The translations under genes and the position numbers were made by a program. Below, piece after piece: positions 1 through 64,000 of a stretch of 64,000 bases of DNA (the first letter of the stretch is position 1; each line of letters starts with the position of its first letter). The DNA comes from Brachybacterium sillae (GTDB lineage Bacteria > Actinomycetota > Actinomycetes > Actinomycetales > Dermabacteraceae): the NCBI RefSeq assembly GCF_025028335.1, contig NZ_JAFEUW010000001.1, positions 620,001 to 684,000 of the forward strand. The letters run 5' to 3'. A model generated the notes under the pieces. It saw only the letters and a list, made by a program, of their open reading frames with translations. It was not told where the DNA came from and did not search any database.

Positions 1-870
1 CACCGGCAGGAGCATGAGGATCTCCCGTCGGCCCGCGATCTCCATCAGTTCCCGGCGTGAGGCCTCCCGGGCGTCCTGCGCCTGCGCGCGCAGCACATCG
101 GCCAGCGGGGTGCCGCGCTCGATAGCCACGGCGACGCCCTCCCCGAACCTGCCGAGAGACTCCAGCGGGGTGCGACGCCCCAGACCGATGAGGGCGTCGG
201 AGACGGTCGCACCGGCGCGGATCTCCGCCACCGTCGCGGCGAACTCCTCCGGGAGGGCACCGCTGCTGCTCCGGGCCACTCGCTCCATCGCGGCGACGGG
301 GCTCTCCCCCGCCGCCACGGCGAGGGCGAGGAGGTCCGCCACCGTGGGGAATTCGCGGCTCATACGGGCCGCCCGCCGGTTCACGGCCCGGGTCAACAGG
401 TGGTCCCGCAGAAGGATCCCCCCGATGGTGCCCAGCACGATCAGCAGCAGGCCCAGCAGCACGGAGGCGCCTCGCCCGGCGACGACCGCGATGGCGAGGA
501 TGGTCCCCGCCACGCCGCCGGCGAGCGCCGCCATCACCTGCTCGACGCGGAAGGATTCGACGCTGCCACGGCGACCGGCGCGGCGCAGGCGCTGCTCCAC
601 CTGCTCCGGGCCTCCGGTGAGCCGTTCCAGCACGCCCAGCAGTGCATCCGCGACGGGCCCCAGGAGGGTCCGCACCACCCGCAGGCGCCCTCGCTCCTCG
701 GTGCCGGGGGTGAGCAGGGAGGATCCGCGGTCCCGCCGCAGATACGGTTCGATGCGCTGTTCGACAGGGGGCACCCTCCACCCGGGGACGACGCGGGCGA
801 GCAGCAGCAGACCGACCCCGAGGGTGAGTCCGAGCGCGGCGCCGACGGCTGCCGGGGCGATGCCGCTCAT
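1..870 (-). CDS. tadC: TadC-like type II secretion F-family pilus platform protein (3' end cut by window)
   Basis: Inner-membrane platform subunit of a Tad/Flp pilus assembly machine, expected to pair with TadB and dock the TadA ATPase. The 290 visible codons start with ATG at 870 and run off the left edge without a stop. Predicted membrane segments are near residues 8-28, 113-132 and 136-154. They are followed by a T2SSF-type cytoplasmic helical region from about residue 172 (EFPTVADLLALAV, then a G-E-S-P turn). The family is usually about 300 residues, so little is missing. The start overlaps the tadB stop as ATGA, showing translational coupling. The pilin and TadE/F genes would be expected further left, outside the window. 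The family call is firm; TadC rather than TadB rests on gene order. Confidence 0.85.
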   Translation of the reverse strand, partial: MSGIAPAAVGAALGLTLGVGLLLLARVVPGWRVPPVEQRIEPYLRRDRGSSLLTPGTEERGRLRVVRTLLGPVADALLGVLERLTGGPEQVEQRLRRAGRRGSVESFRVEQVMAALAGGVAGTILAIAVVAGRGASVLLGLLLIVLGTIGGILLRDHLLTRAVNRRAARMSREFPTVADLLALAVAAGESPVAAMERVARSSSGALPEEFAATVAEIRAGATVSDALIGLGRRTPLESLGRFGEGVAVAIERGTPLADVLRAQAQDAREASRRELMEIAGRREILMLLPV

Positions 871-1736
871 CGCAGCACCCTCTCGTCCTGGGGCAGCCGC
901 GAGATCATGCGCATCACTCGATATGCCACCAGGGACACCACCCCGCCGCCGACGATCACCGCGGCCCCGGCAGCGGTGTCATACGCCTGGGCGGCCTCCG
1001 GGCGAGTGGCCATCAGGGCCAGCACCAGCCACGGCGCCGCGAGCGCCAACCGCGAGGCGTTGACGGTCCACGACTGCCGGGCCTCGAGTTCCGCCCGGGT
1101 ACGCGCGTCCTCGCGCAGAAATGCGGCGAGGGTGCGCAGCAACCGCCCGAGATCCGTCCCGCCGACATCGCGAGTCACGCGCAGGGCCTCCACCACGCGG
1201 TCGCCCACCGGGTCCGCCAGGCGGTCCTTCAATCGGTCCAGGGAGCTGCCGAAATCGCCACTGACCTGGTAGTCCCGACCGAACTCGAGAAACGGGTCCC
1301 GCAGCTCCTCCGGTCCCTTCTGACCCACCTGGACGAGAGCCTCCGGCAGCGACAATCCGGCACGGACCGCGGAGTTCATGTGGTCCACGACCTCCGGCCA
1401 CACCTCCCGCAGGCTGACCCGGCGACGGCGAGCGGCCCCGCGCACCACCAGGATCGGCAGGGGCAGGCAGATCACGGCGAGCGTCACAGAGGGCACCAGT
1501 GCGCGGGAGAAGGCATGCACGCCCGCCAGGACCACCAGGGAGATCCCCGCACTCAGCCCGAGCAGGGCCATGGGAGACACCGTGGACAGGCCGACGGTGC
1601 GCAGATCGTCGGCGAGGTTCTGCAGAAGCGCCGGGACGTGTCCTTCGCGCCGCGCTCCCGGTTCGCGCTCCCAGGCCGACCACCACAGACAGAACAGACC
1701 GATGCCGAGCATCAGACCGAGCGCGGCCCCGGCCAT
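867..1736 (-). CDS. tadB: TadB-like type II secretion F-family pilus platform protein
   Basis: First of two tandem T2SSF-type membrane proteins after the pilus ATPase. It encodes 289 residues, with membrane helices near 3-22, 55-75 and 82-100, a cytoplasmic F domain about 112-235 (VWPEVVDHMNSAVRAGLSLPEAL region) and a C-terminal helix pair about 238-282. I chose the ATG at 1736 because it overlaps the tadA stop (TGATG) and opens directly into the first membrane helix. A longer upstream open frame exists but lies inside tadA and has no homolog-like content. With TadC it should form the inner-membrane base of the Tad pilus. Confidence 0.87.
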   Translation of the reverse strand: MAGAALGLMLGIGLFCLWWSAWEREPGARREGHVPALLQNLADDLRTVGLSTVSPMALLGLSAGISLVVLAGVHAFSRALVPSVTLAVICLPLPILVVRGAARRRRVSLREVWPEVVDHMNSAVRAGLSLPEALVQVGQKGPEELRDPFLEFGRDYQVSGDFGSSLDRLKDRLADPVGDRVVEALRVTRDVGGTDLGRLLRTLAAFLREDARTRAELEARQSWTVNASRLALAAPWLVLALMATRPEAAQAYDTAAGAAVIVGGGVVSLVAYRVMRMISRLPQDERVLR

Positions 1737-2956
1737 CAGGCGGCCTTCCCCAGCAGCAGGCGCAGGTCGTGACCAGCGCGAGTGAAACGTTCGCGGTGAG
1801 GCGGGAAGCCGTCGCCCCGCACCAGCCGGTCGCCCTCCAGGTGGAACAGGTCGGCGATCTCCACCACACCCTCCTCCACGCGGCCCGGCAGGGCGGCGAT
1901 CTCCCGGACCCGGCGTTGCCCGCTGGGAAGGATGTCGAGATGCACGACCAGATCGATGGCGCTCGCCACCGTGGGCACCACGAAGCGACTCGAGACGTTC
2001 TCCCCCGCCAGCAACGGCAGGGTGCACAGCTTCGTGACCGCATCCCGGGCGGAGTTCGCGTGGATCGTCGCGAGCCCCGGCAGGCCACTGTTGAGTGCGA
2101 TGAGCATGTCCAGTGATTCCGCTTCGCGGACCTCCCCGACGATGATCCGGCTGGGGCGCATGCGCAGCGCCTCACGGACCAGACGGCGCAGGCTGATCTC
2201 ACCGGTGCCCTCGAGGTTCGCCTGTCGGGTCTGCATGCCAACGACGTCACGCAATCGGATGTCGAGCTCGAAGACCTCTTCGATCGTCACCACCCGCTCC
2301 CGTGGCCCCATGGCCGCGGCCAGGCAGTTGAGGAAGGTGGTCTTCCCCGCGCCGGTGCTGCCGGAGACGATGACGTTGAGGCCGGATCCGACGGCCGCCG
2401 AGAGGAAGTCCGCGGCCGTGCGGTCCAGGGAGCCGAGGCGGACGAGGTCTGCGAGGTCATGCGCCGGGGCGACGAACTTCCGGATGTTCACCGCCCAGTG
2501 CTTCCGGGTCACCGACGGGATGACGACATGCAATCGACTGCCGTCGGGCAGCAGGGCATCGACGAAGGGGGAGCTGAGGTCGAGCCGCCGACCGGAGCTG
2601 ACCAGCATCCGTTCCACGAGAGCGCGGATCTCGGCGGCGTCGAGAACGAGCGGGGTCAGTTCACTGCGGCCGCTGCGCGCCACGAAGATCTCTGACGGAG
2701 AGTTGATCCAGATCTCCTCGACGGAGTCGTCATCGAGGAACTCCTGCAGGGGCCCGAAGCCACCGATCTTCGCGGAGATCTCCGCGACGGCGGACTCTGG
2801 ATCAGGCAGCGGCGGGACCGCGCCCTTCTCCGCTCGCTCCTCGTAGTCCGCGACCACGTCGGCGACGAGCCGGTCGACCTGCCCCGCCTGCGTGTCGAGG
2901 CCCCGACGACGGATCAGCTCCCTGGCCTCCGCCTCGATGATCTCCAGCGCCGTCAC
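1736..2956 (-). CDS. tadA: TadA/CpaF-family pilus assembly ATPase
   Basis: Cytoplasmic secretion ATPase (406 residues) that powers Flp/Tad pilus assembly. The N-terminal region (1-170) matches the CpaF-type all-alpha plus N2 domain. The Walker A motif GSTGAGKTT lies at residues 199-207, followed by a conserved acidic box (VVTIEEVFELDI), a Walker B region (RIIVGEVREAESLDML) and the His box (GLATIHANSARDA). Length is typical. It is the first gene of the leftward tadA-tadB-tadC operon. The upstream 290 bases hold a -10-like TAGGGT and a large dyad (separate entries). The TadZ-like and SAF proteins at 12.2-14.1 kb are probable partners located away from this operon. Confidence 0.93.
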   Translation of the reverse strand: MTALEIIEAEARELIRRRGLDTQAGQVDRLVADVVADYEERAEKGAVPPLPDPESAVAEISAKIGGFGPLQEFLDDDSVEEIWINSPSEIFVARSGRSELTPLVLDAAEIRALVERMLVSSGRRLDLSSPFVDALLPDGSRLHVVIPSVTRKHWAVNIRKFVAPAHDLADLVRLGSLDRTAADFLSAAVGSGLNVIVSGSTGAGKTTFLNCLAAAMGPRERVVTIEEVFELDIRLRDVVGMQTRQANLEGTGEISLRRLVREALRMRPSRIIVGEVREAESLDMLIALNSGLPGLATIHANSARDAVTKLCTLPLLAGENVSSRFVVPTVASAIDLVVHLDILPSGQRRVREIAALPGRVEEGVVEIADLFHLEGDRLVRGDGFPPHRERFTRAGHDLRLLLGKAA

Positions 2957-3038
2957 GCCGCCTCCCCTCGGGTTTCCCTCCGGTCGTCAACCGTCCGTTC
3001 TGCACGCGTCAGGTGAGACCCACCTCACGCACGGCGTC

Positions 3039-3044
3039 ACCCTA
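3039..3044 (-). promoter_or_regulatory. Candidate -10 element for the tadABC operon
   Basis: TAGGGT on the minus strand, about 83 bases before the tadA start, fits the actinobacterial TANNNT -10 pattern. I see no good -35. The same hexamer lies just ahead of the kinase start at 5502. Confidence 0.3.
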
Positions 3045-3095
3045 GGCAGGCCGGGAACTGCCGCGCAGAGACCCTGTGGATCATGTGGACAAGTG

Positions 3096-3133
3096 CTGGA
3101 ACCTTCGTCGCACCGGTGGCACGAAGGTTCCAG
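3096..3133. promoter_or_regulatory. Large perfect dyad between tadA and yihY
   Basis: Thirteen-base perfect arms, CTGGAACCTTCGT (3096-3108) and ACGAAGGTTCCAG (3121-3133), flank a 12-base spacer that itself holds the perfect palindrome CACCGGTG (3111-3118). The site lies between two divergent genes, so it is not placed like a terminator of either. It is about 50 bases upstream of the candidate tadA -10. A protein-binding operator or an RNA hairpin in a leader is possible. It does not match the spacing of LexA, CIRCE or HAIR sites. Confidence 0.6.
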
Positions 3134-3249
3134 GGAGGCCCGCGCCCCGCCCCGCACCGTCACCGACCGTTCGCTCGCCTCCTCCCCCGTTCGTCACCCA
3201 CGCGTGCGAGGATTGCCGCGCTGTTGCGCCCCACTGACCGGGAGGTCCC

Positions 3250-4662
3250 ATGTCCCCCAGCTCCCCCTCTACCCAGGCCGGTCCGCGGTTCGACGACCGC
3301 CCGGAGAACGCCTCGGTCCCCACCGGCGGCTGGAAGTACCTGGCCAAGCGCGTCTTCGCGGAGTTCTCCCGCGACCAGGGCACCGACCAGGCGGCGAAGC
3401 TGACCTACTACATGGTGCTGTCGATCGCGCCGACGCTGCTGGCCCTGTTCTCCCTCACGTCGCTGCTGCTGGCTGACATGAAGGACCAGGTCGCCGACCT
3501 CATCAAGCAGGCGATCGCCTCCTCCGGCATCGGTGCTCAGATGGATGCTGGCAGCGCCGTCGATTCGACCGTCGACGCCCTGCTCGGCAAGACCGGCAGC
3601 GGTACGATCGCGCTGATCATCGGTATCGCCACTGCTCTGTGGTCGGCTTCCGCGTACGTGAAGGCCTTCAGCCGTGTCTCCAACCTCATCCACGAGGTGC
3701 CCGAGGGCCGCGGCATGCTGCGCAATCTCGCCACCATGCTCGGCGTCACCGCCGTGATCATCCTGGGCATCCTGGTGATGGTGGTGTCGATCCTGCTGAA
3801 CGAGACGATCGTGCAGTCGATCCTCGTGCCGCTGGCCCGACCGCTGGGCGCCACCGAGGCGATCTCCTTCCTCCTGGACACCTTCCTTCCGATCTGGGCC
3901 TGGGTGAAGTGGCCGCTGATGCTGGCCCTGCTGATGATCATCGTGTCGCTGCTGTACTGGGCCACCCCGAACGTGCGTCGCCCGTTCCGTCTCTTCTCCC
4001 CCGGCGGCATCTTCGCGGTCATCGGCATCATCGTGGCTCTGGGCCTGCTGTCCGTCTACATGGCCACCATCGCTGGGTACTCCAGCTACGGCGCCATCGG
4101 CGGCCTGATGGCGGTGCTGTTCGCTCTGTGGATCATCAACATCGTGCTGGTGATGGGGGCGGAAGTCGACGCCGAATACGAGCGGGTGAAGGAGCTCGCG
4201 GCCGGTCGCGCCGCCGAGAAGTCCCTCACCATCGGGCTGAAGGACGACAAGGGCGCCGAGAAGAAGGAGAAGAAGTACGAGAATCTCGTGGACGAGGCCC
4301 GCGAGCTGCGGTTGCAGGGCCTGAACGAGAACCGCGAGGAGATCGCCGCGGCGAAGCAGCAGGACGAACGCGACGCGGCGGACGCCGACGTCGAGGAGTA
4401 CCGCGAGACCACCGGACACCGCCCCGGGCGGGCCGACGGCGACGACCACGATCCCACCGCGGAGACGGACGACCCCTCCGCCGCACGAGCCCGCACCGAG
4501 ACCCCGGCTGATCCCGGCCAGGCCCAGCGCGCCACCGCGGGGGCGACGAGCCATGCGGACCTCGCGCGGACGGCGGTGGACCGTGATGCCGCCGCGCACG
4601 GCCCGCGGGATGCCGCGCCGCGTCGCCGCGGCCTGTTCGACCGTCTCCGTCGGAAGCACTGA
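3250..4662 (+). CDS. YihY/BrkB-family inner-membrane protein
   Basis: Polytopic membrane protein of 470 residues in the YihY/virulence-factor BrkB family; the molecular function of this family is not settled. About six hydrophobic helices occupy residues 50-310, including the family-typical stretch that begins AAKLTYYMVLSIAPTLLALF. The last 160 residues are hydrophilic, highly charged and rich in Ala, Asp and Arg. They look like a disordered cytoplasmic tail longer than in E. coli YihY. The ATG at 3250 follows a clear GGGAGGT ribosome site. The next gene starts two bases after the stop, so the two are probably co-transcribed. Confidence 0.85.
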   Translation: MSPSSPSTQAGPRFDDRPENASVPTGGWKYLAKRVFAEFSRDQGTDQAAKLTYYMVLSIAPTLLALFSLTSLLLADMKDQVADLIKQAIASSGIGAQMDAGSAVDSTVDALLGKTGSGTIALIIGIATALWSASAYVKAFSRVSNLIHEVPEGRGMLRNLATMLGVTAVIILGILVMVVSILLNETIVQSILVPLARPLGATEAISFLLDTFLPIWAWVKWPLMLALLMIIVSLLYWATPNVRRPFRLFSPGGIFAVIGIIVALGLLSVYMATIAGYSSYGAIGGLMAVLFALWIINIVLVMGAEVDAEYERVKELAAGRAAEKSLTIGLKDDKGAEKKEKKYENLVDEARELRLQGLNENREEIAAAKQQDERDAADADVEEYRETTGHRPGRADGDDHDPTAETDDPSAARARTETPADPGQAQRATAGATSHADLARTAVDRDAAAHGPRDAAPRRRGLFDRLRRKH

Positions 4663-4664
4663 CC

Positions 4665-5408
4665 ATGTGCGGGCGCTTCGCCACCGTCCAGGAGATCGAG
4701 CCGCTGCTCGACGACCTGGGCGCCGTCGATCTGACCGACGGGAGCCTGCGCGCCCGCTGGAACGTGCCACCGACCGTGCCGATCCACGTCGTCACCGAGA
4801 CGGTCGACGACGAGACCGGTGAGGCGCTGCGCGCCCTGCGCGTGGCCCGCTGGGGGCTCCTGCCGCCGTTCGCGAAGGACGAGTCGTTCTCGTCGCGCAC
4901 CTTCAACGCGCGGCGGGAGACCCTCACACAGAAACCGAGCTTCCGGGGGTCCCTCGGTCGGCGGCGCGCGATCGTGCCGATCGCGGGTTACTACGAGTGG
5001 CAGCGCACCGCGTCCGGGTCGCGGAAACAGCCGTATTTCATCACTCCCGCCGACGGCTCCCCCCTCTACCTGGCCGGACTGGTGGCCTGGTGGAAGGGCC
5101 CGGGGCAGCATGAGAGCCCCGCGGCCAGTGAGGACGGCGCCTGGTTGCTGACGGCCACGATCATCACGCGGGCCGCGAACGGTGAGCTCGCGGAGATCCA
5201 CGACCGCACTCCGGTGATGCTCCGCCGGGACGAGGTGGAGGCGTGGCTGGATCCCGGGCTGGACTCCGGAGCCGAAGCCCAGCAGTGGATCCTCGATGAT
5301 GCCCACCTGCTGGACGATGCCACCCTCGAGGTGCGGCCGGTGGATCCGCGCGTCGGCCGGATCAGCGAGAACGACCCACATCTGACGGACCGCGTCGAAC
5401 CCCGCTGA
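4665..5408 (+). CDS. yedK: SOS response-associated peptidase (SRAP/HMCES/YedK family)
   Basis: Encodes 247 residues of the SRAP fold. Proteins of this family recognise abasic sites in single-stranded DNA and form a stable thiazolidine crosslink through Cys2. All key positions are visible: Cys2 after removal of Met1, Asn81 in FNARRET, Glu111 in GYYEW, and His179 in EIHDRTPVML. The ATG at 4665 is forced by the need for Cys2. It follows the YihY gene by two bases. I see no LexA-type GAAC-N4-GTTC box upstream, so SOS control is not shown here. Role: protecting abasic sites during replication. Confidence 0.93.
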   Translation: MCGRFATVQEIEPLLDDLGAVDLTDGSLRARWNVPPTVPIHVVTETVDDETGEALRALRVARWGLLPPFAKDESFSSRTFNARRETLTQKPSFRGSLGRRRAIVPIAGYYEWQRTASGSRKQPYFITPADGSPLYLAGLVAWWKGPGQHESPAASEDGAWLLTATIITRAANGELAEIHDRTPVMLRRDEVEAWLDPGLDSGAEAQQWILDDAHLLDDATLEVRPVDPRVGRISENDPHLTDRVEPR

Positions 5409-5489
5409 GACCTCTCGACAAAGACGATCCGACCCCGGGCGGCCCCGAGATCCACCGACGGCATGACGCCCCGAGGGGATCGCCGCCGC

Positions 5490-5495
5490 TAGGGT
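5490..5495 (+). promoter_or_regulatory. Candidate -10 giving a leaderless start for the interrupted kinase
   Basis: TAGGGT ends six bases before the ATG at 5502, the spacing of a leaderless actinobacterial promoter. No convincing -35 is seen. Confidence 0.4.
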
Positions 5496-5631
5496 GCCGG
5501 CATGATCCCCACCGGCACCTCTGCGCCGACGTCCCGGACGGCACCCTCCGTGCACCGACGGCTGGATGCGCCGTTCCGGTTCATCGCCGACCATCCGGTG
5601 CTCATCGATGCCATCGTCCTAGGGCGTGTTG

Positions 5632-6171
5632 TCAAACTTTGCTGGTCAGCCAGTGGAGGGTCGCGGCGAGCGAGATGGCCGCGGCGTAGCTGCGGGCGGT
5701 CTTGCAGGTGCGCATCGCGATGCCGCGCCATTGCTTGAGCTTGGCGAAGCACCGCTCGATCACGTTGCGTCCACGGTAGACCTCGGGGTCGAAAGCGGGC
5801 GGGCGTCCGCCGGCTGAGCCGCGTCGGCGCCGGTGCGCGGCCTGGTCTTGCCGGTCGGGGATGGTGGCCTTGATGCCGCGCTCGGCGAGCCAGGCCCGGT
5901 TCGCGCGGGAGGGATACCCCTTGTCCGCGAGGACCCTATCCGGGCGGGTGCGGGGCCGGCCAGGGCCTGGCCTGGGGACCCGGATCTGGTCCAGGACCTC
6001 GGGGAGCAGGCTCGTGTCGGCGGCCTGGCCGCCGGTGAGGACGAAGGCGAGCAGGCGGCCCTTCCCGTCCGAGACGGCGTGGATCTTGCAGGTCAGGCCG
6101 CCTCGGGAGCGGCCGATCGCGTGGTCGCCCGGCTCAGGCCCGAGATTCTTGTAGTTCGATGGGCCCCCCTG
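5632..6171 (-). CDS. IS5-family transposase, frame B (C-terminal catalytic part)
   Basis: Second frame of the same transposase. It is open back to 6294, but its homologous content starts about at the six-G run near 6171, and no start codon is needed if made by frameshift. It carries the remaining catalytic residues: Asp in VLADKGYPS and Glu in NVIERCFAKLKQWR, with the typical GRSRGGLTCKIHAVSD motif between them. It stops at 5632, nine bases inside the left inverted repeat. The element looks intact and probably active if frameshifting occurs. Confidence 0.82.
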   Translation of the reverse strand, partial: QGGPSNYKNLGPEPGDHAIGRSRGGLTCKIHAVSDGKGRLLAFVLTGGQAADTSLLPEVLDQIRVPRPGPGRPRTRPDRVLADKGYPSRANRAWLAERGIKATIPDRQDQAAHRRRRGSAGGRPPAFDPEVYRGRNVIERCFAKLKQWRGIAMRTCKTARSYAAAISLAATLHWLTSKV

Positions 6172-6517
6172 TGTGGCGGGGAAGGGTCGCGGCGTGCTGG
6201 TGGGCGCGCACGATCGTCGAGTCGATCGAGCACACCCAGTCCAGCTCGCCCTGCGCGTCGGCGGCCTGCTGGGCGCGCTCGAGCGCGCACGCACACACGC
6301 CGGTCTTGGCCCACCGGTCGAAGTGGCGGTAGATCGTGTTCCAGTTCCCGAACCGTTCCGGCACGTCCCGCCACGGCGACCCGGTCCGGAACTTCCACGC
6401 GACCGCTTCCGCGACCAGCCGCCGATCCATCGGCGGCCGACCCGTCGCCTTCGGCGCGGGGAAGCACGGCCCGATCAGCGCCCACACCTCGTCCGTGATC
6501 ACATCTCGATCGCTCAT
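6134..6517 (-). CDS. IS5-family transposase, frame A (N-terminal part)
   Basis: 127-residue first frame of the IS transposase. It contains the DUF4096-type N-terminal domain (DEVWALIGPCFPAP, then GNWNTIYRHFDRWAKTGV) and the first catalytic Asp in CSIDSTIVRAHQH. It lacks the later Asp and Glu, so it cannot transpose alone. The reading frame overlaps frame B across a run of six G on the coding strand (near 6166-6171). A shift into the +1 frame there would join the two into one DDE transposase. The ATG at 6517 is 48 bases inside the right end. Confidence 0.85.
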   Translation of the reverse strand: MSDRDVITDEVWALIGPCFPAPKATGRPPMDRRLVAEAVAWKFRTGSPWRDVPERFGNWNTIYRHFDRWAKTGVCACALERAQQAADAQGELDWVCSIDSTIVRAHQHAATLPRHTGGPIELQESRA

Positions 6518-7701
6518 ACCGAAAGGGTGCCCCGCCGATGGCGGGACACCCTTTCACAACACACCCTAGGGGGATCCGCACTCCTGTTGCTGACCGCCTC
6601 CATGCTCATCGCTGGGATGCCCGGGTGGGTCCTCGTCACGGTGCTGATGCTCCTGGCCGGGATCGGCCTGCGCTGGCGCACCGGGTGGGCGACTCTCGTG
6701 ATCGGAGCGCTGGCAGTCGGCCACGTCCTGGCGGCGCTGCCCCTGGTCCCCGGGGACGTGATGGTGTTCTACGCGCTGTACTGCGCCACTGCCTTCGGCA
6801 GTGAACGCACCGCGACCCTCTCCCTCCTCGCCGCGGCGCTCGGTGCGGGCCTTCAGGCCGCGGTGTGGGTCTCGATGGATCCTGCGTTCGGGTGGCTCGG
6901 ACGCGCCGCCGGATGGGTGGCCCTGACCGTCGTGGGTCTGATCCTGGTCGGCGGGGTGTGGGCCGTCGGGCGCTTCCATCGAGTGCGCGCCGAGCAGATC
7001 CGCCTCACTCGCCTCGCGGCCGACCAGGCGATCCGCGAACGGGAGCAGCGCACCGCCCTCGCCGTGGCGCAGGAACGCACCCGCATCACCCGGGAGATGC
7101 ACGACATCGTGGCCCATTCGCTGTCGGTGATCATCGCGCAGGCCGACGGCGGCCGGTACGTCGCCGAGCACTCCCCGGAGACTGCGGTCCAGGCCCTCGG
7201 CACCATCGGCGAGACCGGACGGTCGGCCCTGGCCGACATGCGCCGCCTGCTCAGCGTGCTGCGTCAGGATCCCACCAGCGCCGTGGCACCCCAGCCGGAT
7301 CTGACGGGCCTGGACGACCTCGCCGCCCGGGTCAGCGGTGCCGGGGTCCCCGTCAGCGTCCACGTCGAGGGTCCGGTGGCGGATCTCCCGCCGGCCCTCT
7401 CTCTGGCCGCCTACCGCATCGTGCAGGAGTCCCTCACGAACGTGGTCAAGCACGCCGGTGCCGGCGCGGAGGCTCGCGTGACCGTCACCCGCACTCTCGA
7501 CAGCCTGCAGCTGGAGACGGTCGACTCCGGGGGCGACCCCGGGACGCTCCCGGCGATCGGCGGCAGTGGGCAGGGCATCGCCGGAATGCGCGAACGGGCA
7601 GCCCTGTTCGGCGGCACCCTCGAAGCGGTACCGCTGCTCGCCGGAGGGTACCGAGTGTTCGCCCGTCTGCCCCTCGACCCCACCGTACGGAAGGCCCCCG
7701 C

Positions 7702-8411
7702 ATGATCCCGCCGTCTGATCAGTCCACGCAGGATTCCGATGTCACGGACCTGCGGATCGCCCTCGTCGACGACCAGGCGCTGGTGCGCGCCGGATTCGCG
7801 ATGGTGATCGATTGCCAGCCCGACATGCGGGTGGTGCTGCAGGCGGACGACGGCGCCCAGGCGGTCGAGCAGCTGCGCGCCCACCACGTGGACGTCGTTC
7901 TCATGGACGTGCGGATGCCGCGGATGGACGGCATCGAGGCGACACGGCGGATCCTCGAGGGCACCACCCCGGACCGCCCCCCCGGATCCTGGTGCTCACC
8001 ACGTTCGACCTCGACGACTACGTCCTGGACGCGGTGCGTGCCGGGGCCAGCGGGTTCCTTCTGAAGGACGCGCACCCCGCCGACCTTCTGGCCGCGATCC
8101 GCACGGTGCATCGAGGCGACGCGGTCATCGCGCCGTCCACCACCCGCCGCCTGTTGTCACGGATGGTGCAGGCCGAACGCGAACCCGTGCGAGACCCGGC
8201 CGTGCTGAACGTGCTGACGGACCGGGAGCGGGAGGTTCTGGTGTTGATCGCGCGGGGCCTGACGAACCAGGAGATCGGTGCCGAACTCTTCGTGGCGGAG
8301 GCGACCGTGAAGACGCACGTGGGGCGGATCCTCGAGAAACTCGATGCGCGGGACCGCGTTCACGCGGTGATCCTCGCCTACGAGACCGGATTGGTGGCGC
8401 CCGGCAGCTGA
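7702..8411 (+). pseudogene. NarL/LuxR-family response regulator with a one-base frameshift
   Basis: Partner of the interrupted kinase, start overlapping its stop (ATGA at 7702). The receiver domain is good up to about codon 92, with the phospho-acceptor Asp in DVVLMDVRMPRMDG. The frame then breaks in a run of seven C (7977-7983). Adding one C restores a 236-residue protein that continues RILVLTTFDLDDYV, has Lys in FLLKDAHP, and ends in a LuxR-type helix-turn-helix (LTDREREVLVLIARGLTNQEIG). As written, the product ends early in the wrong frame without the DNA-binding domain. Either a real loss, a slippage-prone C tract, or a sequence error. Confidence 0.88.
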
Positions 8412-8896
8412 GAACCCGTCCCCCGGCCACGAGATGCCCTCGGCGGCGTCGCCCGCTCGCCGTCGTCGTCGTCCTCGTCCTCGTACGGAAGCGGGGTGGC
8501 GCGGACCAGAGCCAGGAGCGCAGTGAAGGTCACGATGGCCAGCGCCAGACCCACCGCGCCGGTGAGCAGCATCCCACTGGAGAGCATCGTGGCGCACACC
8601 AGGGCCTGGAACAGCTGCCAGGTCACCCCGTACCCCAGCCCGAAGCGCCCGCGGCGCAGCAGCGACACGACCGCGAAGGCCAGACCGAGTGCGAACACCC
8701 CCAGGAACACCGCCAGCGCGGTGAGCATCCCCTGCACCTCGGCGGGGGCCTCCGCGCGCCGGACGAGGGCGCTGGTGGCGAGCACCAGGACGAGCACGGC
8801 CTCCGTCCCGAGCAGACCAGCGGCGAGGCGTCGTCGACGGCGCTCCCGTGGGGTCAGCGGGGCGGTGTGGACGGGGACGGACTCGTGCGACGACAT
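8378..8896 (-). CDS. Small four-helix membrane protein, function unknown
   Basis: 172 residues with four hydrophobic helices (about 25-42, 55-77, 87-107 and 112-132) between a basic N-terminus (RERRRRR) and an acidic C-terminal tail (EDEDDDD). I do not recognise the family with confidence. It resembles small actinobacterial integral membrane proteins annotated as hypothetical. The ATG at 8896 was chosen because it directly precedes the basic cap and first helix. Longer upstream frames run through the whiB1 promoter region. Its 3' end overlaps the response regulator by 34 bases, tail to tail. Confidence 0.65.
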   Translation of the reverse strand: MSSHESVPVHTAPLTPRERRRRRLAAGLLGTEAVLVLVLATSALVRRAEAPAEVQGMLTALAVFLGVFALGLAFAVVSLLRRGRFGLGYGVTWQLFQALVCATMLSSGMLLTGAVGLALAIVTFTALLALVRATPLPYEDEDDDDGERATPPRASRGRGTGSQLPGATNPVS

Positions 8897-9034
8897 GGGG
8901 GCACTGTAACCACCCGGGGACTCGGTGACGCCGACGCTCCCCGGGAGCGGACGAACGCCGGAGCATCCTCCGGCCCCCGGTCGGGTCGCGGAGACCGACG
9001 CCCGGCGACCAGGGGGATAGCAAGAACTGAGGGT

Positions 9035-9048
9035 GTGGGAAGTCCCAC
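9035..9048. promoter_or_regulatory. Inverted repeat upstream of whiB1
   Basis: GTGGGA-AG-TCCCAC: six-base perfect arms two bases apart, about 20 bases upstream of the proposed -35 of whiB1. Candidate operator; the regulator is not identified. The rest of the 350-base gap 8897-9246 shows only this dyad, the promoter and an untranslated leader. Confidence 0.4.
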
Positions 9049-9069
9049 CCGTCCAGCACGTTCGTACCC

Positions 9070-9098
9070 TTGTCGCACTGCAGGCCGACGACCACAAT
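9070..9098 (+). promoter_or_regulatory. Candidate whiB1 promoter
   Basis: TTGTCG (9070-9075) and CACAAT (9093-9098) are separated by 17 bases, a good vegetative promoter. It would give a leader of about 140 bases before the whiB1 start at 9247. Confidence 0.45.
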
Positions 9099-9246
9099 GG
9101 AAGGAAGCGACCCGCGGATCCCGGCCCCCGCCGGTTCCCCGGACGCCGCCGAAGTCCCCACGCGGCTCGCGCCATGCGAGCAGCCAACTCCTCGCGCGAC
9201 GCCCCGAGCGGCGTGCGGGCCCCGACAGAAAGAGACGACGGACGCA

Positions 9247-9495
9247 ATGGACTGGCGCCACCGCGCAGAGTGCCTCACGCAGGATCCCGAGCTGTTCTTC
9301 CCCATCGGGAACACCGGGCCGGCGATCACCCAGATCCAGGAGGCCAAGGCCGTCTGTCAGCGTTGCGAGGTCATGACCGCCTGCCTGAAGTTCGCACTGG
9401 AGACCGGCCAGGACTCCGGCGTCTGGGGCGGTCTGTCCGAGGACGAGCGGCGGTCGCTGAAGCGTCGCAACGCCCGCGCCCGTCGCGCCGGCTGA
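9247..9495 (+). CDS. whiB1: WhiB1-type iron-sulfur transcription regulator
   Basis: 82-residue Wbl protein. Four cysteines that bind a [4Fe-4S] cluster are at positions 9, 37, 40 and 46, the same spacing as M. tuberculosis WhiB1. They are followed by the GVWGG turn and a basic C-terminal DNA-binding tail (RSLKRRNARARR). The start MDWRHRAECL matches the family. Longer open frame upstream is leader sequence. In actinobacteria WhiB1 acts with the primary sigma factor and senses nitric oxide; that role here is by family. It is convergent with pdtaS, the same neighbour as in M. tuberculosis, which supports orthology. Confidence 0.95.
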   Translation: MDWRHRAECLTQDPELFFPIGNTGPAITQIQEAKAVCQRCEVMTACLKFALETGQDSGVWGGLSEDERRSLKRRNARARRAG

Positions 9496-9551
9496 TCACA
9501 CCACGCCACCCGCGGTGACGCGTCCCGCCTGAGGACCCTGTCCGAACAGCC

Positions 9552-9573
9552 CGCTCGCTCGCCGAAGCGAGCG
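9552..9573. terminator. Hairpin between convergent whiB1 and pdtaS
   Basis: Perfect eight-base stem CGCTCGCT/AGCGAGCG with a six-base loop, 56 bases after the whiB1 stop and just before the pdtaS stop. No T-tract follows, as is common for actinobacterial terminators. Confidence 0.6.
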
Positions 9574-9585
9574 ATCCGCCCCTCG

Positions 9586-11076
9586 TCAGAGGCTGATGGG
9601 ATCCAGGTAGACGTCGATAGTCGCGCGTGTTCCCCCATCCGGCCGCGCCGCCCAGGTGAGAGTGCCGCCGAGTTCACCCTGCACCAGTGTCTGTGCGATG
9701 TTGGTGCCGAGGCCCGAGGGGGCACCTTTCATGCCCACGCCGTCGTCCTCGATATGGACGACCAGGTGGGAACCGGTCCGTTCGCTGCGCACCGTGAGAG
9801 TTCCGCCCGTCTCCGCCAGACCGTGCTCCACCGCATTGGTGGCGAGCTCGGTGATCACCAGCGCCAACGGCGTGGCCTCCTCTGCGCGCACGGTCCCCGC
9901 ACGTCCAAGGCGCTCGGTGCGCACCTCCACCTGGCCCGCTCCGGGGATCGACTCCCCGCCTGCGCGATGCACCGAGGCGCTGGCCGCGTCCACCGCCAGT
10001 CTGGTGCAACGGTCGATCACCTCATCGAGATACACCGACTCCTCACTGCCCTGCAGCAACGATTCGTGCACCAGAGCGATGGTGGACACTCGACGCATCG
10101 CCTCGGTGAGGGCGTCGCGGGCCTCATCACTGGTCATCCGGCGCGCCTGCAATCTCAGCAGTGCAGCGACGGTCTGCAGGTTGTTCTTGACGCGGTGATG
10201 CACCTCGCGGATCGTCGCGTCCTTCGTCATGAGCTCGCGCTCTCGACGCCGCAGCTCGGTGACATCGCGCACCAGGATGATCGCGCCGTCCCGTACCCCG
10301 TTCGTCTGCAACGGCACCGCCCGCAGGGACAGCGTGCCTCCGCGGGCCTGCATGTCGGAACGCCAGGCCGCCCGTCCCATCAGCACCAGGGGCAGGGACT
10401 CATCCACCGGTGCCCGGGACTGCAGCACCTCGGTGCTGAGCTCCGCGAGCGTCCGTCCGGTCATGTCCCCGGAGATGCCGAACCGGTGGAAGGCGCTGAG
10501 GGCGTTGGGAGAGCACCAGGTCACGACACCCTGAGCGTCGAGCTGCACGGTGCCGTCACCGACGCGCGGTGCCCCGCGCCGCGGGGGGATCGGTGCCCCG
10601 GCGATCGGGTAGGTGCCCTCACGGACCATCCGCAGCAGCCTCTGCCCCAGCTGGTGCAGGACGCTGTCGCTCGCGGAGGGTGCACGGTCGCGTCGCGGGC
10701 TCTCGACCGAGAGTGCCGCCAGGGTCCGGCCGTCCCGGTTCACCGGCACGAGTTGCCGCAGGGCGGGGCGGGCCTCGCGATCGACCGGCTCCGGGGAGGT
10801 CCCGTCGAGCTCACCGCGCAGGACAGCCAGCAGCTGGGGGTCTCCGTCCTGCGACACGACCTCTCCCACAGGGTCCTCGTAGTGGACGGTCGCCCCGGTG
10901 GCGGGGCGAGAGTGGGCGACGGCGACCGCGCCGCCGTCGCGCGCCACCCACAGCACCAGATCTGAGCGCAGGAGATCTGAGGCGAGACTCCAATCCCCCA
11001 CCAGGAGCTGCAGCCATTGGGCGCTGCGCTCATCGGATCCAGGCGTATCGGAGTGGAACTTGTCGAGGCTGGGCAT
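9586..11076 (-). CDS. pdtaS: PdtaS-type sensor histidine kinase
   Basis: 496-residue soluble kinase with an N-terminal GAF-like sensor (about 20-150), a PAS domain (about 175-280), a HisKA_2 dimer domain with HHRVKNNLQ (His293/294) and a C-terminal HATPase (about 385-490, TELATNAVEHG and DDGVGM). M. tuberculosis PdtaS is 501 residues and also lies beside whiB1. It phosphorylates PdtaR, an RNA-binding ANTAR regulator; no PdtaR gene is in this window. The ATG at 11076 is chosen over longer frames because homology begins there and a -10-like TATCCT ends six bases before it, implying a leaderless message. Confidence 0.93.
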   Translation of the reverse strand: MPSLDKFHSDTPGSDERSAQWLQLLVGDWSLASDLLRSDLVLWVARDGGAVAVAHSRPATGATVHYEDPVGEVVSQDGDPQLLAVLRGELDGTSPEPVDREARPALRQLVPVNRDGRTLAALSVESPRRDRAPSASDSVLHQLGQRLLRMVREGTYPIAGAPIPPRRGAPRVGDGTVQLDAQGVVTWCSPNALSAFHRFGISGDMTGRTLAELSTEVLQSRAPVDESLPLVLMGRAAWRSDMQARGGTLSLRAVPLQTNGVRDGAIILVRDVTELRRRERELMTKDATIREVHHRVKNNLQTVAALLRLQARRMTSDEARDALTEAMRRVSTIALVHESLLQGSEESVYLDEVIDRCTRLAVDAASASVHRAGGESIPGAGQVEVRTERLGRAGTVRAEEATPLALVITELATNAVEHGLAETGGTLTVRSERTGSHLVVHIEDDGVGMKGAPSGLGTNIAQTLVQGELGGTLTWAARPDGGTRATIDVYLDPISL

Positions 11077-11082
11077 GTGCCC

Positions 11083-11088
11083 AGGATA
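11083..11088 (-). promoter_or_regulatory. Candidate leaderless -10 for pdtaS
   Basis: TATCCT on the minus strand, six bases before the ATG at 11076. It supports that start codon. Confidence 0.45.
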
Positions 11089-11279
11089 GAAGCGCCGCAC
11101 CGGAGGGACGGCACGGGTCGGACGATGGAGGGAGTCTGCTGGCGCGTGCGGAGACCACCGAGGGGTGGGCAGTGGCACGCCCCGTGCGTCCGCAGGCCGG
11201 GCCGCTAGGGTGCCTCCGACACTGCAGAAGACGGCCGGTACGGCCCCGCCCCGGGGCCGGAGGCCGCGAGGAGGACCCC

Positions 11280-11780
11280 ATGGAACTGCGAGAGACCCTG
11301 ACGCTGCCCTGTTCACCGCAGGACGCCGCCCGCATGTACGCCGACCCGCAGTACGCGACCCATCGTGGGGCGGTGCTGAAGGCCCGTCGCTCCCAGGCCC
11401 AGGTGCAGGGGTCCCCTGAGGGCCCGCTGCAGGTGGTGACGGAACTGGAGCTGCCGGTGGAGCGTGCACCCGAGATGGCGCGACGCTTCCTGGGCTCCCG
11501 CCTTGTGGTGCGCGAAACGCAGGAATGGGAGGCCCCGGGCGCCGACGGCGGCCGCCGCGGCCGGTCACGGGTGGAGGTCGTCGGCGCCCCGGCCGTGCTG
11601 ACCACCAACCTGCAGCTCAGTGGGTCCGCCGAGGGCTCGCGCATCGACATCGTGGGTGACCTGCGCGCGAAGGTGCCGCTGCTGGGCCCCAAGCTCGAGC
11701 GCGCCGCGCTGCCGTTCGTCGGTCAGGTGCTGCGGGCCGAGAAGCGGGCTGCCGGGGACTACTGGGCCTCGCGCGCGTAG
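11280..11780 (+). CDS. DUF2505-family protein (START/polyketide-cyclase-like)
   Basis: 166 residues matching the actinobacterial DUF2505 family, which is thought to adopt a START-like lipid-binding fold. Visible hallmarks are the N-terminal ELRETLTLPCSPQDAARMYADP, alternating beta-strand patterns, and a C-terminal amphipathic helix (LLGPKLERAALPFVGQVLRAEK). No catalytic residues are known. The ATG at 11280 follows GAGGAGGAC. A TAGGGT at 11205-11210 could be its -10. The 203-base gap before it holds only these signals and the pdtaS promoter. Its 3' end overlaps the next gene by 22 bases, tail to tail. Confidence 0.75.
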   Translation: MELRETLTLPCSPQDAARMYADPQYATHRGAVLKARRSQAQVQGSPEGPLQVVTELELPVERAPEMARRFLGSRLVVRETQEWEAPGADGGRRGRSRVEVVGAPAVLTTNLQLSGSAEGSRIDIVGDLRAKVPLLGPKLERAALPFVGQVLRAEKRAAGDYWASRA

Positions 11781-12211
11781 TCCAGCGCAACGGATCCCTC
11801 CGCCCGGTCGAACCACAGCAGCGCCGGGTCGGTGTCGTCGGCATCCGCCGCGGCCGCGGTGAGCTCGGTGACGTGGATGCTGGCCGGCCGCAGACGGCTA
11901 CCGGCCGCGATCAGCACGCCGTACGCGCCTCCCTCGGCGCCCGCCTCCTGCACCGCGGCCGAGGGGGCATCCGCCGCCAACACGACGGCCCGCTCTGCGC
12001 CGGTACCCCGCCCGATGGCCCCCTGGATCGCCACGTGGGCGGCGTCCTGCACGGCGTCATATTCGAGGTCTTCGGCGTCCTCCCCAGGTCGCTCCGCGCG
12101 GGCGGCGGGCGTCAGAGCCCAGGCAGGGGTGACCTCCGTCAGCATGATCTCCGCCGCGCCGCTGCGGACGGCCTCGTGGAGAGCCGGGGCGAGGGGCAGA
12201 TACACGCGCAT
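11759..12211 (-). CDS. DUF6912-like conserved actinobacterial protein
   Basis: 150 residues beginning MRVYLPL, typical of a small actinobacterial family annotated as DUF6912; function unknown. There is no signal peptide or membrane helix. The sequence is rich in Ala, Glu and Asp, with a conserved-looking central A-x-x-D-A-A-H motif (DAVQDAAHVAIQGA) and an acidic C-terminal third. The start lies four bases after the stop of the TadZ-like gene, so it is probably the last gene of the SAF/TadZ operon. Confidence 0.7.
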   Translation of the reverse strand: MRVYLPLAPALHEAVRSGAAEIMLTEVTPAWALTPAARAERPGEDAEDLEYDAVQDAAHVAIQGAIGRGTGAERAVVLAADAPSAAVQEAGAEGGAYGVLIAAGSRLRPASIHVTELTAAAADADDTDPALLWFDRAEGSVALDYAREAQ

Positions 12212-12215
12212 GTGC

Positions 12216-13442
12216 TCATCCTGCCATGGGTACGGCGGCGCTCTCCGGAGGGACGACCGCGGTGAGGCCCCCGTCCTGCACCATCGTGCGCAGGGCCCGT
12301 CGCAGGGGACTGCGCGGGGCGCACTCGGCCAGTGCGGCGCCGTCCCACGCGGCGCGCCGACAGGCGGCGGTGTCCTCCGGCAGCAGATGCACCGGTGCCT
12401 CGCCGAACGCCCGCGCCAGGATCCCGCGGACCCGGTCCGCGGGAACGGCCGGGGTCATCCGGTTCACGACCACCTGTAACCTCGCGGAGGAGGCCCGTTC
12501 CACCAGGGCGTCGGCATCACGCAGCAACCGCGTGAGGGCGATGGGGTCCGCGGAGGTCACCACGAGGACGGTGTCCGCGGCACGCAGGGCGGTCAACGCC
12601 GCGCTGTCGCGGGAGACCGCGAAGGAGTCCCAGGCGTCCTCCTCCCCCTCGAGGCCGAAACCCGCGTCGAGGACACACAGCCCCTCGCGTGCGGTGAGGA
12701 CGGTGAGGACCTGTTCGAGAGAGCTGGGGCGCAGCTCGTCCCAACGGCGCGGTACACCGATGCCCCCGAGCAACCGCAGGTTCGGTGCCAGCTGCGGCAG
12801 CAGCGCCTCCAGGGAGTCCTCGTCGAGGGTGTCTCGGGCTGCGGCTCGGCACGCGGCGAGCAGGCCGGGAGCCTCGTCAAGCACACCGAAGACCTGGGTG
12901 AGGCTCGGCCCGTGTGTGTCGGCGTCGACGAGCACAGTCGCCGTTCCGTCCAGAGCCGCCTCGTAGGCAAGGTTCGCCGCCACGGTGGTGCGCCCGGGAG
13001 CGCCGACGGGGCCCCACACAGTCACTGTTCGGGCCCTCCGTGTCGGCACCATCGGCTCGGTCTGGACCCAGGCTCCGTCGTCGGGGGCGTCCTCGGGGAT
13101 CAGGGCACTCGAGACAACCTGACCGATACGGACGATCGGGGCGTCACTGGAGACGGTGTGACGCAGACCCAAGGTGGTGGCGCCGCTCTCCCCGTCAGGC
13201 TGGGTGAGTCCGATCACCGCGACCCCGGAGGCGAGCAGATCAGCCAGGAACTCCCGGTCCAGGCCCCGCACACCCAGGTCGATGAGCACGGCCTGCCCGG
13301 CCCCGGCCCTGGCAGCCGCCAGCGCCTCGGCCAGGTCAGCAGCGCGGCGGACGATGCGCAGGCCGGCCGCGCGCTCCCGTGCGGCGTCGTGGGCGATGCG
13401 GACCTCGTCGGCCCCACTGGCGCAGAGGATGACGTCGATCAC
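12216..13442 (-). CDS. TadZ/CpaE-like MinD-family ATPase
   Basis: 408-residue protein with an N-terminal receiver-like region (1-115) and a C-terminal MinD/ParA-type P-loop ATPase. The deviant Walker A is GPVGAPGRTT (144-153), where Arg stands for the usual Lys, followed by VLVDADTHGPSL and VLVVTSADPIALTRLLRDAD. TadZ/CpaE proteins place the pilus machine in the cell; this fits the upstream SAF/CpaB-like gene and the tadABC operon at 1-3 kb. GTG at 13442 is the start, overlapping the SAF stop as GTGA. A longer open frame in the SAF gene is not coding. The Lys-to-Arg change may weaken ATP hydrolysis. Confidence 0.8.
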   Translation of the reverse strand: MIDVILCASGADEVRIAHDAARERAAGLRIVRRAADLAEALAAARAGAGQAVLIDLGVRGLDREFLADLLASGVAVIGLTQPDGESGATTLGLRHTVSSDAPIVRIGQVVSSALIPEDAPDDGAWVQTEPMVPTRRARTVTVWGPVGAPGRTTVAANLAYEAALDGTATVLVDADTHGPSLTQVFGVLDEAPGLLAACRAAARDTLDEDSLEALLPQLAPNLRLLGGIGVPRRWDELRPSSLEQVLTVLTAREGLCVLDAGFGLEGEEDAWDSFAVSRDSAALTALRAADTVLVVTSADPIALTRLLRDADALVERASSARLQVVVNRMTPAVPADRVRGILARAFGEAPVHLLPEDTAACRRAAWDGAALAECAPRSPLRRALRTMVQDGGLTAVVPPESAAVPMAG

Positions 13443-14083
13443 GGAGTGGCCGCCCCGTCCGCAGTGGGGACGCCGACCACGTCCAGCCTGTCCTCCCGCG
13501 CCATCGCTTCGAGCACCGCGGGCAGCTGACCGGCGGGCACGAGAACTTCCACTGTCATCGACCGCATGCCTAGAGTGCTGCCCGATTCGACGCGCCGCAC
13601 CACTCCGGACTCCACGAGGCGCTGCGCCTTCGGGGCCTCCCCCGATCGCACCTGCGGAGTCGACCACAGCTCCACCGTCCCACCGGGAGTCACGGACTGC
13701 GCCACCGTCGCATCGACCGGGATCACCACCGGCCGCAGGGGCGCCTCCACGGTCTGGCCCACCGCGGCGCGGGGCAGCAGCTCACCGGCCCCGACCGACC
13801 GCGCGGCGATCGCACCCTGGGGGATCTCCGAGGTGGTGGAGATATACCGGCCCTGCTGGTCCCCGAGCCGCACCTCCATCACGGTGAAGTCCTCCGGAGC
13901 GAGCACATCCCCGACCACCACGGTGTCCCGCGCCACGAGCACGGGTGTGGTGGCCGCAAGCCGGGAGATCAGGAAAGACCCCGAGAGCACACTGCCCAGC
14001 ACCAGAGCAAGACCGATGAGCAGTCGGGGGTCCCGCCACCGCGGGCGTCGCAGGCGCAGGGCGACGGGAGGTGCAGACGACAC
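13439..14083 (-). CDS. SAF-domain membrane protein (CpaB/RcpC-like)
   Basis: 214 residues with a basic N-terminus, one membrane helix (about 20-43) and a SAF domain (about 47-115, with the motif that starts VLVARDTVVVGDVLAPEDFT). A C-terminal beta-rich region follows. SAF proteins of the CpaB/RcpC type act in the periplasm or wall during Flp pilus assembly. The overlap with the TadZ-like gene (GTGA) supports that role. First gene of a leftward operon SAF-TadZ-DUF6912. An alternative is a flagellar FlgA-like chaperone, but no flagellar genes are nearby. Confidence 0.78.
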   Translation of the reverse strand: MSSAPPVALRLRRPRWRDPRLLIGLALVLGSVLSGSFLISRLAATTPVLVARDTVVVGDVLAPEDFTVMEVRLGDQQGRYISTTSEIPQGAIAARSVGAGELLPRAAVGQTVEAPLRPVVIPVDATVAQSVTPGGTVELWSTPQVRSGEAPKAQRLVESGVVRRVESGSTLGMRSMTVEVLVPAGQLPAVLEAMAREDRLDVVGVPTADGAATP

Positions 14084-14225
14084 GCTTCACTCCAATCCTC
14101 GAAGAAGGTCCGGCGGCGACCGGTGGGGCCGGCGGGCCCCCTGGTGGACGACACCGGGGGCGGGAGACCGCAGGCATCGTGAGGCTAGCGAGGACGAACC
14201 GTCGGCGGCACGACAGCGTCGCCGA

Positions 14226-14300
14226 TTGTGGACAACCGCTGTCCGTCCACAAGCGGTGTGATGTCGACGTCATGCCCAGCAGACAGCTGTCAGAATGGGC
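14226..14300. promoter_or_regulatory. Cluster of four overlapping or adjacent dyads between divergent SAF and HTH genes
   Basis: Within 75 bases: (1) TTGTGGAC (14226-14233) with GTCCACAA (14245-14252); (2) ACCGCT (14235-14240) with AGCGGT (14252-14257), interlocked with the first; (3) the near-palindrome TGATGTCGACGTCA (14259-14272); (4) GACAGCTGTC (14282-14291), flanked by GCCCA (14274-14278) and TGGGC (14296-14300). The cluster sits just before the HTH gene and is likely its control region, perhaps bound by the HTH protein itself. The rest of the gap 14084-14225 shows nothing clear. Confidence 0.5.
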
Positions 14301-14323
14301 GCCACCGTCACGGAAGGAGACCC

Positions 14324-14566
14324 ATGTCGCCCCGTTTCATCCCGCTCGCCGACGTCGCGGAATCGCTGTCGATCTCGGCCGCCCAGGCCTACGCCCTGGT
14401 GCGCTCGGGAGAGCTGCGCGCGATCAAGGTCGGCGGCCGGGGACAGTGGCGCGTGGAGCTCAGCGAACTCGAGGCGTACATCGAGCGCGAATACCGGAAG
14501 ACGGCCGCGTTCGTCGACGAGGAATCCGCAGCGCAGTCCCCGCAGCGCACGCCGCACGGGTCCTGA
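14324..14566 (+). CDS. Small excisionase/MerR-type helix-turn-helix protein
   Basis: 80 residues with a winged-helix excisionase-like domain: LADVAESLSISAAQAYALVRSGEL is the helix-turn-helix, and RAIKVGGRGQWRVELSELEAYIE is the wing plus following helix. It resembles DNA-binding proteins of the BldC/excisionase superfamily, but is not close enough to BldC to use the name. ATG at 14324 follows GGAAGGAG. There is no integrase next to it, so a chromosomal regulator is more likely than a phage excisionase. The dyad cluster directly upstream is a natural target. Confidence 0.78.
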   Translation: MSPRFIPLADVAESLSISAAQAYALVRSGELRAIKVGGRGQWRVELSELEAYIEREYRKTAAFVDEESAAQSPQRTPHGS

Positions 14567-14615
14567 CCTCACCCGGATTCCGACCGTCCGGCGCTGCGGC
14601 ACCTCCGCGGGAGTC

Positions 14616-15164
14616 TCACTCCACCAGGACGGCCCGCACCGCCGTCAGCCGCAGCGTGAGCGCCCCTCCGCGTCGATCTGCTCCGGGGGATTCGCCCGTA
14701 CCCAGGAAGGTGAGATCGACGGCGTCCGCTCCCACGCCGACGACGCGTGCCCCAGCGATGCTGCCCACGACGGATTCGACGCGCAGCACGAGGTGGTCCC
14801 GGGCCGTCTCCCGGAGCCAGCTGGTGAGGGTCTGCTCGTCCAGACGAGACGACGCGGCGGCGGACCGCCGAGGTAGCCCTTCGATCGCGAGAACCCCGTG
14901 CCACGGCACGACGGCGAGTCGGGCACCCGCGAGGTCTCCCAGTTCCACATGATCGGCGCCGACGCGCTGCACCCGGCCCGCGATCGGATCGATCCCCTCC
15001 ACGTGGAGTCGGACCGGGTGGTCGAGCGCGCCGCGCAACCGATCCTTCACGGAGACTCGGGCCCATTCCGCCCGGACGAGATCCTCGGCCTGGGCACGCC
15101 TCTCCTGTGCCTGCAGATGAGCGAACCGTGCCTCCAGGTCGTCGAACATGCCCTCGATCGACAT
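14616..15164 (-). CDS. Conserved hypothetical actinobacterial protein
   Basis: 182 residues, function not recognised. The N-terminus (MSIEGMFDDLEARFAHLQAQ) is a predicted coiled coil to about residue 45. It is followed by beta-rich repeats of a hydrophobic-Gly pattern (VGADHVELGDLAGARLAVVPW and VGVGADAVDLTFLG), which suggest two similar beta-barrel or PRC-like modules. No membrane helix. ATG at 15164 has a strong GGGAGGGAGAG ribosome site; a longer frame upstream is rejected. It lies divergent from the LysM gene and convergent with the HTH gene. Confidence 0.6.
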   Translation of the reverse strand: MSIEGMFDDLEARFAHLQAQERRAQAEDLVRAEWARVSVKDRLRGALDHPVRLHVEGIDPIAGRVQRVGADHVELGDLAGARLAVVPWHGVLAIEGLPRRSAAASSRLDEQTLTSWLRETARDHLVLRVESVVGSIAGARVVGVGADAVDLTFLGTGESPGADRRGGALTLRLTAVRAVLVE

Positions 15165-15226
15165 CGGCTCTCCCTCCCGCTCGGGCGCCCCACGGGCTCC
15201 TTCGACGTCTATGTCGCGACCCACTG

Positions 15227-15255
15227 TTGCGCATATCACGGAGATTCGCTACATT
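15227..15255 (+). promoter_or_regulatory. Candidate promoter for the LysM gene
   Basis: TTGCGC (15227-15232) and TACATT (15250-15255) with a 17-base spacer, in an AT-richer patch between divergent genes. It would give a leader of about 155 bases. Confidence 0.45.
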
Positions 15256-15266
15256 CAGGCCGCAGC

Positions 15267-15286
15267 AAACAGCATCAAACGACATC
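15267..15286. repeat. Adjacent ten-base direct repeats downstream of the LysM promoter
   Basis: AAACAGCATC followed at once by AAACGACATC, eight of ten identical, one helical turn apart. Candidate operator. The remainder of the leader to 15417 shows only a ribosome site (GAGGAGGACGAGGAC). Confidence 0.35.
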
Positions 15287-15417
15287 AAGAACCATGGTCG
15301 ACGGGTCGCCACAGAGACCGACATCACTCTCTGCGATCCGATCGCCCGCCCGACCCAGACAGCACCGAGCCCTGGGATCCCCGAGGAACCCGGGGGATCC
15401 GCGAGGAGGACGAGGAC

Positions 15418-16317
15418 ATGGTGGATTTCGCGAAGCCCGTGGTGACCGCCCCCGCCCAGCCGACGCTCGGCCGGGCGCTGCTCGGCGTGCTCCTCGCCAC
15501 CGGCGGGGCCCTGGCTGCCGCGACGGTCACCGTCTCTCTGCTGCCCGCGGCGCGCACGGCGGAGTCGACCGCCGCGCTCGAGCTCGGGCTCCAGGTGCTG
15601 GTGGCGAGTGCGCTCTCCGTGGTGCTGGCCCGCCTGGCCCTCGTGCAGCTGCTCACCGCCTTCGTGCTCCTCTCTCCCGGGGACACCCCACGCCGTCGAC
15701 TCTCCCTGCGGGCGCTGCACCTCATCGCCCCTGCAGCGGCGCGGCGGCTGGGTGCCGGTGTCGCGGGAGCCGCCCTCGCCGGGTCCCTGGCCCTCGGAAC
15801 AGCCCAGGCCGCACCTCAGGCATTCCCGCCCCTGCCCGCTGCGGCGTCCACCGTGCCGACCGAGACGGGGCGGTCCGATCCGGCTCGTGACTCCCTCCCC
15901 CACCTGGGGTGGGGTGTGTCCGCTCCCTCCTCCACAGGTCCCGCGGCACCCTCTGCCGCCACGGCGCCCACCGCCACATCGACACCGAACTCCCCGCCCG
16001 CCCCGTCGGCCTCGCCCCCGGCTCCCACCGCACGGTCGACGACCGACGACACCCCCCAGAACTCCCGTTCCGAGGCCACCCCGCCGCCGGCATCCCCCGT
16101 CACCGGCACGCACCAGGTCACCGTCGCCCCCGGCGACTGCCTGTGGCACATCGCGGACCGCGCTCTCGGCCCGGGTGCGGAATCCCCCCACCGCATCGAG
16201 CGCCTCGTGCGCACCATCCATGAGGACAACCGGAAGGTCATCGGTGATGACCCCGACCTCATCCTCCCCGGTCAGGTCCTGACCGTCACCGTCCCGACCA
16301 CGGAAGAGAACCGATGA
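15418..16317 (+). CDS. LysM-domain membrane protein
   Basis: 299 residues: membrane helices near 19-43, 57-87 and 110-130, a long Pro/Ala/Ser/Thr linker (about 135-228) and a C-terminal LysM domain (about 231-295; VTVAPGDCLWHIADRAL, ending LILPGQVLTV). LysM binds peptidoglycan N-acetylglucosamine, so the C-terminus should reach the wall. It overlaps the Rv3235-like gene by four bases and lies in the actinobacterial secA neighbourhood. ATG at 15418 ends a GAGGAGGACGAGGAC ribosome-site stretch. Role unknown; possibly wall anchoring or division. Confidence 0.82.
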   Translation: MVDFAKPVVTAPAQPTLGRALLGVLLATGGALAAATVTVSLLPAARTAESTAALELGLQVLVASALSVVLARLALVQLLTAFVLLSPGDTPRRRLSLRALHLIAPAAARRLGAGVAGAALAGSLALGTAQAAPQAFPPLPAAASTVPTETGRSDPARDSLPHLGWGVSAPSSTGPAAPSAATAPTATSTPNSPPAPSASPPAPTARSTTDDTPQNSRSEATPPPASPVTGTHQVTVAPGDCLWHIADRALGPGAESPHRIERLVRTIHEDNRKVIGDDPDLILPGQVLTVTVPTTEENR

Positions 16318-16718
16318 TGACCGTCACCGATCAGCGTCCCCTCACCACCTCCCCCCAGCCCCGGGCCCTCGCGCCGCACGACCCGCAGGTCGCCGTACGG
16401 ATGACCGCCTCTGTCGCCCGCAGCGCCGTGGAGATCTCCCGTGATCTGCGCCCGCCGACCTCGCTGGCTCGACTCGTCGTGCCCGAGGTGATGACGATGC
16501 TCACGCGTCGTGCGTCCCTCAGCCGCCGCCTGCGCGGTGAGGTCGGCCGCGCCCCCGAGCAGCGAATCGCCGTGACCGGTGTGCGCACCTGCATCGTGAA
16601 CGAACAGACCGTGGAGGCGAGCGCAGTGGTGCGGGAGCCCGGGCGCGCCCGCTTCCTGGCCCTGCGCTGGGAGTTGCGGCACACGGGATGGCGGGTCACG
16701 GTGCTCGAACTGGGCTGA
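16314..16718 (+). CDS. Rv3235-family protein
   Basis: 134 residues resembling the small actinobacterial Rv3235 family found near secA; function unknown. The conserved core lies in the C-terminal half (EQRIAVTGVRTCIVNEQTVE and ALRWELRHTGWRVTVLELG), predicted as a beta-sheet with a terminal helix. No membrane helix. The start overlaps the LysM stop; two ATGs (16314 and 16317) are adjacent and the first is given. Convergent with secA across a strong terminator. Confidence 0.75.
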   Translation: MMTVTDQRPLTTSPQPRALAPHDPQVAVRMTASVARSAVEISRDLRPPTSLARLVVPEVMTMLTRRASLSRRLRGEVGRAPEQRIAVTGVRTCIVNEQTVEASAVVREPGRARFLALRWELRHTGWRVTVLELG

Positions 16719-16733
16719 AGCCCCCGGAACCTC

Positions 16734-16767
16734 GAACGGCCCCCCGCCATGTGGCAGGGGGCCGTTC
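16734..16767. terminator. Bidirectional terminator between Rv3235-like gene and secA
   Basis: Eleven-base perfect stem GAACGGCCCCC (16734-16744) with GGGGGCCGTTC (16757-16767), and a loop holding a further GCC/GGC pair. It lies between two convergent stops. Confidence 0.85.
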
Positions 16768-16787
16768 GCTCTGGCCGCGGATGCAGA

Positions 16788-19718
16788 TCAGCCGCGAGCG
16801 CGGCGGCGCCGTTCTGCCTTCTCCTGCCGGGCCTGCGCGCGGCGCTCGCGGCGGCTGGTCGGCGCCGCGGCCTGGCTGTCGTCGACACCCCCTCCGGAGT
16901 AACTCAGGTGTCGGTGATCGAGCTCGTCCTTCAGGCCGCGCGCGGTCAGGCGCACCTCCGTCTCGGTGCCGTCCGTGACCTCCGTGCGGCTGCCCTCCTC
17001 CGTCGGGGTGTCGCTCCGGTCCGTGACCGGCTCGGTACCGAGCGACGTACGGTCCTCCGCACCGTTGCCATCCGCGCTGTCAGCCTCCACGGTGCCGGCA
17101 TCAGGCGCGCCGACAGCCACGGAACCGGTCGGCGCAGCGTCCGCCGTGGCGGCCGGAATGCTGCCCTGCCCGGTGACGAGACTGGACACCGCAGCCGGGA
17201 CGACACTGCGCGGCTGCTGCTGAACCTGGACCTCGAGGTTGAAGAGGTAACCGACGGCGTCCTCCTTGATCCCCGCGATCATGTCGTTGAACATCAGGTG
17301 GCCCTCGCGCTCATACTCCACGAGCGGGTCACGCTGGGCCATCGCCCGCAGCCCGATGCCCTCCTTGAGGTAGTCCATCTCGTAGAGGTGCTCGCGCCAG
17401 CGTCGATCGATGCAGCTGAGCAGAACGCGCCGCTCCAGCTGACGCATGGCGGGCTCACCCAGCTCCTGTTCACGCCGGTCATAGGCGAGCCGGGCATCTG
17501 CGAGGACCTCCTCGCGCAGCCGCTGCGCGGAGAGGTTCTCCTTCCCGCCGACCTCCTCCAGCAGCTCCTCGATGGTGATGGAGACCGGATAGATGCCGTG
17601 GAGGGCACCCCACAGCTCCTCCAGGTCGACATCCTCAGGATTGCGGCGTCGGGTGGCGGCATCGACGTACCCACCGATGACGTCCTCGACGAAGCCGTCG
17701 ACGTGCCCGGTGAGGTCCTCACCCTCCAAGATCGCTCCGCGTTCGGAGTAGATCTTCGCGCGCTGCTTGGCGAGGACGTCGTCGTACTTCAGCACGTTCT
17801 TGCGGATCTCGGCGTTGCGGGACTCGATCGCCCGCTGCGCCCGTTGGATGCCCCCGGTGACCAGGCGCCCCTCCAGGGGCTTGGACTCCTCGACCCCACC
17901 GCGGGCCAGCAGCGACTCCGCCGTCGCCGAGTTGAACAGCCGCATGAGGTCATCCTGCAGCGAGAGGTAGAACCGCGACTCGCCGGGGTCACCCTGGCGT
18001 CCGGAGCGGCCACGCAGCTGGTTGTCGATGCGGCGGGATTCGTGGCGCTCCGTGCCGATCACGTACAGGCCACCGAGCTCGACCACCTCGTCGTGCTGCG
18101 ACCTCACCGCCTCCTCGGCGTCCGCCACGGCCTGGTCCCACGCCGCCTGATACCCCTCGGGGTCGGCCTCGGCGTCCAGTCCGCGGCGTTCCAGCTCGGC
18201 GTGCGCCATGAACTCGACGTTGCCGCCGAGCATGATGTCGGTGCCTCGGCCGGCCATGTTGGTCGCAACGGTGACCGCGCCCTTCGCCCCGGCCATGGCG
18301 ACGATCGCCGCCTCCTTGGCGTGGTTCTTGGCGTTGAGCACCTCGTGGGGCACGCCCTTGGCGTCCAGCAGCTGTGACAGGTACTCGCTCTTCTCCACAC
18401 TGGTAGTGCCCACGAGCACCGGCTGACCCGCCCGGTGGCGCTTCTGGATGTCCTCGGCGACCGCATCGAACTTCGCCCGCTCGGTGCGGAAGACCACGTC
18501 GCCCTGATCCACACGCTGCATCGGCTTGTTCGTCGGGATCGGCACCACACCCAGGTGGTACGTGTTCATGAACTCGGCGGCCTCGGTCTCGGCGGTGCCG
18601 GTCATGCCGGAGAGCTTGTCGTACAGCTTGAAGTAGTTCTGCAGGGTGATCGTGGCGAGGGTCTGGTTCTCCGCCTTGATCGCCACACCCTCCTTCGCCT
18701 CGATCGCCTGGTGCATGCCCTCGTTGTAGCGGCGACCGGCGAGGATGCGGCCGGTGTGCTCGTCGACGATGAGCACCTCCCCACCCATCACCACGTAGTC
18801 CTTGTCCCGCTTGAACAGCTCCTTGGCCTTGATGGCGTTGTTGAGGAAGCCGATCAGCGGGGTGTTCAGCGACTCGTAGAGGTTGTCGATGCCCAGGTGG
18901 TCCTCGACCCGGTCGATGCCGGCCTCCAGCACACCCACGGTGCGCTTCTTCTCATCGACCTCGTAGTCGCGATCACGGCGCAGCGTCTGGGCGACCTTCG
19001 CGAACTCGGCGTACCACTTGTTGACGTCCCCGTCGGCCGGGCCGGAGATGATCAGCGGTGTACGGGCCTCGTCGATGAGGATGGAGTCGACCTCGTCGAC
19101 GATGGCGAAGAAGTGCCCGCGCTGCACCCGGTCGTCGACGGACAGCGCCATGTTGTCGCGCAGATAGTCGAAGCCGAATTCGTTGTTCGTGCCGTAGGTG
19201 ATGTCGGCGGCATAGGCCTCCCGCCGCTCCTGCGGGTTCTGCCCTGTGGTGATGACACCGGTGGTGAGACCGAGAGCGCGGAACACTCGCCCCATGAGGT
19301 CCGACTGGTACGTGGCCAGGTAGTCGTTGACGGTCACCACGTGCACACCCTTGCCGGCCAGGGCGTTGAGATACGCGGGGAGGGTCGCGACCAGGGTCTT
19401 GCCCTCACCGGTCTTCATCTCGGCGATGCGTCCGCGGTGCAGGGCGATGCCGCCCATGAGCTGCACCAGGTAGGGCCGCTGCCCCAGGGTCCGGTCGGCG
19501 GCCTCACGGACCGCAGCGAAGGCCTCGACCAGGATGTCGTCCAGGGTCTCCCCGTCCTCCAGTCGCCGCCGGAACGTCTCCGTCTCCTGCCGCAGTTCGG
19601 CGTCGCTCAGGTCAGCGAACACGTCACCGGCCTGGTCGATCTGGTGGGCGATCTTCTCGAGCCTGCGGCGCTCCTGGCCCTCGCCGGCACGCAGGATCTT
19701 GTCGAACAGGTTCGCCAC
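16788..19718 (-). CDS. secA: SecA preprotein translocase motor ATPase
   Basis: 976-residue motor of the Sec export channel, working with SecYEG at the membrane. Walker A GEGKT is at 104-108, Walker B in [17 protein letters not shown], and the helicase-like second nucleotide fold includes [14 protein letters not shown] and [11 protein letters not shown]. The scaffold and wing domains follow in order. The C-terminus is a long acidic, Ala/Thr-rich linker ending in a basic tail ([12 protein letters not shown]) with no zinc-binding cysteines, as usual for actinobacterial SecA1. It closes the leftward cluster hpf-YcaQ-like-secA. Confidence 0.98.
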
Positions 19719-19766
19719 TCGTTCTCCCCGGGGTCAGACGGATCGGGCCTGGGCCATCCTAAGACG

Positions 19767-21085
19767 TCAGACCGTGACACCTCCGAGTGCCTCCCGCAGG
19801 GCGCCGACGAGGTCCGGTTCGTCGGAGGTCGCAGCGGGCATGAGCACCGCGTCGAGGCCCTGCCAGCGGGCGGCCCGGGCCAGCTCCTGCGCCAGCGCCG
19901 GCGCGATCTCGGATACGGGGGTCCCGGTCGGCGACGGGACAGCACCGGGGCGGGTTCGGGATAGATCCCGGAGACCTCCAGCACCCCGCCGCGGCGGTCG
20001 GCGCGCAGATCGACGAGGGCGACGATGCGATCACCCAGCAGGAACGGCAGGGAGTAGTAGCCGCTGCGTCGTCTGTCCCGGGGGGTGTAGATCCCGATGC
20101 GGTAGTCGACGTCGAACAGCGTCGCCACCCGCGGCCGGTGGAACATCATCGGGTCGAAGGGGCTGACCAGACAGGCAGCGGGAACAGGCGCGGCCGAGGT
20201 GGGGGCGGCATGGTGACGGAGCATCGGCACGAGGGTGCCATCCCGGTCGATGCGCACCGGTTCCGCCTCCCCTGTCGCCTCCAGCCGGTCGAGGGCCTCC
20301 CGGACCGGTGCCGCGGGGAGTCGGAAATAGTCGGCGATGTCGGCGACGGTGGCGATCCCCAGGGCACCCAGCGCGAGACGGCTGAGCTGAACGATGGCCT
20401 CGCGGCGCTCCCGGGCATTGGGCGGAGGAAGGTCCGGGGTCGCCTCCGGGTGGCCGACAGGGGGAGTCACCAGCAGGCGGTCGAAGCGGGAGCCGCGTCC
20501 CGCGGCGTGCAGCCGCCCGGCGCGGAACAGGTACTCGGCGACCCACTGGAGGTCTGTGCGGCGCCAGCCCCACGCGTCCTGGGGCCGGTCCTGGCCCCCC
20601 AGGGCGGCGGAGATATCGGGGGCGGAGACGGGGCCGTTGCGAGCGACATGGTCCAGGACGTCCTGCAGGATCTCCGGATGGGCGGCGGCGGCCCGGCGGA
20701 CGGCGCCCCAGTCACGGGTGGCCGCGTCGGCGCGGCGGAACCGCAACAGGTCGTACACCTCCGGGGTGGTGTACGCCGCTTCGTGGGCGAACATCTCCCG
20801 CAGGGCCGCACCCCCGGCAGTGGGCGTGGAGCGGCGGGCGGCCCGGTCGAGGGCTGCCACCTCCCAGGGGCCGCAGCGGGTGAAGACCGGCATCAGATGT
20901 GCCCGGGCGAACACCTGGACCGAATCGATCTGCAGCAGGTGCAGGCGCTGCACCACCCGCTGCAGGGCGCGGTCGGCGGTGCGGCCCGTGAGGACCGTCT
21001 CCGTGCGGGAACGTCCGATGCCCTGGGAGCGCAGGGCGATCCGCCGCGCGGTCGTCCATCGGAGGGTGGTGGTCATGCGGGACAC
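19767..21085 (-). pseudogene. YcaQ-type winged-helix protein (crosslink-repair DNA glycosylase family) with a one-base frameshift
   Basis: YcaQ-family proteins (HTH_42) include glycosylases that unhook DNA interstrand crosslinks. Residues 1-385 are in frame, with the family-typical LHLLQIDSVQVFARAHLMPVF segment, a Q-x-D-like motif, and SPFDPMMFHRPRVATLFDVDY. Near 19946-19954 the frame breaks. One added base restores a natural end (PSPTGTPVSEIAPALAQELA ... VGALREALGGVTV) stopping at 19767, for 439 residues in total. Without it, translation runs into secA. GTG at 21085 or ATG at 21076 may be the start. Functional state depends on whether the missing base is real. Confidence 0.8.
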
Positions 21086-21140
21086 CGACGGACGGCGCCG
21101 GGATCACCGGCGCCGTCCGTCCGGGTGGGCGCGTGGAGGC

Positions 21141-21803
21141 TCAGGCGCTCTCCTCCTCGAGTTCGATCACGCCGTAGTTCCAACCCTTTCGGCGGTAGAC
21201 GACCTTCGGGCGGTGCGTGTCCTGATCGATGAAGAGGTAGAAGTCGTGCCCGACGGCCTCCATCTCGTACAGGGCGTCGTCGATGCTCATCGGACGCGCC
21301 CGGTGGGTCTTCTCGCGGATCACGACGGGCAACTCCGCGACCGGTGCGGTGCCGTCGTCGGCATCATCACCGGCCGCATCAGCGGGGGCCGGTTCGGCGG
21401 GGACGGCGTCGGTCAGCAGCGCCGGATCGAGGTCCTCCCCGGGCATGGTGCGCACCGTCGCGGCGTCCTTGCCGAGGTGGGCGCGGTCGCGTCCGCGACG
21501 ATGATCCTTACGGCGATCCCGCGCGCGGCGCAGGCGCTCTACGAGTTTCGCGTACGCGAGATCCAAGGCCGCGTACAGATCGTCTGCCCGGGCCTCGGAG
21601 CGGATGACGGAGCGTCCGTCGCGGAACGTCAGCTCGACGCGATCGGCCTCATCGGCCCGGCGCGGATTGTTCTCGTGCGAGATCTCGACCTCGATGCGCG
21701 CGGTCTCCGGTGACAGCTGCGCGACCTTCTCGAGCTTCTCGTCCAGGTGGCGGCGGAAACGCTCGGGGACGTCCAGATGACGCCCGACGACACTGATCTC
21801 CAT
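21141..21803 (-). CDS. hpf: Long-form ribosome hibernation promoting factor
   Basis: 220 residues. The N-terminal domain (1-100) binds the 30S decoding region (MEISVVGRHLDVPERFRRHL). An Ala/Asp/Pro-rich linker (about 115-165) leads to the C-terminal dimerisation domain (about 168-220; ARPMSIDDALYEMEAVGHDFYLF). The long form makes 100S ribosome dimers in stationary phase. ATG at 21803 has a clear GGAGGAA site. Next to comF and upstream of secA, as in mycobacteria. Confidence 0.95.
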   Translation of the reverse strand: MEISVVGRHLDVPERFRRHLDEKLEKVAQLSPETARIEVEISHENNPRRADEADRVELTFRDGRSVIRSEARADDLYAALDLAYAKLVERLRRARDRRKDHRRGRDRAHLGKDAATVRTMPGEDLDPALLTDAVPAEPAPADAAGDDADDGTAPVAELPVVIREKTHRARPMSIDDALYEMEAVGHDFYLFIDQDTHRPKVVYRRKGWNYGVIELEEESA

Positions 21804-21870
21804 GGGTTCCTCCTCAGTCTGGGGTGCGGCCGCATCATGGCCCGGCCGCGGAGCACGGGACGGGTGAGCC

Positions 21871-22683
21871 TCACCTCCTCGACGTCGAGGGGACGGTCCG
21901 ATCAGGGGATCGGGGGATCTCCATCTTGCCACGCCCGGAACGGGAGATCCCTGGTGATGGTCCCGGGGCGGAGGCGAGGACGAGCGCGCCGTGGACGACG
22001 CCCCCGGCCTCCACGACGGCGCGGTGTGCCGCCCGCAGCGACGCCCCGGTGGTCGCGACATCATCGAGCAGGACGACGCCGGAGGCCGGGGGCCGCCACC
22101 CCGGACGCATCCCGAGCCGGCGGACGGACCGCCCCCGCACGCCCTGCCCCTTCTGCCCACGGTCGTGCAATCGCAGGGGACGCTGCACCCGGGCACCGGT
22201 CCGACGCGCAAGGTGCCGTGCGAGCTCAGCGGTGTGGTCCTCACCCCGGCGCAGTCGGGCGCGGAGCGTAGAGGGCAGGGGGATAATCACGGGGGACACC
22301 GCCCCGGCCCGGCCCGTCTCAGCCAGCAGGCGATCCCAGGCGGGCCGCAGCGCCGCGGAGAGGGGGTCGACCAGGGCGGCCCGCCCACCGTTCTTCCAGG
22401 CCAACACGAGGGCGCGGGTCCGGTCGTCGTAGTCCGTGGCGGCGACCAGGGGCATCAGCGGAACCGACAGCTCCACCGGCCCCAGCGGGGCGTCAAGGTC
22501 TGCTCCGGTGACCATCTCCAGCGCCGGATGGCGGGCCTCGACGCGACGGGGCCCGCTGGCCAGCAGCGCCCGGCAGGCGGGGCACGGCGCAGGAGGCGGC
22601 GCCCCGCAGGGGCAGTCGACATCCACCATCAGGCTGAGGGTGTCCCACAGGACCCGTCGGGCCACGTCACGTATCAGCAGCAT
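21871..22683 (-). CDS. comF: ComF-family phosphoribosyltransferase-like protein
   Basis: 270 residues with an N-terminal zinc-ribbon-like cysteine set (CPCGAPPPAPCPACR, about 25-39) and a C-terminal phosphoribosyltransferase fold with the PRPP loop VVLLDDVATTGASLRAA. ComF acts in DNA uptake in competent bacteria, but its actinobacterial role is not known. The start at 22683 could instead be the Met about 18 codons later (MVDVDCPCG). It follows lpqB in the mtrAB-lpqB direction, with a 156-base gap. Confidence 0.88.
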   Translation of the reverse strand: MLLIRDVARRVLWDTLSLMVDVDCPCGAPPPAPCPACRALLASGPRRVEARHPALEMVTGADLDAPLGPVELSVPLMPLVAATDYDDRTRALVLAWKNGGRAALVDPLSAALRPAWDRLLAETGRAGAVSPVIIPLPSTLRARLRRGEDHTAELARHLARRTGARVQRPLRLHDRGQKGQGVRGRSVRRLGMRPGWRPPASGVVLLDDVATTGASLRAAHRAVVEAGGVVHGALVLASAPGPSPGISRSGRGKMEIPRSPDRTVPSTSRR

Positions 22684-22783
22684 GCCCGGATCCCAGCAGG
22701 ACCGGCGGGGGTGCAGGGCGGACCGACGGACGGTGGGGACGACGGCCCCCTGGGGAGGAGACGCACAGACCCCCTCGAGGCGC

Positions 22784-22835
22784 GTGCGGGACCGACGGCG
22801 CGAAACCGACGGTGCGGGACCGACGCGGGACCGAC
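22784..22835. repeat. Degenerate tandem repeat between lpqB and comF
   Basis: Four imperfect copies of a 12-15 base unit around GCGGGACCGACGG (one copy reads GCGAAACCGACGG) directly after the lpqB stop. No gene is seen in the 156-base gap. May be a slipped-strand relic or part of a terminator. Confidence 0.5.
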
Positions 22836-22839
22836 AGCG

Positions 22840-24537
22840 TCAGTGGAAGGCGGGGTCGCGGGCCGGGAACGGGACGGCTTCCCATCCGGCACCATCCGAA
22901 CGCAACAGCTCCCCCTCCCCGGTGCTCGCCCACAGGGAGGAGGCGGCGGAGCTGCCGGCAAGGCGCTCGGTACCCGCCCGCAGCAGCGACAGCATCTCCT
23001 CCCCGGTGGCGAAGTCCAACAGCACCGCGCGCGGTTCGGCACCGACGGTCGCCGCTCCGTGCAGCAGCAGCGCTGTCTCGTCGTACCAGACGGCCTGGTC
23101 GATCCGGCTCAGCTCGGTGTGGATCCGGCGCGGGGAGGTGACCCCGAGGGGTGCCCCCCGGTCATCTCGCACCACCGCGGCGAGATCCAACACCCGGGCG
23201 GTGCCCTGCTGTGACAACACGATCAGACGGGTCGAATCGGTCGACAGCTGCATCCCGAGCACCTGACGCTGCTGCAGCCACGGCACCTCCACCCGCACGT
23301 CGGCATCACCGCCGGTACGGTGCAGCGCGAGCAGTGCCCCCGCGGAGGTGCCGGCGGAGGTCCATACGTACCCGTGGTCGTCGATGCTGGGTGCGGTGAC
23401 CCCCGCGCCGACGGCGACAGCGCGCAGGGGAACGCTCCCGTCCGTGGACGCCAGCAGGATCTCCCCACTGGCCGGGTCCCAGGCCGCGGCCAGGGGGCCG
23501 CGCGCGGCCAGGGCGGGTCCGCGCACTGCTCTGTCCTCCAGGGCCGGCACCAGCTGCAGCGGCGCCCCACTCGGCCCCTGCTCGTCCAGGGCGATCATCC
23601 CGCGCTCCCCCGCCCCGATGGGTCGGTGGCCGACGCCCGGTCGCCACGGGGCTCCCTGCACCGGCGGTTCGACCACGTCGCCGTCCAGCATGAACCGCAC
23701 ACCGGCCAGTGCGGGGATGCTCTGGGCGGTCGCCGCGATCTGCGCCAGGGCGAGGGCTCGCTGTGTCGCCGGGAGCGCGCTCAGGGAGGCCGGCAGGATC
23801 ACTCGCGGGGAACCGTCCCCCGCCGTCCCGATGGCGGCCTCCCGCACCGTGAATCCCTCAGGGAGCGCGGAGGTCACCGCCTGCGCCAGGTACGCCACCG
23901 GGGGTGTGCCCAGCAGCGCCAGCCCGGAGGCGGCGAGGCTGCGTGCCGGGACCCACCGAATCTCCGGGACGAGGTGGCGGCGGGAGATGTCCAGGTGGAA
24001 CAGCCGGATGGCGGAGAACAGCAACCCGAAGACGGTGTCGGTGAGGAAGATCCCGGCCGGTGGAGCAGTGATGCGCCATTGGCCGTCCACCTCACGCATC
24101 GGCAGCACGATCTCCCGGGTTGTCGGCTCCGGCAGGCGGGTGCGTGCGCCGACTGCATCGATCATGGCGATGACCTGCAGGCTCACCCGAACGGTGGCCT
24201 CTCCGACCTCCTCCGCGACGATCTCCTCCCCCGCCGCGTACACCACGATCGCCTCCCCCGGGTCCCAGGCTTCGGCGACGGCGGGATCGAGGTACTCGCG
24301 GGCCACGGCGTAGTCGTCGGCAGCGCCGGCTCCTGCCCGGATGAACCCCTCGGCGATCTGCACGGGACCGGCGCCGGGTTCCGGGCCCCGGGGCTCGACG
24401 TACGGGGCCGCGTCCTGCGCGGCGGACGGCAACGGTGTGCTCTGCACCCCCGAACTGATGGGGATGCGCGCGCAGCCGGCGAGCATCGGGAGCAGGGCGG
24501 CGGCGAGCACGAGGCGCCGGGTGGGTGCGTGGTTCAT
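22840..24537 (-). CDS. lpqB: LpqB lipoprotein, modulator of MtrAB signalling
   Basis: 565 residues with a lipoprotein signal (basic N-terminus, hydrophobic core, lipobox LAGC with Cys22). A GerMN-like domain follows (about 60-270), then a C-terminal beta-propeller-like LpqB domain. LpqB interacts with the MtrB sensor outside the membrane and affects MtrA activation in mycobacteria. ATG at 24537 overlaps the mtrB stop (ATGA). Expected to be anchored to the outer face of the cytoplasmic membrane. Confidence 0.95.
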   Translation of the reverse strand: MNHAPTRRLVLAAALLPMLAGCARIPISSGVQSTPLPSAAQDAAPYVEPRGPEPGAGPVQIAEGFIRAGAGAADDYAVAREYLDPAVAEAWDPGEAIVVYAAGEEIVAEEVGEATVRVSLQVIAMIDAVGARTRLPEPTTREIVLPMREVDGQWRITAPPAGIFLTDTVFGLLFSAIRLFHLDISRRHLVPEIRWVPARSLAASGLALLGTPPVAYLAQAVTSALPEGFTVREAAIGTAGDGSPRVILPASLSALPATQRALALAQIAATAQSIPALAGVRFMLDGDVVEPPVQGAPWRPGVGHRPIGAGERGMIALDEQGPSGAPLQLVPALEDRAVRGPALAARGPLAAAWDPASGEILLASTDGSVPLRAVAVGAGVTAPSIDDHGYVWTSAGTSAGALLALHRTGGDADVRVEVPWLQQRQVLGMQLSTDSTRLIVLSQQGTARVLDLAAVVRDDRGAPLGVTSPRRIHTELSRIDQAVWYDETALLLHGAATVGAEPRAVLLDFATGEEMLSLLRAGTERLAGSSAASSLWASTGEGELLRSDGAGWEAVPFPARDPAFH

Positions 24538-26186
24538 GGACGTTCCTCCTCCACCCCCACGTCCGGCAGGGCATCGGCCCGGGGAAGGCTCCCTCGGCGG
24601 TCCTCCCCCTCGTCGTCGTGCCCGGGCAGAGGTGCCCCGTCGGATCCGCGTCGCAGCGGCAGCGGAGACCGGGCGAGGACTCCCCCGGGCTCCCGCGGGA
24701 GGGTCAAGCGGAAGACGGCACCCTGGCCGACCTGTCCCCATGCCTGCAGCCACCCGCCGTGGAGGTGCGCGTCCTCGGCGGAGATCGCCAGGCCCAGTCC
24801 TGTCCCACCGACAGTGCGGGCGCGGGACGGATCGGCCCGCCAGAACCGGTCGAAGACGTGGCGGGCGTCGTCCGGGCTGAGCCCCCGCCCGTGGTCCTGC
24901 ACGACGACGGCGACAGACCGATCATCCCCGGCGGTCTCCACCAGGACGGGGCGCCCCTCCCCGTGCTCGATCGCGTTGGTGAGGAGGTTGCGCAGGATGC
25001 GGTCGATGCGGCGAGCGTCGATGACGACGGGGCCGCGGACGTGCAGCCGAGGAACCAGGGCGGTGCCACGGGAGCGCGCGAGCACCTGCACGTCCTCAAG
25101 GGCGCGGGTCACCACCTCATCGAGGTCCTCCTCCCGGGCCTCCAGCCGCACCGCTCCGGCGTCGTACCGGGAGATCTCCAGCAAATCCGCCAACAGCGCA
25201 TCGAAGCGGACGACCTGCGCATCCAACAGCTCCGTGGTGCGTTCCAGGTCCGGCGGCAGATCAGTGCGGCGCGCGTGCAGCAACCCGGTGCCCATGCGGA
25301 TCGTCGTCAGCGGTGTGCGCAGCTCGTGGGAGACGTCCGCGACGAAACGCTGCTGCATCCGGGACAGCTCCTCCAGCTCCGACATCCGGGACTGGAGGTT
25401 CCGGGCCATCGCGTTGAACGAGGTGCCCACCCGGGCGAGCTCATCCGCCCCGGAGGCATCCACCCGGCTGGCGAGATCCCCGGCGGCGATCCGCTCGGCC
25501 GCCAGAGCGGCCTTCTGCAGTGGGCTCGTCACCACGTGCGCGGCCATCACGGCGATCCCGACCACCAGGGACAGGAGCACCAGGCCCCCGCCGACCATCA
25601 CATTCTGGACGAACGACAGGGTGGCCTGCTCCTGTTCCAGCGAGTACACCAGGTACAGGTCGTAGGAGTCCCCACCGGGCACCGTCACCCGCGTGCCCAC
25701 CAGGATCCCCGGCACCGGCCGGTCCTCATCACCACCGAGGGCGACGCTGCGCCAGCTCAGGTCCCTGCCGGCGGTCGCCACCGCCTCGGTGACGTCGTCG
25801 GTCAGAAGGTCCGTCAGACGCCGGTCGGTCGTCACCACCGACAGGGAACCCTCCCCGGTGACCGGCACGATTGCGACGTCCCGGCGGGAGGTCGAGTCGG
25901 ACGAGCTCACCGCCTGCGCGAAACTCGCCAGGGCGTCCTGGCGCTGCGAGTCGGTGGCGGAGGTCAACCCCTGCAGTGTCGTCGCCAGCTCCGCCCGCAC
26001 CTGCACGGACTCCGCCAGCACCCGGTCCCGACGCTGGGTGTGCAGGCCGTCGGCGATGACCGAGGAGAGATACACCCCGACGGTGAGGACCGCGAGCGTG
26101 GTGAGCAGCACCGTGGCGGTGACGATGCGCAGGGCGAGCGGCCACGACCGGGGGTCCAGGCGCGCCCGCGCCGCGTCGGTGCTCAC
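24534..26186 (-). CDS. mtrB: MtrB sensor histidine kinase
   Basis: 550 residues with two membrane helices (about 20-42 and 197-218) around an extracellular sensor region, then HAMP (215-268), HisKA with His287 in FVADVSHELRTPLTT, and a HATPase (NAIEHG, DHGRGL, GTGLGLAI). MtrAB controls cell division, wall turnover and osmotic responses in actinobacteria. GTG at 26186 overlaps the mtrA stop as GTGA; homologous content starts there. Confidence 0.95.
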   Translation of the reverse strand: MSTDAARARLDPRSWPLALRIVTATVLLTTLAVLTVGVYLSSVIADGLHTQRRDRVLAESVQVRAELATTLQGLTSATDSQRQDALASFAQAVSSSDSTSRRDVAIVPVTGEGSLSVVTTDRRLTDLLTDDVTEAVATAGRDLSWRSVALGGDEDRPVPGILVGTRVTVPGGDSYDLYLVYSLEQEQATLSFVQNVMVGGGLVLLSLVVGIAVMAAHVVTSPLQKAALAAERIAAGDLASRVDASGADELARVGTSFNAMARNLQSRMSELEELSRMQQRFVADVSHELRTPLTTIRMGTGLLHARRTDLPPDLERTTELLDAQVVRFDALLADLLEISRYDAGAVRLEAREEDLDEVVTRALEDVQVLARSRGTALVPRLHVRGPVVIDARRIDRILRNLLTNAIEHGEGRPVLVETAGDDRSVAVVVQDHGRGLSPDDARHVFDRFWRADPSRARTVGGTGLGLAISAEDAHLHGGWLQAWGQVGQGAVFRLTLPREPGGVLARSPLPLRRGSDGAPLPGHDDEGEDRRGSLPRADALPDVGVEEERP

Positions 26187-26866
26187 TCCTCCGAACCGGC
26201 GCGGTATCCGACCCCGCGCACGGTCAGCACGTACCGGGGGTTCTCCGGGTCCTTCTCGATCTTCGCGCGCAGCCTCTGCACGTGGACGTTGACCAGGCGG
26301 GTGTCGGTGCTGTGCCGGTATCCCCAGACCTCCCGCAACAGCGCCTCCCGGGTGAAGACCTGCCAGGGGCGGCGGGCGAGCTCGGTGAGCAGGTCGAACT
26401 CGAGCGGTGTCAGGGAGATGCGCTCCGACCCGCGGCGCACCTCGTGCCCGTCGACGTCGATCGTGAGGTCACCGATGGCCAGACGCTCGGTGGTCGGGGT
26501 CTCACTGCGGCGCACCCGGGCGCGGATCCGGGCCACCAGCACATCCGGGTCGAAGGGCTTGGTGAGGTAGTCGTCGGCCCCGGCCTCCAGGCCCTCCACC
26601 ACATCGGCGGAATCGGAGCGGGCGGTCAGCATGATGACGGGGACGTCGGAGACCTCCCGCAGGCGGCGGCACACTTCGATCCCGTCCATCCCGGGGAGCA
26701 TCAGGTCCAGCAGCACCACATCCGGATCGATGCCCCCGAGGGCCTCGAGGGCGGAGGCCCCGTCCGGAGAGGTGACGACGTCGAACCCCTTGCCGCGCAG
26801 CACGATCGAGACCATCTCGGCGATCGCCTGGTCATCGTCCACGACGAGGATGCGGGTGGTGGCCAT
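26183..26866 (-). CDS. mtrA: MtrA OmpR-family response regulator
   Basis: 227 residues: receiver domain with phospho-Asp54 in VLLDLMLPGMDG and Lys in LTKPFDPD, and a C-terminal winged helix (LTPLEFDLLTELARRPWQVF). The highly conserved end VLTVRGVGYRAG is present. It is first in the mtrA-mtrB-lpqB unit. ATG at 26866 is chosen because a -10-like CACAAT ends six bases upstream and no homology precedes it; a much longer open frame upstream is rejected. Confidence 0.97.
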   Translation of the reverse strand: MATTRILVVDDDQAIAEMVSIVLRGKGFDVVTSPDGASALEALGGIDPDVVLLDLMLPGMDGIEVCRRLREVSDVPVIMLTARSDSADVVEGLEAGADDYLTKPFDPDVLVARIRARVRRSETPTTERLAIGDLTIDVDGHEVRRGSERISLTPLEFDLLTELARRPWQVFTREALLREVWGYRHSTDTRLVNVHVQRLRAKIEKDPENPRYVLTVRGVGYRAGSEE

Positions 26867-26872
26867 GGCGTC

Positions 26873-26878
26873 ATTGTG
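26873..26878 (-). promoter_or_regulatory. Candidate leaderless -10 for mtrA
   Basis: CACAAT on the minus strand six bases before the mtrA ATG; identical to the proposed whiB1 -10. No clear -35. Confidence 0.4.
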
Positions 26879-27036
26879 CCATCGGGGGAGGACGAGGACC
26901 GACCACCGGAGCCGCCCGCTCTCGACCAAGGTCGTAGGCCGCGACGGGCACGGCCGCGTAGCGTGCGGGAGCGGAACCCGGGAACAGAATCTGTGGACGC
27001 ATCGCCAGATCGCACGGCGAGGGAAGGGAGAGTGCC

Positions 27037-28262
27037 ATGACCACTCCGTGGAGCGCCCCCGGCGCCGGCCCCGAGCATCCCGCGGCCCCGTCGGCCCCGG
27101 ACATGCCGGCCCCGGACACGCCGGCCCCGGAGACTTCGCGGGCGTCGGATCCGTACTCCGCACCCGGCCCGTTCGCCGCGCCGGTCGGTGCGGCGCACGG
27201 GGCCGACGGTCCCCGCCGCGAGCTCGAGGAGCGGCCCCCGCTGTTCCCCCGCGCCCGCTGTCGCTGGCCGAGGTGCTCGGGGCGGCCGCCCGGCTGTACC
27301 AGCTGCGTCCGAAGCTCATCCTCGGCCTGTCGCTGGTGGTGATGTTGATCGGTGGAGCCCTGTCCGCGCTCATCGGGGGCGTGGGCATGATCCCCGCCCT
27401 GCGGTCCGCGCTCGACCCGAGCACCATGCAGGATCCGAGCGCCGGGGGCGCGGGTCTGCTGGGAACGATCCTCGGGCAGGTCGGTTCGTCGCTGGTCGTG
27501 GGGCTCGCCTCGGCGCTGCTCACGGTCGCTCTCGCGGCGATCACCCTCGGGGAGGCCACCCGCCGACCTCTGACCTCCGCCGGAGCCCGCGCCGCCCTGC
27601 GACGCCACGGGCTCGCCGCCGTCCTCGCCGTTCTCGTGCCCGGGCTCCTGTTGCTGCTGGTGTGGGCGATCGCCATCGGGGCGGTCGTCGGCATCGCCTA
27701 CGCTCTGCGCGCCGCCGCGGTCGGCCCGGACTGGCTGATCGCGATCCCCATCGTGGTGCTGGGCCTGGTCGCGGGGGTCCTCAGCCTCTGGATCTGGGGC
27801 CGTACCTCCCTGGCAGTCCCGGCGGTGGTCGCCGAGGAGATCGGCGGCATGGCGTCGCTGCGCCGCTCCCTCGCCCTCACCCGCGGACGACGGTTCTGGC
27901 GCCCCTTCGGTGAGCTGCTGCTCGTCTCGGTGCTCGTCTCCGTCGTGATGCAGGTGCTCGCCTCGGTCGTCATGGTGCCGCTCATTCTGGTGGTCATCGT
28001 CGCGGCTCTGGCGTCCGGTTCGGAGGATCCCACCGGGGCCGTCCTCGTCGTCACGGTCCTCTCCCCGCTGCTGACGATGCTGGTGGCCGCTTTCGCCCAG
28101 CCGTACATGGCGGCTGCCCAGACGGTCGTGTACGCCGACGCTCGGATGCGCCATGAGGCCTGGGATCTGGACCTCGCCCGCATGCTGAGGGGCGCCCCGG
28201 AGGAAGCGAGCAGGGCCGTCCCCCCGGCCGCGGGGACCGACGCCCCGACCACGGTGGGCTGA
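27037..28262 (+). pseudogene. GPDPase-membrane-domain-like integral membrane protein with a one-base frameshift
   Basis: The first gene of the DUF4129-DUF4350-MoxR-DUF58 set. It starts at ATG 27037 after GGAAGGGAGAG with a Pro/Ala-rich disordered segment of about 65 residues. The frame then breaks at a C run (27235-27239 or 27246-27250). One added C restores a 408-residue protein that continues PRPLSLAEVLGAAARLYQL and has six to eight membrane helices. The family resembles the membrane domain of glycerophosphodiester phosphodiesterases; no catalytic domain is present. The downstream frame has no good start of its own, so if the break is real, this protein is lost. Confidence 0.8.
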
Positions 28263-28265
28263 CCC

Positions 28266-28916
28266 GTGGATCCCGACGAGGCGCGTCGCCGGATCCTCGA
28301 GGAGCTCGCCCGTTCCCGCTACGGCGGTTCCGAGGGCATCATCGGCTGGGTGCTGGCCCGGCTGACGGACCTGTGGCGCAGTCTGCAGGAGTCCGTCGGC
28401 AGCGGGCAGCGTACGGGCGTGGCCCTGCTCATCGTGCTGTGTGCGCTGCTGCTGAGCGCGCTCGTCCTGCTGCTGCGACGTACCGGGTGGGTCCGACGCA
28501 GCGGGTCCCTGCGCGCCAGCGCGGATCTGTCCGCCGCGCCGGAGCTGTCTGCCGCGCGCCTGCGGGAGCTCGCGGCCCGTGCCGAGTCCCGTCACCAGTA
28601 CGACGATGCTGTTGTGCTGGCCCTGCGCGCGATCGTCCGGGACCTGCAGGAACGCACCCTGCTCGAGGTGCAGGAGGGCACCACCGCCCATGAGGCCGCA
28701 CTGACCGCGGCCCACTCCTTCCCCGCCGCGCGGACGCGCCTGATCGCCGCCTCGGAGTCCTTTGATGTCGCCGCTTACTCGTCCCGCCCCGCGACCGCGC
28801 GGGACGCCGCCGACGTCCGTCAGCTCGCCGAGTACCTGCGCGAGGCCCGACCGCAGCTCGACCCGCAGACCGCCGAGGCACCCACGCCCCCGCCCACCGG
28901 AGAGGTCCACGCATGA
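28266..28916 (+). CDS. DUF4129-domain membrane protein
   Basis: 216 residues with one membrane helix (about 50-70) and a C-terminal DUF4129 domain (about 95-190; LRELAARAESRHQYDDAVVL then AYSSRPATARDA). The family occurs beside MoxR-type ATPases and DUF58 proteins and is thought to act with them at the envelope; no reaction is known. GTG at 28266 follows the upstream stop by three bases. It overlaps the DUF4350 start (ATGA). Confidence 0.85.
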   Translation: MDPDEARRRILEELARSRYGGSEGIIGWVLARLTDLWRSLQESVGSGQRTGVALLIVLCALLLSALVLLLRRTGWVRRSGSLRASADLSAAPELSAARLRELAARAESRHQYDDAVVLALRAIVRDLQERTLLEVQEGTTAHEAALTAAHSFPAARTRLIAASESFDVAAYSSRPATARDAADVRQLAEYLREARPQLDPQTAEAPTPPPTGEVHA

Positions 28917-30097
28917 GCGCCCCCGCGCGCCGCACCGGCGACCGCCTACTCGTCCTCGTGCTCGGGCTTCTGCTGGTGGCCGCTGCCGTCGTGCTGGTGC
29001 TGCGCACCGGCTACCGGGACGGGCCGCTGGAGATCAGCGCCCCGACGCCGCAGGGGGCGCTCGCCGTCGCGACGGTGCTGCGCCAGGACGGCACCACCGT
29101 CACCGCCCGACGCACCACGGCAGCGGCGGCAGAGGCCCTGCGTGCCGGTGACACCGTGCTGGTGACACGGCCCGCCGTCTTGTCCCGACGCCAGCTGGAG
29201 GAGCTCGCCACCGCCCGCGACGAGGGCACGGGCCATCTGGTACTGCTCCGCCCCGATTTCGGATCCCTGGCGGTGCTCGCCCCCGGGGTGCGCCCCGCGG
29301 GGACGATCGAGCCCGGGCAGCGTCTCGTCGCAGACGCCCGGTGTGGTCCGGCGTCGTTGCGGGCCCGCACGATCGTGCCGGTGCCGAGGTCGACCGACCT
29401 GCAGGAGACCACCGGCACCGTGTACACCGCCCCCGGGGGCGCGGCCTCGTGCTTCCGCGAGGGTGACGGCGCCGCCGTGGTGGTGACCGACCGCGTGACG
29501 GTGCTCGGCTCGGACCGGATGCTCACCAATGACGGTGTCGACGCCGAGGACAACCCGGCGATCGCCCTGAACGCCCTGGCCGGACCACACCTCACCTGGT
29601 ACGTACCCTCCGCCGACGACCCCCTGGCGCAGACCGCGCCCGGTCCGTTCGATCTGCTGCCCCGCTGGGTGGGACCGATCGGGGCCTGGACCCTGCTGCT
29701 CATCGGTCTGGCGGTGGCGGTGCTCGCCCCGCGGCTGGGGCCGGTGATCGTCGAACCCCTCCCGGTGACGGTCCGCGCGCAGGAGCTCACCCTCGGGCGG
29801 GCCCGTCTGCTGCAGCGCGCGCAGGGCAGGGAGCAGGCTGCGGCCGCCCTGCGCGCCGACGCCATCGACCGGGCAGCCGGGCGCCTGGGCATCACCCGTC
29901 ACGCCGACGCCGAGGCGGTCCTCGCGGGCTGGGCGGCCCGCGGCGTGCCGCACGATCCGGTGGCCGCCAAGCGGACGCTCGCCGGGCCCGCCCCACGCAC
30001 CGACGAGGAGCTGGTGCGCCTCGCCTCGGACCTCGACAGCCTGACCGCGCCGCTGCCCGCGGCACCGCACACCCCCGTTTCGAAGGAGACCCCATGA
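28913..30097 (+). CDS. DUF4350-domain membrane protein
   Basis: 394 residues with an N-terminal membrane helix (about 12-32), an extracellular DUF4350 domain (about 40-240; ISAPTPQGALAVATVLRQDG) and a second helix (about 260-280), then a cytoplasmic helical tail. The domain has a glutamine-amidotransferase-like fold without obvious catalytic residues. It overlaps both neighbours by four bases, so is translationally coupled in the MoxR operon. Confidence 0.85.
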   Translation: MSAPARRTGDRLLVLVLGLLLVAAAVVLVLRTGYRDGPLEISAPTPQGALAVATVLRQDGTTVTARRTTAAAAEALRAGDTVLVTRPAVLSRRQLEELATARDEGTGHLVLLRPDFGSLAVLAPGVRPAGTIEPGQRLVADARCGPASLRARTIVPVPRSTDLQETTGTVYTAPGGAASCFREGDGAAVVVTDRVTVLGSDRMLTNDGVDAEDNPAIALNALAGPHLTWYVPSADDPLAQTAPGPFDLLPRWVGPIGAWTLLLIGLAVAVLAPRLGPVIVEPLPVTVRAQELTLGRARLLQRAQGREQAAAALRADAIDRAAGRLGITRHADAEAVLAGWAARGVPHDPVAAKRTLAGPAPRTDEELVRLASDLDSLTAPLPAAPHTPVSKETP

Positions 30098-31122
30098 GCA
30101 TCCCCGCCGATCCACCGATCCCCGGCGATCCGGGCACGACCATCGCGGCCGGGACGACCCCCGCGGCCCCCACATCCGGCTCCCGCGACCGTCTGGTGGC
30201 GGTGTCCGGGGAGATCCACAAGGCCGTCGTCGGTCAGGACGCGGCCGTGACGTCCCTGGTGATCGCGCTGCTGTGCCGCGGGCACGTGCTGCTGGAGGGT
30301 GTGCCGGGTGTGGCGAAGACCCTGCTCGTGCGCGCCCTCGCCGCGAGCCTCGATGTCTCCATGCGTCGCGTCCAGTTCACCCCCGACATGATGCCGGGTG
30401 ATGTGACCGGCTCCCTGGTGTACGACAGCCGCACCAGCGACCTGGTGTTCCGTGAAGGCCCCGTGTTCACGCACCTGCTGCTGGCCGACGAGATCAACCG
30501 GACCCCTCCGAAGACCCAGTCCGCGCTGCTGGAGGCCATGGAGGAGCGGCAGGTCACCGTCGACGGGGTCAGTCATCCCCTGCCCGATCCGTTCCTGGTG
30601 GCCGCCACCCAGAACCCCCTGGAGTTCGACGGCACCTACCCGCTGCCGGAGGCCCAGCTGGACCGCTTCCTGCTCAAGGCTGTGCTGCCGCTGCCGGAGA
30701 AGGAGGCCGAGCTGGATGTGCTGCGGCGCCACGCGGCCGGTTTCGACACCTCCGATCTGGCGGCCGCCGGTCTGCGGGCCGTCGCCAGCGCCGACGACCT
30801 GGTGCAGGCGCGGCGGGAGGTCGCCGCGGTGCAGACCGAGGATGCAGTGCTGGAGTACATCGTGGAGATCTGCCGCGCCACCCGCCGCTCCCCCACCATC
30901 GCCCTGGGGGCCTCCCCGCGTGGCGCCATCGCCCTGCTGCGCACCTCCCGTGCCTGGGCCTACCTGCAGGGCCGTGACTTCGTCACCCCCGACGATGTGA
31001 AGGCCATGAGCACCGCGACCCTGGGCCACCGTCTACGGCTGACCACGGAGGCCGACCTGGAGGGCGCGCAGATCGAATCGGTCCTCGCCGCGGTGCTGGC
31101 GTCGGTGCCCGTACCCCGCTGA
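30094..31122 (+). CDS. MoxR-family AAA+ ATPase
   Basis: 342 residues. Walker A is GVPGVAKTL (69-77), Walker B LLLADEINRTPPKTQSAL, sensor 1 in VAATQNPLEFDGTYPLPEAQ, and the lid domain is C-terminal. MoxR ATPases act as chaperones for neighbouring proteins, often with a MIDAS/VWA-like partner; the adjacent DUF58 protein is the usual partner. Overlaps DUF4350 by four bases and is followed by DUF58 after two. Confidence 0.95.
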   Translation: MSIPADPPIPGDPGTTIAAGTTPAAPTSGSRDRLVAVSGEIHKAVVGQDAAVTSLVIALLCRGHVLLEGVPGVAKTLLVRALAASLDVSMRRVQFTPDMMPGDVTGSLVYDSRTSDLVFREGPVFTHLLLADEINRTPPKTQSALLEAMEERQVTVDGVSHPLPDPFLVAATQNPLEFDGTYPLPEAQLDRFLLKAVLPLPEKEAELDVLRRHAAGFDTSDLAAAGLRAVASADDLVQARREVAAVQTEDAVLEYIVEICRATRRSPTIALGASPRGAIALLRTSRAWAYLQGRDFVTPDDVKAMSTATLGHRLRLTTEADLEGAQIESVLAAVLASVPVPR

Positions 31123-31124
31123 TC

Positions 31125-32423
31125 ATGCGCATCACCCTCACCCCGCGTGTCCTGCTGGTCGCGCTGCTGGGCATCCCGCTGCTGCTGATCGCCCCGCACT
31201 GGGCGACGGTCCTGGTGTGCACCGTGGCACTGCTGACGGTCCTGCTCATCGACGTCCTGGCCGCCGGGTCGCCGCGGCGCCTGCGGGTGACACGGGAGTC
31301 GCCGTCCACCACCCGCCTCGGCACCACCGGGGCGGGGCGGTTGCTGCTGACCAACCCGATGGAGCGCACGGTGCGGCTGCAGGTGCGCGACCCGTGGAAC
31401 CCGACCGCGGGCCTGTCCGACCAGCGGTCCCGTCCGGTGGTGCCCCCCGGGGAGCGCCGCGCCGTCCCCCAGTCCTTCACCCCGGTCCGTCGCGGACGAC
31501 ACACCAGCCCGGGGCCGACCATCGCCCTCACCGGCCCGATGGGACTGACACGTCGCGTGGCGGATCTGCCGGTGCCGGGGGCCTTCCTCGCGCTCCATGC
31601 GTTCCCGGCCCGGCGCCACCTGCCGGCGCGACTGCGCCGCCTGCGGGAGATCGAGGGGCTCGCCGCCGTCCATCACCGCGGCCCCGGCACCGAGTTCGAT
31701 TCCCTCAAGGAGTTCGTGGACGGTGACGACGTCCGGTCGATCGACTGGCGGGCCACCGCCCGCGGTCGCACGGTGGTGGTGCGCACCTGGCGACCGGAAC
31801 GCGACCGTCGGATCCTCCTCGTCCTCGACACCTCCCGGACCGCTGCGGCGAGGATCGGTGACGCGCCCCGCCTGGATGCCGCGATCGACGCCGCGCTGCT
31901 GCTGACGGCCCTGGCGGCCGCTGCGGGTGACCGGGTCGATGTGCTGTGTGCGGATCGCATCCCCCACGCCTCCGTCGAGGGCTCCCCCGCCCGGACGGTG
32001 CTGCACGACGTCATCACCACCGTCTCCCCGGTGCAGGCGGCCCTGGTGGAGACGGACTGGGAGATGATCGCGGCGCAGGTGCATCGGCGGACCCGCCGAG
32101 GGGACCTGGTCGTGCTTCTGGCGCCGGTGGAGGCCGCCGAAGCAGGCTCGGGCATGCTGCCGGTGGTGGCACGGATCGCCGCCGACCATCCGCTGGTGGT
32201 GGCCTCGGTGGAGGACCCGTCGCTGGCGGAGCTGGCAGCCGAGCGCGGGGATGTGCGGGCCGCGTACCGGGCGGCGGCCGCCGCGGCCTCGCGGGTCGAG
32301 CGGGGTCACGCGGCGCAGGGGCTCGAGCGGGCCGGGGCGGTCGTCGTCGACGCCGGGCCGGAGGATCTGCCGCAGCGCCTGGCCGATCAGTACCTCGCCC
32401 TCAAGGCCGCCGGGCGCCTGTGA
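31125..32423 (+). CDS. DUF58-domain membrane protein
   Basis: 432 residues with two N-terminal membrane helices (about 7-45), a beta-rich region, and a DUF58 domain that starts at about 195 (EFDSLKEFVDGDDVRSIDWRA) and continues into a VWA-like fold (ILLVLDTSRTAAA). It is the probable MoxR client. The stop codon lies inside the first copy of a 15-base tandem repeat (separate entry). ATG at 31128 or the in-frame start at 31125 differ by one codon; the first is used. Confidence 0.92.
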   Translation: MRITLTPRVLLVALLGIPLLLIAPHWATVLVCTVALLTVLLIDVLAAGSPRRLRVTRESPSTTRLGTTGAGRLLLTNPMERTVRLQVRDPWNPTAGLSDQRSRPVVPPGERRAVPQSFTPVRRGRHTSPGPTIALTGPMGLTRRVADLPVPGAFLALHAFPARRHLPARLRRLREIEGLAAVHHRGPGTEFDSLKEFVDGDDVRSIDWRATARGRTVVVRTWRPERDRRILLVLDTSRTAAARIGDAPRLDAAIDAALLLTALAAAAGDRVDVLCADRIPHASVEGSPARTVLHDVITTVSPVQAALVETDWEMIAAQVHRRTRRGDLVVLLAPVEAAEAGSGMLPVVARIAADHPLVVASVEDPSLAELAAERGDVRAAYRAAAAAASRVERGHAAQGLERAGAVVVDAGPEDLPQRLADQYLALKAAGRL

Positions 32424-32467
32424 TCCGGGTGCCTGTCACCCGGGCGCCTGTGACCCGGGCGCCGCGG
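32410..32467. repeat. 15-base tandem repeat spanning the DUF58 stop codon
   Basis: Units CCGGGCGCCTGTGAT (32410), CCGGGTGCCTGTCAC (32425), CCGGGCGCCTGTGAC (32440) and a partial CCGGGCGCC (32455). The TGA of the first unit is the DUF58 stop. Being GC-rich and self-complementary in part (GGGCGCC), it may also act as a terminator between convergent genes. Confidence 0.75.
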
Positions 32468-32510
32468 TCTCTCTTAATTCCCCCCGGCAGGGTGAGCGGC
32501 TGCCGAACGG

Positions 32511-33506
32511 TCAGGCCGCGACCGCGACCCGGTCGCCGGCGAACTCCTCGCTGAGGTCACCCGTGACGCCCTCGGCGTGGACGCGTCGTCCCCGCACCAC
32601 GGCCAGGGTCACCAGCAGCGCCCACACCAGTGCGCCGATCAGCACCCGCAGCGCCGCGGGCAACCCGCTCGGTGTCACGAAGGCCTCGAGGATCCCGGCG
32701 ATCAGCAGCACGGGCACCAGTCCGACGGTGACCGTGACCATGGCGCGGGCCCGCTCCGCCACGGCCTGCAGCCGGGGCAGCGGGCCGGGCCGCAACAGCG
32801 CCCAGAACACCCGCAGCCCCGCCCCGGACCCCACTACCAGCGCCGTCAGCTCCACCAGACCGTGGGGGAGGATGAAGGTGAAGAACGTCGGCAGCTGCCC
32901 CTGGGAGGCCAGTACCCCGCCCATCAGGCCCACGTTCACCCCGTTTTGCAGCAGCATCCACAGCGGCCACACCCCGGTGACACCCAGCACCACCGACTGC
33001 ACGGCGATCCAGGCGTTGTTGGAGAACACGTACGCGGCGAAGGATCCCGGCTCGCCTTGGCTGTAATACGCCACGAAGTCATGCTGGGCCAGGCGCCGCT
33101 GCTGGGCCTGGGAGATGAGGGTGTCGCGGGCGGTGTCGTCCAGGGCGATCCACGTGCCGACCACCAGGGCGGACACCGTCAGCACCGCCGCGGCGACCAG
33201 GGCCGACCAGCGGGCCGACCACAGGGCCGCCGGCAGGTCGGTGCCGACGAAGCGGACCACCGACCGCCACATCGGGGCGCGGGCCCCGGTGATCCGCCAT
33301 CGCGCCCGCGCCACCAGGTGCGACAGCCGCGCGACGAGCTGTGGGTCGGGGTCGGTCGACCGGATCGTCGACAGGTGCGCGGCCGTGCGCCGATACAGAC
33401 GGATCATCTCCTCGACCTCGTCGGCGTCGAGGCGGCGGCGCGCCACCAGGGTCTCGAGCCGGGACCAGGTCCCGGAGTGCACGGCGGTCAGGGCGTCGGT
33501 CTCCAC
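32511..33506 (-). CDS. SpoIIM-like (stage II sporulation protein M) membrane protein
   Basis: 331 residues of the SpoIIM/DUF95 family, with a soluble N-terminal helical region (1-95) and six or more membrane helices. The hallmark is FVAYYSQGEPGSFAAYVFSNN and the following GVWPLWMLLQNG. The organism need not sporulate: the family is common in non-sporulating actinobacteria next to RDD and MoxR genes, function unknown. GTG at 33506 (VETDALTAVHSGTW) is preferred, matching the family start. Divergent from the RDD gene. Confidence 0.88.
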   Translation of the reverse strand: METDALTAVHSGTWSRLETLVARRRLDADEVEEMIRLYRRTAAHLSTIRSTDPDPQLVARLSHLVARARWRITGARAPMWRSVVRFVGTDLPAALWSARWSALVAAAVLTVSALVVGTWIALDDTARDTLISQAQQRRLAQHDFVAYYSQGEPGSFAAYVFSNNAWIAVQSVVLGVTGVWPLWMLLQNGVNVGLMGGVLASQGQLPTFFTFILPHGLVELTALVVGSGAGLRVFWALLRPGPLPRLQAVAERARAMVTVTVGLVPVLLIAGILEAFVTPSGLPAALRVLIGALVWALLVTLAVVRGRRVHAEGVTGDLSEEFAGDRVAVAA

Positions 33507-33623
33507 CCCCTCACCGTAGGCGGGCGACGCGCCGCTGTCCTGCGACGAAAGTCGCCGGTGCCGTCCCGGGCGACCGACCCTCGTCGGATCCGCCGACGGC
33601 CCCGGCCGCGGCACACTGGCGGC

Positions 33624-34472
33624 ATGACCGCCTCATCGATCGTCGAGGACCGTGTCGTCACCGGCGAGGCCGTCCGCCTCGACCTGCGGCCCGCGGCGTT
33701 CCCCGCGCGCATCCTGGCGTTCCTGGTGGACGCTGTGGTTCAGCTGGGTCTGCTCACGCTCGGGTTGTGGACGCTCTCGCTGCTGGAGTTCGACGACGAC
33801 CTGGTGCGCACCGCCGCCCAGGTGTTCCTCACGGTGGCGGCGTTCGTGCTGCTGCCACTGGTGGTGGAGACCCTCACCGACGGGCGCTCCCTGGGGCGCC
33901 TGCTGCTGGGCACCCGGGTGGTGCGTCTCGACGGCGGACCGGTGCACGGCCGCCAGAGCCTGTTGCGGGCGGTCGCCGCGGTGTTCGAGATCTGGGGGAC
34001 CTCCGGTGGGCTGGCGCTGCTGCTCGCGATGATCGACCGGAAGGGTCGCCGAATGGGTGACATGCTCGCCGGCACCATGGTCATCCAGGAGCGTCTGCGG
34101 GTGGCCGAGCGCCCGCGCCCGCAGGTACCGCCGTCGCTGGAGGCCTGGGCCCGCACGGCGGAGGTCGGCAGGCTGCCCCTGGACCTGGCGCGGGAGATCC
34201 GCACGTTCCTGCCCCGCGCGGCCGACCTGAACCCGGAGTCGCGGCGGAACCGGGGGCGTGAGCTCACCCACCGCGCCGTCCCGTTCGTGTCCCCGGCGCC
34301 GCCTCCGGGCACCGCACCGGAGGAGTTCCTGCAGGCGGTGCTGGCGCTGCGGTCGGCACGCGACGAGGCGCGGCTGCGCCGCACCCTCGCCCAGGAGGAT
34401 GCCCTGCTGGGAACGGCTCCAGAGTCTCAGTCCTGGGGCAGCAGCCGCGGGACGCCGCCCACCACGTCATAG
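33624..34472 (+). CDS. RDD-family membrane protein
   Basis: 282 residues. The RDD domain (about 20-150) has three membrane helices and the family residues: Arg in AFPARILAFLVDA, Asp in the same helix, and RLLLGTRVVRLDGG with RRMGDMLAGT. The C-terminal 130 residues are soluble, Arg/Pro-rich and predicted helical. Transport of ions or small solutes is suspected for the family. ATG at 33624 is preceded only by TGGCGGC. The 3' end overlaps manB by 46 bases, tail to tail. Confidence 0.88.
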   Translation: MTASSIVEDRVVTGEAVRLDLRPAAFPARILAFLVDAVVQLGLLTLGLWTLSLLEFDDDLVRTAAQVFLTVAAFVLLPLVVETLTDGRSLGRLLLGTRVVRLDGGPVHGRQSLLRAVAAVFEIWGTSGGLALLLAMIDRKGRRMGDMLAGTMVIQERLRVAERPRPQVPPSLEAWARTAEVGRLPLDLAREIRTFLPRAADLNPESRRNRGRELTHRAVPFVSPAPPPGTAPEEFLQAVLALRSARDEARLRRTLAQEDALLGTAPESQSWGSSRGTPPTTS

Positions 34473-36079
34473 GAGCGGTCGCAGCCACGGCACCGCAGGG
34501 ACGCCGCGGCGTCCTCCAGCTCCGCACCGCAGTGCGGGCAGCGCAGGCTCTCGCGGGCCCATCCGGGAAGATCCGCCCCCGTCGGGGCGCCCGAGGCCAC
34601 ACCCGCCGGGCGGTCCGTCGGTGCGTCCGTGACGGCGGGGGACCCGCTCGGCGTGATCCCTCCGCGCACCAGCGCGAGCACCTCGTCACGCACGCGCTCC
34701 ATGGTCGCCTGCTGCGCCGCCTCCACGTTCAGTCGCAGCAGCGGCTCGGTGTTGGAGGAGCGCAGGGAGAACCACCAGTTCTGCTCAGGGTCCCCGGCGT
34801 CGTCCCAGTGGGTGACGGTCATGCCGTCCAGGTCGTCGATCTGGACTCCGCCACGGGTCTCCATGTGTCGGCGCACGAGATCCCGCGCCGCCTGGGCGTC
34901 CTCCACGCGGGAGTTGATCTCCCCGCTGGAGACATACGGGGAGTGCTCGGCGACGAGCTCCGACAGCGGCCCCTCGGTCTCGGACAGCGCCGCCAGCACG
35001 TGGAGGGCGGCGAGCATGCCGGAGTCGGCGAAGAAGAAATCCCGGAAGTAATAGTGGGCGGAATGCTCACCGCCGAAGATCGCGGAGTTCTCCGCCATCA
35101 GCGCCTTGATCAGCGAGTGACCCACCTGGGAGCGGATCCGTCGCCCGCCGGCCGCCTCGATGGCCTCCTGCACGTGGCGGGAGGAGACCAGGTTCGCGAC
35201 CACCGCGGGACGGTCCTCCCCCTCGGCGCGGGCACGGGCGATCTCCCGCGTCGCGATGAGCGCGGTCACTGCGGAGGGCGAGACCGGGTCGCCCTTCTCG
35301 TCGACGACGAAGCAGCGGTCGGCGTCGCCGTCGAAGGCGAGGCCGAGGTCGGCGCCCTCCCGGCGCACCGCCGCCTGCAGATCCCGCAGGTTCGTCGGGT
35401 CCAGCGGGTTCGCCTCGTGGTTCGGGAACGTCCCGTCGAGCTCGAAGTACAGCGGGATGATCTCCAGCGTCGGCAGGCGCCGCACCACAGCCGGCACGGT
35501 GTGGCCACCCATGGCGTTCGCGGCGTCGACGACCACCCGCAGGCGCCGGTCCCCGCGGATCGGGACCAGCCGCAGCATGGTGTCGACGTAGTCCTCGAGG
35601 GTGTCGACGTCGCGACGCGACCCACCCGCCCGCTCCGGGATCTCACCCGCCGCGAGGTACGCCTCCGCGCCACGGCGGATCTCCTGCAGGCCGGTGTCGC
35701 GCCCGATGGGACGGGCCCCCGGGCGGCACATCTTGATGCCGTTGTCGGGCGCCGGGTTGTGAGAGGCGGTGAACATGGCGCCGGCGGCGTCATGCAAGCC
35801 GCTGGCGCAGTACAGCTGATCGGTGGAGCTGAGACCCGCGAACGCGACCGTGGATCCGCGCCGCACCGCACCCTCGACGAACGCGCGGGACAGCTCCGGG
35901 GAGGAGACCCGCATGTCATGGGCGACGATGAGCGGGGCGGCGTCGAGCAGATCCGCGAAGGCCGCGCCGAGGGCGCGCGCCACCTCGACGGTCAGCTGCT
36001 CTCCGGCGACGCCTCGCACGTCGTAGGCCTTGACGATCCCGGAGAGATCCGGGGCGGGGCGATGGGCGGTGTCAGTCAC
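34427..36079 (-). CDS. manB: Phosphomannomutase/phosphoglucomutase fused to a Trm112-like zinc ribbon
   Basis: 550 residues. Residues 1-465 are an alpha-D-phosphohexomutase that interconverts mannose-6-P and mannose-1-P (or the glucose forms) for GDP-mannose and wall glycan supply. The phosphoserine is Ser106 in TASHNPAPDNG; the metal loop is DGDADR; the phosphate loop is RSSNTEP. After an Ala/Pro linker, residues about 516-550 form a Trm112-type ribbon with two CxxC pairs (CPHCGAEL and CRGC) ending GGVPRLLP. In related bacteria that ribbon is a separate small protein. GTG start at 36079; overlaps the upstream DUF3499 gene by eight bases. Confidence 0.93.
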   Translation of the reverse strand: MTDTAHRPAPDLSGIVKAYDVRGVAGEQLTVEVARALGAAFADLLDAAPLIVAHDMRVSSPELSRAFVEGAVRRGSTVAFAGLSSTDQLYCASGLHDAAGAMFTASHNPAPDNGIKMCRPGARPIGRDTGLQEIRRGAEAYLAAGEIPERAGGSRRDVDTLEDYVDTMLRLVPIRGDRRLRVVVDAANAMGGHTVPAVVRRLPTLEIIPLYFELDGTFPNHEANPLDPTNLRDLQAAVRREGADLGLAFDGDADRCFVVDEKGDPVSPSAVTALIATREIARARAEGEDRPAVVANLVSSRHVQEAIEAAGGRRIRSQVGHSLIKALMAENSAIFGGEHSAHYYFRDFFFADSGMLAALHVLAALSETEGPLSELVAEHSPYVSSGEINSRVEDAQAARDLVRRHMETRGGVQIDDLDGMTVTHWDDAGDPEQNWWFSLRSSNTEPLLRLNVEAAQQATMERVRDEVLALVRGGITPSGSPAVTDAPTDRPAGVASGAPTGADLPGWARESLRCPHCGAELEDAAASLRCRGCDRSYDVVGGVPRLLPQD

Positions 36080-36419
36080 GAGGGCTCCTCACGACGTGCA
36101 GGCCGCGGCGCGGGGCGCCGGACGGCGGGGGCGGGGTCGGGGACCCGGGGGTGGTGACCCCCGGGTCGAGTCGATGGTCGACGGCGGCCGCGAGCGCGGA
36201 GATGTCGTCAGGGGCGGAGGCCTCCCCCGGCACGCGCAGCAGGCGCCAGCCGCGCGGGGCGGTGAGACGCTCGGCATGGTCCCGGCACAGGTCGTAGCTG
36301 TGGGGTTCGGCCTGCGCGGACAAGGGACCCAGCACGGCGGTGGAGTCCTCGTACACGTAGGTCAGCGTGCTCACCGCCGGTCGGCTGCACGCGGTTCGGG
36401 AGCATTCTCGAGCGGGCAC
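36072..36419 (-). CDS. DUF3499-family protein
   Basis: 115 residues of the actinobacterial DUF3499 family (Rv3258c type), function unknown. A likely zinc site is formed by Cys6 and Cys11 (ECSRTACSRP) with a later Cys-x-x-His (LCRDHAERLTAPRGW). The C-terminal 40 residues are Pro-rich. GTG at 36419 is chosen because TAGAAT ends seven bases upstream, giving a leaderless message. Upstream of and overlapping manB, as in mycobacteria. Confidence 0.88.
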   Translation of the reverse strand: MPARECSRTACSRPAVSTLTYVYEDSTAVLGPLSAQAEPHSYDLCRDHAERLTAPRGWRLLRVPGEASAPDDISALAAAVDHRLDPGVTTPGSPTPPPPSGAPRRGLHVVRSPRD

Positions 36420-36426
36420 TCCAGCG

Positions 36427-36432
36427 ATTCTA
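36427..36432 (-). promoter_or_regulatory. Candidate leaderless -10 for the DUF3499-manB operon
   Basis: TAGAAT on the minus strand, five of six to consensus, seven bases before GTG 36419. Confidence 0.5.
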
Positions 36433-36465
36433 CGCGGCGCCGCGGCAACTCCCCGTCAGGGCCAC

Positions 36466-36471
36466 TAGGCT
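36466..36471 (+). promoter_or_regulatory. Candidate leaderless -10 for the metallopeptidase-like gene
   Basis: TAGGCT, eight bases before the ATG at 36480, and back to back with the DUF3499 promoter. Confidence 0.45.
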
Positions 36472-36479
36472 GGCGCGCC

Positions 36480-36926
36480 ATGGACTCCCGTGACCTCACT
36501 CCCCCGGGGCCCTCTCTTCGGCGCCGGCGGGACCGCCATGGACGGGGTCTGCGCGGGCATCTGATCCCGCCGCCGCTGCCGGGGTACCGCACCCGGAGGG
36601 AGATCTTCGACGAGGCGGTGCTGGACGCGACCGCGCCGTTGCTGGAACGGTTCGGCCGTCGCCTGGAGCATCTGCAGGTCGCCGTGGAGGACGTACCTCC
36701 CTCGGATCCGGCCCCGTGGGAGCCGGCGTCCGTTCCCCTGGCGCGGCTCTTCCCCGCGGATCGCGAGCACCCGCCACGGATCGTGCTGTTCCGCCGCCCG
36801 ATCGAGACGCGCAGCACCTCCCCCGCGGAGCTCGAGATCCTGGTGCGCCAGGTGCTGGCCGAGCAGGTGGGGTCGCTGCTGGCGATGGACCCGGAACAGG
36901 TGGATCCGGGGGCCTGGGAGTACTGA
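36480..36926 (+). CDS. Degenerate zincin-like metallopeptidase family protein (Rv3259 position)
   Basis: 148 residues matching the small zincin-like family normally found between DUF3499 and whiB2. The fold markers are present (a basic N-terminus, REIFDEAVLDATAPLLERF, VAVEDVP, RIVLFRRPIE and the following ELEILVRQVL). However, the HExxH zinc motif expected near residue 128 reads VLAEQVG, so both zinc-binding His residues are gone. It is probably not an active protease. Start and leaderless promoter fit well. Confidence 0.8.
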   Translation: MDSRDLTPPGPSLRRRRDRHGRGLRGHLIPPPLPGYRTRREIFDEAVLDATAPLLERFGRRLEHLQVAVEDVPPSDPAPWEPASVPLARLFPADREHPPRIVLFRRPIETRSTSPAELEILVRQVLAEQVGSLLAMDPEQVDPGAWEY

Positions 36927-36995
36927 GCGGACCCGCGCCCTGCGGCCGGGCGGGTCGGGTGTCGTCGACGCAGCACCGACCGTGAGCGGGCGCGG

Positions 36996-38717
36996 TCAGC
37001 GACTGCGCAGCGTCAGCTCTCCCTCCCCGGTCTGCATCCGCTGCCGCACCGTGACGCTGCTGAGCAGCGCTCCGGAGGATTCGGGCGTCCCCCCGTCCTG
37101 CACCCATGCGGCGGTGACGGTCCCGGGGATGCCGGGGACGAGGGTGAGGGCGGCCGCGGGTCCGGCCGTGGTCACCAGCGCGGTGGAGGGCACCGTCACG
37201 GCGCGATCGGCGGGCAGTTGCACCGGTACGGGTTCTCCGGCGGCACCGTCCGGCCCCAGCGGCACGAGCGTGGCGGTGGTGGCCTCGGTGGTGCTGAGCA
37301 CCAGCCGGCCGTCGGGCCCGGTCGGTGACAGTGCGAGGACGGTTCCGTCGTCGAGACGCGGCGCCGAGGTGGCGACGGCGAAATCGAGGGGCGCGTCGAC
37401 TGTCGACCCCGGCAGATCGGATCCGGCCACGCTGCTGCGCACCACAGCGTCCACCGCTTCCGCAGAGGTGACCTCGACGCTGTAGTCGCCCGGCGGCAGG
37501 CCCTCGAGGGTGACCTGCTGCACGGTGCCGCCCGCGACGGTCACGGGCTGCGACACCGCGGCCAGGTTCACGGGTCCTGCCGGTCCGAGCACACGGACGG
37601 TCACCGGGACATCGGTGCCGCGGCGGTTCATGAGGACCAGCTGCGGGGCGGGCCCGCCCGCGCGCGCCACGACCCCTGGGAGGATCTGGTCGGCCTCGGG
37701 CTCCGGCATCGCGCTGAGGATCTCCGCACCCCGCGGGGTGAGGCCCTCCCGTTCGGTGGCCTGCAGGGTCATCCGCAGCGGGGCGCCGACCGTGTCGACC
37801 TGCACACCGATGGCGGCCTGCCCCGGCACGACGGACTCCAGCACCACCTGTTCCGTGGTGTGGGCGGGCACGACCACACGCGAGCGTCCCTCCATCTGTG
37901 CCGGTCCGTCTGCGGTGAACACCTGGACGGAGGCGGTGGCGGGCCGGTCGGAATCGTTGTGGAGCACCAGCGTGGTGGTGGACCCCGCGGCCGTGCCGAC
38001 TCCCAGGAACGTGGCGGAGGTGCTCGGCGACTGGCAGCGGGTCAGGGATCGGGACCGGAAGTCACCCGTGGAGGTGGTCGTCTGCTGCACGACGTCACCC
38101 ACGGCGGCGGCCTCACCGGAGTCGCGCAGGTCGACGCGCGCGGCGTCCTGGACGGACGGGATGGTCTGCACGGCCACCGCCAGCGGGGACGTCTCCACCG
38201 GGGCGTCGATCTCCTGCCCTTCCGTGGTCGTCGCCGCAATGGTCGGGACCCTGGCGGTGCCGTCACGATTGGAGCGGGTAGTGGAGGCCTGCGCGGTGCC
38301 GAAGAGGACGGAGGAGTCACCATCCAGGGCGACGGACCGCACGGCGATGGCCGGGTTCGGCGCGGTGCTGCCCAGGGCACTGTCCCCACCCGTGCGGGTG
38401 AGCTCCTCGGGCAGGCTCAGAGGCCCGGGGCAACCGACGGTGGCGGCGGCGGGCCGGGAGGTGAGCTCCGCGGGCGCGACGGCACTCAGCTCGGCGACGG
38501 GCGTGAGCGCCACCGCGGCGCCCGCCCCCAGCAGTGCGGCCGCCGCGATCGCCCCGAGGATCAGGCGGCCGGAACGGCGACCCGGTGCGACCGGGCCGGT
38601 GGCGGTGGCGGGGTCTGCCGCGGAGCGCCGTCGCAGGGCGCGACTGCCGTCAGGGCGGCCACCAGCGTCCGGGCGGTCGGTGAATCGACCGTCGACGGGG
38701 TGCTGTGCTCCGCTCAT
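36996..38717 (-). CDS. DUF5719-family exported protein
   Basis: 573 residues. A basic 50-residue N-terminus precedes one membrane helix (about 53-75); the remainder is extracellular, rich in Thr, Val and Pro, and made of repeated beta-sandwich-like segments (for example TTTLVLHNDSDRPATASVQV). It is the DUF5719 protein normally found after the large GT2 gene; function unknown. The start overlaps that gene by four bases. Probably works with the transferase at the outer membrane face. Confidence 0.82.
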   Translation of the reverse strand: MSGAQHPVDGRFTDRPDAGGRPDGSRALRRRSAADPATATGPVAPGRRSGRLILGAIAAAALLGAGAAVALTPVAELSAVAPAELTSRPAAATVGCPGPLSLPEELTRTGGDSALGSTAPNPAIAVRSVALDGDSSVLFGTAQASTTRSNRDGTARVPTIAATTTEGQEIDAPVETSPLAVAVQTIPSVQDAARVDLRDSGEAAAVGDVVQQTTTSTGDFRSRSLTRCQSPSTSATFLGVGTAAGSTTTLVLHNDSDRPATASVQVFTADGPAQMEGRSRVVVPAHTTEQVVLESVVPGQAAIGVQVDTVGAPLRMTLQATEREGLTPRGAEILSAMPEPEADQILPGVVARAGGPAPQLVLMNRRGTDVPVTVRVLGPAGPVNLAAVSQPVTVAGGTVQQVTLEGLPPGDYSVEVTSAEAVDAVVRSSVAGSDLPGSTVDAPLDFAVATSAPRLDDGTVLALSPTGPDGRLVLSTTEATTATLVPLGPDGAAGEPVPVQLPADRAVTVPSTALVTTAGPAAALTLVPGIPGTVTAAWVQDGGTPESSGALLSSVTVRQRMQTGEGELTLRSR

Positions 38718-41700
38718 CGGCCGTCCTCCTGCGTCGAGGCCTGCTCATCGGCCTCCCTCTCAATGGTCTCCCGCACTCGCGAGCGCCAGGGCAGCGCCAC
38801 CAGCACCGTCACCAGCAGCACACCCCACAGCAGGATCCGCGCGGGGATCTCGACCGGGTCCTTCACCCGCACCCGAAGATCCCCACCCTGCCCGGCAGGG
38901 ATCTCGAAGGCCTGCTGCCAGCCGTCATCCTCGACCGGGGTGAGCGGGCGCCCGTCGAGAGTGGCCTGCCAGCGGCTGTCGCGCCGCTCCGCGAGGACCA
39001 GGCGGCGCGGAGCCTCCTCCGGAGAGACCGTGGTGCGGGCATCCACCAGACGGCTGGGCACGAGGACGGTGCTGCGGGGATCCCCGGCGGCGCGCCCGGA
39101 GCCGTCGACCGGCACGATCGCGGCGCGGGGGGCCGGGTCGACCACTCGCCACATCGACGCCCGGGAGTTCTGGGTGACCTTCTCCAGCAGCGGGGAGCTG
39201 TCCAGGGCCCCCATCAACTCGGGGTTGTCGGCCGGATCACCGGTGACGACGATGTACGCCACGGCGAGTGATCGCAGAGCCGTCGGGTCGGCGTCGACGG
39301 TGCCGACCAGGGCATCGGCCGCTGCCTGCAGTTCGGTGCGACGGCCGAGGTCCTCGGCGAGGCCACCGGCTGCCAGCACTCGGGCGTCCCGCACCGCCGC
39401 ATGCTCAATGAAGGTGTCGGAGCCGTCACCCACCAGCAGGTTCGTCTCGACCGTTCCGTCACGATCCTGGGACAGCTGCAGCACCCGGCTGCGCGCGGAC
39501 GACAGACCGGGATCCGTGGCGGCGGCCGGCACCGTCGACCCCTCCATGCGCTGCAGGCCGGAGGCCGCCGAAAGGTCCACGACCCATCCGGCCAGACCGA
39601 TCAGGCAGGTCGCGGCGAGCAGCCCCGCGACCGCCGCGGTGAGGTGGCGCCGGCGTTCGGTGACGTCATCCGAACGACGGGCCAGGGCGTCGAACGATGC
39701 CGCGGCGGCGACCAGCAGACCGAGGAGGGCGACGGACAGCATCCCGTGCAGCAGCGGCGGGCGGACCTGCCCCTGCGTCACGGCGACGGGAACGCCCTGC
39801 ACCAGGGCCGCGGTGGCCAGCCCGAGACCGGCGATCGACAGCCCCCACCGGCCCGCGGTCCCGGCGGCACCCGCCAGGAACGGCGCGGCGAGGGCGGCGA
39901 CGACGGCCGGGAGCAGGATCAGACGAGGGGCCCAGGCAGCGACCCCCTCCCCCAGCAGCGGCGTGAGCGACTCCCACGACGGCGCCGGCGTGGGCCACAG
40001 CGTGGCCAGGTCCACCGTCTGCGGTGGGACCGGCGCCCCGAGACCACCTGCGACGGCCAGGAGGATCCGCGGCGCCCCGAGGATCACCGGCAGATACGGG
40101 AGCAGGAGAGCGAGAGCGGGCGCCAGCACCCACAGCAGCCGCACCCGCCGACCGGGCACCACCAGGGCGAGAAGCCCCAGCGCGGCCGCGACGAGAAGCA
40201 GCAGTGCCGGCTGGACCGCCGCGATGACCAGCATCACCAGGCCGCCAGCCGCGGCCGCTCCCACGTTGGCCTGGGAGAGTTTGTGCACGAGCCCGATGGC
40301 GCGCCCGACGGCCAGAGCCAGCACCGGCAGCAGCACATGCACCAGCACCAGCGGCCAGGCACCGAGGGTCAGGGCGGACAGCAGCGGCGGCGCCGCCGCC
40401 CACAGGAACGTGAGGACCAACCGGGCACCGACGGCCCGGGTGATCGCCCCGGCCGCCCACCAGGCCGTCAGTGCTGCCAGGGGAAGCGCCCCGAGCAGCA
40501 CCACCTCCACCAGGGCCGGTCCGGGAACGGGGAGGTGGCCGAGCAGACGCACCAGGGGGTCGGCCGGTCCGCGGGTACCCAGCCCCGTCGGCACCCATCC
40601 GGACCAGGCCGCCTGGGCGGTCCAATGCCAGTCCTGCGGTGGGGCCACCAGCAGGGGCCCCCGCAACTCACCGCGCCCGAGGGCCCCGCGCAGTGTCAGC
40701 AGTCCCAGCACCACGGAGCCCAGCGCGACCGCGGCCGTCCACACCAGGTGGCGACCGTAGTCGGCGTCATCGGCGCCGTGGGTGGTGCCGGCGATGCCCC
40801 AGGTGGTGCGTCGGATCCGACGGGAGCGTTCGTCGTCGGAGAAGGCCCGGGTCCACAGTGCATCCAGATGCTGGCGGAGGTCGGCCCCGGGCGGCAGATA
40901 CAGCGGGGCGAGGCGGCGGCGCGGCACCCGGGCCTGCCGGCCCGCGCGCCCTCCCCGGCGCAGCACCGCGGGTACCGAGCGCATGGCCTGCACCCAGGCG
41001 ACGAGTTCCACCCACACCAGACGCGGCTGATGGGTGATGATCGCCGCGAGCATCCGCCCAATGGTCAGCAGCGGGTACCACAGCAGTGTCAGCAGGGCGA
41101 TCGGCAGGGTCCGGTGTTTGAGGACCGTCAGCAGTCGGCCCCGACGGTGCTCCATGGCGTGTGCGGCCGTCGGCCGCTGTGGCGGGGCGGCGATGGCCCG
41201 CGCCGAGGGCACCACGGCCACACGCTCTCCCCCACGCCAGACGCGATGGCAGAAGTCGATCTCCGCCCAGGGACTGGTCAGGGCCGGGTCGAACCCGTCA
41301 AGGCGGGCGAGGGTCTCCTCCCGCACGAGCATGCCGCTGAAGGTGACGGCGAGGACGTCCTCGCGCCAGTCGGACTGTCCCTGGTCGATCTCCCCGGGAT
41401 CGGTACCGGTGACGATGCGGCCGCCGTGGGAGAGCGAGATACCCACGTCGATCAGGCCATCGGCATCATCGGCGGTCGTGGTGCGGCCCTCGTCCGGGGC
41501 CTCCCGGTGGCGCACATGTTTGGGGCCCGCGACGGCGGTCGTCGGGGACTGCGCCACATGGTCCATGAGGTCCGACAGGGCGCGATGGCCGGGCGCGGAA
41601 TCCGCGCGCAGGAACCAGATCCAGGAGTCGTCACCGGCGGCGCGGCGTCCTGCGGCCCGACGGGGGGCGGCCCCCGCCGAGGCGCGCAAACGGACGGGCA

Positions 41701-42142
41701 CCTGCGCGGCGCTCTGGGCCTCCCGCACGAGGCGCCGGCGTTCCTCCTCCGGATCGACCTCACGCTGGCGGCGGCCCCGACGGGGAGCGGGCGCGTCCTC
41801 CTCCCCGGCACCGCCGTCACGGGACACGTTCACCGCAACCGACGCGGGCGCAGGGCGGACAGCATGGTCCGCCCCGGGTGCACGCAGATCATCGAGGGTC
41901 TCCCGCACCGCGACAGTCGCGGTGGCCCGCCCGCTCACCCGCAGCACGTCATCGACCCGGCCGGACATCAGAGCATCGTCGAGGAGCTCCTCCGTGCTCT
42001 CCGGAGCGGAGGTGGGGACAACCACCAGGACCCGCTCGGGAGAGCGGTTCTGCAGCGCCAGCGCCTCGAGGGTGTCACGCAGGGCACGCGGCCCCCCGGT
42101 CCCATCGGCGAGGAGGACCGCAGTGACGTGGCGAGAGGTCAC
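38714..42142 (-). CDS. Very large GT2-family glycosyltransferase membrane protein
   Basis: 1142 residues. A cytoplasmic GT2 domain (about 1-330) has a nucleotide-sugar site (VLVVVPTSAPES), a Trp-rich donor loop (DSWIWFLRADSAP) and a catalytic-region motif (SPWAEIDFCHRVWRGGERV). The GT2 fold is broken by an Asp/Arg-rich insertion at about 110-170. Some 12 membrane helices follow, then a 300-residue extracellular C-terminus. Similar proteins lie beside whiB2 across Micrococcales; the substrate is unknown, but a role in a wall glycan is likely. The usual DxD is not clean, so activity is uncertain. The next gene upstream is whiB2, 12 bases away. Confidence 0.85.
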   Translation of the reverse strand: MTSRHVTAVLLADGTGGPRALRDTLEALALQNRSPERVLVVVPTSAPESTEELLDDALMSGRVDDVLRVSGRATATVAVRETLDDLRAPGADHAVRPAPASVAVNVSRDGGAGEEDAPAPRRGRRQREVDPEEERRRLVREAQSAAQVPVRLRASAGAAPRRAAGRRAAGDDSWIWFLRADSAPGHRALSDLMDHVAQSPTTAVAGPKHVRHREAPDEGRTTTADDADGLIDVGISLSHGGRIVTGTDPGEIDQGQSDWREDVLAVTFSGMLVREETLARLDGFDPALTSPWAEIDFCHRVWRGGERVAVVPSARAIAAPPQRPTAAHAMEHRRGRLLTVLKHRTLPIALLTLLWYPLLTIGRMLAAIITHQPRLVWVELVAWVQAMRSVPAVLRRGGRAGRQARVPRRRLAPLYLPPGADLRQHLDALWTRAFSDDERSRRIRRTTWGIAGTTHGADDADYGRHLVWTAAVALGSVVLGLLTLRGALGRGELRGPLLVAPPQDWHWTAQAAWSGWVPTGLGTRGPADPLVRLLGHLPVPGPALVEVVLLGALPLAALTAWWAAGAITRAVGARLVLTFLWAAAPPLLSALTLGAWPLVLVHVLLPVLALAVGRAIGLVHKLSQANVGAAAAGGLVMLVIAAVQPALLLLVAAALGLLALVVPGRRVRLLWVLAPALALLLPYLPVILGAPRILLAVAGGLGAPVPPQTVDLATLWPTPAPSWESLTPLLGEGVAAWAPRLILLPAVVAALAAPFLAGAAGTAGRWGLSIAGLGLATAALVQGVPVAVTQGQVRPPLLHGMLSVALLGLLVAAAASFDALARRSDDVTERRRHLTAAVAGLLAATCLIGLAGWVVDLSAASGLQRMEGSTVPAAATDPGLSSARSRVLQLSQDRDGTVETNLLVGDGSDTFIEHAAVRDARVLAAGGLAEDLGRRTELQAAADALVGTVDADPTALRSLAVAYIVVTGDPADNPELMGALDSSPLLEKVTQNSRASMWRVVDPAPRAAIVPVDGSGRAAGDPRSTVLVPSRLVDARTTVSPEEAPRRLVLAERRDSRWQATLDGRPLTPVEDDGWQQAFEIPAGQGGDLRVRVKDPVEIPARILLWGVLLVTVLVALPWRSRVRETIEREADEQASTQEDGR

Positions 42143-42154
42143 GGGCTGCGCCGG

Positions 42155-42457
42155 TCAGACCGCGCGGCGCTTCAGCTTGCGGCGCTCACGCTCGGAGAGG
42201 CCACCCCAGATGCCGAAGCGCTCATCGTTCTCGAGCGCGTACTCCAGACACTCGGCGCGCACCTCGCAGGAGACGCACACCTTCTTCGCCTCTCGGGTCG
42301 ACCCGCCCTTCTCGGGGAAGAACGCCTCGGGATCGGTCTGCGCGCACAGGGCCCGCTCATGCCAGGAGAGGCTGTCGTCATCGGCGTCGACCAGACCGCT
42401 CACATCCAGCAGGGTGAGCTCACGGCGCGCGTCGTCGGCATGGCGGTCCATCGGCAC
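42155..42457 (-). CDS. whiB2: WhiB2-type iron-sulfur regulator
   Basis: 100-residue Wbl protein with cluster cysteines at 38, 61, 64 and 70, the GIWGG turn, and a basic DNA-binding tail (RERRKLKRRAV). The WhiB/WhiB2 class controls septation and division genes. GTG at 42457 is better spaced from AGGAAGGA than the ATG two codons later. Downstream lie the giant GT2 and DUF5719 genes, possibly co-transcribed. Divergent from cofE, as in mycobacteria. Confidence 0.95.
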   Translation of the reverse strand: MPMDRHADDARRELTLLDVSGLVDADDDSLSWHERALCAQTDPEAFFPEKGGSTREAKKVCVSCEVRAECLEYALENDERFGIWGGLSERERRKLKRRAV

Positions 42458-42526
42458 CGTCGTCCTTCCTGGGGTGATCTCCGGGCGGTCGCGGCGGGCC
42501 CCTGCCCGGCCGCTCGGCCACTAAAG

Positions 42527-42538
42527 TACACCGGTGTA
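42527..42538. promoter_or_regulatory. Perfect palindrome between whiB2 and cofE
   Basis: TACACCGGTGTA, a 12-base perfect palindrome about 70 bases before whiB2 and 58 before cofE, beside AT-rich TAAAGT/ACTTTA sequence that could serve as -10 elements. Candidate operator of both genes. Confidence 0.5.
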
Positions 42539-42595
42539 ACTCCGCAGCGTCAAGCGCCCGCCACCCGGCCCGGGGGCGGAGCGAGGAGGACCACC

Positions 42596-43684
42596 ATGCC
42601 GTCAGTGCCCCGCCACCAGGACGGACCATCCTCCCCTGCGACCGACGGGGGTCTGCATGTGATCCCGGTGACGCGCCTGCCGGAGGTGAGCTCGGGGATG
42701 GACCTCGGCACGGCACTGGTCGCCGCACTGCACGAGGGCGTCGGACTCCACGACGGGGACGTCGTGTGCGTCTCGACCAAGATCGTGTCCAAGGCGCGTG
42801 GCCTGGTGGTGGACCCGGCACAGAAGGACGCGGCCCTGCGCCGCGCCACCACCCGTCTGGTGGCGCGACGTCGCCACGGCAGCGTCATCACCTCGGTGGT
42901 GGAGACCGTCTCCGGGCCGGTGATGGCGGCGGCCGGCATCGACGCCTCCAACTCCCCCAATGGCCTCCTGACTCTGCCGGAGGATCCGGACGCGGAAGCG
43001 GCCACCCTGCGTCAGGCCCTCGAAGAGGCCTTCGGGGTGCGCGTGGGGGTGGTGCTCACCGACACGGTCTCAAGGATCTGGCGCTTCGGCGCCTCCGACA
43101 TCGCCCTCGGAGCGAGCGGCCTCGCGGCTCTTCAGGACCTCCGCGGCACGGACGACACCCGCGGGCGTCGCATGATCGTGACGGTGCGGGCGCTGGCCGA
43201 CGAGTGCGCCGCCGCCGCCGACCTGGTCAAGGGGAAGACTGCCGGGGTGCCGGCAGCAGTGCTGCGGGGCCTGCCTGGGGAGGTGGTGCACGGCCCCGAG
43301 GTGTCGGGGCGGGAGCTCAACCGTGTCGGGCCGGATGACTGGTTCCGCCGTCCCAGCCTGGAGAGCGTCTGGCACGCGCTGGGCATCCCCCTCGAGGAGG
43401 AGCCGGTGGCCCAGATGGATCCGGAGGCCGACGAGGTGCGCCTCACCCGTGCCCTCGACGTCGCCTCCCGCGGGGTCGCGGACGCCCGTCTCGAGCGGGT
43501 CGAGTGCACTCCGACGGGCGAGAGCATCCTGCTGCGGATCGTGCCCGTCGCCTCCGGTGCCGCGGGCTGGGTGGCGGCCGGGGCCCTGCGGGAGCGGGTG
43601 CTCTCCGCCCTGCGGGCCGAGGAGTTCACCGGCCCGCTGCCCCCGATCGAGGTGCACCTGGCCAGTGAGGAGGGAGCGCGATGA
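42596..43684 (+). CDS. cofE: CofE/FbiB-N-type coenzyme F420-0:L-glutamate ligase
   Basis: 362 residues. The CofE domain (about 20-250) contains GDVVCVSTKIVSKARGLVV, the metal- and substrate-site stretch GIDASNSPNG, and VGVVLTDTVSRIWRFGASDIA. This enzyme adds glutamates to F420-0 using GTP. The final 110 residues are not a full FbiB nitroreductase-type FMN domain: they are short and lack its motifs. No fbiA, fbiC or cofC is in the window. ATG at 42596 has a GAGGAGGA site. Overlaps the TIGR03089 gene (ATGA). Confidence 0.9.
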   Translation: MPSVPRHQDGPSSPATDGGLHVIPVTRLPEVSSGMDLGTALVAALHEGVGLHDGDVVCVSTKIVSKARGLVVDPAQKDAALRRATTRLVARRRHGSVITSVVETVSGPVMAAAGIDASNSPNGLLTLPEDPDAEAATLRQALEEAFGVRVGVVLTDTVSRIWRFGASDIALGASGLAALQDLRGTDDTRGRRMIVTVRALADECAAAADLVKGKTAGVPAAVLRGLPGEVVHGPEVSGRELNRVGPDDWFRRPSLESVWHALGIPLEEEPVAQMDPEADEVRLTRALDVASRGVADARLERVECTPTGESILLRIVPVASGAAGWVAAGALRERVLSALRAEEFTGPLPPIEVHLASEEGAR

Positions 43685-44394
43685 CGACCGTGACGCTGCG
43701 CCGTGGGGACGATCTGCTGCGGGTGTGGGAAGGGTTGGGGCCGCGACCGGCCCTCGTCTGGTACGGAGCCGACGGGCGGATCGAGCTGTCCGGCCACGTG
43801 CTCGCCAACTGGGTGACGAAGGCGATCGGTCACCTGCACGACGAGGTCATGCTCGCGCCCGGTGCGACCGTGCAGCTGGATCTGCCGCCCCACTGGCGGC
43901 GGATGGTGCTGGCCCTCGCCTCGTGGTCGCTGGGCGCACAGGTCGTGCTCGGCGCCGCCGACACCGATCCGGAGGCTGACCCGGCGCAGGGCGAGGTGGT
44001 CGCGACCGATCATCCGCAGCGTCACGAGGACGCCGAGGACCTGCTGGTGCTGGAGCCACTCTCCCTGGCACCGCAGTACAGCGGGGAGCTGCCGCCGCTC
44101 GCGCGGGACTGGGCGCAGGAGGTCCGCTCCGCCCCTGACCGGCTGATGGTCACCCTGCCGGCATGGTCGGGCCCGGCACCCGACACCTCGACCGTCCCCA
44201 CCGCGGTCGGTGCGGACGGGCGCCCCCTGCTGCTGGTCGACGAGGACGGCCTGGACCGTCTCCCTGCCGCCCTCGCGGTGTGGGCCGCGGGGGGCGTGAT
44301 CATCGGCCCGTCCGCGGGTCTGTCCCACCGCTCCCGACGCGATGAGGGCCTGGAGGGGCTTGGGGAGGCTCGGCCGACGGGCACCGGGAGCTGA
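43681..44394 (+). CDS. TIGR03089-family protein (AMP-ligase-related remnant fold)
   Basis: 237 residues matching TIGR03089, an actinobacterial family that resembles part of the N-terminal half of AMP-forming ligases (ELSGHVLANWVTKAIGHLHDE, then LALASWSLGAQVVLG). It lacks the ATP-binding and C-terminal catalytic motifs, so it is unlikely to be an active ligase. Function unknown. Usual neighbour of wall-polymer genes and cofE. ATG at 43681 overlaps the cofE stop. Confidence 0.85.
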   Translation: MTTVTLRRGDDLLRVWEGLGPRPALVWYGADGRIELSGHVLANWVTKAIGHLHDEVMLAPGATVQLDLPPHWRRMVLALASWSLGAQVVLGAADTDPEADPAQGEVVATDHPQRHEDAEDLLVLEPLSLAPQYSGELPPLARDWAQEVRSAPDRLMVTLPAWSGPAPDTSTVPTAVGADGRPLLLVDEDGLDRLPAALAVWAAGGVIIGPSAGLSHRSRRDEGLEGLGEARPTGTGS

Positions 44395-44448
44395 GACGAC
44401 GATCCACGGGCCCGGCACTCCACCGCACACCCGTTGGCGCACCGCGTG

Positions 44449-45216
44449 TCAGCCCTCCGCGCGAAGGGTGCGCACAGCCTCCTCCGGGTCGCCGTCGAAG
44501 ACCACGGTGCCCTTGCGCAGCAGGACGATGCGGGAGCACAGGCGCTCGAGCATGTCCAGCTCGTGCGACACGATGATCATGGTGCGGCCCTGGGCCTGCA
44601 GCTCCTGGATCCGCGCGATGCATTTGCGCTGGAACGGTTCATCGCCGACGGAGAGGATCTCGTCGACCAGGAAGATGTCCGGATCGGTGTGCACCGCCAC
44701 CGAGAAGGCGAGCCGCAGGAACATACCCGAGCTGTAGTACTTCACATCGGTGTCGATGAACTGCTCGATCTCGCTGAACGCGACGATGTCATCGAACCGG
44801 GCATCGATCTGCTCGCGGGTCATCCCGAGGATCGCGCCGTTGAGGTACACGTTCTCACGGCCGGAGAGGTCCGGATGGAAACCGGCACCGACCTCGATCA
44901 GGCCCGCCACGCGGCCTCGCAACATGACGCGTCCCTCATCGGGGAACAGCACCCCGCTGATCGTCTTCAGCAGGGTCGACTTGCCGGAGCCGTTGTACCC
45001 GATGAGCCCGACCGTCTCCCCCGCCCGGACGGAGAGGTCGACATGGTCGAGGGCCAGGAACGTATCCCCCAGCGGTTTGCGCTGCAGTGCGGAGAACACC
45101 AGTTCCTTCAGGGAACGGTTGTGCCGCAGGGAGAACCGCTTCGTCATCTGCTCCACCCGCACCATCTCGCGGGCATCCGGTGTCGGCTCCGGCCGGTTCG
45201 TGGTCTCGATCTGCAC
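44449..45216 (-). CDS. Wzt-type ABC transporter ATPase (galactan/teichoic acid export)
   Basis: 255 residues. Walker A GYNGSGKST (73-81), signature YSSGMFLRLAFS, Walker B DIFLVDEIL, and the switch His in IIVSHELD. It is of the polysaccharide-export ABC class (TagH/RfbE/Wzt) but ends without a C-terminal glycan-binding domain, like the mycobacterial galactan exporter subunit. It should energise the Wzm permease encoded five bases upstream, flipping lipid-linked galactan across the membrane. GTG at 45216 follows GGAG. Confidence 0.92.
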   Translation of the reverse strand: MQIETTNRPEPTPDAREMVRVEQMTKRFSLRHNRSLKELVFSALQRKPLGDTFLALDHVDLSVRAGETVGLIGYNGSGKSTLLKTISGVLFPDEGRVMLRGRVAGLIEVGAGFHPDLSGRENVYLNGAILGMTREQIDARFDDIVAFSEIEQFIDTDVKYYSSGMFLRLAFSVAVHTDPDIFLVDEILSVGDEPFQRKCIARIQELQAQGRTMIIVSHELDMLERLCSRIVLLRKGTVVFDGDPEEAVRTLRAEG

Positions 45217-45221
45217 GCGCC

Positions 45222-46145
45222 TCAGAGCTCCTGGGCGAAGCGGCGCTTGGACCGTTCGAACACGAAGGTGCCGACGGCGAAGGTGGCGGCGGCGATGAGC
45301 AGCCCCACCCACCACAGCCCCGCCGCGTCGGTGCTCGCGAAGCTCGGATCGGCCGCCACAGCGGTGCGGGTGCTCGGCAGGTAGCGCCAGAACGCCGTGT
45401 GGAACAGCTCCACCACGATGGTCAGCGGGTTCAGTACGTACAACCACCACCACAGGGTGCCGCCGATGGCCTCCTCCACCAGAGCGATCCGATACATGAT
45501 CGGGCTGAGCCAGGTGGCGACCATGACGATCAGGTCCACGAAGTTCTCCACGTCGCGGAAGGCCGCATTGAAGGCAGCGGTCAGCAACCCCAGGCCGACG
45601 GTGAAGACCACCAGGATCAGCAATCCCAGCAGCAGTGCGCCGATCTCCACCGGCCCCGGACGCCAGCCGAACAGGGCCGCGCCCACCACCAGCACCAACA
45701 GCTGCGGCAGGAAATGCACCAGGGCCACCAGCATGCTGGACCAGGGGAACAACTCCGCGGGCAGATAGATCTTCGACACCAACGGCGCGTTGCCGGTGAT
45801 GGATCGGGTGGCGTTGCCGAACACCTCCCCGAAGAGGTTGATCACCACGATCCCGGAGAACAGATAGACGGCGTACGCCTCATCACCCTTGGACAGCTGC
45901 AGGAAGACCCCGAGCGCGATGTAGAACACCACGAACTGCACGGCGGGTTTGACGTAGCTCCACAGCATGCCCAGCACGCTGCCGCGGTACCGCACCCGCA
46001 GTTCCTTCCGCACCAGAAGGCGCAGCAGGAAGCGCTGGGTGATCGGGTTCAGCCAGCCGTCGTCCTGCCCGGGGGCGCGCCACCCCTCGGCCTGTTCGGC
46101 GCGGCTGGGTACCCGGGCCGCGGGGCGCGTCGCGGGGGTGCTCAC
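45222..46145 (-). CDS. Wzm-type ABC-2 transporter permease
   Basis: 307 residues with six membrane helices in ABC-2 arrangement and the family-typical RYRGSVLGMLWSYVKPAVQF coupling region, as in TagG/RfbD/Wzm. A cytoplasmic N-terminus of about 40 residues precedes it. GTG at 46145 overlaps the glfT2 stop as GTGA. Partner of the following ATPase; the pair matches Rv3783-Rv3781 of M. tuberculosis. Confidence 0.93.
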   Translation of the reverse strand: MSTPATRPAARVPSRAEQAEGWRAPGQDDGWLNPITQRFLLRLLVRKELRVRYRGSVLGMLWSYVKPAVQFVVFYIALGVFLQLSKGDEAYAVYLFSGIVVINLFGEVFGNATRSITGNAPLVSKIYLPAELFPWSSMLVALVHFLPQLLVLVVGAALFGWRPGPVEIGALLLGLLILVVFTVGLGLLTAAFNAAFRDVENFVDLIVMVATWLSPIMYRIALVEEAIGGTLWWWLYVLNPLTIVVELFHTAFWRYLPSTRTAVAADPSFASTDAAGLWWVGLLIAAATFAVGTFVFERSKRRFAQEL

Positions 46146-48193
46146 CGGGCCTGGTCGCCGTCACGGCGCGGCGCGGGATTCGCGGCGAACGTGCGCTCCC
46201 AGGCGGCGAACGACGTGATCTCCGGGGCGGCCTCACGGTAGCGGCGGCGAAGACTCTCCCACTGGCGGTACAGCTGCACGTGGGTGCCGACGGCCCGCGA
46301 GAGCATCGACCGGACCTGATCGGGCCGGCGCTTGTACCAGGCCACCTGGGTCCCCTCGGCGTTGGAGACGAGAACGCTGTCGTAGTGCGACAGCAGCCAC
46401 CAGCGGGCGTCCTGGTGCGGCACTGCGGCCTGAGGATGCTCCGCCGAGCGCTCCGTCGGCGGCACCGCCAGCTGTTTCACCAGCGTCTTCGCGGTCCAGG
46501 CGGGGAGCAGGGCGCGGCCGGGCTGGCTGAAACCGCGCCCTTTCCGCGGGGGCTTGTCGACGCGGATCTCCGGGTAGTCGTCGATGTCGCGAGCCATCGA
46601 GGCGTCGTCGTACTCGGCGGCCATGGCGCGGATCAGCGGCAGGCGGGTGCCGATCTCGTCGTGCAGCACCTCCGGTCCGCGCAGCACGTCCTGCTGTGCC
46701 AGTAGACGGCCGGCCTCGGTGTAGTACTGCATGGAGATCAGGTGCTTCACGTCCATGAACTGCGATTCCTTCACCACGCGGCCGCCGCGTGGGTACGGGG
46801 AGTGCAACAGGGCCGTGATGATGCGGTTGCGCTCATGGAAGTAGGCCTGCCAGCCGACGAGGTCGTCCTTGTCGACCCAGCTGACATGCCACACGCCCGC
46901 GCCCGGGAGGGAGACGGTGGGATATCCGGCGTTCTTCGCCCGCAGGCCGTATTCGGCGTCGTCCCATTTGATGAACACCGGCAGAGACAGGCCGATCTCC
47001 CGCACCACCTGGGTGGGGATCAGGCACATCCACCAGCCGTTGTAGTCGACGTCGGTGCGGCGGTGCAGCCAGGGGGTGGACCGCAGGGGGTCGAGGGCGA
47101 AGTCGTGGCCGAGCGTGGCCTCCTGCGAGGGCAGTGACGGCTGGATGCGCCAGCGGTCGACGATCTCACCGAAGGTGTGCAGCACCGAACGGTTGTTGAG
47201 GTCGAACATGTGGGCGCCGACCAGCGTGGGCCGGGTGCAGAAGTCCGCGAAGGTGGTCAGGCGCAGCAGCGACTCGGGCTCGATCACGATGTCGTCGTCG
47301 CAGTTCACCACGTACGTGGAGCGACGGGCGACGGCCGCCTCGTACATGCCGCGGGAGAACCCGCCCGAGCCGCCGATGTTCCCCTGCTCGATGATGGTGA
47401 GCTGATCTCCGAGCTCTCGCTGCAGCGGCGCGAGCCGGTCGGGGTGGTCCTGCAGGCGATCGGACCCCTGATCCACCACGTACATCGTGTCGAGCACCGC
47501 ACGGATGTCCTCGCTCTCGGCGATCGTGCGGATGTTGTCGAGGCAGTACTCGACCTTGTTCATCGTGGTCATGGCCAGCGAGATCCGGCCCTCGGCGCGT
47601 GCCAGCGCAGCATCGGCGGTCCACTCCGCACTGCGCACGACGAGGTCGTCCACCCCGGCGTGGACGTCGAACCAGTACCACCCGCCGTCGCCGAAGGAGG
47701 CCAGGGAGAGGTCCACGACGGTCTCCGTCTCCCCTTCGACGACACGAAAATCGACCCGCTGGATCGCACCGCGCGCGGTGGAGCGTTGGATGACGATGCG
47801 CCCCGGGCCACTGGTACGGATCGTGAGCCGCACCTCCCGCACAGGGGTCCAGCGCCGCCAGTAGCTGGCGGGGAAGGCGTTGAAGTACGTGCCGAAGGAC
47901 CGCATGGCCCGCGCCGGCACGAGCACACTGTGACGAGCCTGCAACTGGTCCAGCTCGACCTGGGATCGACCGGAGGCGGACAGGCGAGCGGCCTCCGCCG
48001 CCTTCTCCTTCACCGCGCTGCGTTCGGCGCTGCCGAGGCCGAAGGAACCTCCCGAGGCGCCGGACCGGGCGGTGTCCTGCTCGATGTACAGCGGCACGAT
48101 GTCCGGGGTCGCCTCCAGCGGCAGCAGCAGACGCTGGAGGAGGCGCCGCTCCCCCTGCGGGACGGTGCCGGTGGGGCCGGTGGTCGAAGTCAT
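46142..48193 (-). CDS. glfT2: GlfT2-type bifunctional galactofuranosyltransferase
   Basis: 683 residues. An N-terminal beta-sandwich (about 30-195) precedes a GT-A domain with the metal triad DDD at 299-301, a catalytic Asp pair at 411-412 (KWDDAEYGLR) and His436 in WHVSW; the Asp-to-His spacing of 24 equals that of M. tuberculosis GlfT2. A helical C-terminus follows. It polymerises galactofuranose with alternating beta-(1,5) and beta-(1,6) bonds from UDP-Galf. It is just downstream of glf, which supplies UDP-Galf. Confidence 0.95.
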   Translation of the reverse strand: MTSTTGPTGTVPQGERRLLQRLLLPLEATPDIVPLYIEQDTARSGASGGSFGLGSAERSAVKEKAAEAARLSASGRSQVELDQLQARHSVLVPARAMRSFGTYFNAFPASYWRRWTPVREVRLTIRTSGPGRIVIQRSTARGAIQRVDFRVVEGETETVVDLSLASFGDGGWYWFDVHAGVDDLVVRSAEWTADAALARAEGRISLAMTTMNKVEYCLDNIRTIAESEDIRAVLDTMYVVDQGSDRLQDHPDRLAPLQRELGDQLTIIEQGNIGGSGGFSRGMYEAAVARRSTYVVNCDDDIVIEPESLLRLTTFADFCTRPTLVGAHMFDLNNRSVLHTFGEIVDRWRIQPSLPSQEATLGHDFALDPLRSTPWLHRRTDVDYNGWWMCLIPTQVVREIGLSLPVFIKWDDAEYGLRAKNAGYPTVSLPGAGVWHVSWVDKDDLVGWQAYFHERNRIITALLHSPYPRGGRVVKESQFMDVKHLISMQYYTEAGRLLAQQDVLRGPEVLHDEIGTRLPLIRAMAAEYDDASMARDIDDYPEIRVDKPPRKGRGFSQPGRALLPAWTAKTLVKQLAVPPTERSAEHPQAAVPHQDARWWLLSHYDSVLVSNAEGTQVAWYKRRPDQVRSMLSRAVGTHVQLYRQWESLRRRYREAAPEITSFAAWERTFAANPAPRRDGDQAR

Positions 48194-48202
48194 GCCGCCT
48201 CC

Positions 48203-49414
<1,212 letters not shown>

Positions 49415-50395
49415 CTAGCCCAGCGGCCCCGTGCGCCCCGTCTGCACGCGCCGGGGCGCGCCGCCAGATCCCTGGCCCGCTTCTGCAGCCCCGGGTGCTC
49501 CGTCTGCACGCGCCGGGGCGCGCCCCTCCACCAGGACCCGGTACCCCCAGCGGCGCAGCCACCAGGGGGCGAGGCGGTAGGCGGCCCGGTGGCCGAGGTT
49601 CAGCAGCATGCGCGGGGCGCTGATGACACCGTCGCGGTGCAGGATCCGCTGCAACCTCAGATCGCTGCGCAGCAGACGCAGTCCACCGCGGCGGGCGAAC
49701 AGGTCGGCGTCGACGCGGTAGTCCACGAGCACGTCGGGCAGGTTGGCGCAGCGCGCTCCGGCCAGGATCATCCTCTCCCACAGCCAGTAGTCCTCCAGCA
49801 GGGGAAGGTCCCGGTAGCCACCGGCATCGCGCGCCGCGTCGGCGCGCATCATGACCGTCGGGTGGTGGAAGGGGCTGTGCCCGCGCAGGTACCGCACGAT
49901 CTGTTGGTGATGCAGGGGCCTCACCCGGAGTGGGCCGGTCCCCCGCGGCACCGCCTCGGAGAATTCCTGCATGGCCCCGCCGAGGAGGTCCACGGGCTGC
50001 GCACGGACGGCCCGGATCTGCAGCTCCAGGCGCTCGGGTCGACACAGGTCATCAGCGTCGGCCCGGGCCACGTACGCGGTGCGCACCGCCTCGAGTCCCT
50101 CCTGCAGGGTGGGGGCGAGGCCGCGATGCTCAGGCGCGCGCAGCACCCGCGCGGGCCCGAACTCCCCGTCCTCCACGGCGTGCAGCACGTCGGCGAGATC
50201 GCTCCCGACGGGGCCGTCGACGACGACGAGGAGTTCTGCCGGCGGTGCCGTCTGGTCACCGGTCGCGGAGCGCAGGGCGGCGCGGAACCGGTCGGGCCGG
50301 TCACCCCGCCACACCGGCATCAGGACGGTGACGTCCTGGGCGGTGATCCGATGCGTTCCCCGTGCCGTCCCGCGCGTGATCTGCGGAGCCGTCAT
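49415..50395 (-). CDS. GT2-family glycosyltransferase in the galactan operon
   Basis: 326 residues with a GT-A core from about residue 22 (VTVLMPVWRGDRPDRF), a DxD (ARADADDLCRPERL) and a catalytic-site Asp/Trp region (LLEDYWLWERM). It is distinct from GlfT1 and GlfT2 and resembles WbbL/rfb-type side-chain transferases; acceptor unknown. The last 36 residues are encoded by a 25-base direct repeat and repeat GRAPARADG-like peptides, so the tail is probably an expansion without a structural role. The start overlaps the GlfT1-like gene's stop (ATGA). Confidence 0.85.
   Translation of the reverse strand: MTAPQITRGTARGTHRITAQDVTVLMPVWRGDRPDRFRAALRSATGDQTAPPAELLVVVDGPVGSDLADVLHAVEDGEFGPARVLRAPEHRGLAPTLQEGLEAVRTAYVARADADDLCRPERLELQIRAVRAQPVDLLGGAMQEFSEAVPRGTGPLRVRPLHHQQIVRYLRGHSPFHHPTVMMRADAARDAGGYRDLPLLEDYWLWERMILAGARCANLPDVLVDYRVDADLFARRGGLRLLRSDLRLQRILHRDGVISAPRMLLNLGHRAAYRLAPWWLRRWGYRVLVEGRAPARADGAPGAAEAGQGSGGAPRRVQTGRTGPLG
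49438..49524. repeat. 25-base perfect direct repeat in the tail of the GT2 gene
   Basis: The same 25 bases (starting CCGTCTGCACGCGCC) occur at 49438-49462 and 49500-49524, 62 bases apart. The period is not a multiple of three, yet both copies stay open. GC-rich and self-complementary within each copy (GCGCC/GGCGC). Confidence 0.85.
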
Positions 50396-51399
50396 CGACC
50401 GGCCGCCTCATCGACCGCACGGATCAGTGCAGCCTGCTCGGGATCGGCGGCGAGCACCTGCCAGGAGGGACGCGGTCGACGCACCAGGGCATCGCGCAGA
50501 CCCCGCCCGCCCAGCGGCAGCAGATCGGGCTCACGGCGCAGCAGACGGATCCAGCCGACGACGGTGCTCCCGCCGTAGAGCACCCGCTCCCACCAGGTGA
50601 AGGAACGGGTGCGGAGCAGCGCCCACAGGCGATTGCGCACATCGAGAGAGAAACGTTCTCCCGGGGAGGCCTGGGCACTGCCGAACAGCCGCGTGCGGTG
50701 CTCGACCACGGAGTCGTCCACCTGCAGACCGAGACCCCGGCGCAGGAGGCGCCCGGTGTGCTCGAAGTCATCGGACCAGATGAAGTAGTCGGCATGGGGC
50801 AGCCCGTGGCGGCGCACGTCCTCGGCGCGCAACAGCGCCGAGACATAACTGGCGGTACGGATCGGCCGCGCACCGAGTGCGCGGGCCTGGGTCTTCTCCC
50901 GGGGCGAGGCGCCCACCCGCACACGGGAGCGGTTCATGGGGTGATCACGGCCGTCGGTCCACACCGCACGGGAGCTGAGCACGGAGGGCACCGGCCGGGC
51001 ACGGTCGGCCGCACGCAGCAGAGCCTCCAGGGCGCGGGGCCGCGGAACGGTGTCGTCATCCATCACCCACACCCAGTCGGCACCGTGCACCTGGAGGGCG
51101 CGGGCGATGCCGGTGGCGAACCCCCCGGCCCCGCCGACGTTCCGCTGCAGGGGGATGGTCTCGGTGACGACGGGGTGCTGTGCGGCGACACGCCCGGACG
51201 CGTCCGTGGAGGCGTTGTCGATGACCACCACAGCCTGCGGCGGGCGGGTCTGCGCGGCCAGACCGTCGAGGCACTCCCGCAGCAGCTGCTGCCGGTTGTA
51301 GGTGACGACGACGGCGACGACCCGTTCCGCACCGTGGGATCCGGCGGACGGGGCTTCGGATGACGACCTCACGCGCGCTCCTTCTTCCGCACCGATCAC
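50392..51399 (-). CDS. GlfT1-like galactofuranosyltransferase (GT2)
   Basis: 335 residues. GT-A domain with VVAVVVTYNRQQLL, the metal site VWVMDDDTVPRP, catalytic Asp pair in YFIWSDDFEHTGRL and a His in VVEHRT. It is like Rv3782 GlfT1, which adds the first galactofuranoses to the lipid-linked linker. The GT2, glf, glfT2, wzm and wzt genes follow as one leftward operon. The start could be the ATG at 51399 or a GTG some nine codons later. TAGACT at 51460-51465 (minus) may be its -10. Confidence 0.85.
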   Translation of the reverse strand: MIGAEEGARVRSSSEAPSAGSHGAERVVAVVVTYNRQQLLRECLDGLAAQTRPPQAVVVIDNASTDASGRVAAQHPVVTETIPLQRNVGGAGGFATGIARALQVHGADWVWVMDDDTVPRPRALEALLRAADRARPVPSVLSSRAVWTDGRDHPMNRSRVRVGASPREKTQARALGARPIRTASYVSALLRAEDVRRHGLPHADYFIWSDDFEHTGRLLRRGLGLQVDDSVVEHRTRLFGSAQASPGERFSLDVRNRLWALLRTRSFTWWERVLYGGSTVVGWIRLLRREPDLLPLGGRGLRDALVRRPRPSWQVLAADPEQAALIRAVDEAAGR

Positions 51400-51512
51400 G
51401 ACCAGGGTGCCGCGCGGCGACCCCGGCGGGGCGGCCCCCGTGGGGCACGCGGCATCGCGAGTCTACGGACCCGGACCGGTTGAGCCTCCCGGCCGCGCCG
51501 AGGAGTCGGCGC

Positions 51513-51518
51513 TACAGT
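51513..51518 (+). promoter_or_regulatory. Candidate -10 for the LCP ligase gene
   Basis: TACAGT, about 57 bases before the GTG at 51575, in the divergent gap to the galactan operon. No clear -35. Confidence 0.35.
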
Positions 51519-51574
51519 GATCGGCCGAGCGACCCGGGAACGACCGCACACGACGACGGCGAGGAGAGAGATCC

Positions 51575-52849
51575 GTGGACTCACGCCCAGACACCCCGCC
51601 GCGCCGGCCCGGTCGACCGCACCGTCCGATGGGCCATCGGGCCCGCCCGGGGGGTTCCGTACGGGTCGTGCCCGGGGCGACGGCCCCCGATGCTCCCCGC
51701 GGGAGCGCACCCACCGGGCCGGGATCCACCGTGCGCACCGGATCGACGGTGCGACGGATCGGCCCCGCGACACCGGTGGCCGCAGAGCGACCGACCCGGC
51801 CGATGCCCCGGGTCGAGGCGGAGATCGGGGGTCCGCCGACCGCCGGTCCTCCGGCGCCCGCTCCCCGCCCCAGCGGTTCGCGGCCGTCGACACGGCGACG
51901 CCGCGGCATCCGCCGCATCCCCCGCCCGGTCCGGCAGGCGACCACGCTGCTGTGCCTGCTGCTGGTCATCAGCCTGGGATGGGGCATCGGGCTGGCGGGG
52001 TGGGCCGACAGCCGCATCGCGCATGTCGACGCGCTCTCCTCTGCTGAGGGAACCCGAGGAACCACGTACCTCATGGCCGGCTCCGACCGCCGCGGGGGCA
52101 CGACCGTCGCCGATGACGGCACCGAGGGGCAGCGTGCCGACACCATCATCCTTCTGCACCGCGCCCCCAACGGCCGCTCCTCACTGGTCTCGCTGCCGCG
52201 GGACACCCTGGTGGACATCCCCGGCCACGGGAGGATGAAGCTCAACGCCGCCTACGCCCTCGGTGGCCCCGCCCTGCTGGTGCGCACCGTCGAGGAGTTC
52301 ACCGGGCTGACGGTGGACCATTTCGTCGAGGTCGGGTTCGACGGCGTCGCCTCCCTGGTGGACGCCGTCGGCACCGTGAACCTGTGCATCGACCGGGATG
52401 TCGACGACCCCAAGTCGGGCCTGCGCATGACGCAGGGTTGCCATGACGTCGGCGGCGAGCAGGCCCTCGCCTTTGTGCGCGCCCGGGCCTTCGACCCCAC
52501 GGCCGACATCGGCCGGCAGCAGCGTCAGCAGCAGTTCCTGGCGGCACTGATGAAGCGCTCCGCCTCCCCCGGGGTGCTGTTCAACCCGGTGGCGCAGGTG
52601 CGGCTGGCCGGGGCCGGCTCCGCGGCGCTGCGCACCGACGAGCGCAGCGGCATCCTCGACGTCGGTCGCATGGCGCTGACGATGCGCGACGCGCAGAACG
52701 ATGGCCGGGTGCTGTCGATCCCCATCGAGGATCCGCAGTTCCGCACGCGGCACTCCGGGGTGGCGATCCTCACCGATGATGACGAGGTGCGGTCGTTCTT
52801 CGCGGGCATCCGCGACGGATCCGCGGAACCGCCCGGGACGACCGGCTGA
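51575..52849 (+). CDS. LytR-CpsA-Psr (LCP) family wall-polymer ligase
   Basis: 424 residues: a basic, Pro-rich cytoplasmic N-terminus (1-118), one membrane helix (121-143), and an extracellular LCP domain (about 160-320) with the conserved Asp/Arg cluster (LMAGSDRRGG, RADTIILLH, SLPRDTLVDIPGHG). LCP enzymes move polyprenyl-linked glycans onto peptidoglycan. Its position, divergent from the galactan operon, makes galactan or another polymer made here the likely substrate. GTG at 51575 follows GAGGAGAGAG. Confidence 0.93.
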   Translation: MDSRPDTPPRRPGRPHRPMGHRARPGGSVRVVPGATAPDAPRGSAPTGPGSTVRTGSTVRRIGPATPVAAERPTRPMPRVEAEIGGPPTAGPPAPAPRPSGSRPSTRRRRGIRRIPRPVRQATTLLCLLLVISLGWGIGLAGWADSRIAHVDALSSAEGTRGTTYLMAGSDRRGGTTVADDGTEGQRADTIILLHRAPNGRSSLVSLPRDTLVDIPGHGRMKLNAAYALGGPALLVRTVEEFTGLTVDHFVEVGFDGVASLVDAVGTVNLCIDRDVDDPKSGLRMTQGCHDVGGEQALAFVRARAFDPTADIGRQQRQQQFLAALMKRSASPGVLFNPVAQVRLAGAGSAALRTDERSGILDVGRMALTMRDAQNDGRVLSIPIEDPQFRTRHSGVAILTDDDEVRSFFAGIRDGSAEPPGTTG

Positions 52850-52913
52850 TCCCGCGCCTGTCCGGGTGGGCTCGGTGGGGCCGGACCCGTCGGGTCGGAT
52901 CCACCGGCCCGGT

Positions 52914-53621
52914 TCAGCGGAACAGCATGTCGATGACGATGTTCACCGAGTTCAGCACCGACTGGCCCTTGGACCGCGAATAGTCGGTGTAGAGGATGTG
53001 CACCGGGTGCTCCCGCACGGTGAGCTTAAGGCGTCCGATCTCCTCCACGAGCTCGGAGGCGTGCGCCATACGGTTCTGCTCGATGGTGATGCGCTCGCAG
53101 GCGGAACGACCGATCACCCGCAGGCCGTTGTGGGCGTCGGTGAGCTTCACCCCGCTGGTGAGGTTCGTGTACCAGACGGCGCCGCGCAGCACCATCCGCT
53201 TCAGCAGGCCCGGCTTCGTGCGGTTGTCGAGGAAGCGGGAGCCGAGCACGATGTCGACGCCCTCGGCCTCCCGCAGGGCGATCATCTCGGCGGCATCCTC
53301 CACCCGGTGCTGGCCGTCGGAGTCGAAGGTCACGACCTGCCGCATCATCGGGTCCCGCAGGGCGTAGTCGATGCCGGTCTTCAACGCGGCGCCCTGCCCC
53401 ATGTTGTAGGGATGGCGCACCACCGCCGCACCGGCCTCCGCGGCCGCCTGGGCGGAACCGTCGGTGCTGCCGTCGTCGACGCAGACGACGAGGGGGTAAC
53501 TGCGGCGCAGTTCACGCACCACATCCCCGACCACGGCCCCCTCGTTGAACAGGGGCATGACGAACCAGGTGGCGTCCGCCCCCGGCGCGGCAGTTTCGCG
53601 CAAAGGGTCGGAACTCCCCAT
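52914..53621 (-). CDS. DPM1/GtrB-like polyprenyl-phosphate glycosyltransferase
   Basis: 235 residues. GT2 core with VVCVDDGSTDGS, a DxD in VVTFDSDGQHRVED, and a catalytic Arg region (GSRFLDNRT). There are no C-terminal membrane helices. Such enzymes move a sugar from UDP or GDP to polyprenyl phosphate, giving the donor for outer-face transferases. The neighbours DUF2304 and the DUF6541-like protein commonly accompany this class. ATG at 53621 has an AGAGGAG site; a -10-like TCTAAT lies 24 bases upstream. Confidence 0.88.
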   Translation of the reverse strand: MGSSDPLRETAAPGADATWFVMPLFNEGAVVGDVVRELRRSYPLVVCVDDGSTDGSAQAAAEAGAAVVRHPYNMGQGAALKTGIDYALRDPMMRQVVTFDSDGQHRVEDAAEMIALREAEGVDIVLGSRFLDNRTKPGLLKRMVLRGAVWYTNLTSGVKLTDAHNGLRVIGRSACERITIEQNRMAHASELVEEIGRLKLTVREHPVHILYTDYSRSKGQSVLNSVNIVIDMLFR

Positions 53622-53644
53622 GAGGTCTCCTCTGGTCCTTGCTC

Positions 53645-53650
53645 ATTAGA
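53645..53650 (-). promoter_or_regulatory. Candidate -10 for the DPM1-like gene
   Basis: TCTAAT on the minus strand, five of six to consensus, giving a short leader before ATG 53621. Confidence 0.4.
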
Positions 53651-53767
53651 GCCTTGCTGATCCTCCGCGTGCATCAGCGAAGCGAGGTTGCTCGCAGAGG
53701 ATACCCTGAAGGCGTGGAAGAACTTCTTGACGTGCTGCGAGCAACAGTCGGCCCTGGGGGCCGCACA

Positions 53768-54133
53768 ATGATCATCCAGGCGCTCCTCATCGCGGGCATC
53801 GTGTCGATAGTTGCCTGGCTCTTCATCCACCGGGGAACCAAGCAGCTGGCCGTGCGCCGCTTGCTGGTGATCGCCTTCGCGTTGTTCGCTCTCCTCACCG
53901 TGCTGTTCCCCGCCATGCTCACTCGCGTCGCGCACATCGTAGGGGTCGGACGCGGAACCGACCTTCTGCTCTACGCCACAGTTCTGGTTCTGCTCGGCTT
54001 CCTCGCCCTGCAAGAGGCACGGACCAAGGATGCCGAAAAACGCACCACCCATCTCGCCCGACGCCTAGCCATCGATGAGGCCGAACCGGCTGCGCAGTAC
54101 CGCCAACGCTCGCTCAACACACACCACGGATGA
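53768..54133 (+). CDS. DUF2304-family membrane protein
   Basis: 121 residues with three membrane helices (about 2-20, 30-55 and 62-88) and a charged tail; matches the small DUF2304 family that accompanies polyprenyl-phosphate glycosyltransferases and may act as a flippase subunit. ATG at 53768 gives the usual MIIQALLIAG start. A GTG at 53714, six bases after a TACCCT hexamer, is an alternative leaderless start that would add 18 residues. Overlaps the next gene by four bases. Confidence 0.85.
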   Translation: MIIQALLIAGIVSIVAWLFIHRGTKQLAVRRLLVIAFALFALLTVLFPAMLTRVAHIVGVGRGTDLLLYATVLVLLGFLALQEARTKDAEKRTTHLARRLAIDEAEPAAQYRQRSLNTHHG

Positions 54134-56148
54134 GCGGCTTGCTCCAGTTTTCGCTGGCCGCCATCGCCGTTCTTCTGGTCGGTCACCTTCCGGGGTGGCT
54201 GACTGTGCGGACGCTGGGAGGGTCACGCCGTCTGGCTGTGGCGCTCGCACCTGCTTTGAGCCTGGCGATCGCAGGTCTCGGAGCCATCGGTGCCGAGTTG
54301 CTGCAGGTCCGCTGGAGCTGGATCGCCTTCAGCGCCAGCACCGTTGTGACTCTTGTGCTCGCCGTCGGATTGCGATCCTTGGGCCTGGCACTGCCCAATG
54401 TCGCGCTCGGCCCCGTTTCGGCCGAGCGCGACGCACCCGCCCAGCGCTGGATCTGGGCCGGAGCGATCATCGGAGGCCTCGCAGTGGCGCTGCTGCCGAT
54501 CGCTCAAGCGGCCGGTCGCCCCGACGCGATCCTGGAGCGCTACGACACACTTTTCCACCTCACTGCGCTGGCACACATCCGGTCAACGGGCAACGGGTCC
54601 AGTCTGACGCTCAACTCCATCGCCAGCACCTCCGGTGTTCCCAGGTCCTACCCGGCCGCCTTCCACGATCTGGTGGCCATCATCCCCAGCATTGAGATTC
54701 CCATCCTTCTGAACGCGTCCGTGGTCGTCCTGTCCACTGTGCCGTGGCTGGTGGGGATCGCCTTGCTGTCACGTGCCGTATTCCCGCGGGTGCCCTGGGC
54801 TCCTCCCGCGGCGGCGACGGTAGCTGCAGTCATCCCCGCATGCCCCCTGAACCTCTGGGTTCATTTGTCCCCCATCCCCAACCTCGTCGGCTTCGCCGCC
54901 CTACCGGGCGCGCTGGCAGCTGTGACGGCGTTGTGGAGTGCTTTGACTCAGTCGGCCACCCCGGTCTCAGACTCGGCGCTCCAGCGCGGGGTCAGGGCCC
55001 GTGATCGCGTCTCGACGTCGGCAACAGGCCGAGATCCAGCAGCGCGCCAGACCGGCGCCCGGAACGTGCTCGCGGCGGTGCTGCTGGTGCTCTTCGCGGG
55101 CATCGGGCTGACTTTGGCGCAGCCGAATGTCGCCGTCACCGCACTCATGCTCCTCGCTGTCCTCACAGCGGTGACGGGGGCTCCGCTGTGGCGTGAGCAC
55201 CCCGCCCTCGCGGTGCTGCCGATCCTGGCCATTCTGCCGGTACTTACACTCATGTACACCCCTGCGGGGTCCCGCATCACGGGGTTCACCGGGGGCCTGA
55301 GGGTATCGTTGACCACTGCCCTGATGGAGATCGGTCTCGGATTGCTCACGGTGTGGCCGATGGCGCTCGGTACAGCCATCGCGCTGCTGTGGTGGCCGGG
55401 GCTGGTCGTGGCGCTGCGCGAGAGGACGCTGCGTTGGGTGGGAGTCGCATGGATCCTCATCGCGGTCCTATACCTCGATGCCGCCGTGGACTCTCCCGCA
55501 AACCTGTCCATCCTGTACTTCCGTGGTCAGGACCGCCTTGCCATCCCGCTGGCCATGCTCTCCTGCCTCCTGACAGTTCCCGGTGCGCGCGCGTGGGGCT
55601 GCCGTCTGGAACGGACTCGGCAGGCGCCGCATCGACTCCGGACACGTTCTGCCGCCGCGATCGCGGCGATTGCGGTCGTCCTCGTGCTCACATCGATCCC
55701 TGCCCGGGCGGAGAACGCCGCGAAGAACTTCGACCCGGAGTACCCCGGTCGCGGCCGCTTCCTCCAGGCTGACGAGCGGGCTGCTTTCGCGCAGGCGGCG
55801 CCGGAACTGCGTAACGGTGGGGCGATTCTTGCCAGTCCCTACTCCGGCGCGGCCCACATGTTCGCGCTGCACGGGCTGCACGCCTACGTACCCGTGGCGG
55901 GCACCGCTCTCACGGAGGCGGACCTGCAGGTGATCCGCGCGGTCCCGATCGCGGGCCGCTCACCGCAGAAATGTCAGCTCCTGGAACAGCAGGGAATCGG
56001 CTACGTGTACGTGGAGAGGACCCTCTACCAGTACGACAACACGTTCACGCCCATCAGCCAGGGTGGCGACGACCTCGGAGAGGTCGTATTCACCACTGAC
56101 CACTCCCGTCTGATCCGCGTCGACTGTGCTGGAGCTCGCGAACTCTGA
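54130..56148 (+). CDS. DUF6541-like polytopic membrane protein (putative outer-face glycosyltransferase)
   Basis: 672 residues with about 12-14 membrane helices and a C-terminal extracellular domain. The first extracytoplasmic loop carries Asp residues (RYDTLFHLTALAHIRSTG) resembling GT-C enzymes that use polyprenyl-linked sugars. With DPM1-like and DUF2304 partners, it probably adds side-chain sugars to a wall polymer outside the membrane. The large loop near residues 280-310 is Arg/Thr-rich. The IS1634-type element is inserted 16 bases after its stop, so it is intact. Confidence 0.78.
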   Translation: MSGLLQFSLAAIAVLLVGHLPGWLTVRTLGGSRRLAVALAPALSLAIAGLGAIGAELLQVRWSWIAFSASTVVTLVLAVGLRSLGLALPNVALGPVSAERDAPAQRWIWAGAIIGGLAVALLPIAQAAGRPDAILERYDTLFHLTALAHIRSTGNGSSLTLNSIASTSGVPRSYPAAFHDLVAIIPSIEIPILLNASVVVLSTVPWLVGIALLSRAVFPRVPWAPPAAATVAAVIPACPLNLWVHLSPIPNLVGFAALPGALAAVTALWSALTQSATPVSDSALQRGVRARDRVSTSATGRDPAARQTGARNVLAAVLLVLFAGIGLTLAQPNVAVTALMLLAVLTAVTGAPLWREHPALAVLPILAILPVLTLMYTPAGSRITGFTGGLRVSLTTALMEIGLGLLTVWPMALGTAIALLWWPGLVVALRERTLRWVGVAWILIAVLYLDAAVDSPANLSILYFRGQDRLAIPLAMLSCLLTVPGARAWGCRLERTRQAPHRLRTRSAAAIAAIAVVLVLTSIPARAENAAKNFDPEYPGRGRFLQADERAAFAQAAPELRNGGAILASPYSGAAHMFALHGLHAYVPVAGTALTEADLQVIRAVPIAGRSPQKCQLLEQQGIGYVYVERTLYQYDNTFTPISQGGDDLGEVVFTTDHSRLIRVDCAGAREL

Positions 56149-56164
56149 TGCCGCAGCCGACGGA

Positions 56165-57849
56165 CCTGAGTTGGACCTCTTTAGTGACCCATGCGTCAAG
56201 TCATCTTGAGGGCCTTGAGGATGGTGCGGGCATCGTCGGTGAGCTCGGCCTTGGCCGTGATGTCCTGGCCGGCCAGGGTGATGGTCACGTCCTGCAACGG
56301 CCGTAGGGTCCGGATGATCTTGCGGATGCTGAACCCCGTCTGGGCCTGCAGGAGACGGGCCATTGCCAGGGCGGTGAACACGATCGTGAGGTGAGCTTCG
56401 ATCGCGTCCCGCTGCCGATGAAACATGGGCCTGGCCTGTAGGTCCGTCTTGCTCATCCGGAAGGACTGCTCGACCTGCCACAGGTCGTGATAGCTGGAGA
56501 GCACCTCCGCCGCGGACATCACCGTCGCGGGGATGTTGGTGACGTAGCCCTTCAGCCCCACGAGGCTCCGTGCCCGCTTGAGGGAGGCTTCGTCGAGGCT
56601 GCGACCGGCCGCTGTGGTCTTCACGAACCGCGTCGACTTCACGGTCACGTCCCCGTCGATCACAGCGCGGGCTCGGTTCTCCTGCGCGGTCAGCGTGTGC
56701 CCATCCCGGGTCGCGCGTTTCTTCGAGAACGCCCAGACCGCCCGCCAGTGCCCGGGATGCTCCGTCGGGTCCCAGACCGGCTCCCGGCGGTGCTGCTTCG
56801 TGTCGGTTTTCGTGTTGCCGTGACGTGGGGTGATGGTGTCGATCAGCTGCCCGTCGGTGAACGCGTCACCGTTCCAGTGGAAGTGATGTGCAAGGTCACC
56901 AGGGGCTTTGACCTGCCGCGACCCGACGATGAACCGCAGTCCCGCTTCGTTAAGGGCGGTCAGGTTCGCGGTGGAGAGCATCCCGGCGTCAGCGACGACG
57001 ACCATGTCCGCCAGGCCGTGGCGGGCCTGGAACTGCTGGATGATCGGCACGATCGTCGTGGTCTCGGCCTTGTTGCCCTCGAAGCAACCGATCTCGAGCG
57101 GGAACCCGCCCCGATCCACCAGCAGCCCGACCACGATCTGCGGATCCACTCGGCGCTCCTTCGAGTAGCCGACCTTCCGCAGTTCGTCCTCGTGCTCGGC
57201 CTCGAAGTAGAGCGTGGTGACGTCATAGAGCACCAGAGAGATATCGCCGCTGGTCGAGGCATGTTCAAAGCAGTTCTTCGCTATCTGGTCGCGGTACTTG
57301 CACTGCTGGATCCGGGTCAGGCAGCGCTTCATCGTTGAACGATGCACCGGATCGATCCCCACCTCGCTCAGCACGCGAGCAGAGTCGAGCATCGAGGTCG
57401 GGAAGATCAAACGCGCGGCGACGAGCTGGAAGAACGCCTCGTCCTCGAGCGCATCGAAACCAAGCCCTCTCCAGGTCGCCTGGAGCACGTCCAGCAGCAA
57501 GCGCGACCGCATGGACCGCACCACAGCTGCCTGGGGATCCTGCTCCAAGCCGAGGTCGAGAGTCTCCTGACCAGCATTGAGCTTGTCCCGGCCGGCCCTC
57601 ATCAAAACAGCGAGCTCAGCCTCGGTATGCGCGGACCCGAGATGCTCAAGGATCTTGTTCCGCCGACCCTCCTTAGCGACCACCTGCACGGCAGTCGCGC
57701 CAGACGCCGTGGTCACCTTCCTCAAAAACGGGCTCACAACCCCCGACCCTACCCCCAATTAGTGACCCATCCAGCCACCCTGGAAACCCCACGACCAGCA
57801 GAAACGCTACTGAAATCTCTCAAACCAGGCCCGAGAGGTCCAACTCAGG
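56165..57849 (-). mobile_element. IS1634-family insertion sequence
   Basis: 1685 bases bounded by perfect 16-base inverted repeats CCTGAGTTGGACCTCT (56165-56180, and inverted at 57834-57849) and a five-base target duplication ACGGA (56160-56164 and 57850-57854). One intact transposase gene. It lies between the DUF6541-like gene and pseC. The element looks complete. Confidence 0.95.
56196..57737 (-). CDS. IS1634-family DDE transposase
   Basis: 513 residues. Catalytic Asp in LYDVTTLYFEAE, second Asp in MVVVADAGMLST, and Glu in YHDLWQVEQSFRMSKTDL, the DDE set of the IS4/IS1634 supergroup. GTG at 57737 (SPFLRKV) is preferred to a TTG seven codons upstream because family proteins start with MSPFVRRV-like sequence. 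Full length and free of stops, so probably active. Confidence 0.93.
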   Translation of the reverse strand: MSPFLRKVTTASGATAVQVVAKEGRRNKILEHLGSAHTEAELAVLMRAGRDKLNAGQETLDLGLEQDPQAAVVRSMRSRLLLDVLQATWRGLGFDALEDEAFFQLVAARLIFPTSMLDSARVLSEVGIDPVHRSTMKRCLTRIQQCKYRDQIAKNCFEHASTSGDISLVLYDVTTLYFEAEHEDELRKVGYSKERRVDPQIVVGLLVDRGGFPLEIGCFEGNKAETTTIVPIIQQFQARHGLADMVVVADAGMLSTANLTALNEAGLRFIVGSRQVKAPGDLAHHFHWNGDAFTDGQLIDTITPRHGNTKTDTKQHRREPVWDPTEHPGHWRAVWAFSKKRATRDGHTLTAQENRARAVIDGDVTVKSTRFVKTTAAGRSLDEASLKRARSLVGLKGYVTNIPATVMSAAEVLSSYHDLWQVEQSFRMSKTDLQARPMFHRQRDAIEAHLTIVFTALAMARLLQAQTGFSIRKIIRTLRPLQDVTITLAGQDITAKAELTDDARTILKALKMT

Positions 57850-57854
57850 ACGGA

Positions 57855-57956
57855 CACCGGCGTCGAGATAGCCCGCGGTGCGGCAACGGGCCTCGATCTC
57901 GTCGCAGGAGACCGAGGCGGAATCAGTGACGCCCGGGCAGCTGATGGTGCCCGCGA
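57855..57956. other. Short unassigned segment between the IS and pseC
   Basis: About 100 bases of gene-free sequence. It is open on both strands; the minus strand could continue a frame after the pseC stop (ISCPGVTDSASVSCDEIE, then CRTAGYLDAGV) that the IS truncates. I cannot assign it. It may be a remnant of a gene cut by the IS. Confidence 0.3.
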
Positions 57957-59087
57957 TCAGGCGGTGGCGACCGCCTTGCGAACGGCCGCAATGACGCGCT
58001 CCACATCTGCGTCAGTCAGACCGGGGAACATCGGAAGCGAAATCTCCCGGCGGTAGTACTCCTCAGCCACCGGGCACATACCGCGCTGATAGCCGAGGTC
58101 CTCGAACACTGGATGCCAATAGGCGGGCATGTAGTTCACCTGGACACCGATCCCATCGGCCCGCAGCGCCTCGAAGATGGCGCGGCGCCGCTGCGCGGGC
58201 ACCCGCAGGGGGTACAGGTGCCACGCGGGCGCGGTGCCCTCGGGCTGAACCGGTAGATCCACGCCGTCCAGATCGACGAGGGCGTCGTCGTAGACACGCT
58301 TGATCTCCGCACGGCGCGCGACGAATGCGTCCAGACGCTGCAATTGATTGGTTCCCAGCGCACTGAGGACATCGGGCAGGCGGTAGTTCAGACCGAAGGA
58401 GTGCACCTCCTGGTGCCACGGCCCCTCGTCCGGGTACCGCTGCTGTGCACGGTCGCGAACCAGACCGTGGTTCTTGAACGCACGGGCCCGTGCCGCCAGC
58501 TCATCGCTCGCGGTGACCACCGCACCACCTTCCGTGGTGGTGAGATTCTTGGTGGGGAAGAACGAGTAGGCCGTGAGGTCCGCGAGCGAGCCGACGGGAA
58601 CGCCATTGCGCGTCGAACCAATGGAATGGGCGGCATCCTCCAGGAAGACGAGTTCCCTGCGCGTGGCGAGGTCGCGGAGCGCGGCAGAGTCCACGGGCAC
58701 GCCGGCATAGTCCACACCGGCGACCACGCGAGTTCGATCGGTGACGGCCGCCTCTGCCGCAACGGGGTCGAGACACCCGGTGCGCGGGTCGACGTCGGCG
58801 AACACGATCTTCGCGCCGAGCAGGGCCGCCGCGGCGGCGGTTGCCACGAACGTCAACGGTGTGGTCACCACCTCATCACCGGGCGAGATGCCAGCTGCCG
58901 CGTAGGCCACGTGCAGGGCGGCGGTGCCGGAGGTCACCGAGATCGCGTGAGGAACTCCAGCCCGCTGGGCGACGGCCGATTCGAAGCGGTCGACCTCAGG
59001 GCCCGTTGTCAGCCATTCGCTGCGCATCGTCCGCGCGACGACCTCGACGTCGCTGTCGTCGATGGACTGACGCCCGTACGGAAGCAT
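57957..59087 (-). CDS. pseC: PseC-type UDP-4-amino sugar aminotransferase
   Basis: 376-residue DegT/DnrJ/EryC1 aminotransferase. The PLP lysine is Lys180 in FFPTKNLTTTEGGA, and the PLP phosphate region is VTSGTAALH. Helicobacter PseC uses Lys183. It transfers an amino group from glutamate to the C4 keto sugar made by PseB. ATG at 59087 lies one base after the pseB stop; a longer upstream frame lies inside pseB. Confidence 0.9.
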   Translation of the reverse strand: MLPYGRQSIDDSDVEVVARTMRSEWLTTGPEVDRFESAVAQRAGVPHAISVTSGTAALHVAYAAAGISPGDEVVTTPLTFVATAAAAALLGAKIVFADVDPRTGCLDPVAAEAAVTDRTRVVAGVDYAGVPVDSAALRDLATRRELVFLEDAAHSIGSTRNGVPVGSLADLTAYSFFPTKNLTTTEGGAVVTASDELAARARAFKNHGLVRDRAQQRYPDEGPWHQEVHSFGLNYRLPDVLSALGTNQLQRLDAFVARRAEIKRVYDDALVDLDGVDLPVQPEGTAPAWHLYPLRVPAQRRRAIFEALRADGIGVQVNYMPAYWHPVFEDLGYQRGMCPVAEEYYRREISLPMFPGLTDADVERVIAAVRKAVATA

Positions 59088-59088
59088 C

Positions 59089-60078
59089 TCAGATACCTTC
59101 CTCGAGGATGGCGGCGATCTGCTCTCGGGTGTACCACTGGTCGTTCGAGTCGGAGCGGAAGTAGAACCCCTCCTCCACCGGGACTGCACCCTCCGGGGTC
59201 TTATAACCCCAGGTCGCGAGATCCGGCTGGATGATGAAGTACTTGCCGTCCCTGACGGTCACCGCGCGACGACCCTCCTCAGGGCTGATCATCTCTTCGT
59301 GGAGCTTCTCCCCGGGGCGCAGGCCAACGTCAACCATCTCGGCTCCCGGGACCACAGCCTGGGCCAAATCCGTCACCTTCATCGAGGGGATACGTGGGAC
59401 GAGCAGCTCACCGCCCTGCATGAAGTCGAACGTGGCGATGACCATCTGCACCGCCTGCGGCAGCGTGATGAAGAACCGGGTGCAGGCGAGGTCGGTGATG
59501 GGCAGCGGCTTGCCCTCAGCGCCCAGCTTCCGGAAGAACGGGATCACCGATCCGCGCGACCCCATCACGTTGCCGTAGCGGACCACCGCGAAGCGGGTGT
59601 CGTACGCCGCCGCGTAGTGGTTGCCGGTGATGAAGAGCTTGTCCGCGGTGAGCTTCGTTGCGCCATACAGGTTGATCGGGCTCGACGCCTTGTCGGTGGA
59701 GAGCGCAACAACCTTCTTCACGCCAGCGTCAATGGACGCCTCTATGACGTTCTGACTGCCCAGCACGTTCGTCTTGACGAACTCGAACGGGTTGTATTCC
59801 GCGGTGTCGACCTGCTTCAGCGCGGCAGCGTGGACGACGTAGTCGATCCCATGCAGGGCGCGGGCCAGCCGACGCTCATCCCGGATGTCACCGATGAACC
59901 AACGCAGACGTGGGTCGTTCCCGAAGAGGTTGCGCACCTCGTACTGCTTCAGCTCGTCCCGGGAGAACACGACGACCCGCCGCGGGTCATGGTTGTCCAG
60001 AACTTCGCGGAGGAAGGCCTTGCCGAAGGAACCGGTCCCCCCGGTCACCAAGATGGACGAACCACTGAAGACGGACAT
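59089..60078 (-). CDS. pseB: PseB-type UDP-GlcNAc 4,6-dehydratase (inverting)
   Basis: 329-residue extended SDR enzyme. NAD site GGTGSFG (13-19), catalytic Thr128-Asp129-Lys130, Tyr138 and Lys142 (LSTDKASSPINLYGATK). These match H. pylori PseB T131/D132/K133/Y141/K145 with a uniform offset of three. First step to pseudaminic acid: UDP-GlcNAc to the 4-keto-6-deoxy-L-AltNAc precursor. ATG at 60078 follows AAAGGG. The promoter region is shared with pseF (palindrome entry). Confidence 0.94.
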   Translation of the reverse strand: MSVFSGSSILVTGGTGSFGKAFLREVLDNHDPRRVVVFSRDELKQYEVRNLFGNDPRLRWFIGDIRDERRLARALHGIDYVVHAAALKQVDTAEYNPFEFVKTNVLGSQNVIEASIDAGVKKVVALSTDKASSPINLYGATKLTADKLFITGNHYAAAYDTRFAVVRYGNVMGSRGSVIPFFRKLGAEGKPLPITDLACTRFFITLPQAVQMVIATFDFMQGGELLVPRIPSMKVTDLAQAVVPGAEMVDVGLRPGEKLHEEMISPEEGRRAVTVRDGKYFIIQPDLATWGYKTPEGAVPVEEGFYFRSDSNDQWYTREQIAAILEEGI

Positions 60079-60136
60079 GCAGATCCCTTTCGACGTGGTG
60101 GAGGGAGACCGTCGTTGCCGACCGTCCCGGACTTCG

Positions 60137-60153
60137 CGTGCCATTATGGCACG
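60137..60153. promoter_or_regulatory. 17-base perfect palindrome between pseB and pseF
   Basis: CGTGCCATTATGGCACG, eight-base arms around a single T. It covers -10-like hexamers on both strands (CATTAT for pseF, six bases before its GTG; CATAAT for pseB) and ends at the pseF start codon. A strong candidate operator that represses both halves of the pathway. Confidence 0.65.
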
Positions 60154-60891
60154 GTGAATGCCGCACGGATCGTCGCTGTCATCCAGGCCCGCACGGGCTC
60201 GTCTCGTCTTCCGGGGAAGGTGCTACGGCCCCTGGCCGGGCGCCCCACCCTCGGGTGGATCGTACGGGCCGCCCACGCGGCGCGAGGCGTCGACGAGGTC
60301 GTGGTCGCCACCTCCACCGAGCCTGGCGACGACGCCGTTGCCGATCTGGCCTGTCAGCTTGGGGTGCGCGTGGTGCGCGGGAGTGAGAACGACGTCCTCT
60401 CCCGCTTCGCCCTGGCCATGCAGGAGACGGAGGCAGACGCGGTGGTGCGGCTGACAGCCGACTGTCCGCTAGCAGATCCGCACCTGATCTCCTCGGTGGT
60501 GGCGCTGTGGCGCACTGACCCGACCCTCGATTATGTCTCGACCACGCTGGTACGCACGCTGCCTCGCGGGCTGGACGCGGAGATCGCCTCCCGGGCTGCT
60601 CTGGAGATCGCCGATCGCGATGCGGAATCGTTCCATCGCATACACGTCACGTCGTACCTGTACGACAGCAAGCAGCTATTCCGCACCATGGGCGTCGTGG
60701 TGCAGCCGGCAGCGAACGATCTGCGGGTGACCCTGGACACTCAGGCGGACGCGGACCTGCTCGACGCCATGGTCGCCGAGCTCGGAGACCGGCCGCCGTC
60801 GTGGCAAGAGGTGGTGGATCTCCTGCGGTCCCGCCCCGACATCGCGATGCTCAACGCCGCCGTGCGGCAGAAGCGATTGACAGACGGATGA
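60154..60891 (+). CDS. PseF/SpsF-like CMP-nonulosonate cytidylyltransferase
   Basis: 245 residues of the CTP_transf_3 class. The CTP loop is QARTGSSRLPGKVL (11-24), followed by VVVATSTEPGDD, RGSENDVLSRF and the LTADCPLADP metal region. By position it should activate pseudaminic acid as CMP-Pse. It is more SpsF-like in sequence than KdsB-like, so an NDP-sugar role is possible. GTG at 60154 starts directly after the palindrome. The stop overlaps the pseGH start. Confidence 0.82.
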   Translation: MNAARIVAVIQARTGSSRLPGKVLRPLAGRPTLGWIVRAAHAARGVDEVVVATSTEPGDDAVADLACQLGVRVVRGSENDVLSRFALAMQETEADAVVRLTADCPLADPHLISSVVALWRTDPTLDYVSTTLVRTLPRGLDAEIASRAALEIADRDAESFHRIHVTSYLYDSKQLFRTMGVVVQPAANDLRVTLDTQADADLLDAMVAELGDRPPSWQEVVDLLRSRPDIAMLNAAVRQKRLTDG

Positions 60892-62396
60892 CACACATCG
60901 CGATCCGTTGCGATGCCAGCATGCACGGTGGTATCGGTCATCTGGTCCGGGCTCTCTCGGTCGCCGATGCCGCACGGAACGCCGGACACAGCGTCGTGCT
61001 CGCTGGATCGTTCGATTCCCCGCTCGCCGAGAGTCTGCTCCTCGAGGCCGCCCTGGAGACCGCGCCAGCACCGGAGGATCTGGGCGTCTTGGCCGCTGAA
61101 CAAGGGGCGAGCGTGGTGCACGTGGACAACTACGACATCGGCCCCGAGGCGCGCGCCCAGGTGTCCGTCAGCGGAGCATTGCTCTCTTCCATGGAGGACA
61201 GTACGTTCGGTCGGCGGCCCGCCGATGTCGTGATCGACTCGACGATCCACGCCGAGCGGGTCGGGCGGCCCGCGGACGGCAGCGGTGAGGTGTTGCTGGG
61301 GATCGCCTACGCACCGATGCGTGCCCAGGTACGGGAGGCGCGCGCTCATCGTGCCGCTTCTCCCCGGCCGCTATCCGACCGCGCTGACGTCCTGATCGTG
61401 ATGGGTGGCACGGACGCAATGGGCGCTTCCGCGACCATCGCCTCCGTGTGTGCACGTGCGCAGGGCATCGGCCGAATCCGTGTCATCTCACCTCAACAGA
61501 ACTGGGCGGCCGTGCGTGCCGAGGCGGGAGACGGAGTCGAGCTCATCACCCCGTCCCCCGAGCTCTTCGAACACGTGTGCACCGCAGACCTGGTGCTCAG
61601 CGCAGCGGGCACCACCGCCTGGGAGCTCGCCTGCATCGGCGTGCCGAGCCTTCTGGTGGCCGTGGTGGACAACCAGGTCGCGGGTTATGAGGCAGCACTC
61701 GAAGCGGGAGTGGCTCGCGGGCTGGGCACTCTCGATCAAGTGCGTCAGGATCCCGCGACCGCCGTTCGTCGCCTCGAGGCGGGCCTTGAGGATCTCCGCT
61801 CCGGCAATCCCTGGAGCACCGGTCGGAGAACGGTCGACGGTCTCGGGGCCGAACGGATCGTGGCCGCCTGGGAGGTAGCACTTGCTTCTCGTCTCGGTGG
61901 TGACTCCGCTGAGATCACTGCCCGGCCTGCGGGCCCCGGGGATTCGCTACTGCTGTTGCGTTGGCGGAATGATCCGGCGACCCGGGCCGTCTCGCGGTCC
62001 ACTGAACCTGTGTCCTGGGAAAGCCACCGCAGCTGGTACTACGGTGTGCTGCACCGATCGGATCGATGCCTGTACGTCGTCGAGCGGGCACAGACAGCCG
62101 TCGGTACGGTGCGTTTCGATAGGCTCGCCTCTGAGAACGAGGCGGGCTTTTCGGGCGCGGAGTGGGAAGTCTCCATCACTCTGGCACCAGAGGCTCGTGG
62201 TCACGGACTTGCCGGGGACGTGCTGGCGTCCGCGCAGCGTGTCTTCCTCGCCGACCACCCCGGGATCGTTCTGGTGGCGTCGATCCTGCCTGACAATGCG
62301 CCGTCGCAACGACTTTTCCGCCGAGCGGGGTACGTGCTCGACCCGAACCGCCGCGACGGCGCATTCGACGTATTCGTCAGACGAGATCCCAGGTAA
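60888..62396 (+). CDS. PseG-PseH fusion: UDP-sugar hydrolase plus N-acetyltransferase
   Basis: 502 residues joining two pathway enzymes. Residues 1-330 are PseG, a GT-B-like hydrolase that removes UDP; the catalytic His18 lies in GGIGHLVRAL, and the C-terminal substrate motif is SAAGTTAWELACIGVPSLL. Residues about 345-502 are a GNAT acetyltransferase like PseH (LRWRNDPATRAVS, then APEARGHGLAGDVLASAQ for acetyl-CoA), which acetylates the C4 amine of the PseC product. In most bacteria these are separate genes. The fusion makes consecutive steps (PseH then PseG) act on one polypeptide. 3' end overlaps pseI by 20 bases, tail to tail. Confidence 0.9.
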   Translation: MTHIAIRCDASMHGGIGHLVRALSVADAARNAGHSVVLAGSFDSPLAESLLLEAALETAPAPEDLGVLAAEQGASVVHVDNYDIGPEARAQVSVSGALLSSMEDSTFGRRPADVVIDSTIHAERVGRPADGSGEVLLGIAYAPMRAQVREARAHRAASPRPLSDRADVLIVMGGTDAMGASATIASVCARAQGIGRIRVISPQQNWAAVRAEAGDGVELITPSPELFEHVCTADLVLSAAGTTAWELACIGVPSLLVAVVDNQVAGYEAALEAGVARGLGTLDQVRQDPATAVRRLEAGLEDLRSGNPWSTGRRTVDGLGAERIVAAWEVALASRLGGDSAEITARPAGPGDSLLLLRWRNDPATRAVSRSTEPVSWESHRSWYYGVLHRSDRCLYVVERAQTAVGTVRFDRLASENEAGFSGAEWEVSITLAPEARGHGLAGDVLASAQRVFLADHPGIVLVASILPDNAPSQRLFRRAGYVLDPNRRDGAFDVFVRRDPR

Positions 62397-63450
62397 GCGG
62401 GGTGCCGCGCTGGACATCCTGGGTGAACGTGCGGCCGAGGACCACGTCCAGCCACCGCGGCTCGAGGCCACCGGACGGTCGAATCGAGCGAACGTTGTTC
62501 TCTGTGACAATGTCGCCGGCCGCAACATCGGCGGTGACGTACAGAGAGCGGCGGAGCCGCTGGCTTTCGGCTTCGCTCGCGGTGGGACCCACGTGCACGT
62601 CACCGATGGCAAGCCAGGCCGCGTAGGACTCGTCGACCAGGGCTTTGAGCTCGTGCGGCTCGAGGGAGAAATCGGCGTCCACACCTCCATCTGCGCGCCG
62701 CAGCGTCACATGCTTCTCCAGGATCGCAGCACCGAATGCGACCGCAGCGACACTGACCCCGATGCCCTTGGTGTGGTCGGACAGTCCACTGACCACGTTC
62801 CACGTGTCTCGCAGGACTGGGATGGTGCGAAGGTTCGAGGCCTCGGCACTGGCCGGATACGAGGAGGTGCAACCGAGCACGGCGATCCGGTCGTTACCCT
62901 CTGCGCGGATGGTCTTCACAGCTAGGTCCACGTCGCCGGCGTCGGCAGCCCCGGTGGAGAGGATTACCGGTTTACCGGTGCGGGCCACCCGTCGAAGAAG
63001 CGGAATGTCTCCGATCTCCAACGAAGCGATCTTGTAGACCTGAGTGTCGAGATCTTCCAAGAGATCGACTGCCGTGGCGTCGAACGGGCTGGAGAACGGG
63101 ATCATCCCGCGTTCGCGCGCGCGAGCGAAGATCGCCTCATGCCACTCCCAGGGGGTGTGGGCCTCCTGGTACAGGCTGTAGAGGTTTCGGCCGCCCCACA
63201 GGCCATGACTGTCAGTGATGCGGAATGCCGGCCCATCGGCGTCGATCGTGATGGTGTCTGCGGTGTACGTCTGCAGCTTGATGGCCGGAGCGCCCGCTTC
63301 GGCGATCGCGTCGACGATCTCGAGGGCGCGACCCAGATCTCCATTGTGGTTGCCGGACATCTCGGCCGCGACGAACGGACGGTGCGCCTCGCCGACGCTC
63401 AGGTCGCCGATCTGGATCTGTTGGGAAGAAGCGTTCTGGCTGGTAGGCAT
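62377..63450 (-). CDS. pseI: PseI-type pseudaminic acid synthase
   Basis: 357 residues of the NeuB family: a TIM barrel (about 20-280; AAEMSGNHNGDLGRALEIVD, IKLQTYTAD, KHVTLRRADGGVDADFSLEP) with a C-terminal SAF antifreeze-like domain (about 295-355; RRSLYVTADVAAGDIV). It condenses phosphoenolpyruvate with 2,4-diacetamido-2,4,6-trideoxy-L-altrose. NeuB and LegI relatives use other sugars, but PseB, PseC and PseG here point to pseudaminic acid. ATG at 63450; a TACGAT -10-like element ends six bases upstream. Confidence 0.92.
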   Translation of the reverse strand: MPTSQNASSQQIQIGDLSVGEAHRPFVAAEMSGNHNGDLGRALEIVDAIAEAGAPAIKLQTYTADTITIDADGPAFRITDSHGLWGGRNLYSLYQEAHTPWEWHEAIFARARERGMIPFSSPFDATAVDLLEDLDTQVYKIASLEIGDIPLLRRVARTGKPVILSTGAADAGDVDLAVKTIRAEGNDRIAVLGCTSSYPASAEASNLRTIPVLRDTWNVVSGLSDHTKGIGVSVAAVAFGAAILEKHVTLRRADGGVDADFSLEPHELKALVDESYAAWLAIGDVHVGPTASEAESQRLRRSLYVTADVAAGDIVTENNVRSIRPSGGLEPRWLDVVLGRTFTQDVQRGTPLTWDLV

Positions 63451-63456
63451 GCGCAG

Positions 63457-63462
63457 ATCGTA
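63457..63462 (-). promoter_or_regulatory. Candidate leaderless -10 for pseI
   Basis: TACGAT on the minus strand six bases before the ATG at 63450, in the 58-base gap after the next gene. Confidence 0.4.
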
Positions 63463-63508
63463 CCGGAGCGGGGCGGCTGATTCCGAGGTGTGAGCGGAGC
63501 CCCCCCGC

Positions 63509-64000
63509 TCAGGTCCGCCCCGCGGAGCGGACGAGATGCACCAGACACCGCCGACACTCGGCACTGACGAGGTCCACACACTCCTCGTAGAGCGCGGTGA
63601 AGTCGATTCATGGGGGAGGCGATGATCGTGGAGTTGGACGTCAGCCCGTCGGTGCTGGTCCGGCTCCCCGCGGTGCGACAGAGATCGTTCTCGGGGGCTG
63701 AGCCCGAGCAGCCAGATCGGCGTGCCGACCTCTGCGGGCAGTTCGATCGAGGCTGTGCTCAGTCCGCTCACCAGGTCCATCGAGGCGGCAAGGACTGCCA
63801 GCCCCTCGGAAGCGTCGTCGAAGAGATCTATGTCGGTGATCTGCCGGACCCCGTGGGCATCCAGGAGTTCGGCGTCTGCTACCCCGAGACCATGCTGGAG
63901 GGACCAGAACTCGACTCCGTCGGCATCCAGCAGGGGCGCCAGCTTTTCCAGGCCGAGGTACATCGTCCGGCGCGAGGCGCTGACGAGGTGGCTGGTTGAG
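63509..64000 (-). pseudogene. C-terminal part of a glycosyltransferase-like protein, frameshifted, cut by window edge
   Basis: The 5' end lies beyond position 64000. Visible sequence reads YLGLEKLAPLL, then VEFWSLQHG and ELPAEVGTPIWLLGLSP, which resembles the C-terminal domain of TPR/heptosyltransferase-like proteins. The frame then shifts twice: after GLSPR at a five-base G/C run (63693-63697), continuing ENDLCRTAGSRTSTDGLTSN, and again near 63606-63612, continuing IDFTALYEECVDLV to a stop at 63509. Both shifts need one base removed. Either a decayed gene or two sequence errors. Possibly a transferase using CMP-pseudaminic acid; unproven. Confidence 0.55.

Follow-up and report, generated by a model that had tools for sequence, protein, structure and literature searches.

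A predicted pseudaminic acid cassette in a wall-glycan setting of Brachybacterium sillae, and an unnamed protein family that follows it

Pseudaminic acid (Pse) has been studied mostly on flagella and on Gram-negative capsules, and the wall polymers of Kribbella also bear this sugar; to our knowledge, few Pse-attaching enzymes are known. The reference route to CMP-Pse, that of Helicobacter and Campylobacter, comprises six steps (PseB-C-H-G-I-F). Flagellar Pse loci of Gram-positive bacteria are described in Geobacillus and Bacillus thuringiensis (PMC5109656) and in Clostridium (PMC13317340). Another nonulosonic acid, Kdn, occurs with galactose in the wall teichulosonic acids of Streptomyces coelicolor (PMC7831098, PMC11481543), and the sps genes of Bacillus subtilis encode a legionaminic acid pathway (PMC7439481). 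On the transferase side, KpsS1, a member of family GT118, is a pseudaminyltransferase of Acinetobacter (PMC12887879). A search of open PubMed Central for Pse together with teichulosonic acid gave one article, whose available text mentions neither teichulosonic acid nor Kribbella.

The locus described here shares all six steps with the Helicobacter/Campylobacter pathway, and its PseB, PseC and PseI pass the respective equivalog cut-offs. In contrast to that pathway, its PseG and PseH are fused and divergent, an SpsF-type enzyme replaces PseF, the genome has no flagellin match, and wall-polymer genes adjoin. The missing flagellin match also distinguishes it from the Gram-positive flagellar loci, which have the same Pse pathway but serve flagellin. 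SpsF- and SpsG-type enzymes and UDP-linked intermediates are features in common with B. subtilis (PMC7439481), whereas PseB and PseI are here of the pseudaminic type. As with the teichulosonic acids, an actinobacterium here has a nonulosonic acid pathway next to genes for a wall-galactose polymer, but the predicted acid is Pse rather than Kdn, and a wall polymer that bears it is suggested by gene context. The proposed donor of protein X, encoded nearby, would be CMP-Pse, as for KpsS1, but X has no Pfam or PDB sequence match.

Composition of the cassette

The window, i.e. the whole 64,000-nucleotide stretch of DNA that was analysed, corresponds to positions 620001-684000 of contig C1 in a 2.67-Mb, two-contig genome, to which Brachybacterium and other Dermabacteraceae are closest among named relatives. 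Five Pse genes span positions 57957-63450, and the gene run extends ~8.6 kb beyond the window end. The features of this part are:

57957..59087 (-), PseC-type aminotransferase, 376 aa; TIGR03588 423.9 bits, cut-off 423.5; PF01041; PLP lysine K180
59089..60078 (-), PseB-type inverting UDP-GlcNAc 4,6-dehydratase, 329 aa; TIGR03589 460.4 bits, cut-off 407.75
60154..60891 (+), SpsF-type cytidylyltransferase, 245 aa, GTG start; PF02348 95.9 bits; assigned as CMP-Pse synthetase
60888..62396 (+), PseG-PseH fusion, 502 aa in one frame; UDP-sugar hydrolase half ~1-325, GNAT acetyltransferase half ~340-490
62377..63450 (-), PseI, pseudaminic acid synthase (NeuB barrel + SAF), 357 aa; TIGR03586 451.6 bits, cut-off 340.25
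63539..64000 (-), window part of a degraded gene; the remnant spans window-equivalent positions 63539-64921

Thus, pseC-pseB are read leftward, the cytidylyltransferase and fusion genes rightward, and pseI leftward again. The stop of the cytidylyltransferase gene overlaps the start of the fusion gene, and pseI, which is convergent with the latter, overlaps its end by 20 bp. The listed open reading frame of pseI reaches 63963, but the portion past 63450 is not PseI and enters the degraded neighbour.

The first-pass annotation claimed that all six activities are present and that the catalytic residues match the Helicobacter enzymes. A candidate gene for each activity is confirmed at these positions. 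NCBIfam equivalog cut-offs were used to identify PseB, PseC (which passes marginally) and PseI; domains, residues and context were used for PseG, PseH and PseF. The predicted active-site residues T128, D129, K130, Y138 and K142 of PseB are present and have aligned counterparts in 2gn4, the Helicobacter enzyme that is its closest solved relative (E 2.2e-101, 342.7 bits), while the next solved dehydratase chain scores 228.1 bits. The annotated residue offset of three in PseB would agree with Helicobacter numbering if the 2gn4 chain bears a tag of 11 residues.

PseI scores far above the NeuB_NnaB model (265.9 bits) with its own, and its best solved relative is Campylobacter jejuni PseI (8h2c, 255.1 bits), ahead of B. 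subtilis SpsE (185.6) and NeuB (126.8). These scores agree with the earlier assignment of the pathway as pseudaminic rather than neuraminic. The proposed check, whether the synthase groups with legionaminic or neuraminic enzymes, was run by scores without an anchored tree; the synthase is not nearer to SpsE or NeuB than to PseI, and the assignment stands. Together, the PseB and PseI matches favour pseudaminic over legionaminic acid.

The cytidylyltransferase falls well below the PseF equivalog (37 bits, cut-off 205.7), and its putative role as CMP-Pse synthetase is assigned by context. It is the sole long PF02348 match over the cut-off in the genome, and an enzyme of the same type is present in 37 of the 38 loci longer than 20 kb that carry the fusion. 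The SpsF type alone would not decide the acid, since legionaminic acid is the product of the sps genes in B. subtilis. The only other over-cut-off PF02348 match covers 36 residues; it belongs to a reduced cytidylyltransferase in a second nonulosonate locus of this genome.

The cassette is real and probably a complete Pse set; its kind is already known, and its context is that of a wall glycan. Similar cassettes are patchily distributed and lie close to wall genes in members of Brachybacterium, Arthrobacter, Sinomonas and other genera. In the Helcobacillus locus L062 the degraded gene is missing, and the order is otherwise the same (PseC-B, F-GH, I, X, GT4, GT2, exporter). The remnant itself matches the protein of locus L059 by tblastn in five pieces and three frames covering residues 261-737, and two related loci contain intact copies of ~740 aa. 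The degraded gene seems dispensable, because no match to it was found in loci L057 and L062, where the Pse genes, X and GT4 are present.

The PseG-PseH fusion

Within the fusion protein, TIGR03590 (PseG) matches residues 3-265 with 102.4 bits (cut-off 153.55) and TIGR03585 (PseH) residues 354-485 with 29 bits (cut-off 93.1). Since both are below the cut-off, the halves are called PseG-like and PseH-like only. A profile of 20 fusion proteins relates the first half to C. jejuni PseG (3hbm, E 3.4e-9) and the second to C. jejuni PseH (4xpk, E 4.4e-9). Residues H18 and N262 align to H17 and N255 of C. jejuni PseG, which we take to be catalytic, and F477, which does not vary among the 20 fusion rows, corresponds to a tyrosine of C. 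jejuni PseH.

We rejected the fusion as an undescribed arrangement, as which the first-pass annotation had put it forward. The NCBI name 'bifunctional UDP-2,4-diacetamido-2,4,6-trideoxy-beta-L-altropyranose hydrolase/GNAT family N-acetyltransferase' is visible for 14 of the best 120 of at least 465 homologs (E 0.001, among the 8000 candidates scored, which were those sharing most words), and several actinobacterial families carry such proteins. The named protein has the same full-length two-domain structure, with best homologs 67% identical, and we see no substantial difference. Both halves in one frame were found in 45 of the 71 loci fetched from named genomes, a count that is not a frequency because the two patterns used to find the loci were derived from the fusion itself. 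The 38 fused loci longer than 20 kb contain PseB (38), PseC (38), PseF (37) and PseI (36). In an even sample of 394 genomes of the class, single-frame matches that cover most of the query occur in at least three, few candidates having been scored. The fusion, although shared by several actinobacterial families, is thus not common in the class.

The PseG tree was built from the window and 66 of the 71 loci, five being dropped for short or missing PseG hits, and needs four changes between fused and split states. Among the actinobacterial rows, 22 are split, and a single supported group takes in 21 of them, for the most part Amycolatopsis and Prauserella, with Labedaea just outside; fused Actinophytocola and Pseudonocardia rows lie near this group, and a fused Rhodospirillales row lies apart. 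Some branches are long and the deep part is unsure, and therefore a single origin of the fusion is not shown. Amycolatopsis loci frequently encode PseH by a gene of its own close to PseI. No literature on the fusion or on Pse in Brachybacterium was found among the titles, abstract openings and passages searched in open PubMed Central, which is not proof of absence. In vitro, PseH turnover is expected to raise the flux through PseC (PMC7910423), and the fusion could possibly serve to pull the earlier pathway steps forward.

Wall-gene neighbourhood and protein X

To the left of the cassette, the window contains the following features:

44449..46145 (-), polysaccharide ABC exporter (ATPase TagH/Wzt-like, permease Wzm-like); PF00005, PF01061; placed with the galactan genes
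46142..49360 (-), GlfT2-type galactofuranosyltransferase and UDP-galactopyranose mutase; PF17994, PF19320; TIGR00031 339.9 bits, cut-off 303.75
51575..52849 (+), LCP (LytR-CpsA-Psr) glycopolymer ligase; PF03816, E 1.4e-43
52914..56148 (mixed strands), PpgS-like GT2 (-), DUF2304-like small protein (+) and DUF6541 membrane protein (+); NF058614 262.1 bits, below the cut-off of 370; PF20176
56196-57758, IS1634-family transposase, between the wall genes and the Pse cassette

To the right of the window lie, in order, the rest of the degraded gene, the gene for X, that for a 1151-aa GT4 protein, a GT2 gene that is TuaG-like below cut-off, and another ABC exporter whose ATPase is TagH-like. Both exporters match NCBIfam exporter models, those for teichoic acid and galactan in the case of the first, in every case below cut-off.

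Several of these genes recur elsewhere. Of the 45 fused loci, 10 have at least one of GlfT2, mutase and Wzm in the flanks that were fetched, L068 included. The PpgS-like GT2, the DUF2304-like protein (assigned through a match to the PF10066 protein of locus L111) and the DUF6541 protein also recur beside Pse cassettes; the first two occur as a pair in 11 of the 45, and 10 of those 11 are among the 18 loci with X. The previously proposed link to the wall is supported by the recurrence of wall-galactan genes and, here, by the second ABC exporter that follows the Pse genes. A mutase over the cut-off is present in 45 of the 47 genomes of the family and PseI in nine, and therefore galactan looks core and Pse accessory. 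The distance between PseI and the mutase gene is 11.2-13.0 kb in the seven carriers that belong to the genus of the window, and in two carriers of another genus the two genes are on different contigs or ~594 kb apart. The annotated non-flagellar setting was borne out: flagellin (PF00669) has no match in the genome, whereas the same search was positive in 4 of 14 control genomes.

Protein X (336 aa, window-equivalent 64824-65834, minus strand) has homologs named 'hypothetical'. X, PseI and the fusion co-occur in the identical nine of 47 family genomes, and X was found in 18 of the 71 fetched loci. Across the class sample of 394 genomes, 14 strong X genes were found, each with a NeuB-family gene no more than 15 kb away, a match at E 9.7e-4 (G306) being excluded from this count. 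X of this genome has no Pfam match, and 32 family members gave weak ones only (best E 0.009); a profile search against PDB found no match at E up to 10. The predicted fold of X resembles GT-B enzymes, with the teichoic acid polymerase TagF as the best match. The (K/R)XHP motif, the donor motif of sialyl- and Kdo-transferases, from which the K/R is also missing in one transferase (PMC12887879), is absent from X: H135 is invariant, the next residue varies, and C133 occupies the K/R place. We propose that X may be a CMP-nonulosonate transferase. The new lead of this analysis is X: its family is unnamed and accompanies nonulosonic acid genes, and its fold is predicted to be GT-B-like. In locus L071, a gene between PseI and X resembles, at its start, the flippase-like gene of L068.

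Proposed route and alternative readings

In the route that we propose, PseB would dehydrate UDP-GlcNAc and invert C5, PseC would aminate C4, the PseH half would acetylate the product and the PseG half of the same protein would remove UDP, which would place steps 3 and 4 on a single chain. PseI would then condense the sugar with phosphoenolpyruvate, and the SpsF-type enzyme would make the CMP sugar. A transferase, most likely X, would move Pse to a surface glycan built with the adjacent GT4 and GT2 enzymes, which the neighbouring TagG/TagH-like transporter would export before an LCP ligase fixes it to the wall. The sequence itself shows which genes are present, that PseB, PseC and PseI pass their equivalogs, that active-site residues are kept, that X is inherited together with Pse genes and that wall genes adjoin; enzyme activity, Pse5Ac7Ac as the product, and the parts played by X, a wall glycan and this exporter are inferred. 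We consider it likely as a whole that a CMP-pseudaminic acid of the 5,7-diacetamido type is made, that X transfers it and that a wall glycan accepts it.

The part of this account most open to competition is the transferase. The C-terminal domain of the 1151-aa GT4 protein (window-equivalent 65838-69293), which has no Pfam match over the cut-off and no profile similarity to the X alignment, might transfer Pse instead, with X being a polymerase or acting on another substrate, as its best fold match to a teichoic acid polymerase would allow. This domain has an HP motif, of the kind that belongs to the donor site of CMP-sugar transferases (PMC12887879), and a later G-x-x-S-T-S, with P372, H373, G412, S415, T416 and S417 invariant. 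However, the motif does not have the lysine or arginine of (K/R)XHP, and the domain matches above 40 bits in 6 of the 71 loci, fewer than X, so that we regard its role as transferase as doubtful. Somewhat less probable still is a surface glycoprotein, e.g. an S-layer or pilus protein, as the acceptor. Known Pse is commonly attached to proteins, flagellins being an example (PMC7591256), and L068 and L111 have a PF01943 flippase-like gene beside X and no match to the TagG/TagH pair found here. Against a glycoprotein stand the missing flagellin match, the galactan, LCP and ABC exporter genes that adjoin this cassette, and the galactan-gene neighbours of other fused loci, among them L068 itself.

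The nature of the acid and the state of the locus leave less room. The same genes would make CMP-legionaminic acid, or another C5 epimer, if they acted as in B. subtilis, which uses SpsC-SpsG and SpsM and UDP-linked intermediates (PMC7439481); the SpsF-type cytidylyltransferase and the distance of the PseG half from its equivalog are compatible with this. Such a product is improbable, as PseB passes the 'inverting' equivalog and both PseB and PseI score best with the solved pseudaminic enzymes. That the cassette is decaying and no longer used is suggested by the IS1634-family transposase, by the three-frame remnant beside PseI, which has no match to the first ~260 codons, and by the truncated cytidylyltransferase of the second nonulosonate locus. 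We give this reading very little credence, for the reading frames of all five Pse genes, of X, of GT4 and of the exporter are uninterrupted, and L057 and L062, which gave no match to the degraded gene, nevertheless contain the Pse genes together with X and GT4.

Returning to X as the transferase, we tentatively suggest, at rather less than even confidence, that it founds an undescribed actinobacterial glycosyltransferase family. Such enzymes would use CMP-Pse, and perhaps other CMP-nonulosonic acids, in the building or decoration of a wall glycan, so that bacteria lacking flagellin would have a Pse-containing equivalent of the Kdn teichulosonic acids. A natural PseG-PseH fusion is available to assay, and the X family, which follows a patchy Pse cassette, provides a directly testable transferase candidate.

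Right of the pseudaminic acid (Pse) cassette

The numbering below is carried on past the window end.

63539-64921 (L003:7539-8921), minus strand: remnant of a degraded gene, flanked by PseI and by X, the proposed CMP-nonulosonate transferase
65838-69293 (L003:9838-13293): 1151-aa protein with a GT4 domain and a C-terminal domain

The degraded gene survives as five pieces spread over three frames, and no match to its first ~260 codons was found in the remnant; intact counterparts of ~740 aa are carried by the fetched loci L056 and L059. The C-terminal domain of the 1151-aa protein, for which homologs were found in Brachybacterium, Humibacter and Xylanimonas, contains HP and STS motifs and has no Pfam match above the cut-off.

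Related genes at other loci

G000:C1:1381608-1383656 (L004): second nonulosonate synthase locus of the same genome
L099:9902-11401: PseG and PseH fused in a single frame, from a metagenome bin assigned to Rhodospirillales

The synthase of the second locus combines CBS, NeuB, SAF and TIM-barrel domains, in this order, in one protein, and the cytidylyltransferase upstream of it is cut down to 36 matching residues. ORFs resembling transposases, as judged by eye, lie nearby. In the PseG tree, the Rhodospirillales fusion is separate from the actinobacterial rows.

Left of the cassette

Window 52914-56148: PpgS-like GT2 and DUF2304-like genes
Window 56196-57758: IS1634-family transposase, separating the galactan cluster from the Pse cassette

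The PpgS-like GT2/DUF2304-like pair is a recurrent neighbour of Pse cassettes, being also found at L056, L057, L059, L064, L068, L071, L074, L076, L089 and L111. Among loci with the PseG-PseH fusion, it accompanies 10 of the 18 cassettes with X and is rare in those without X (1/27).
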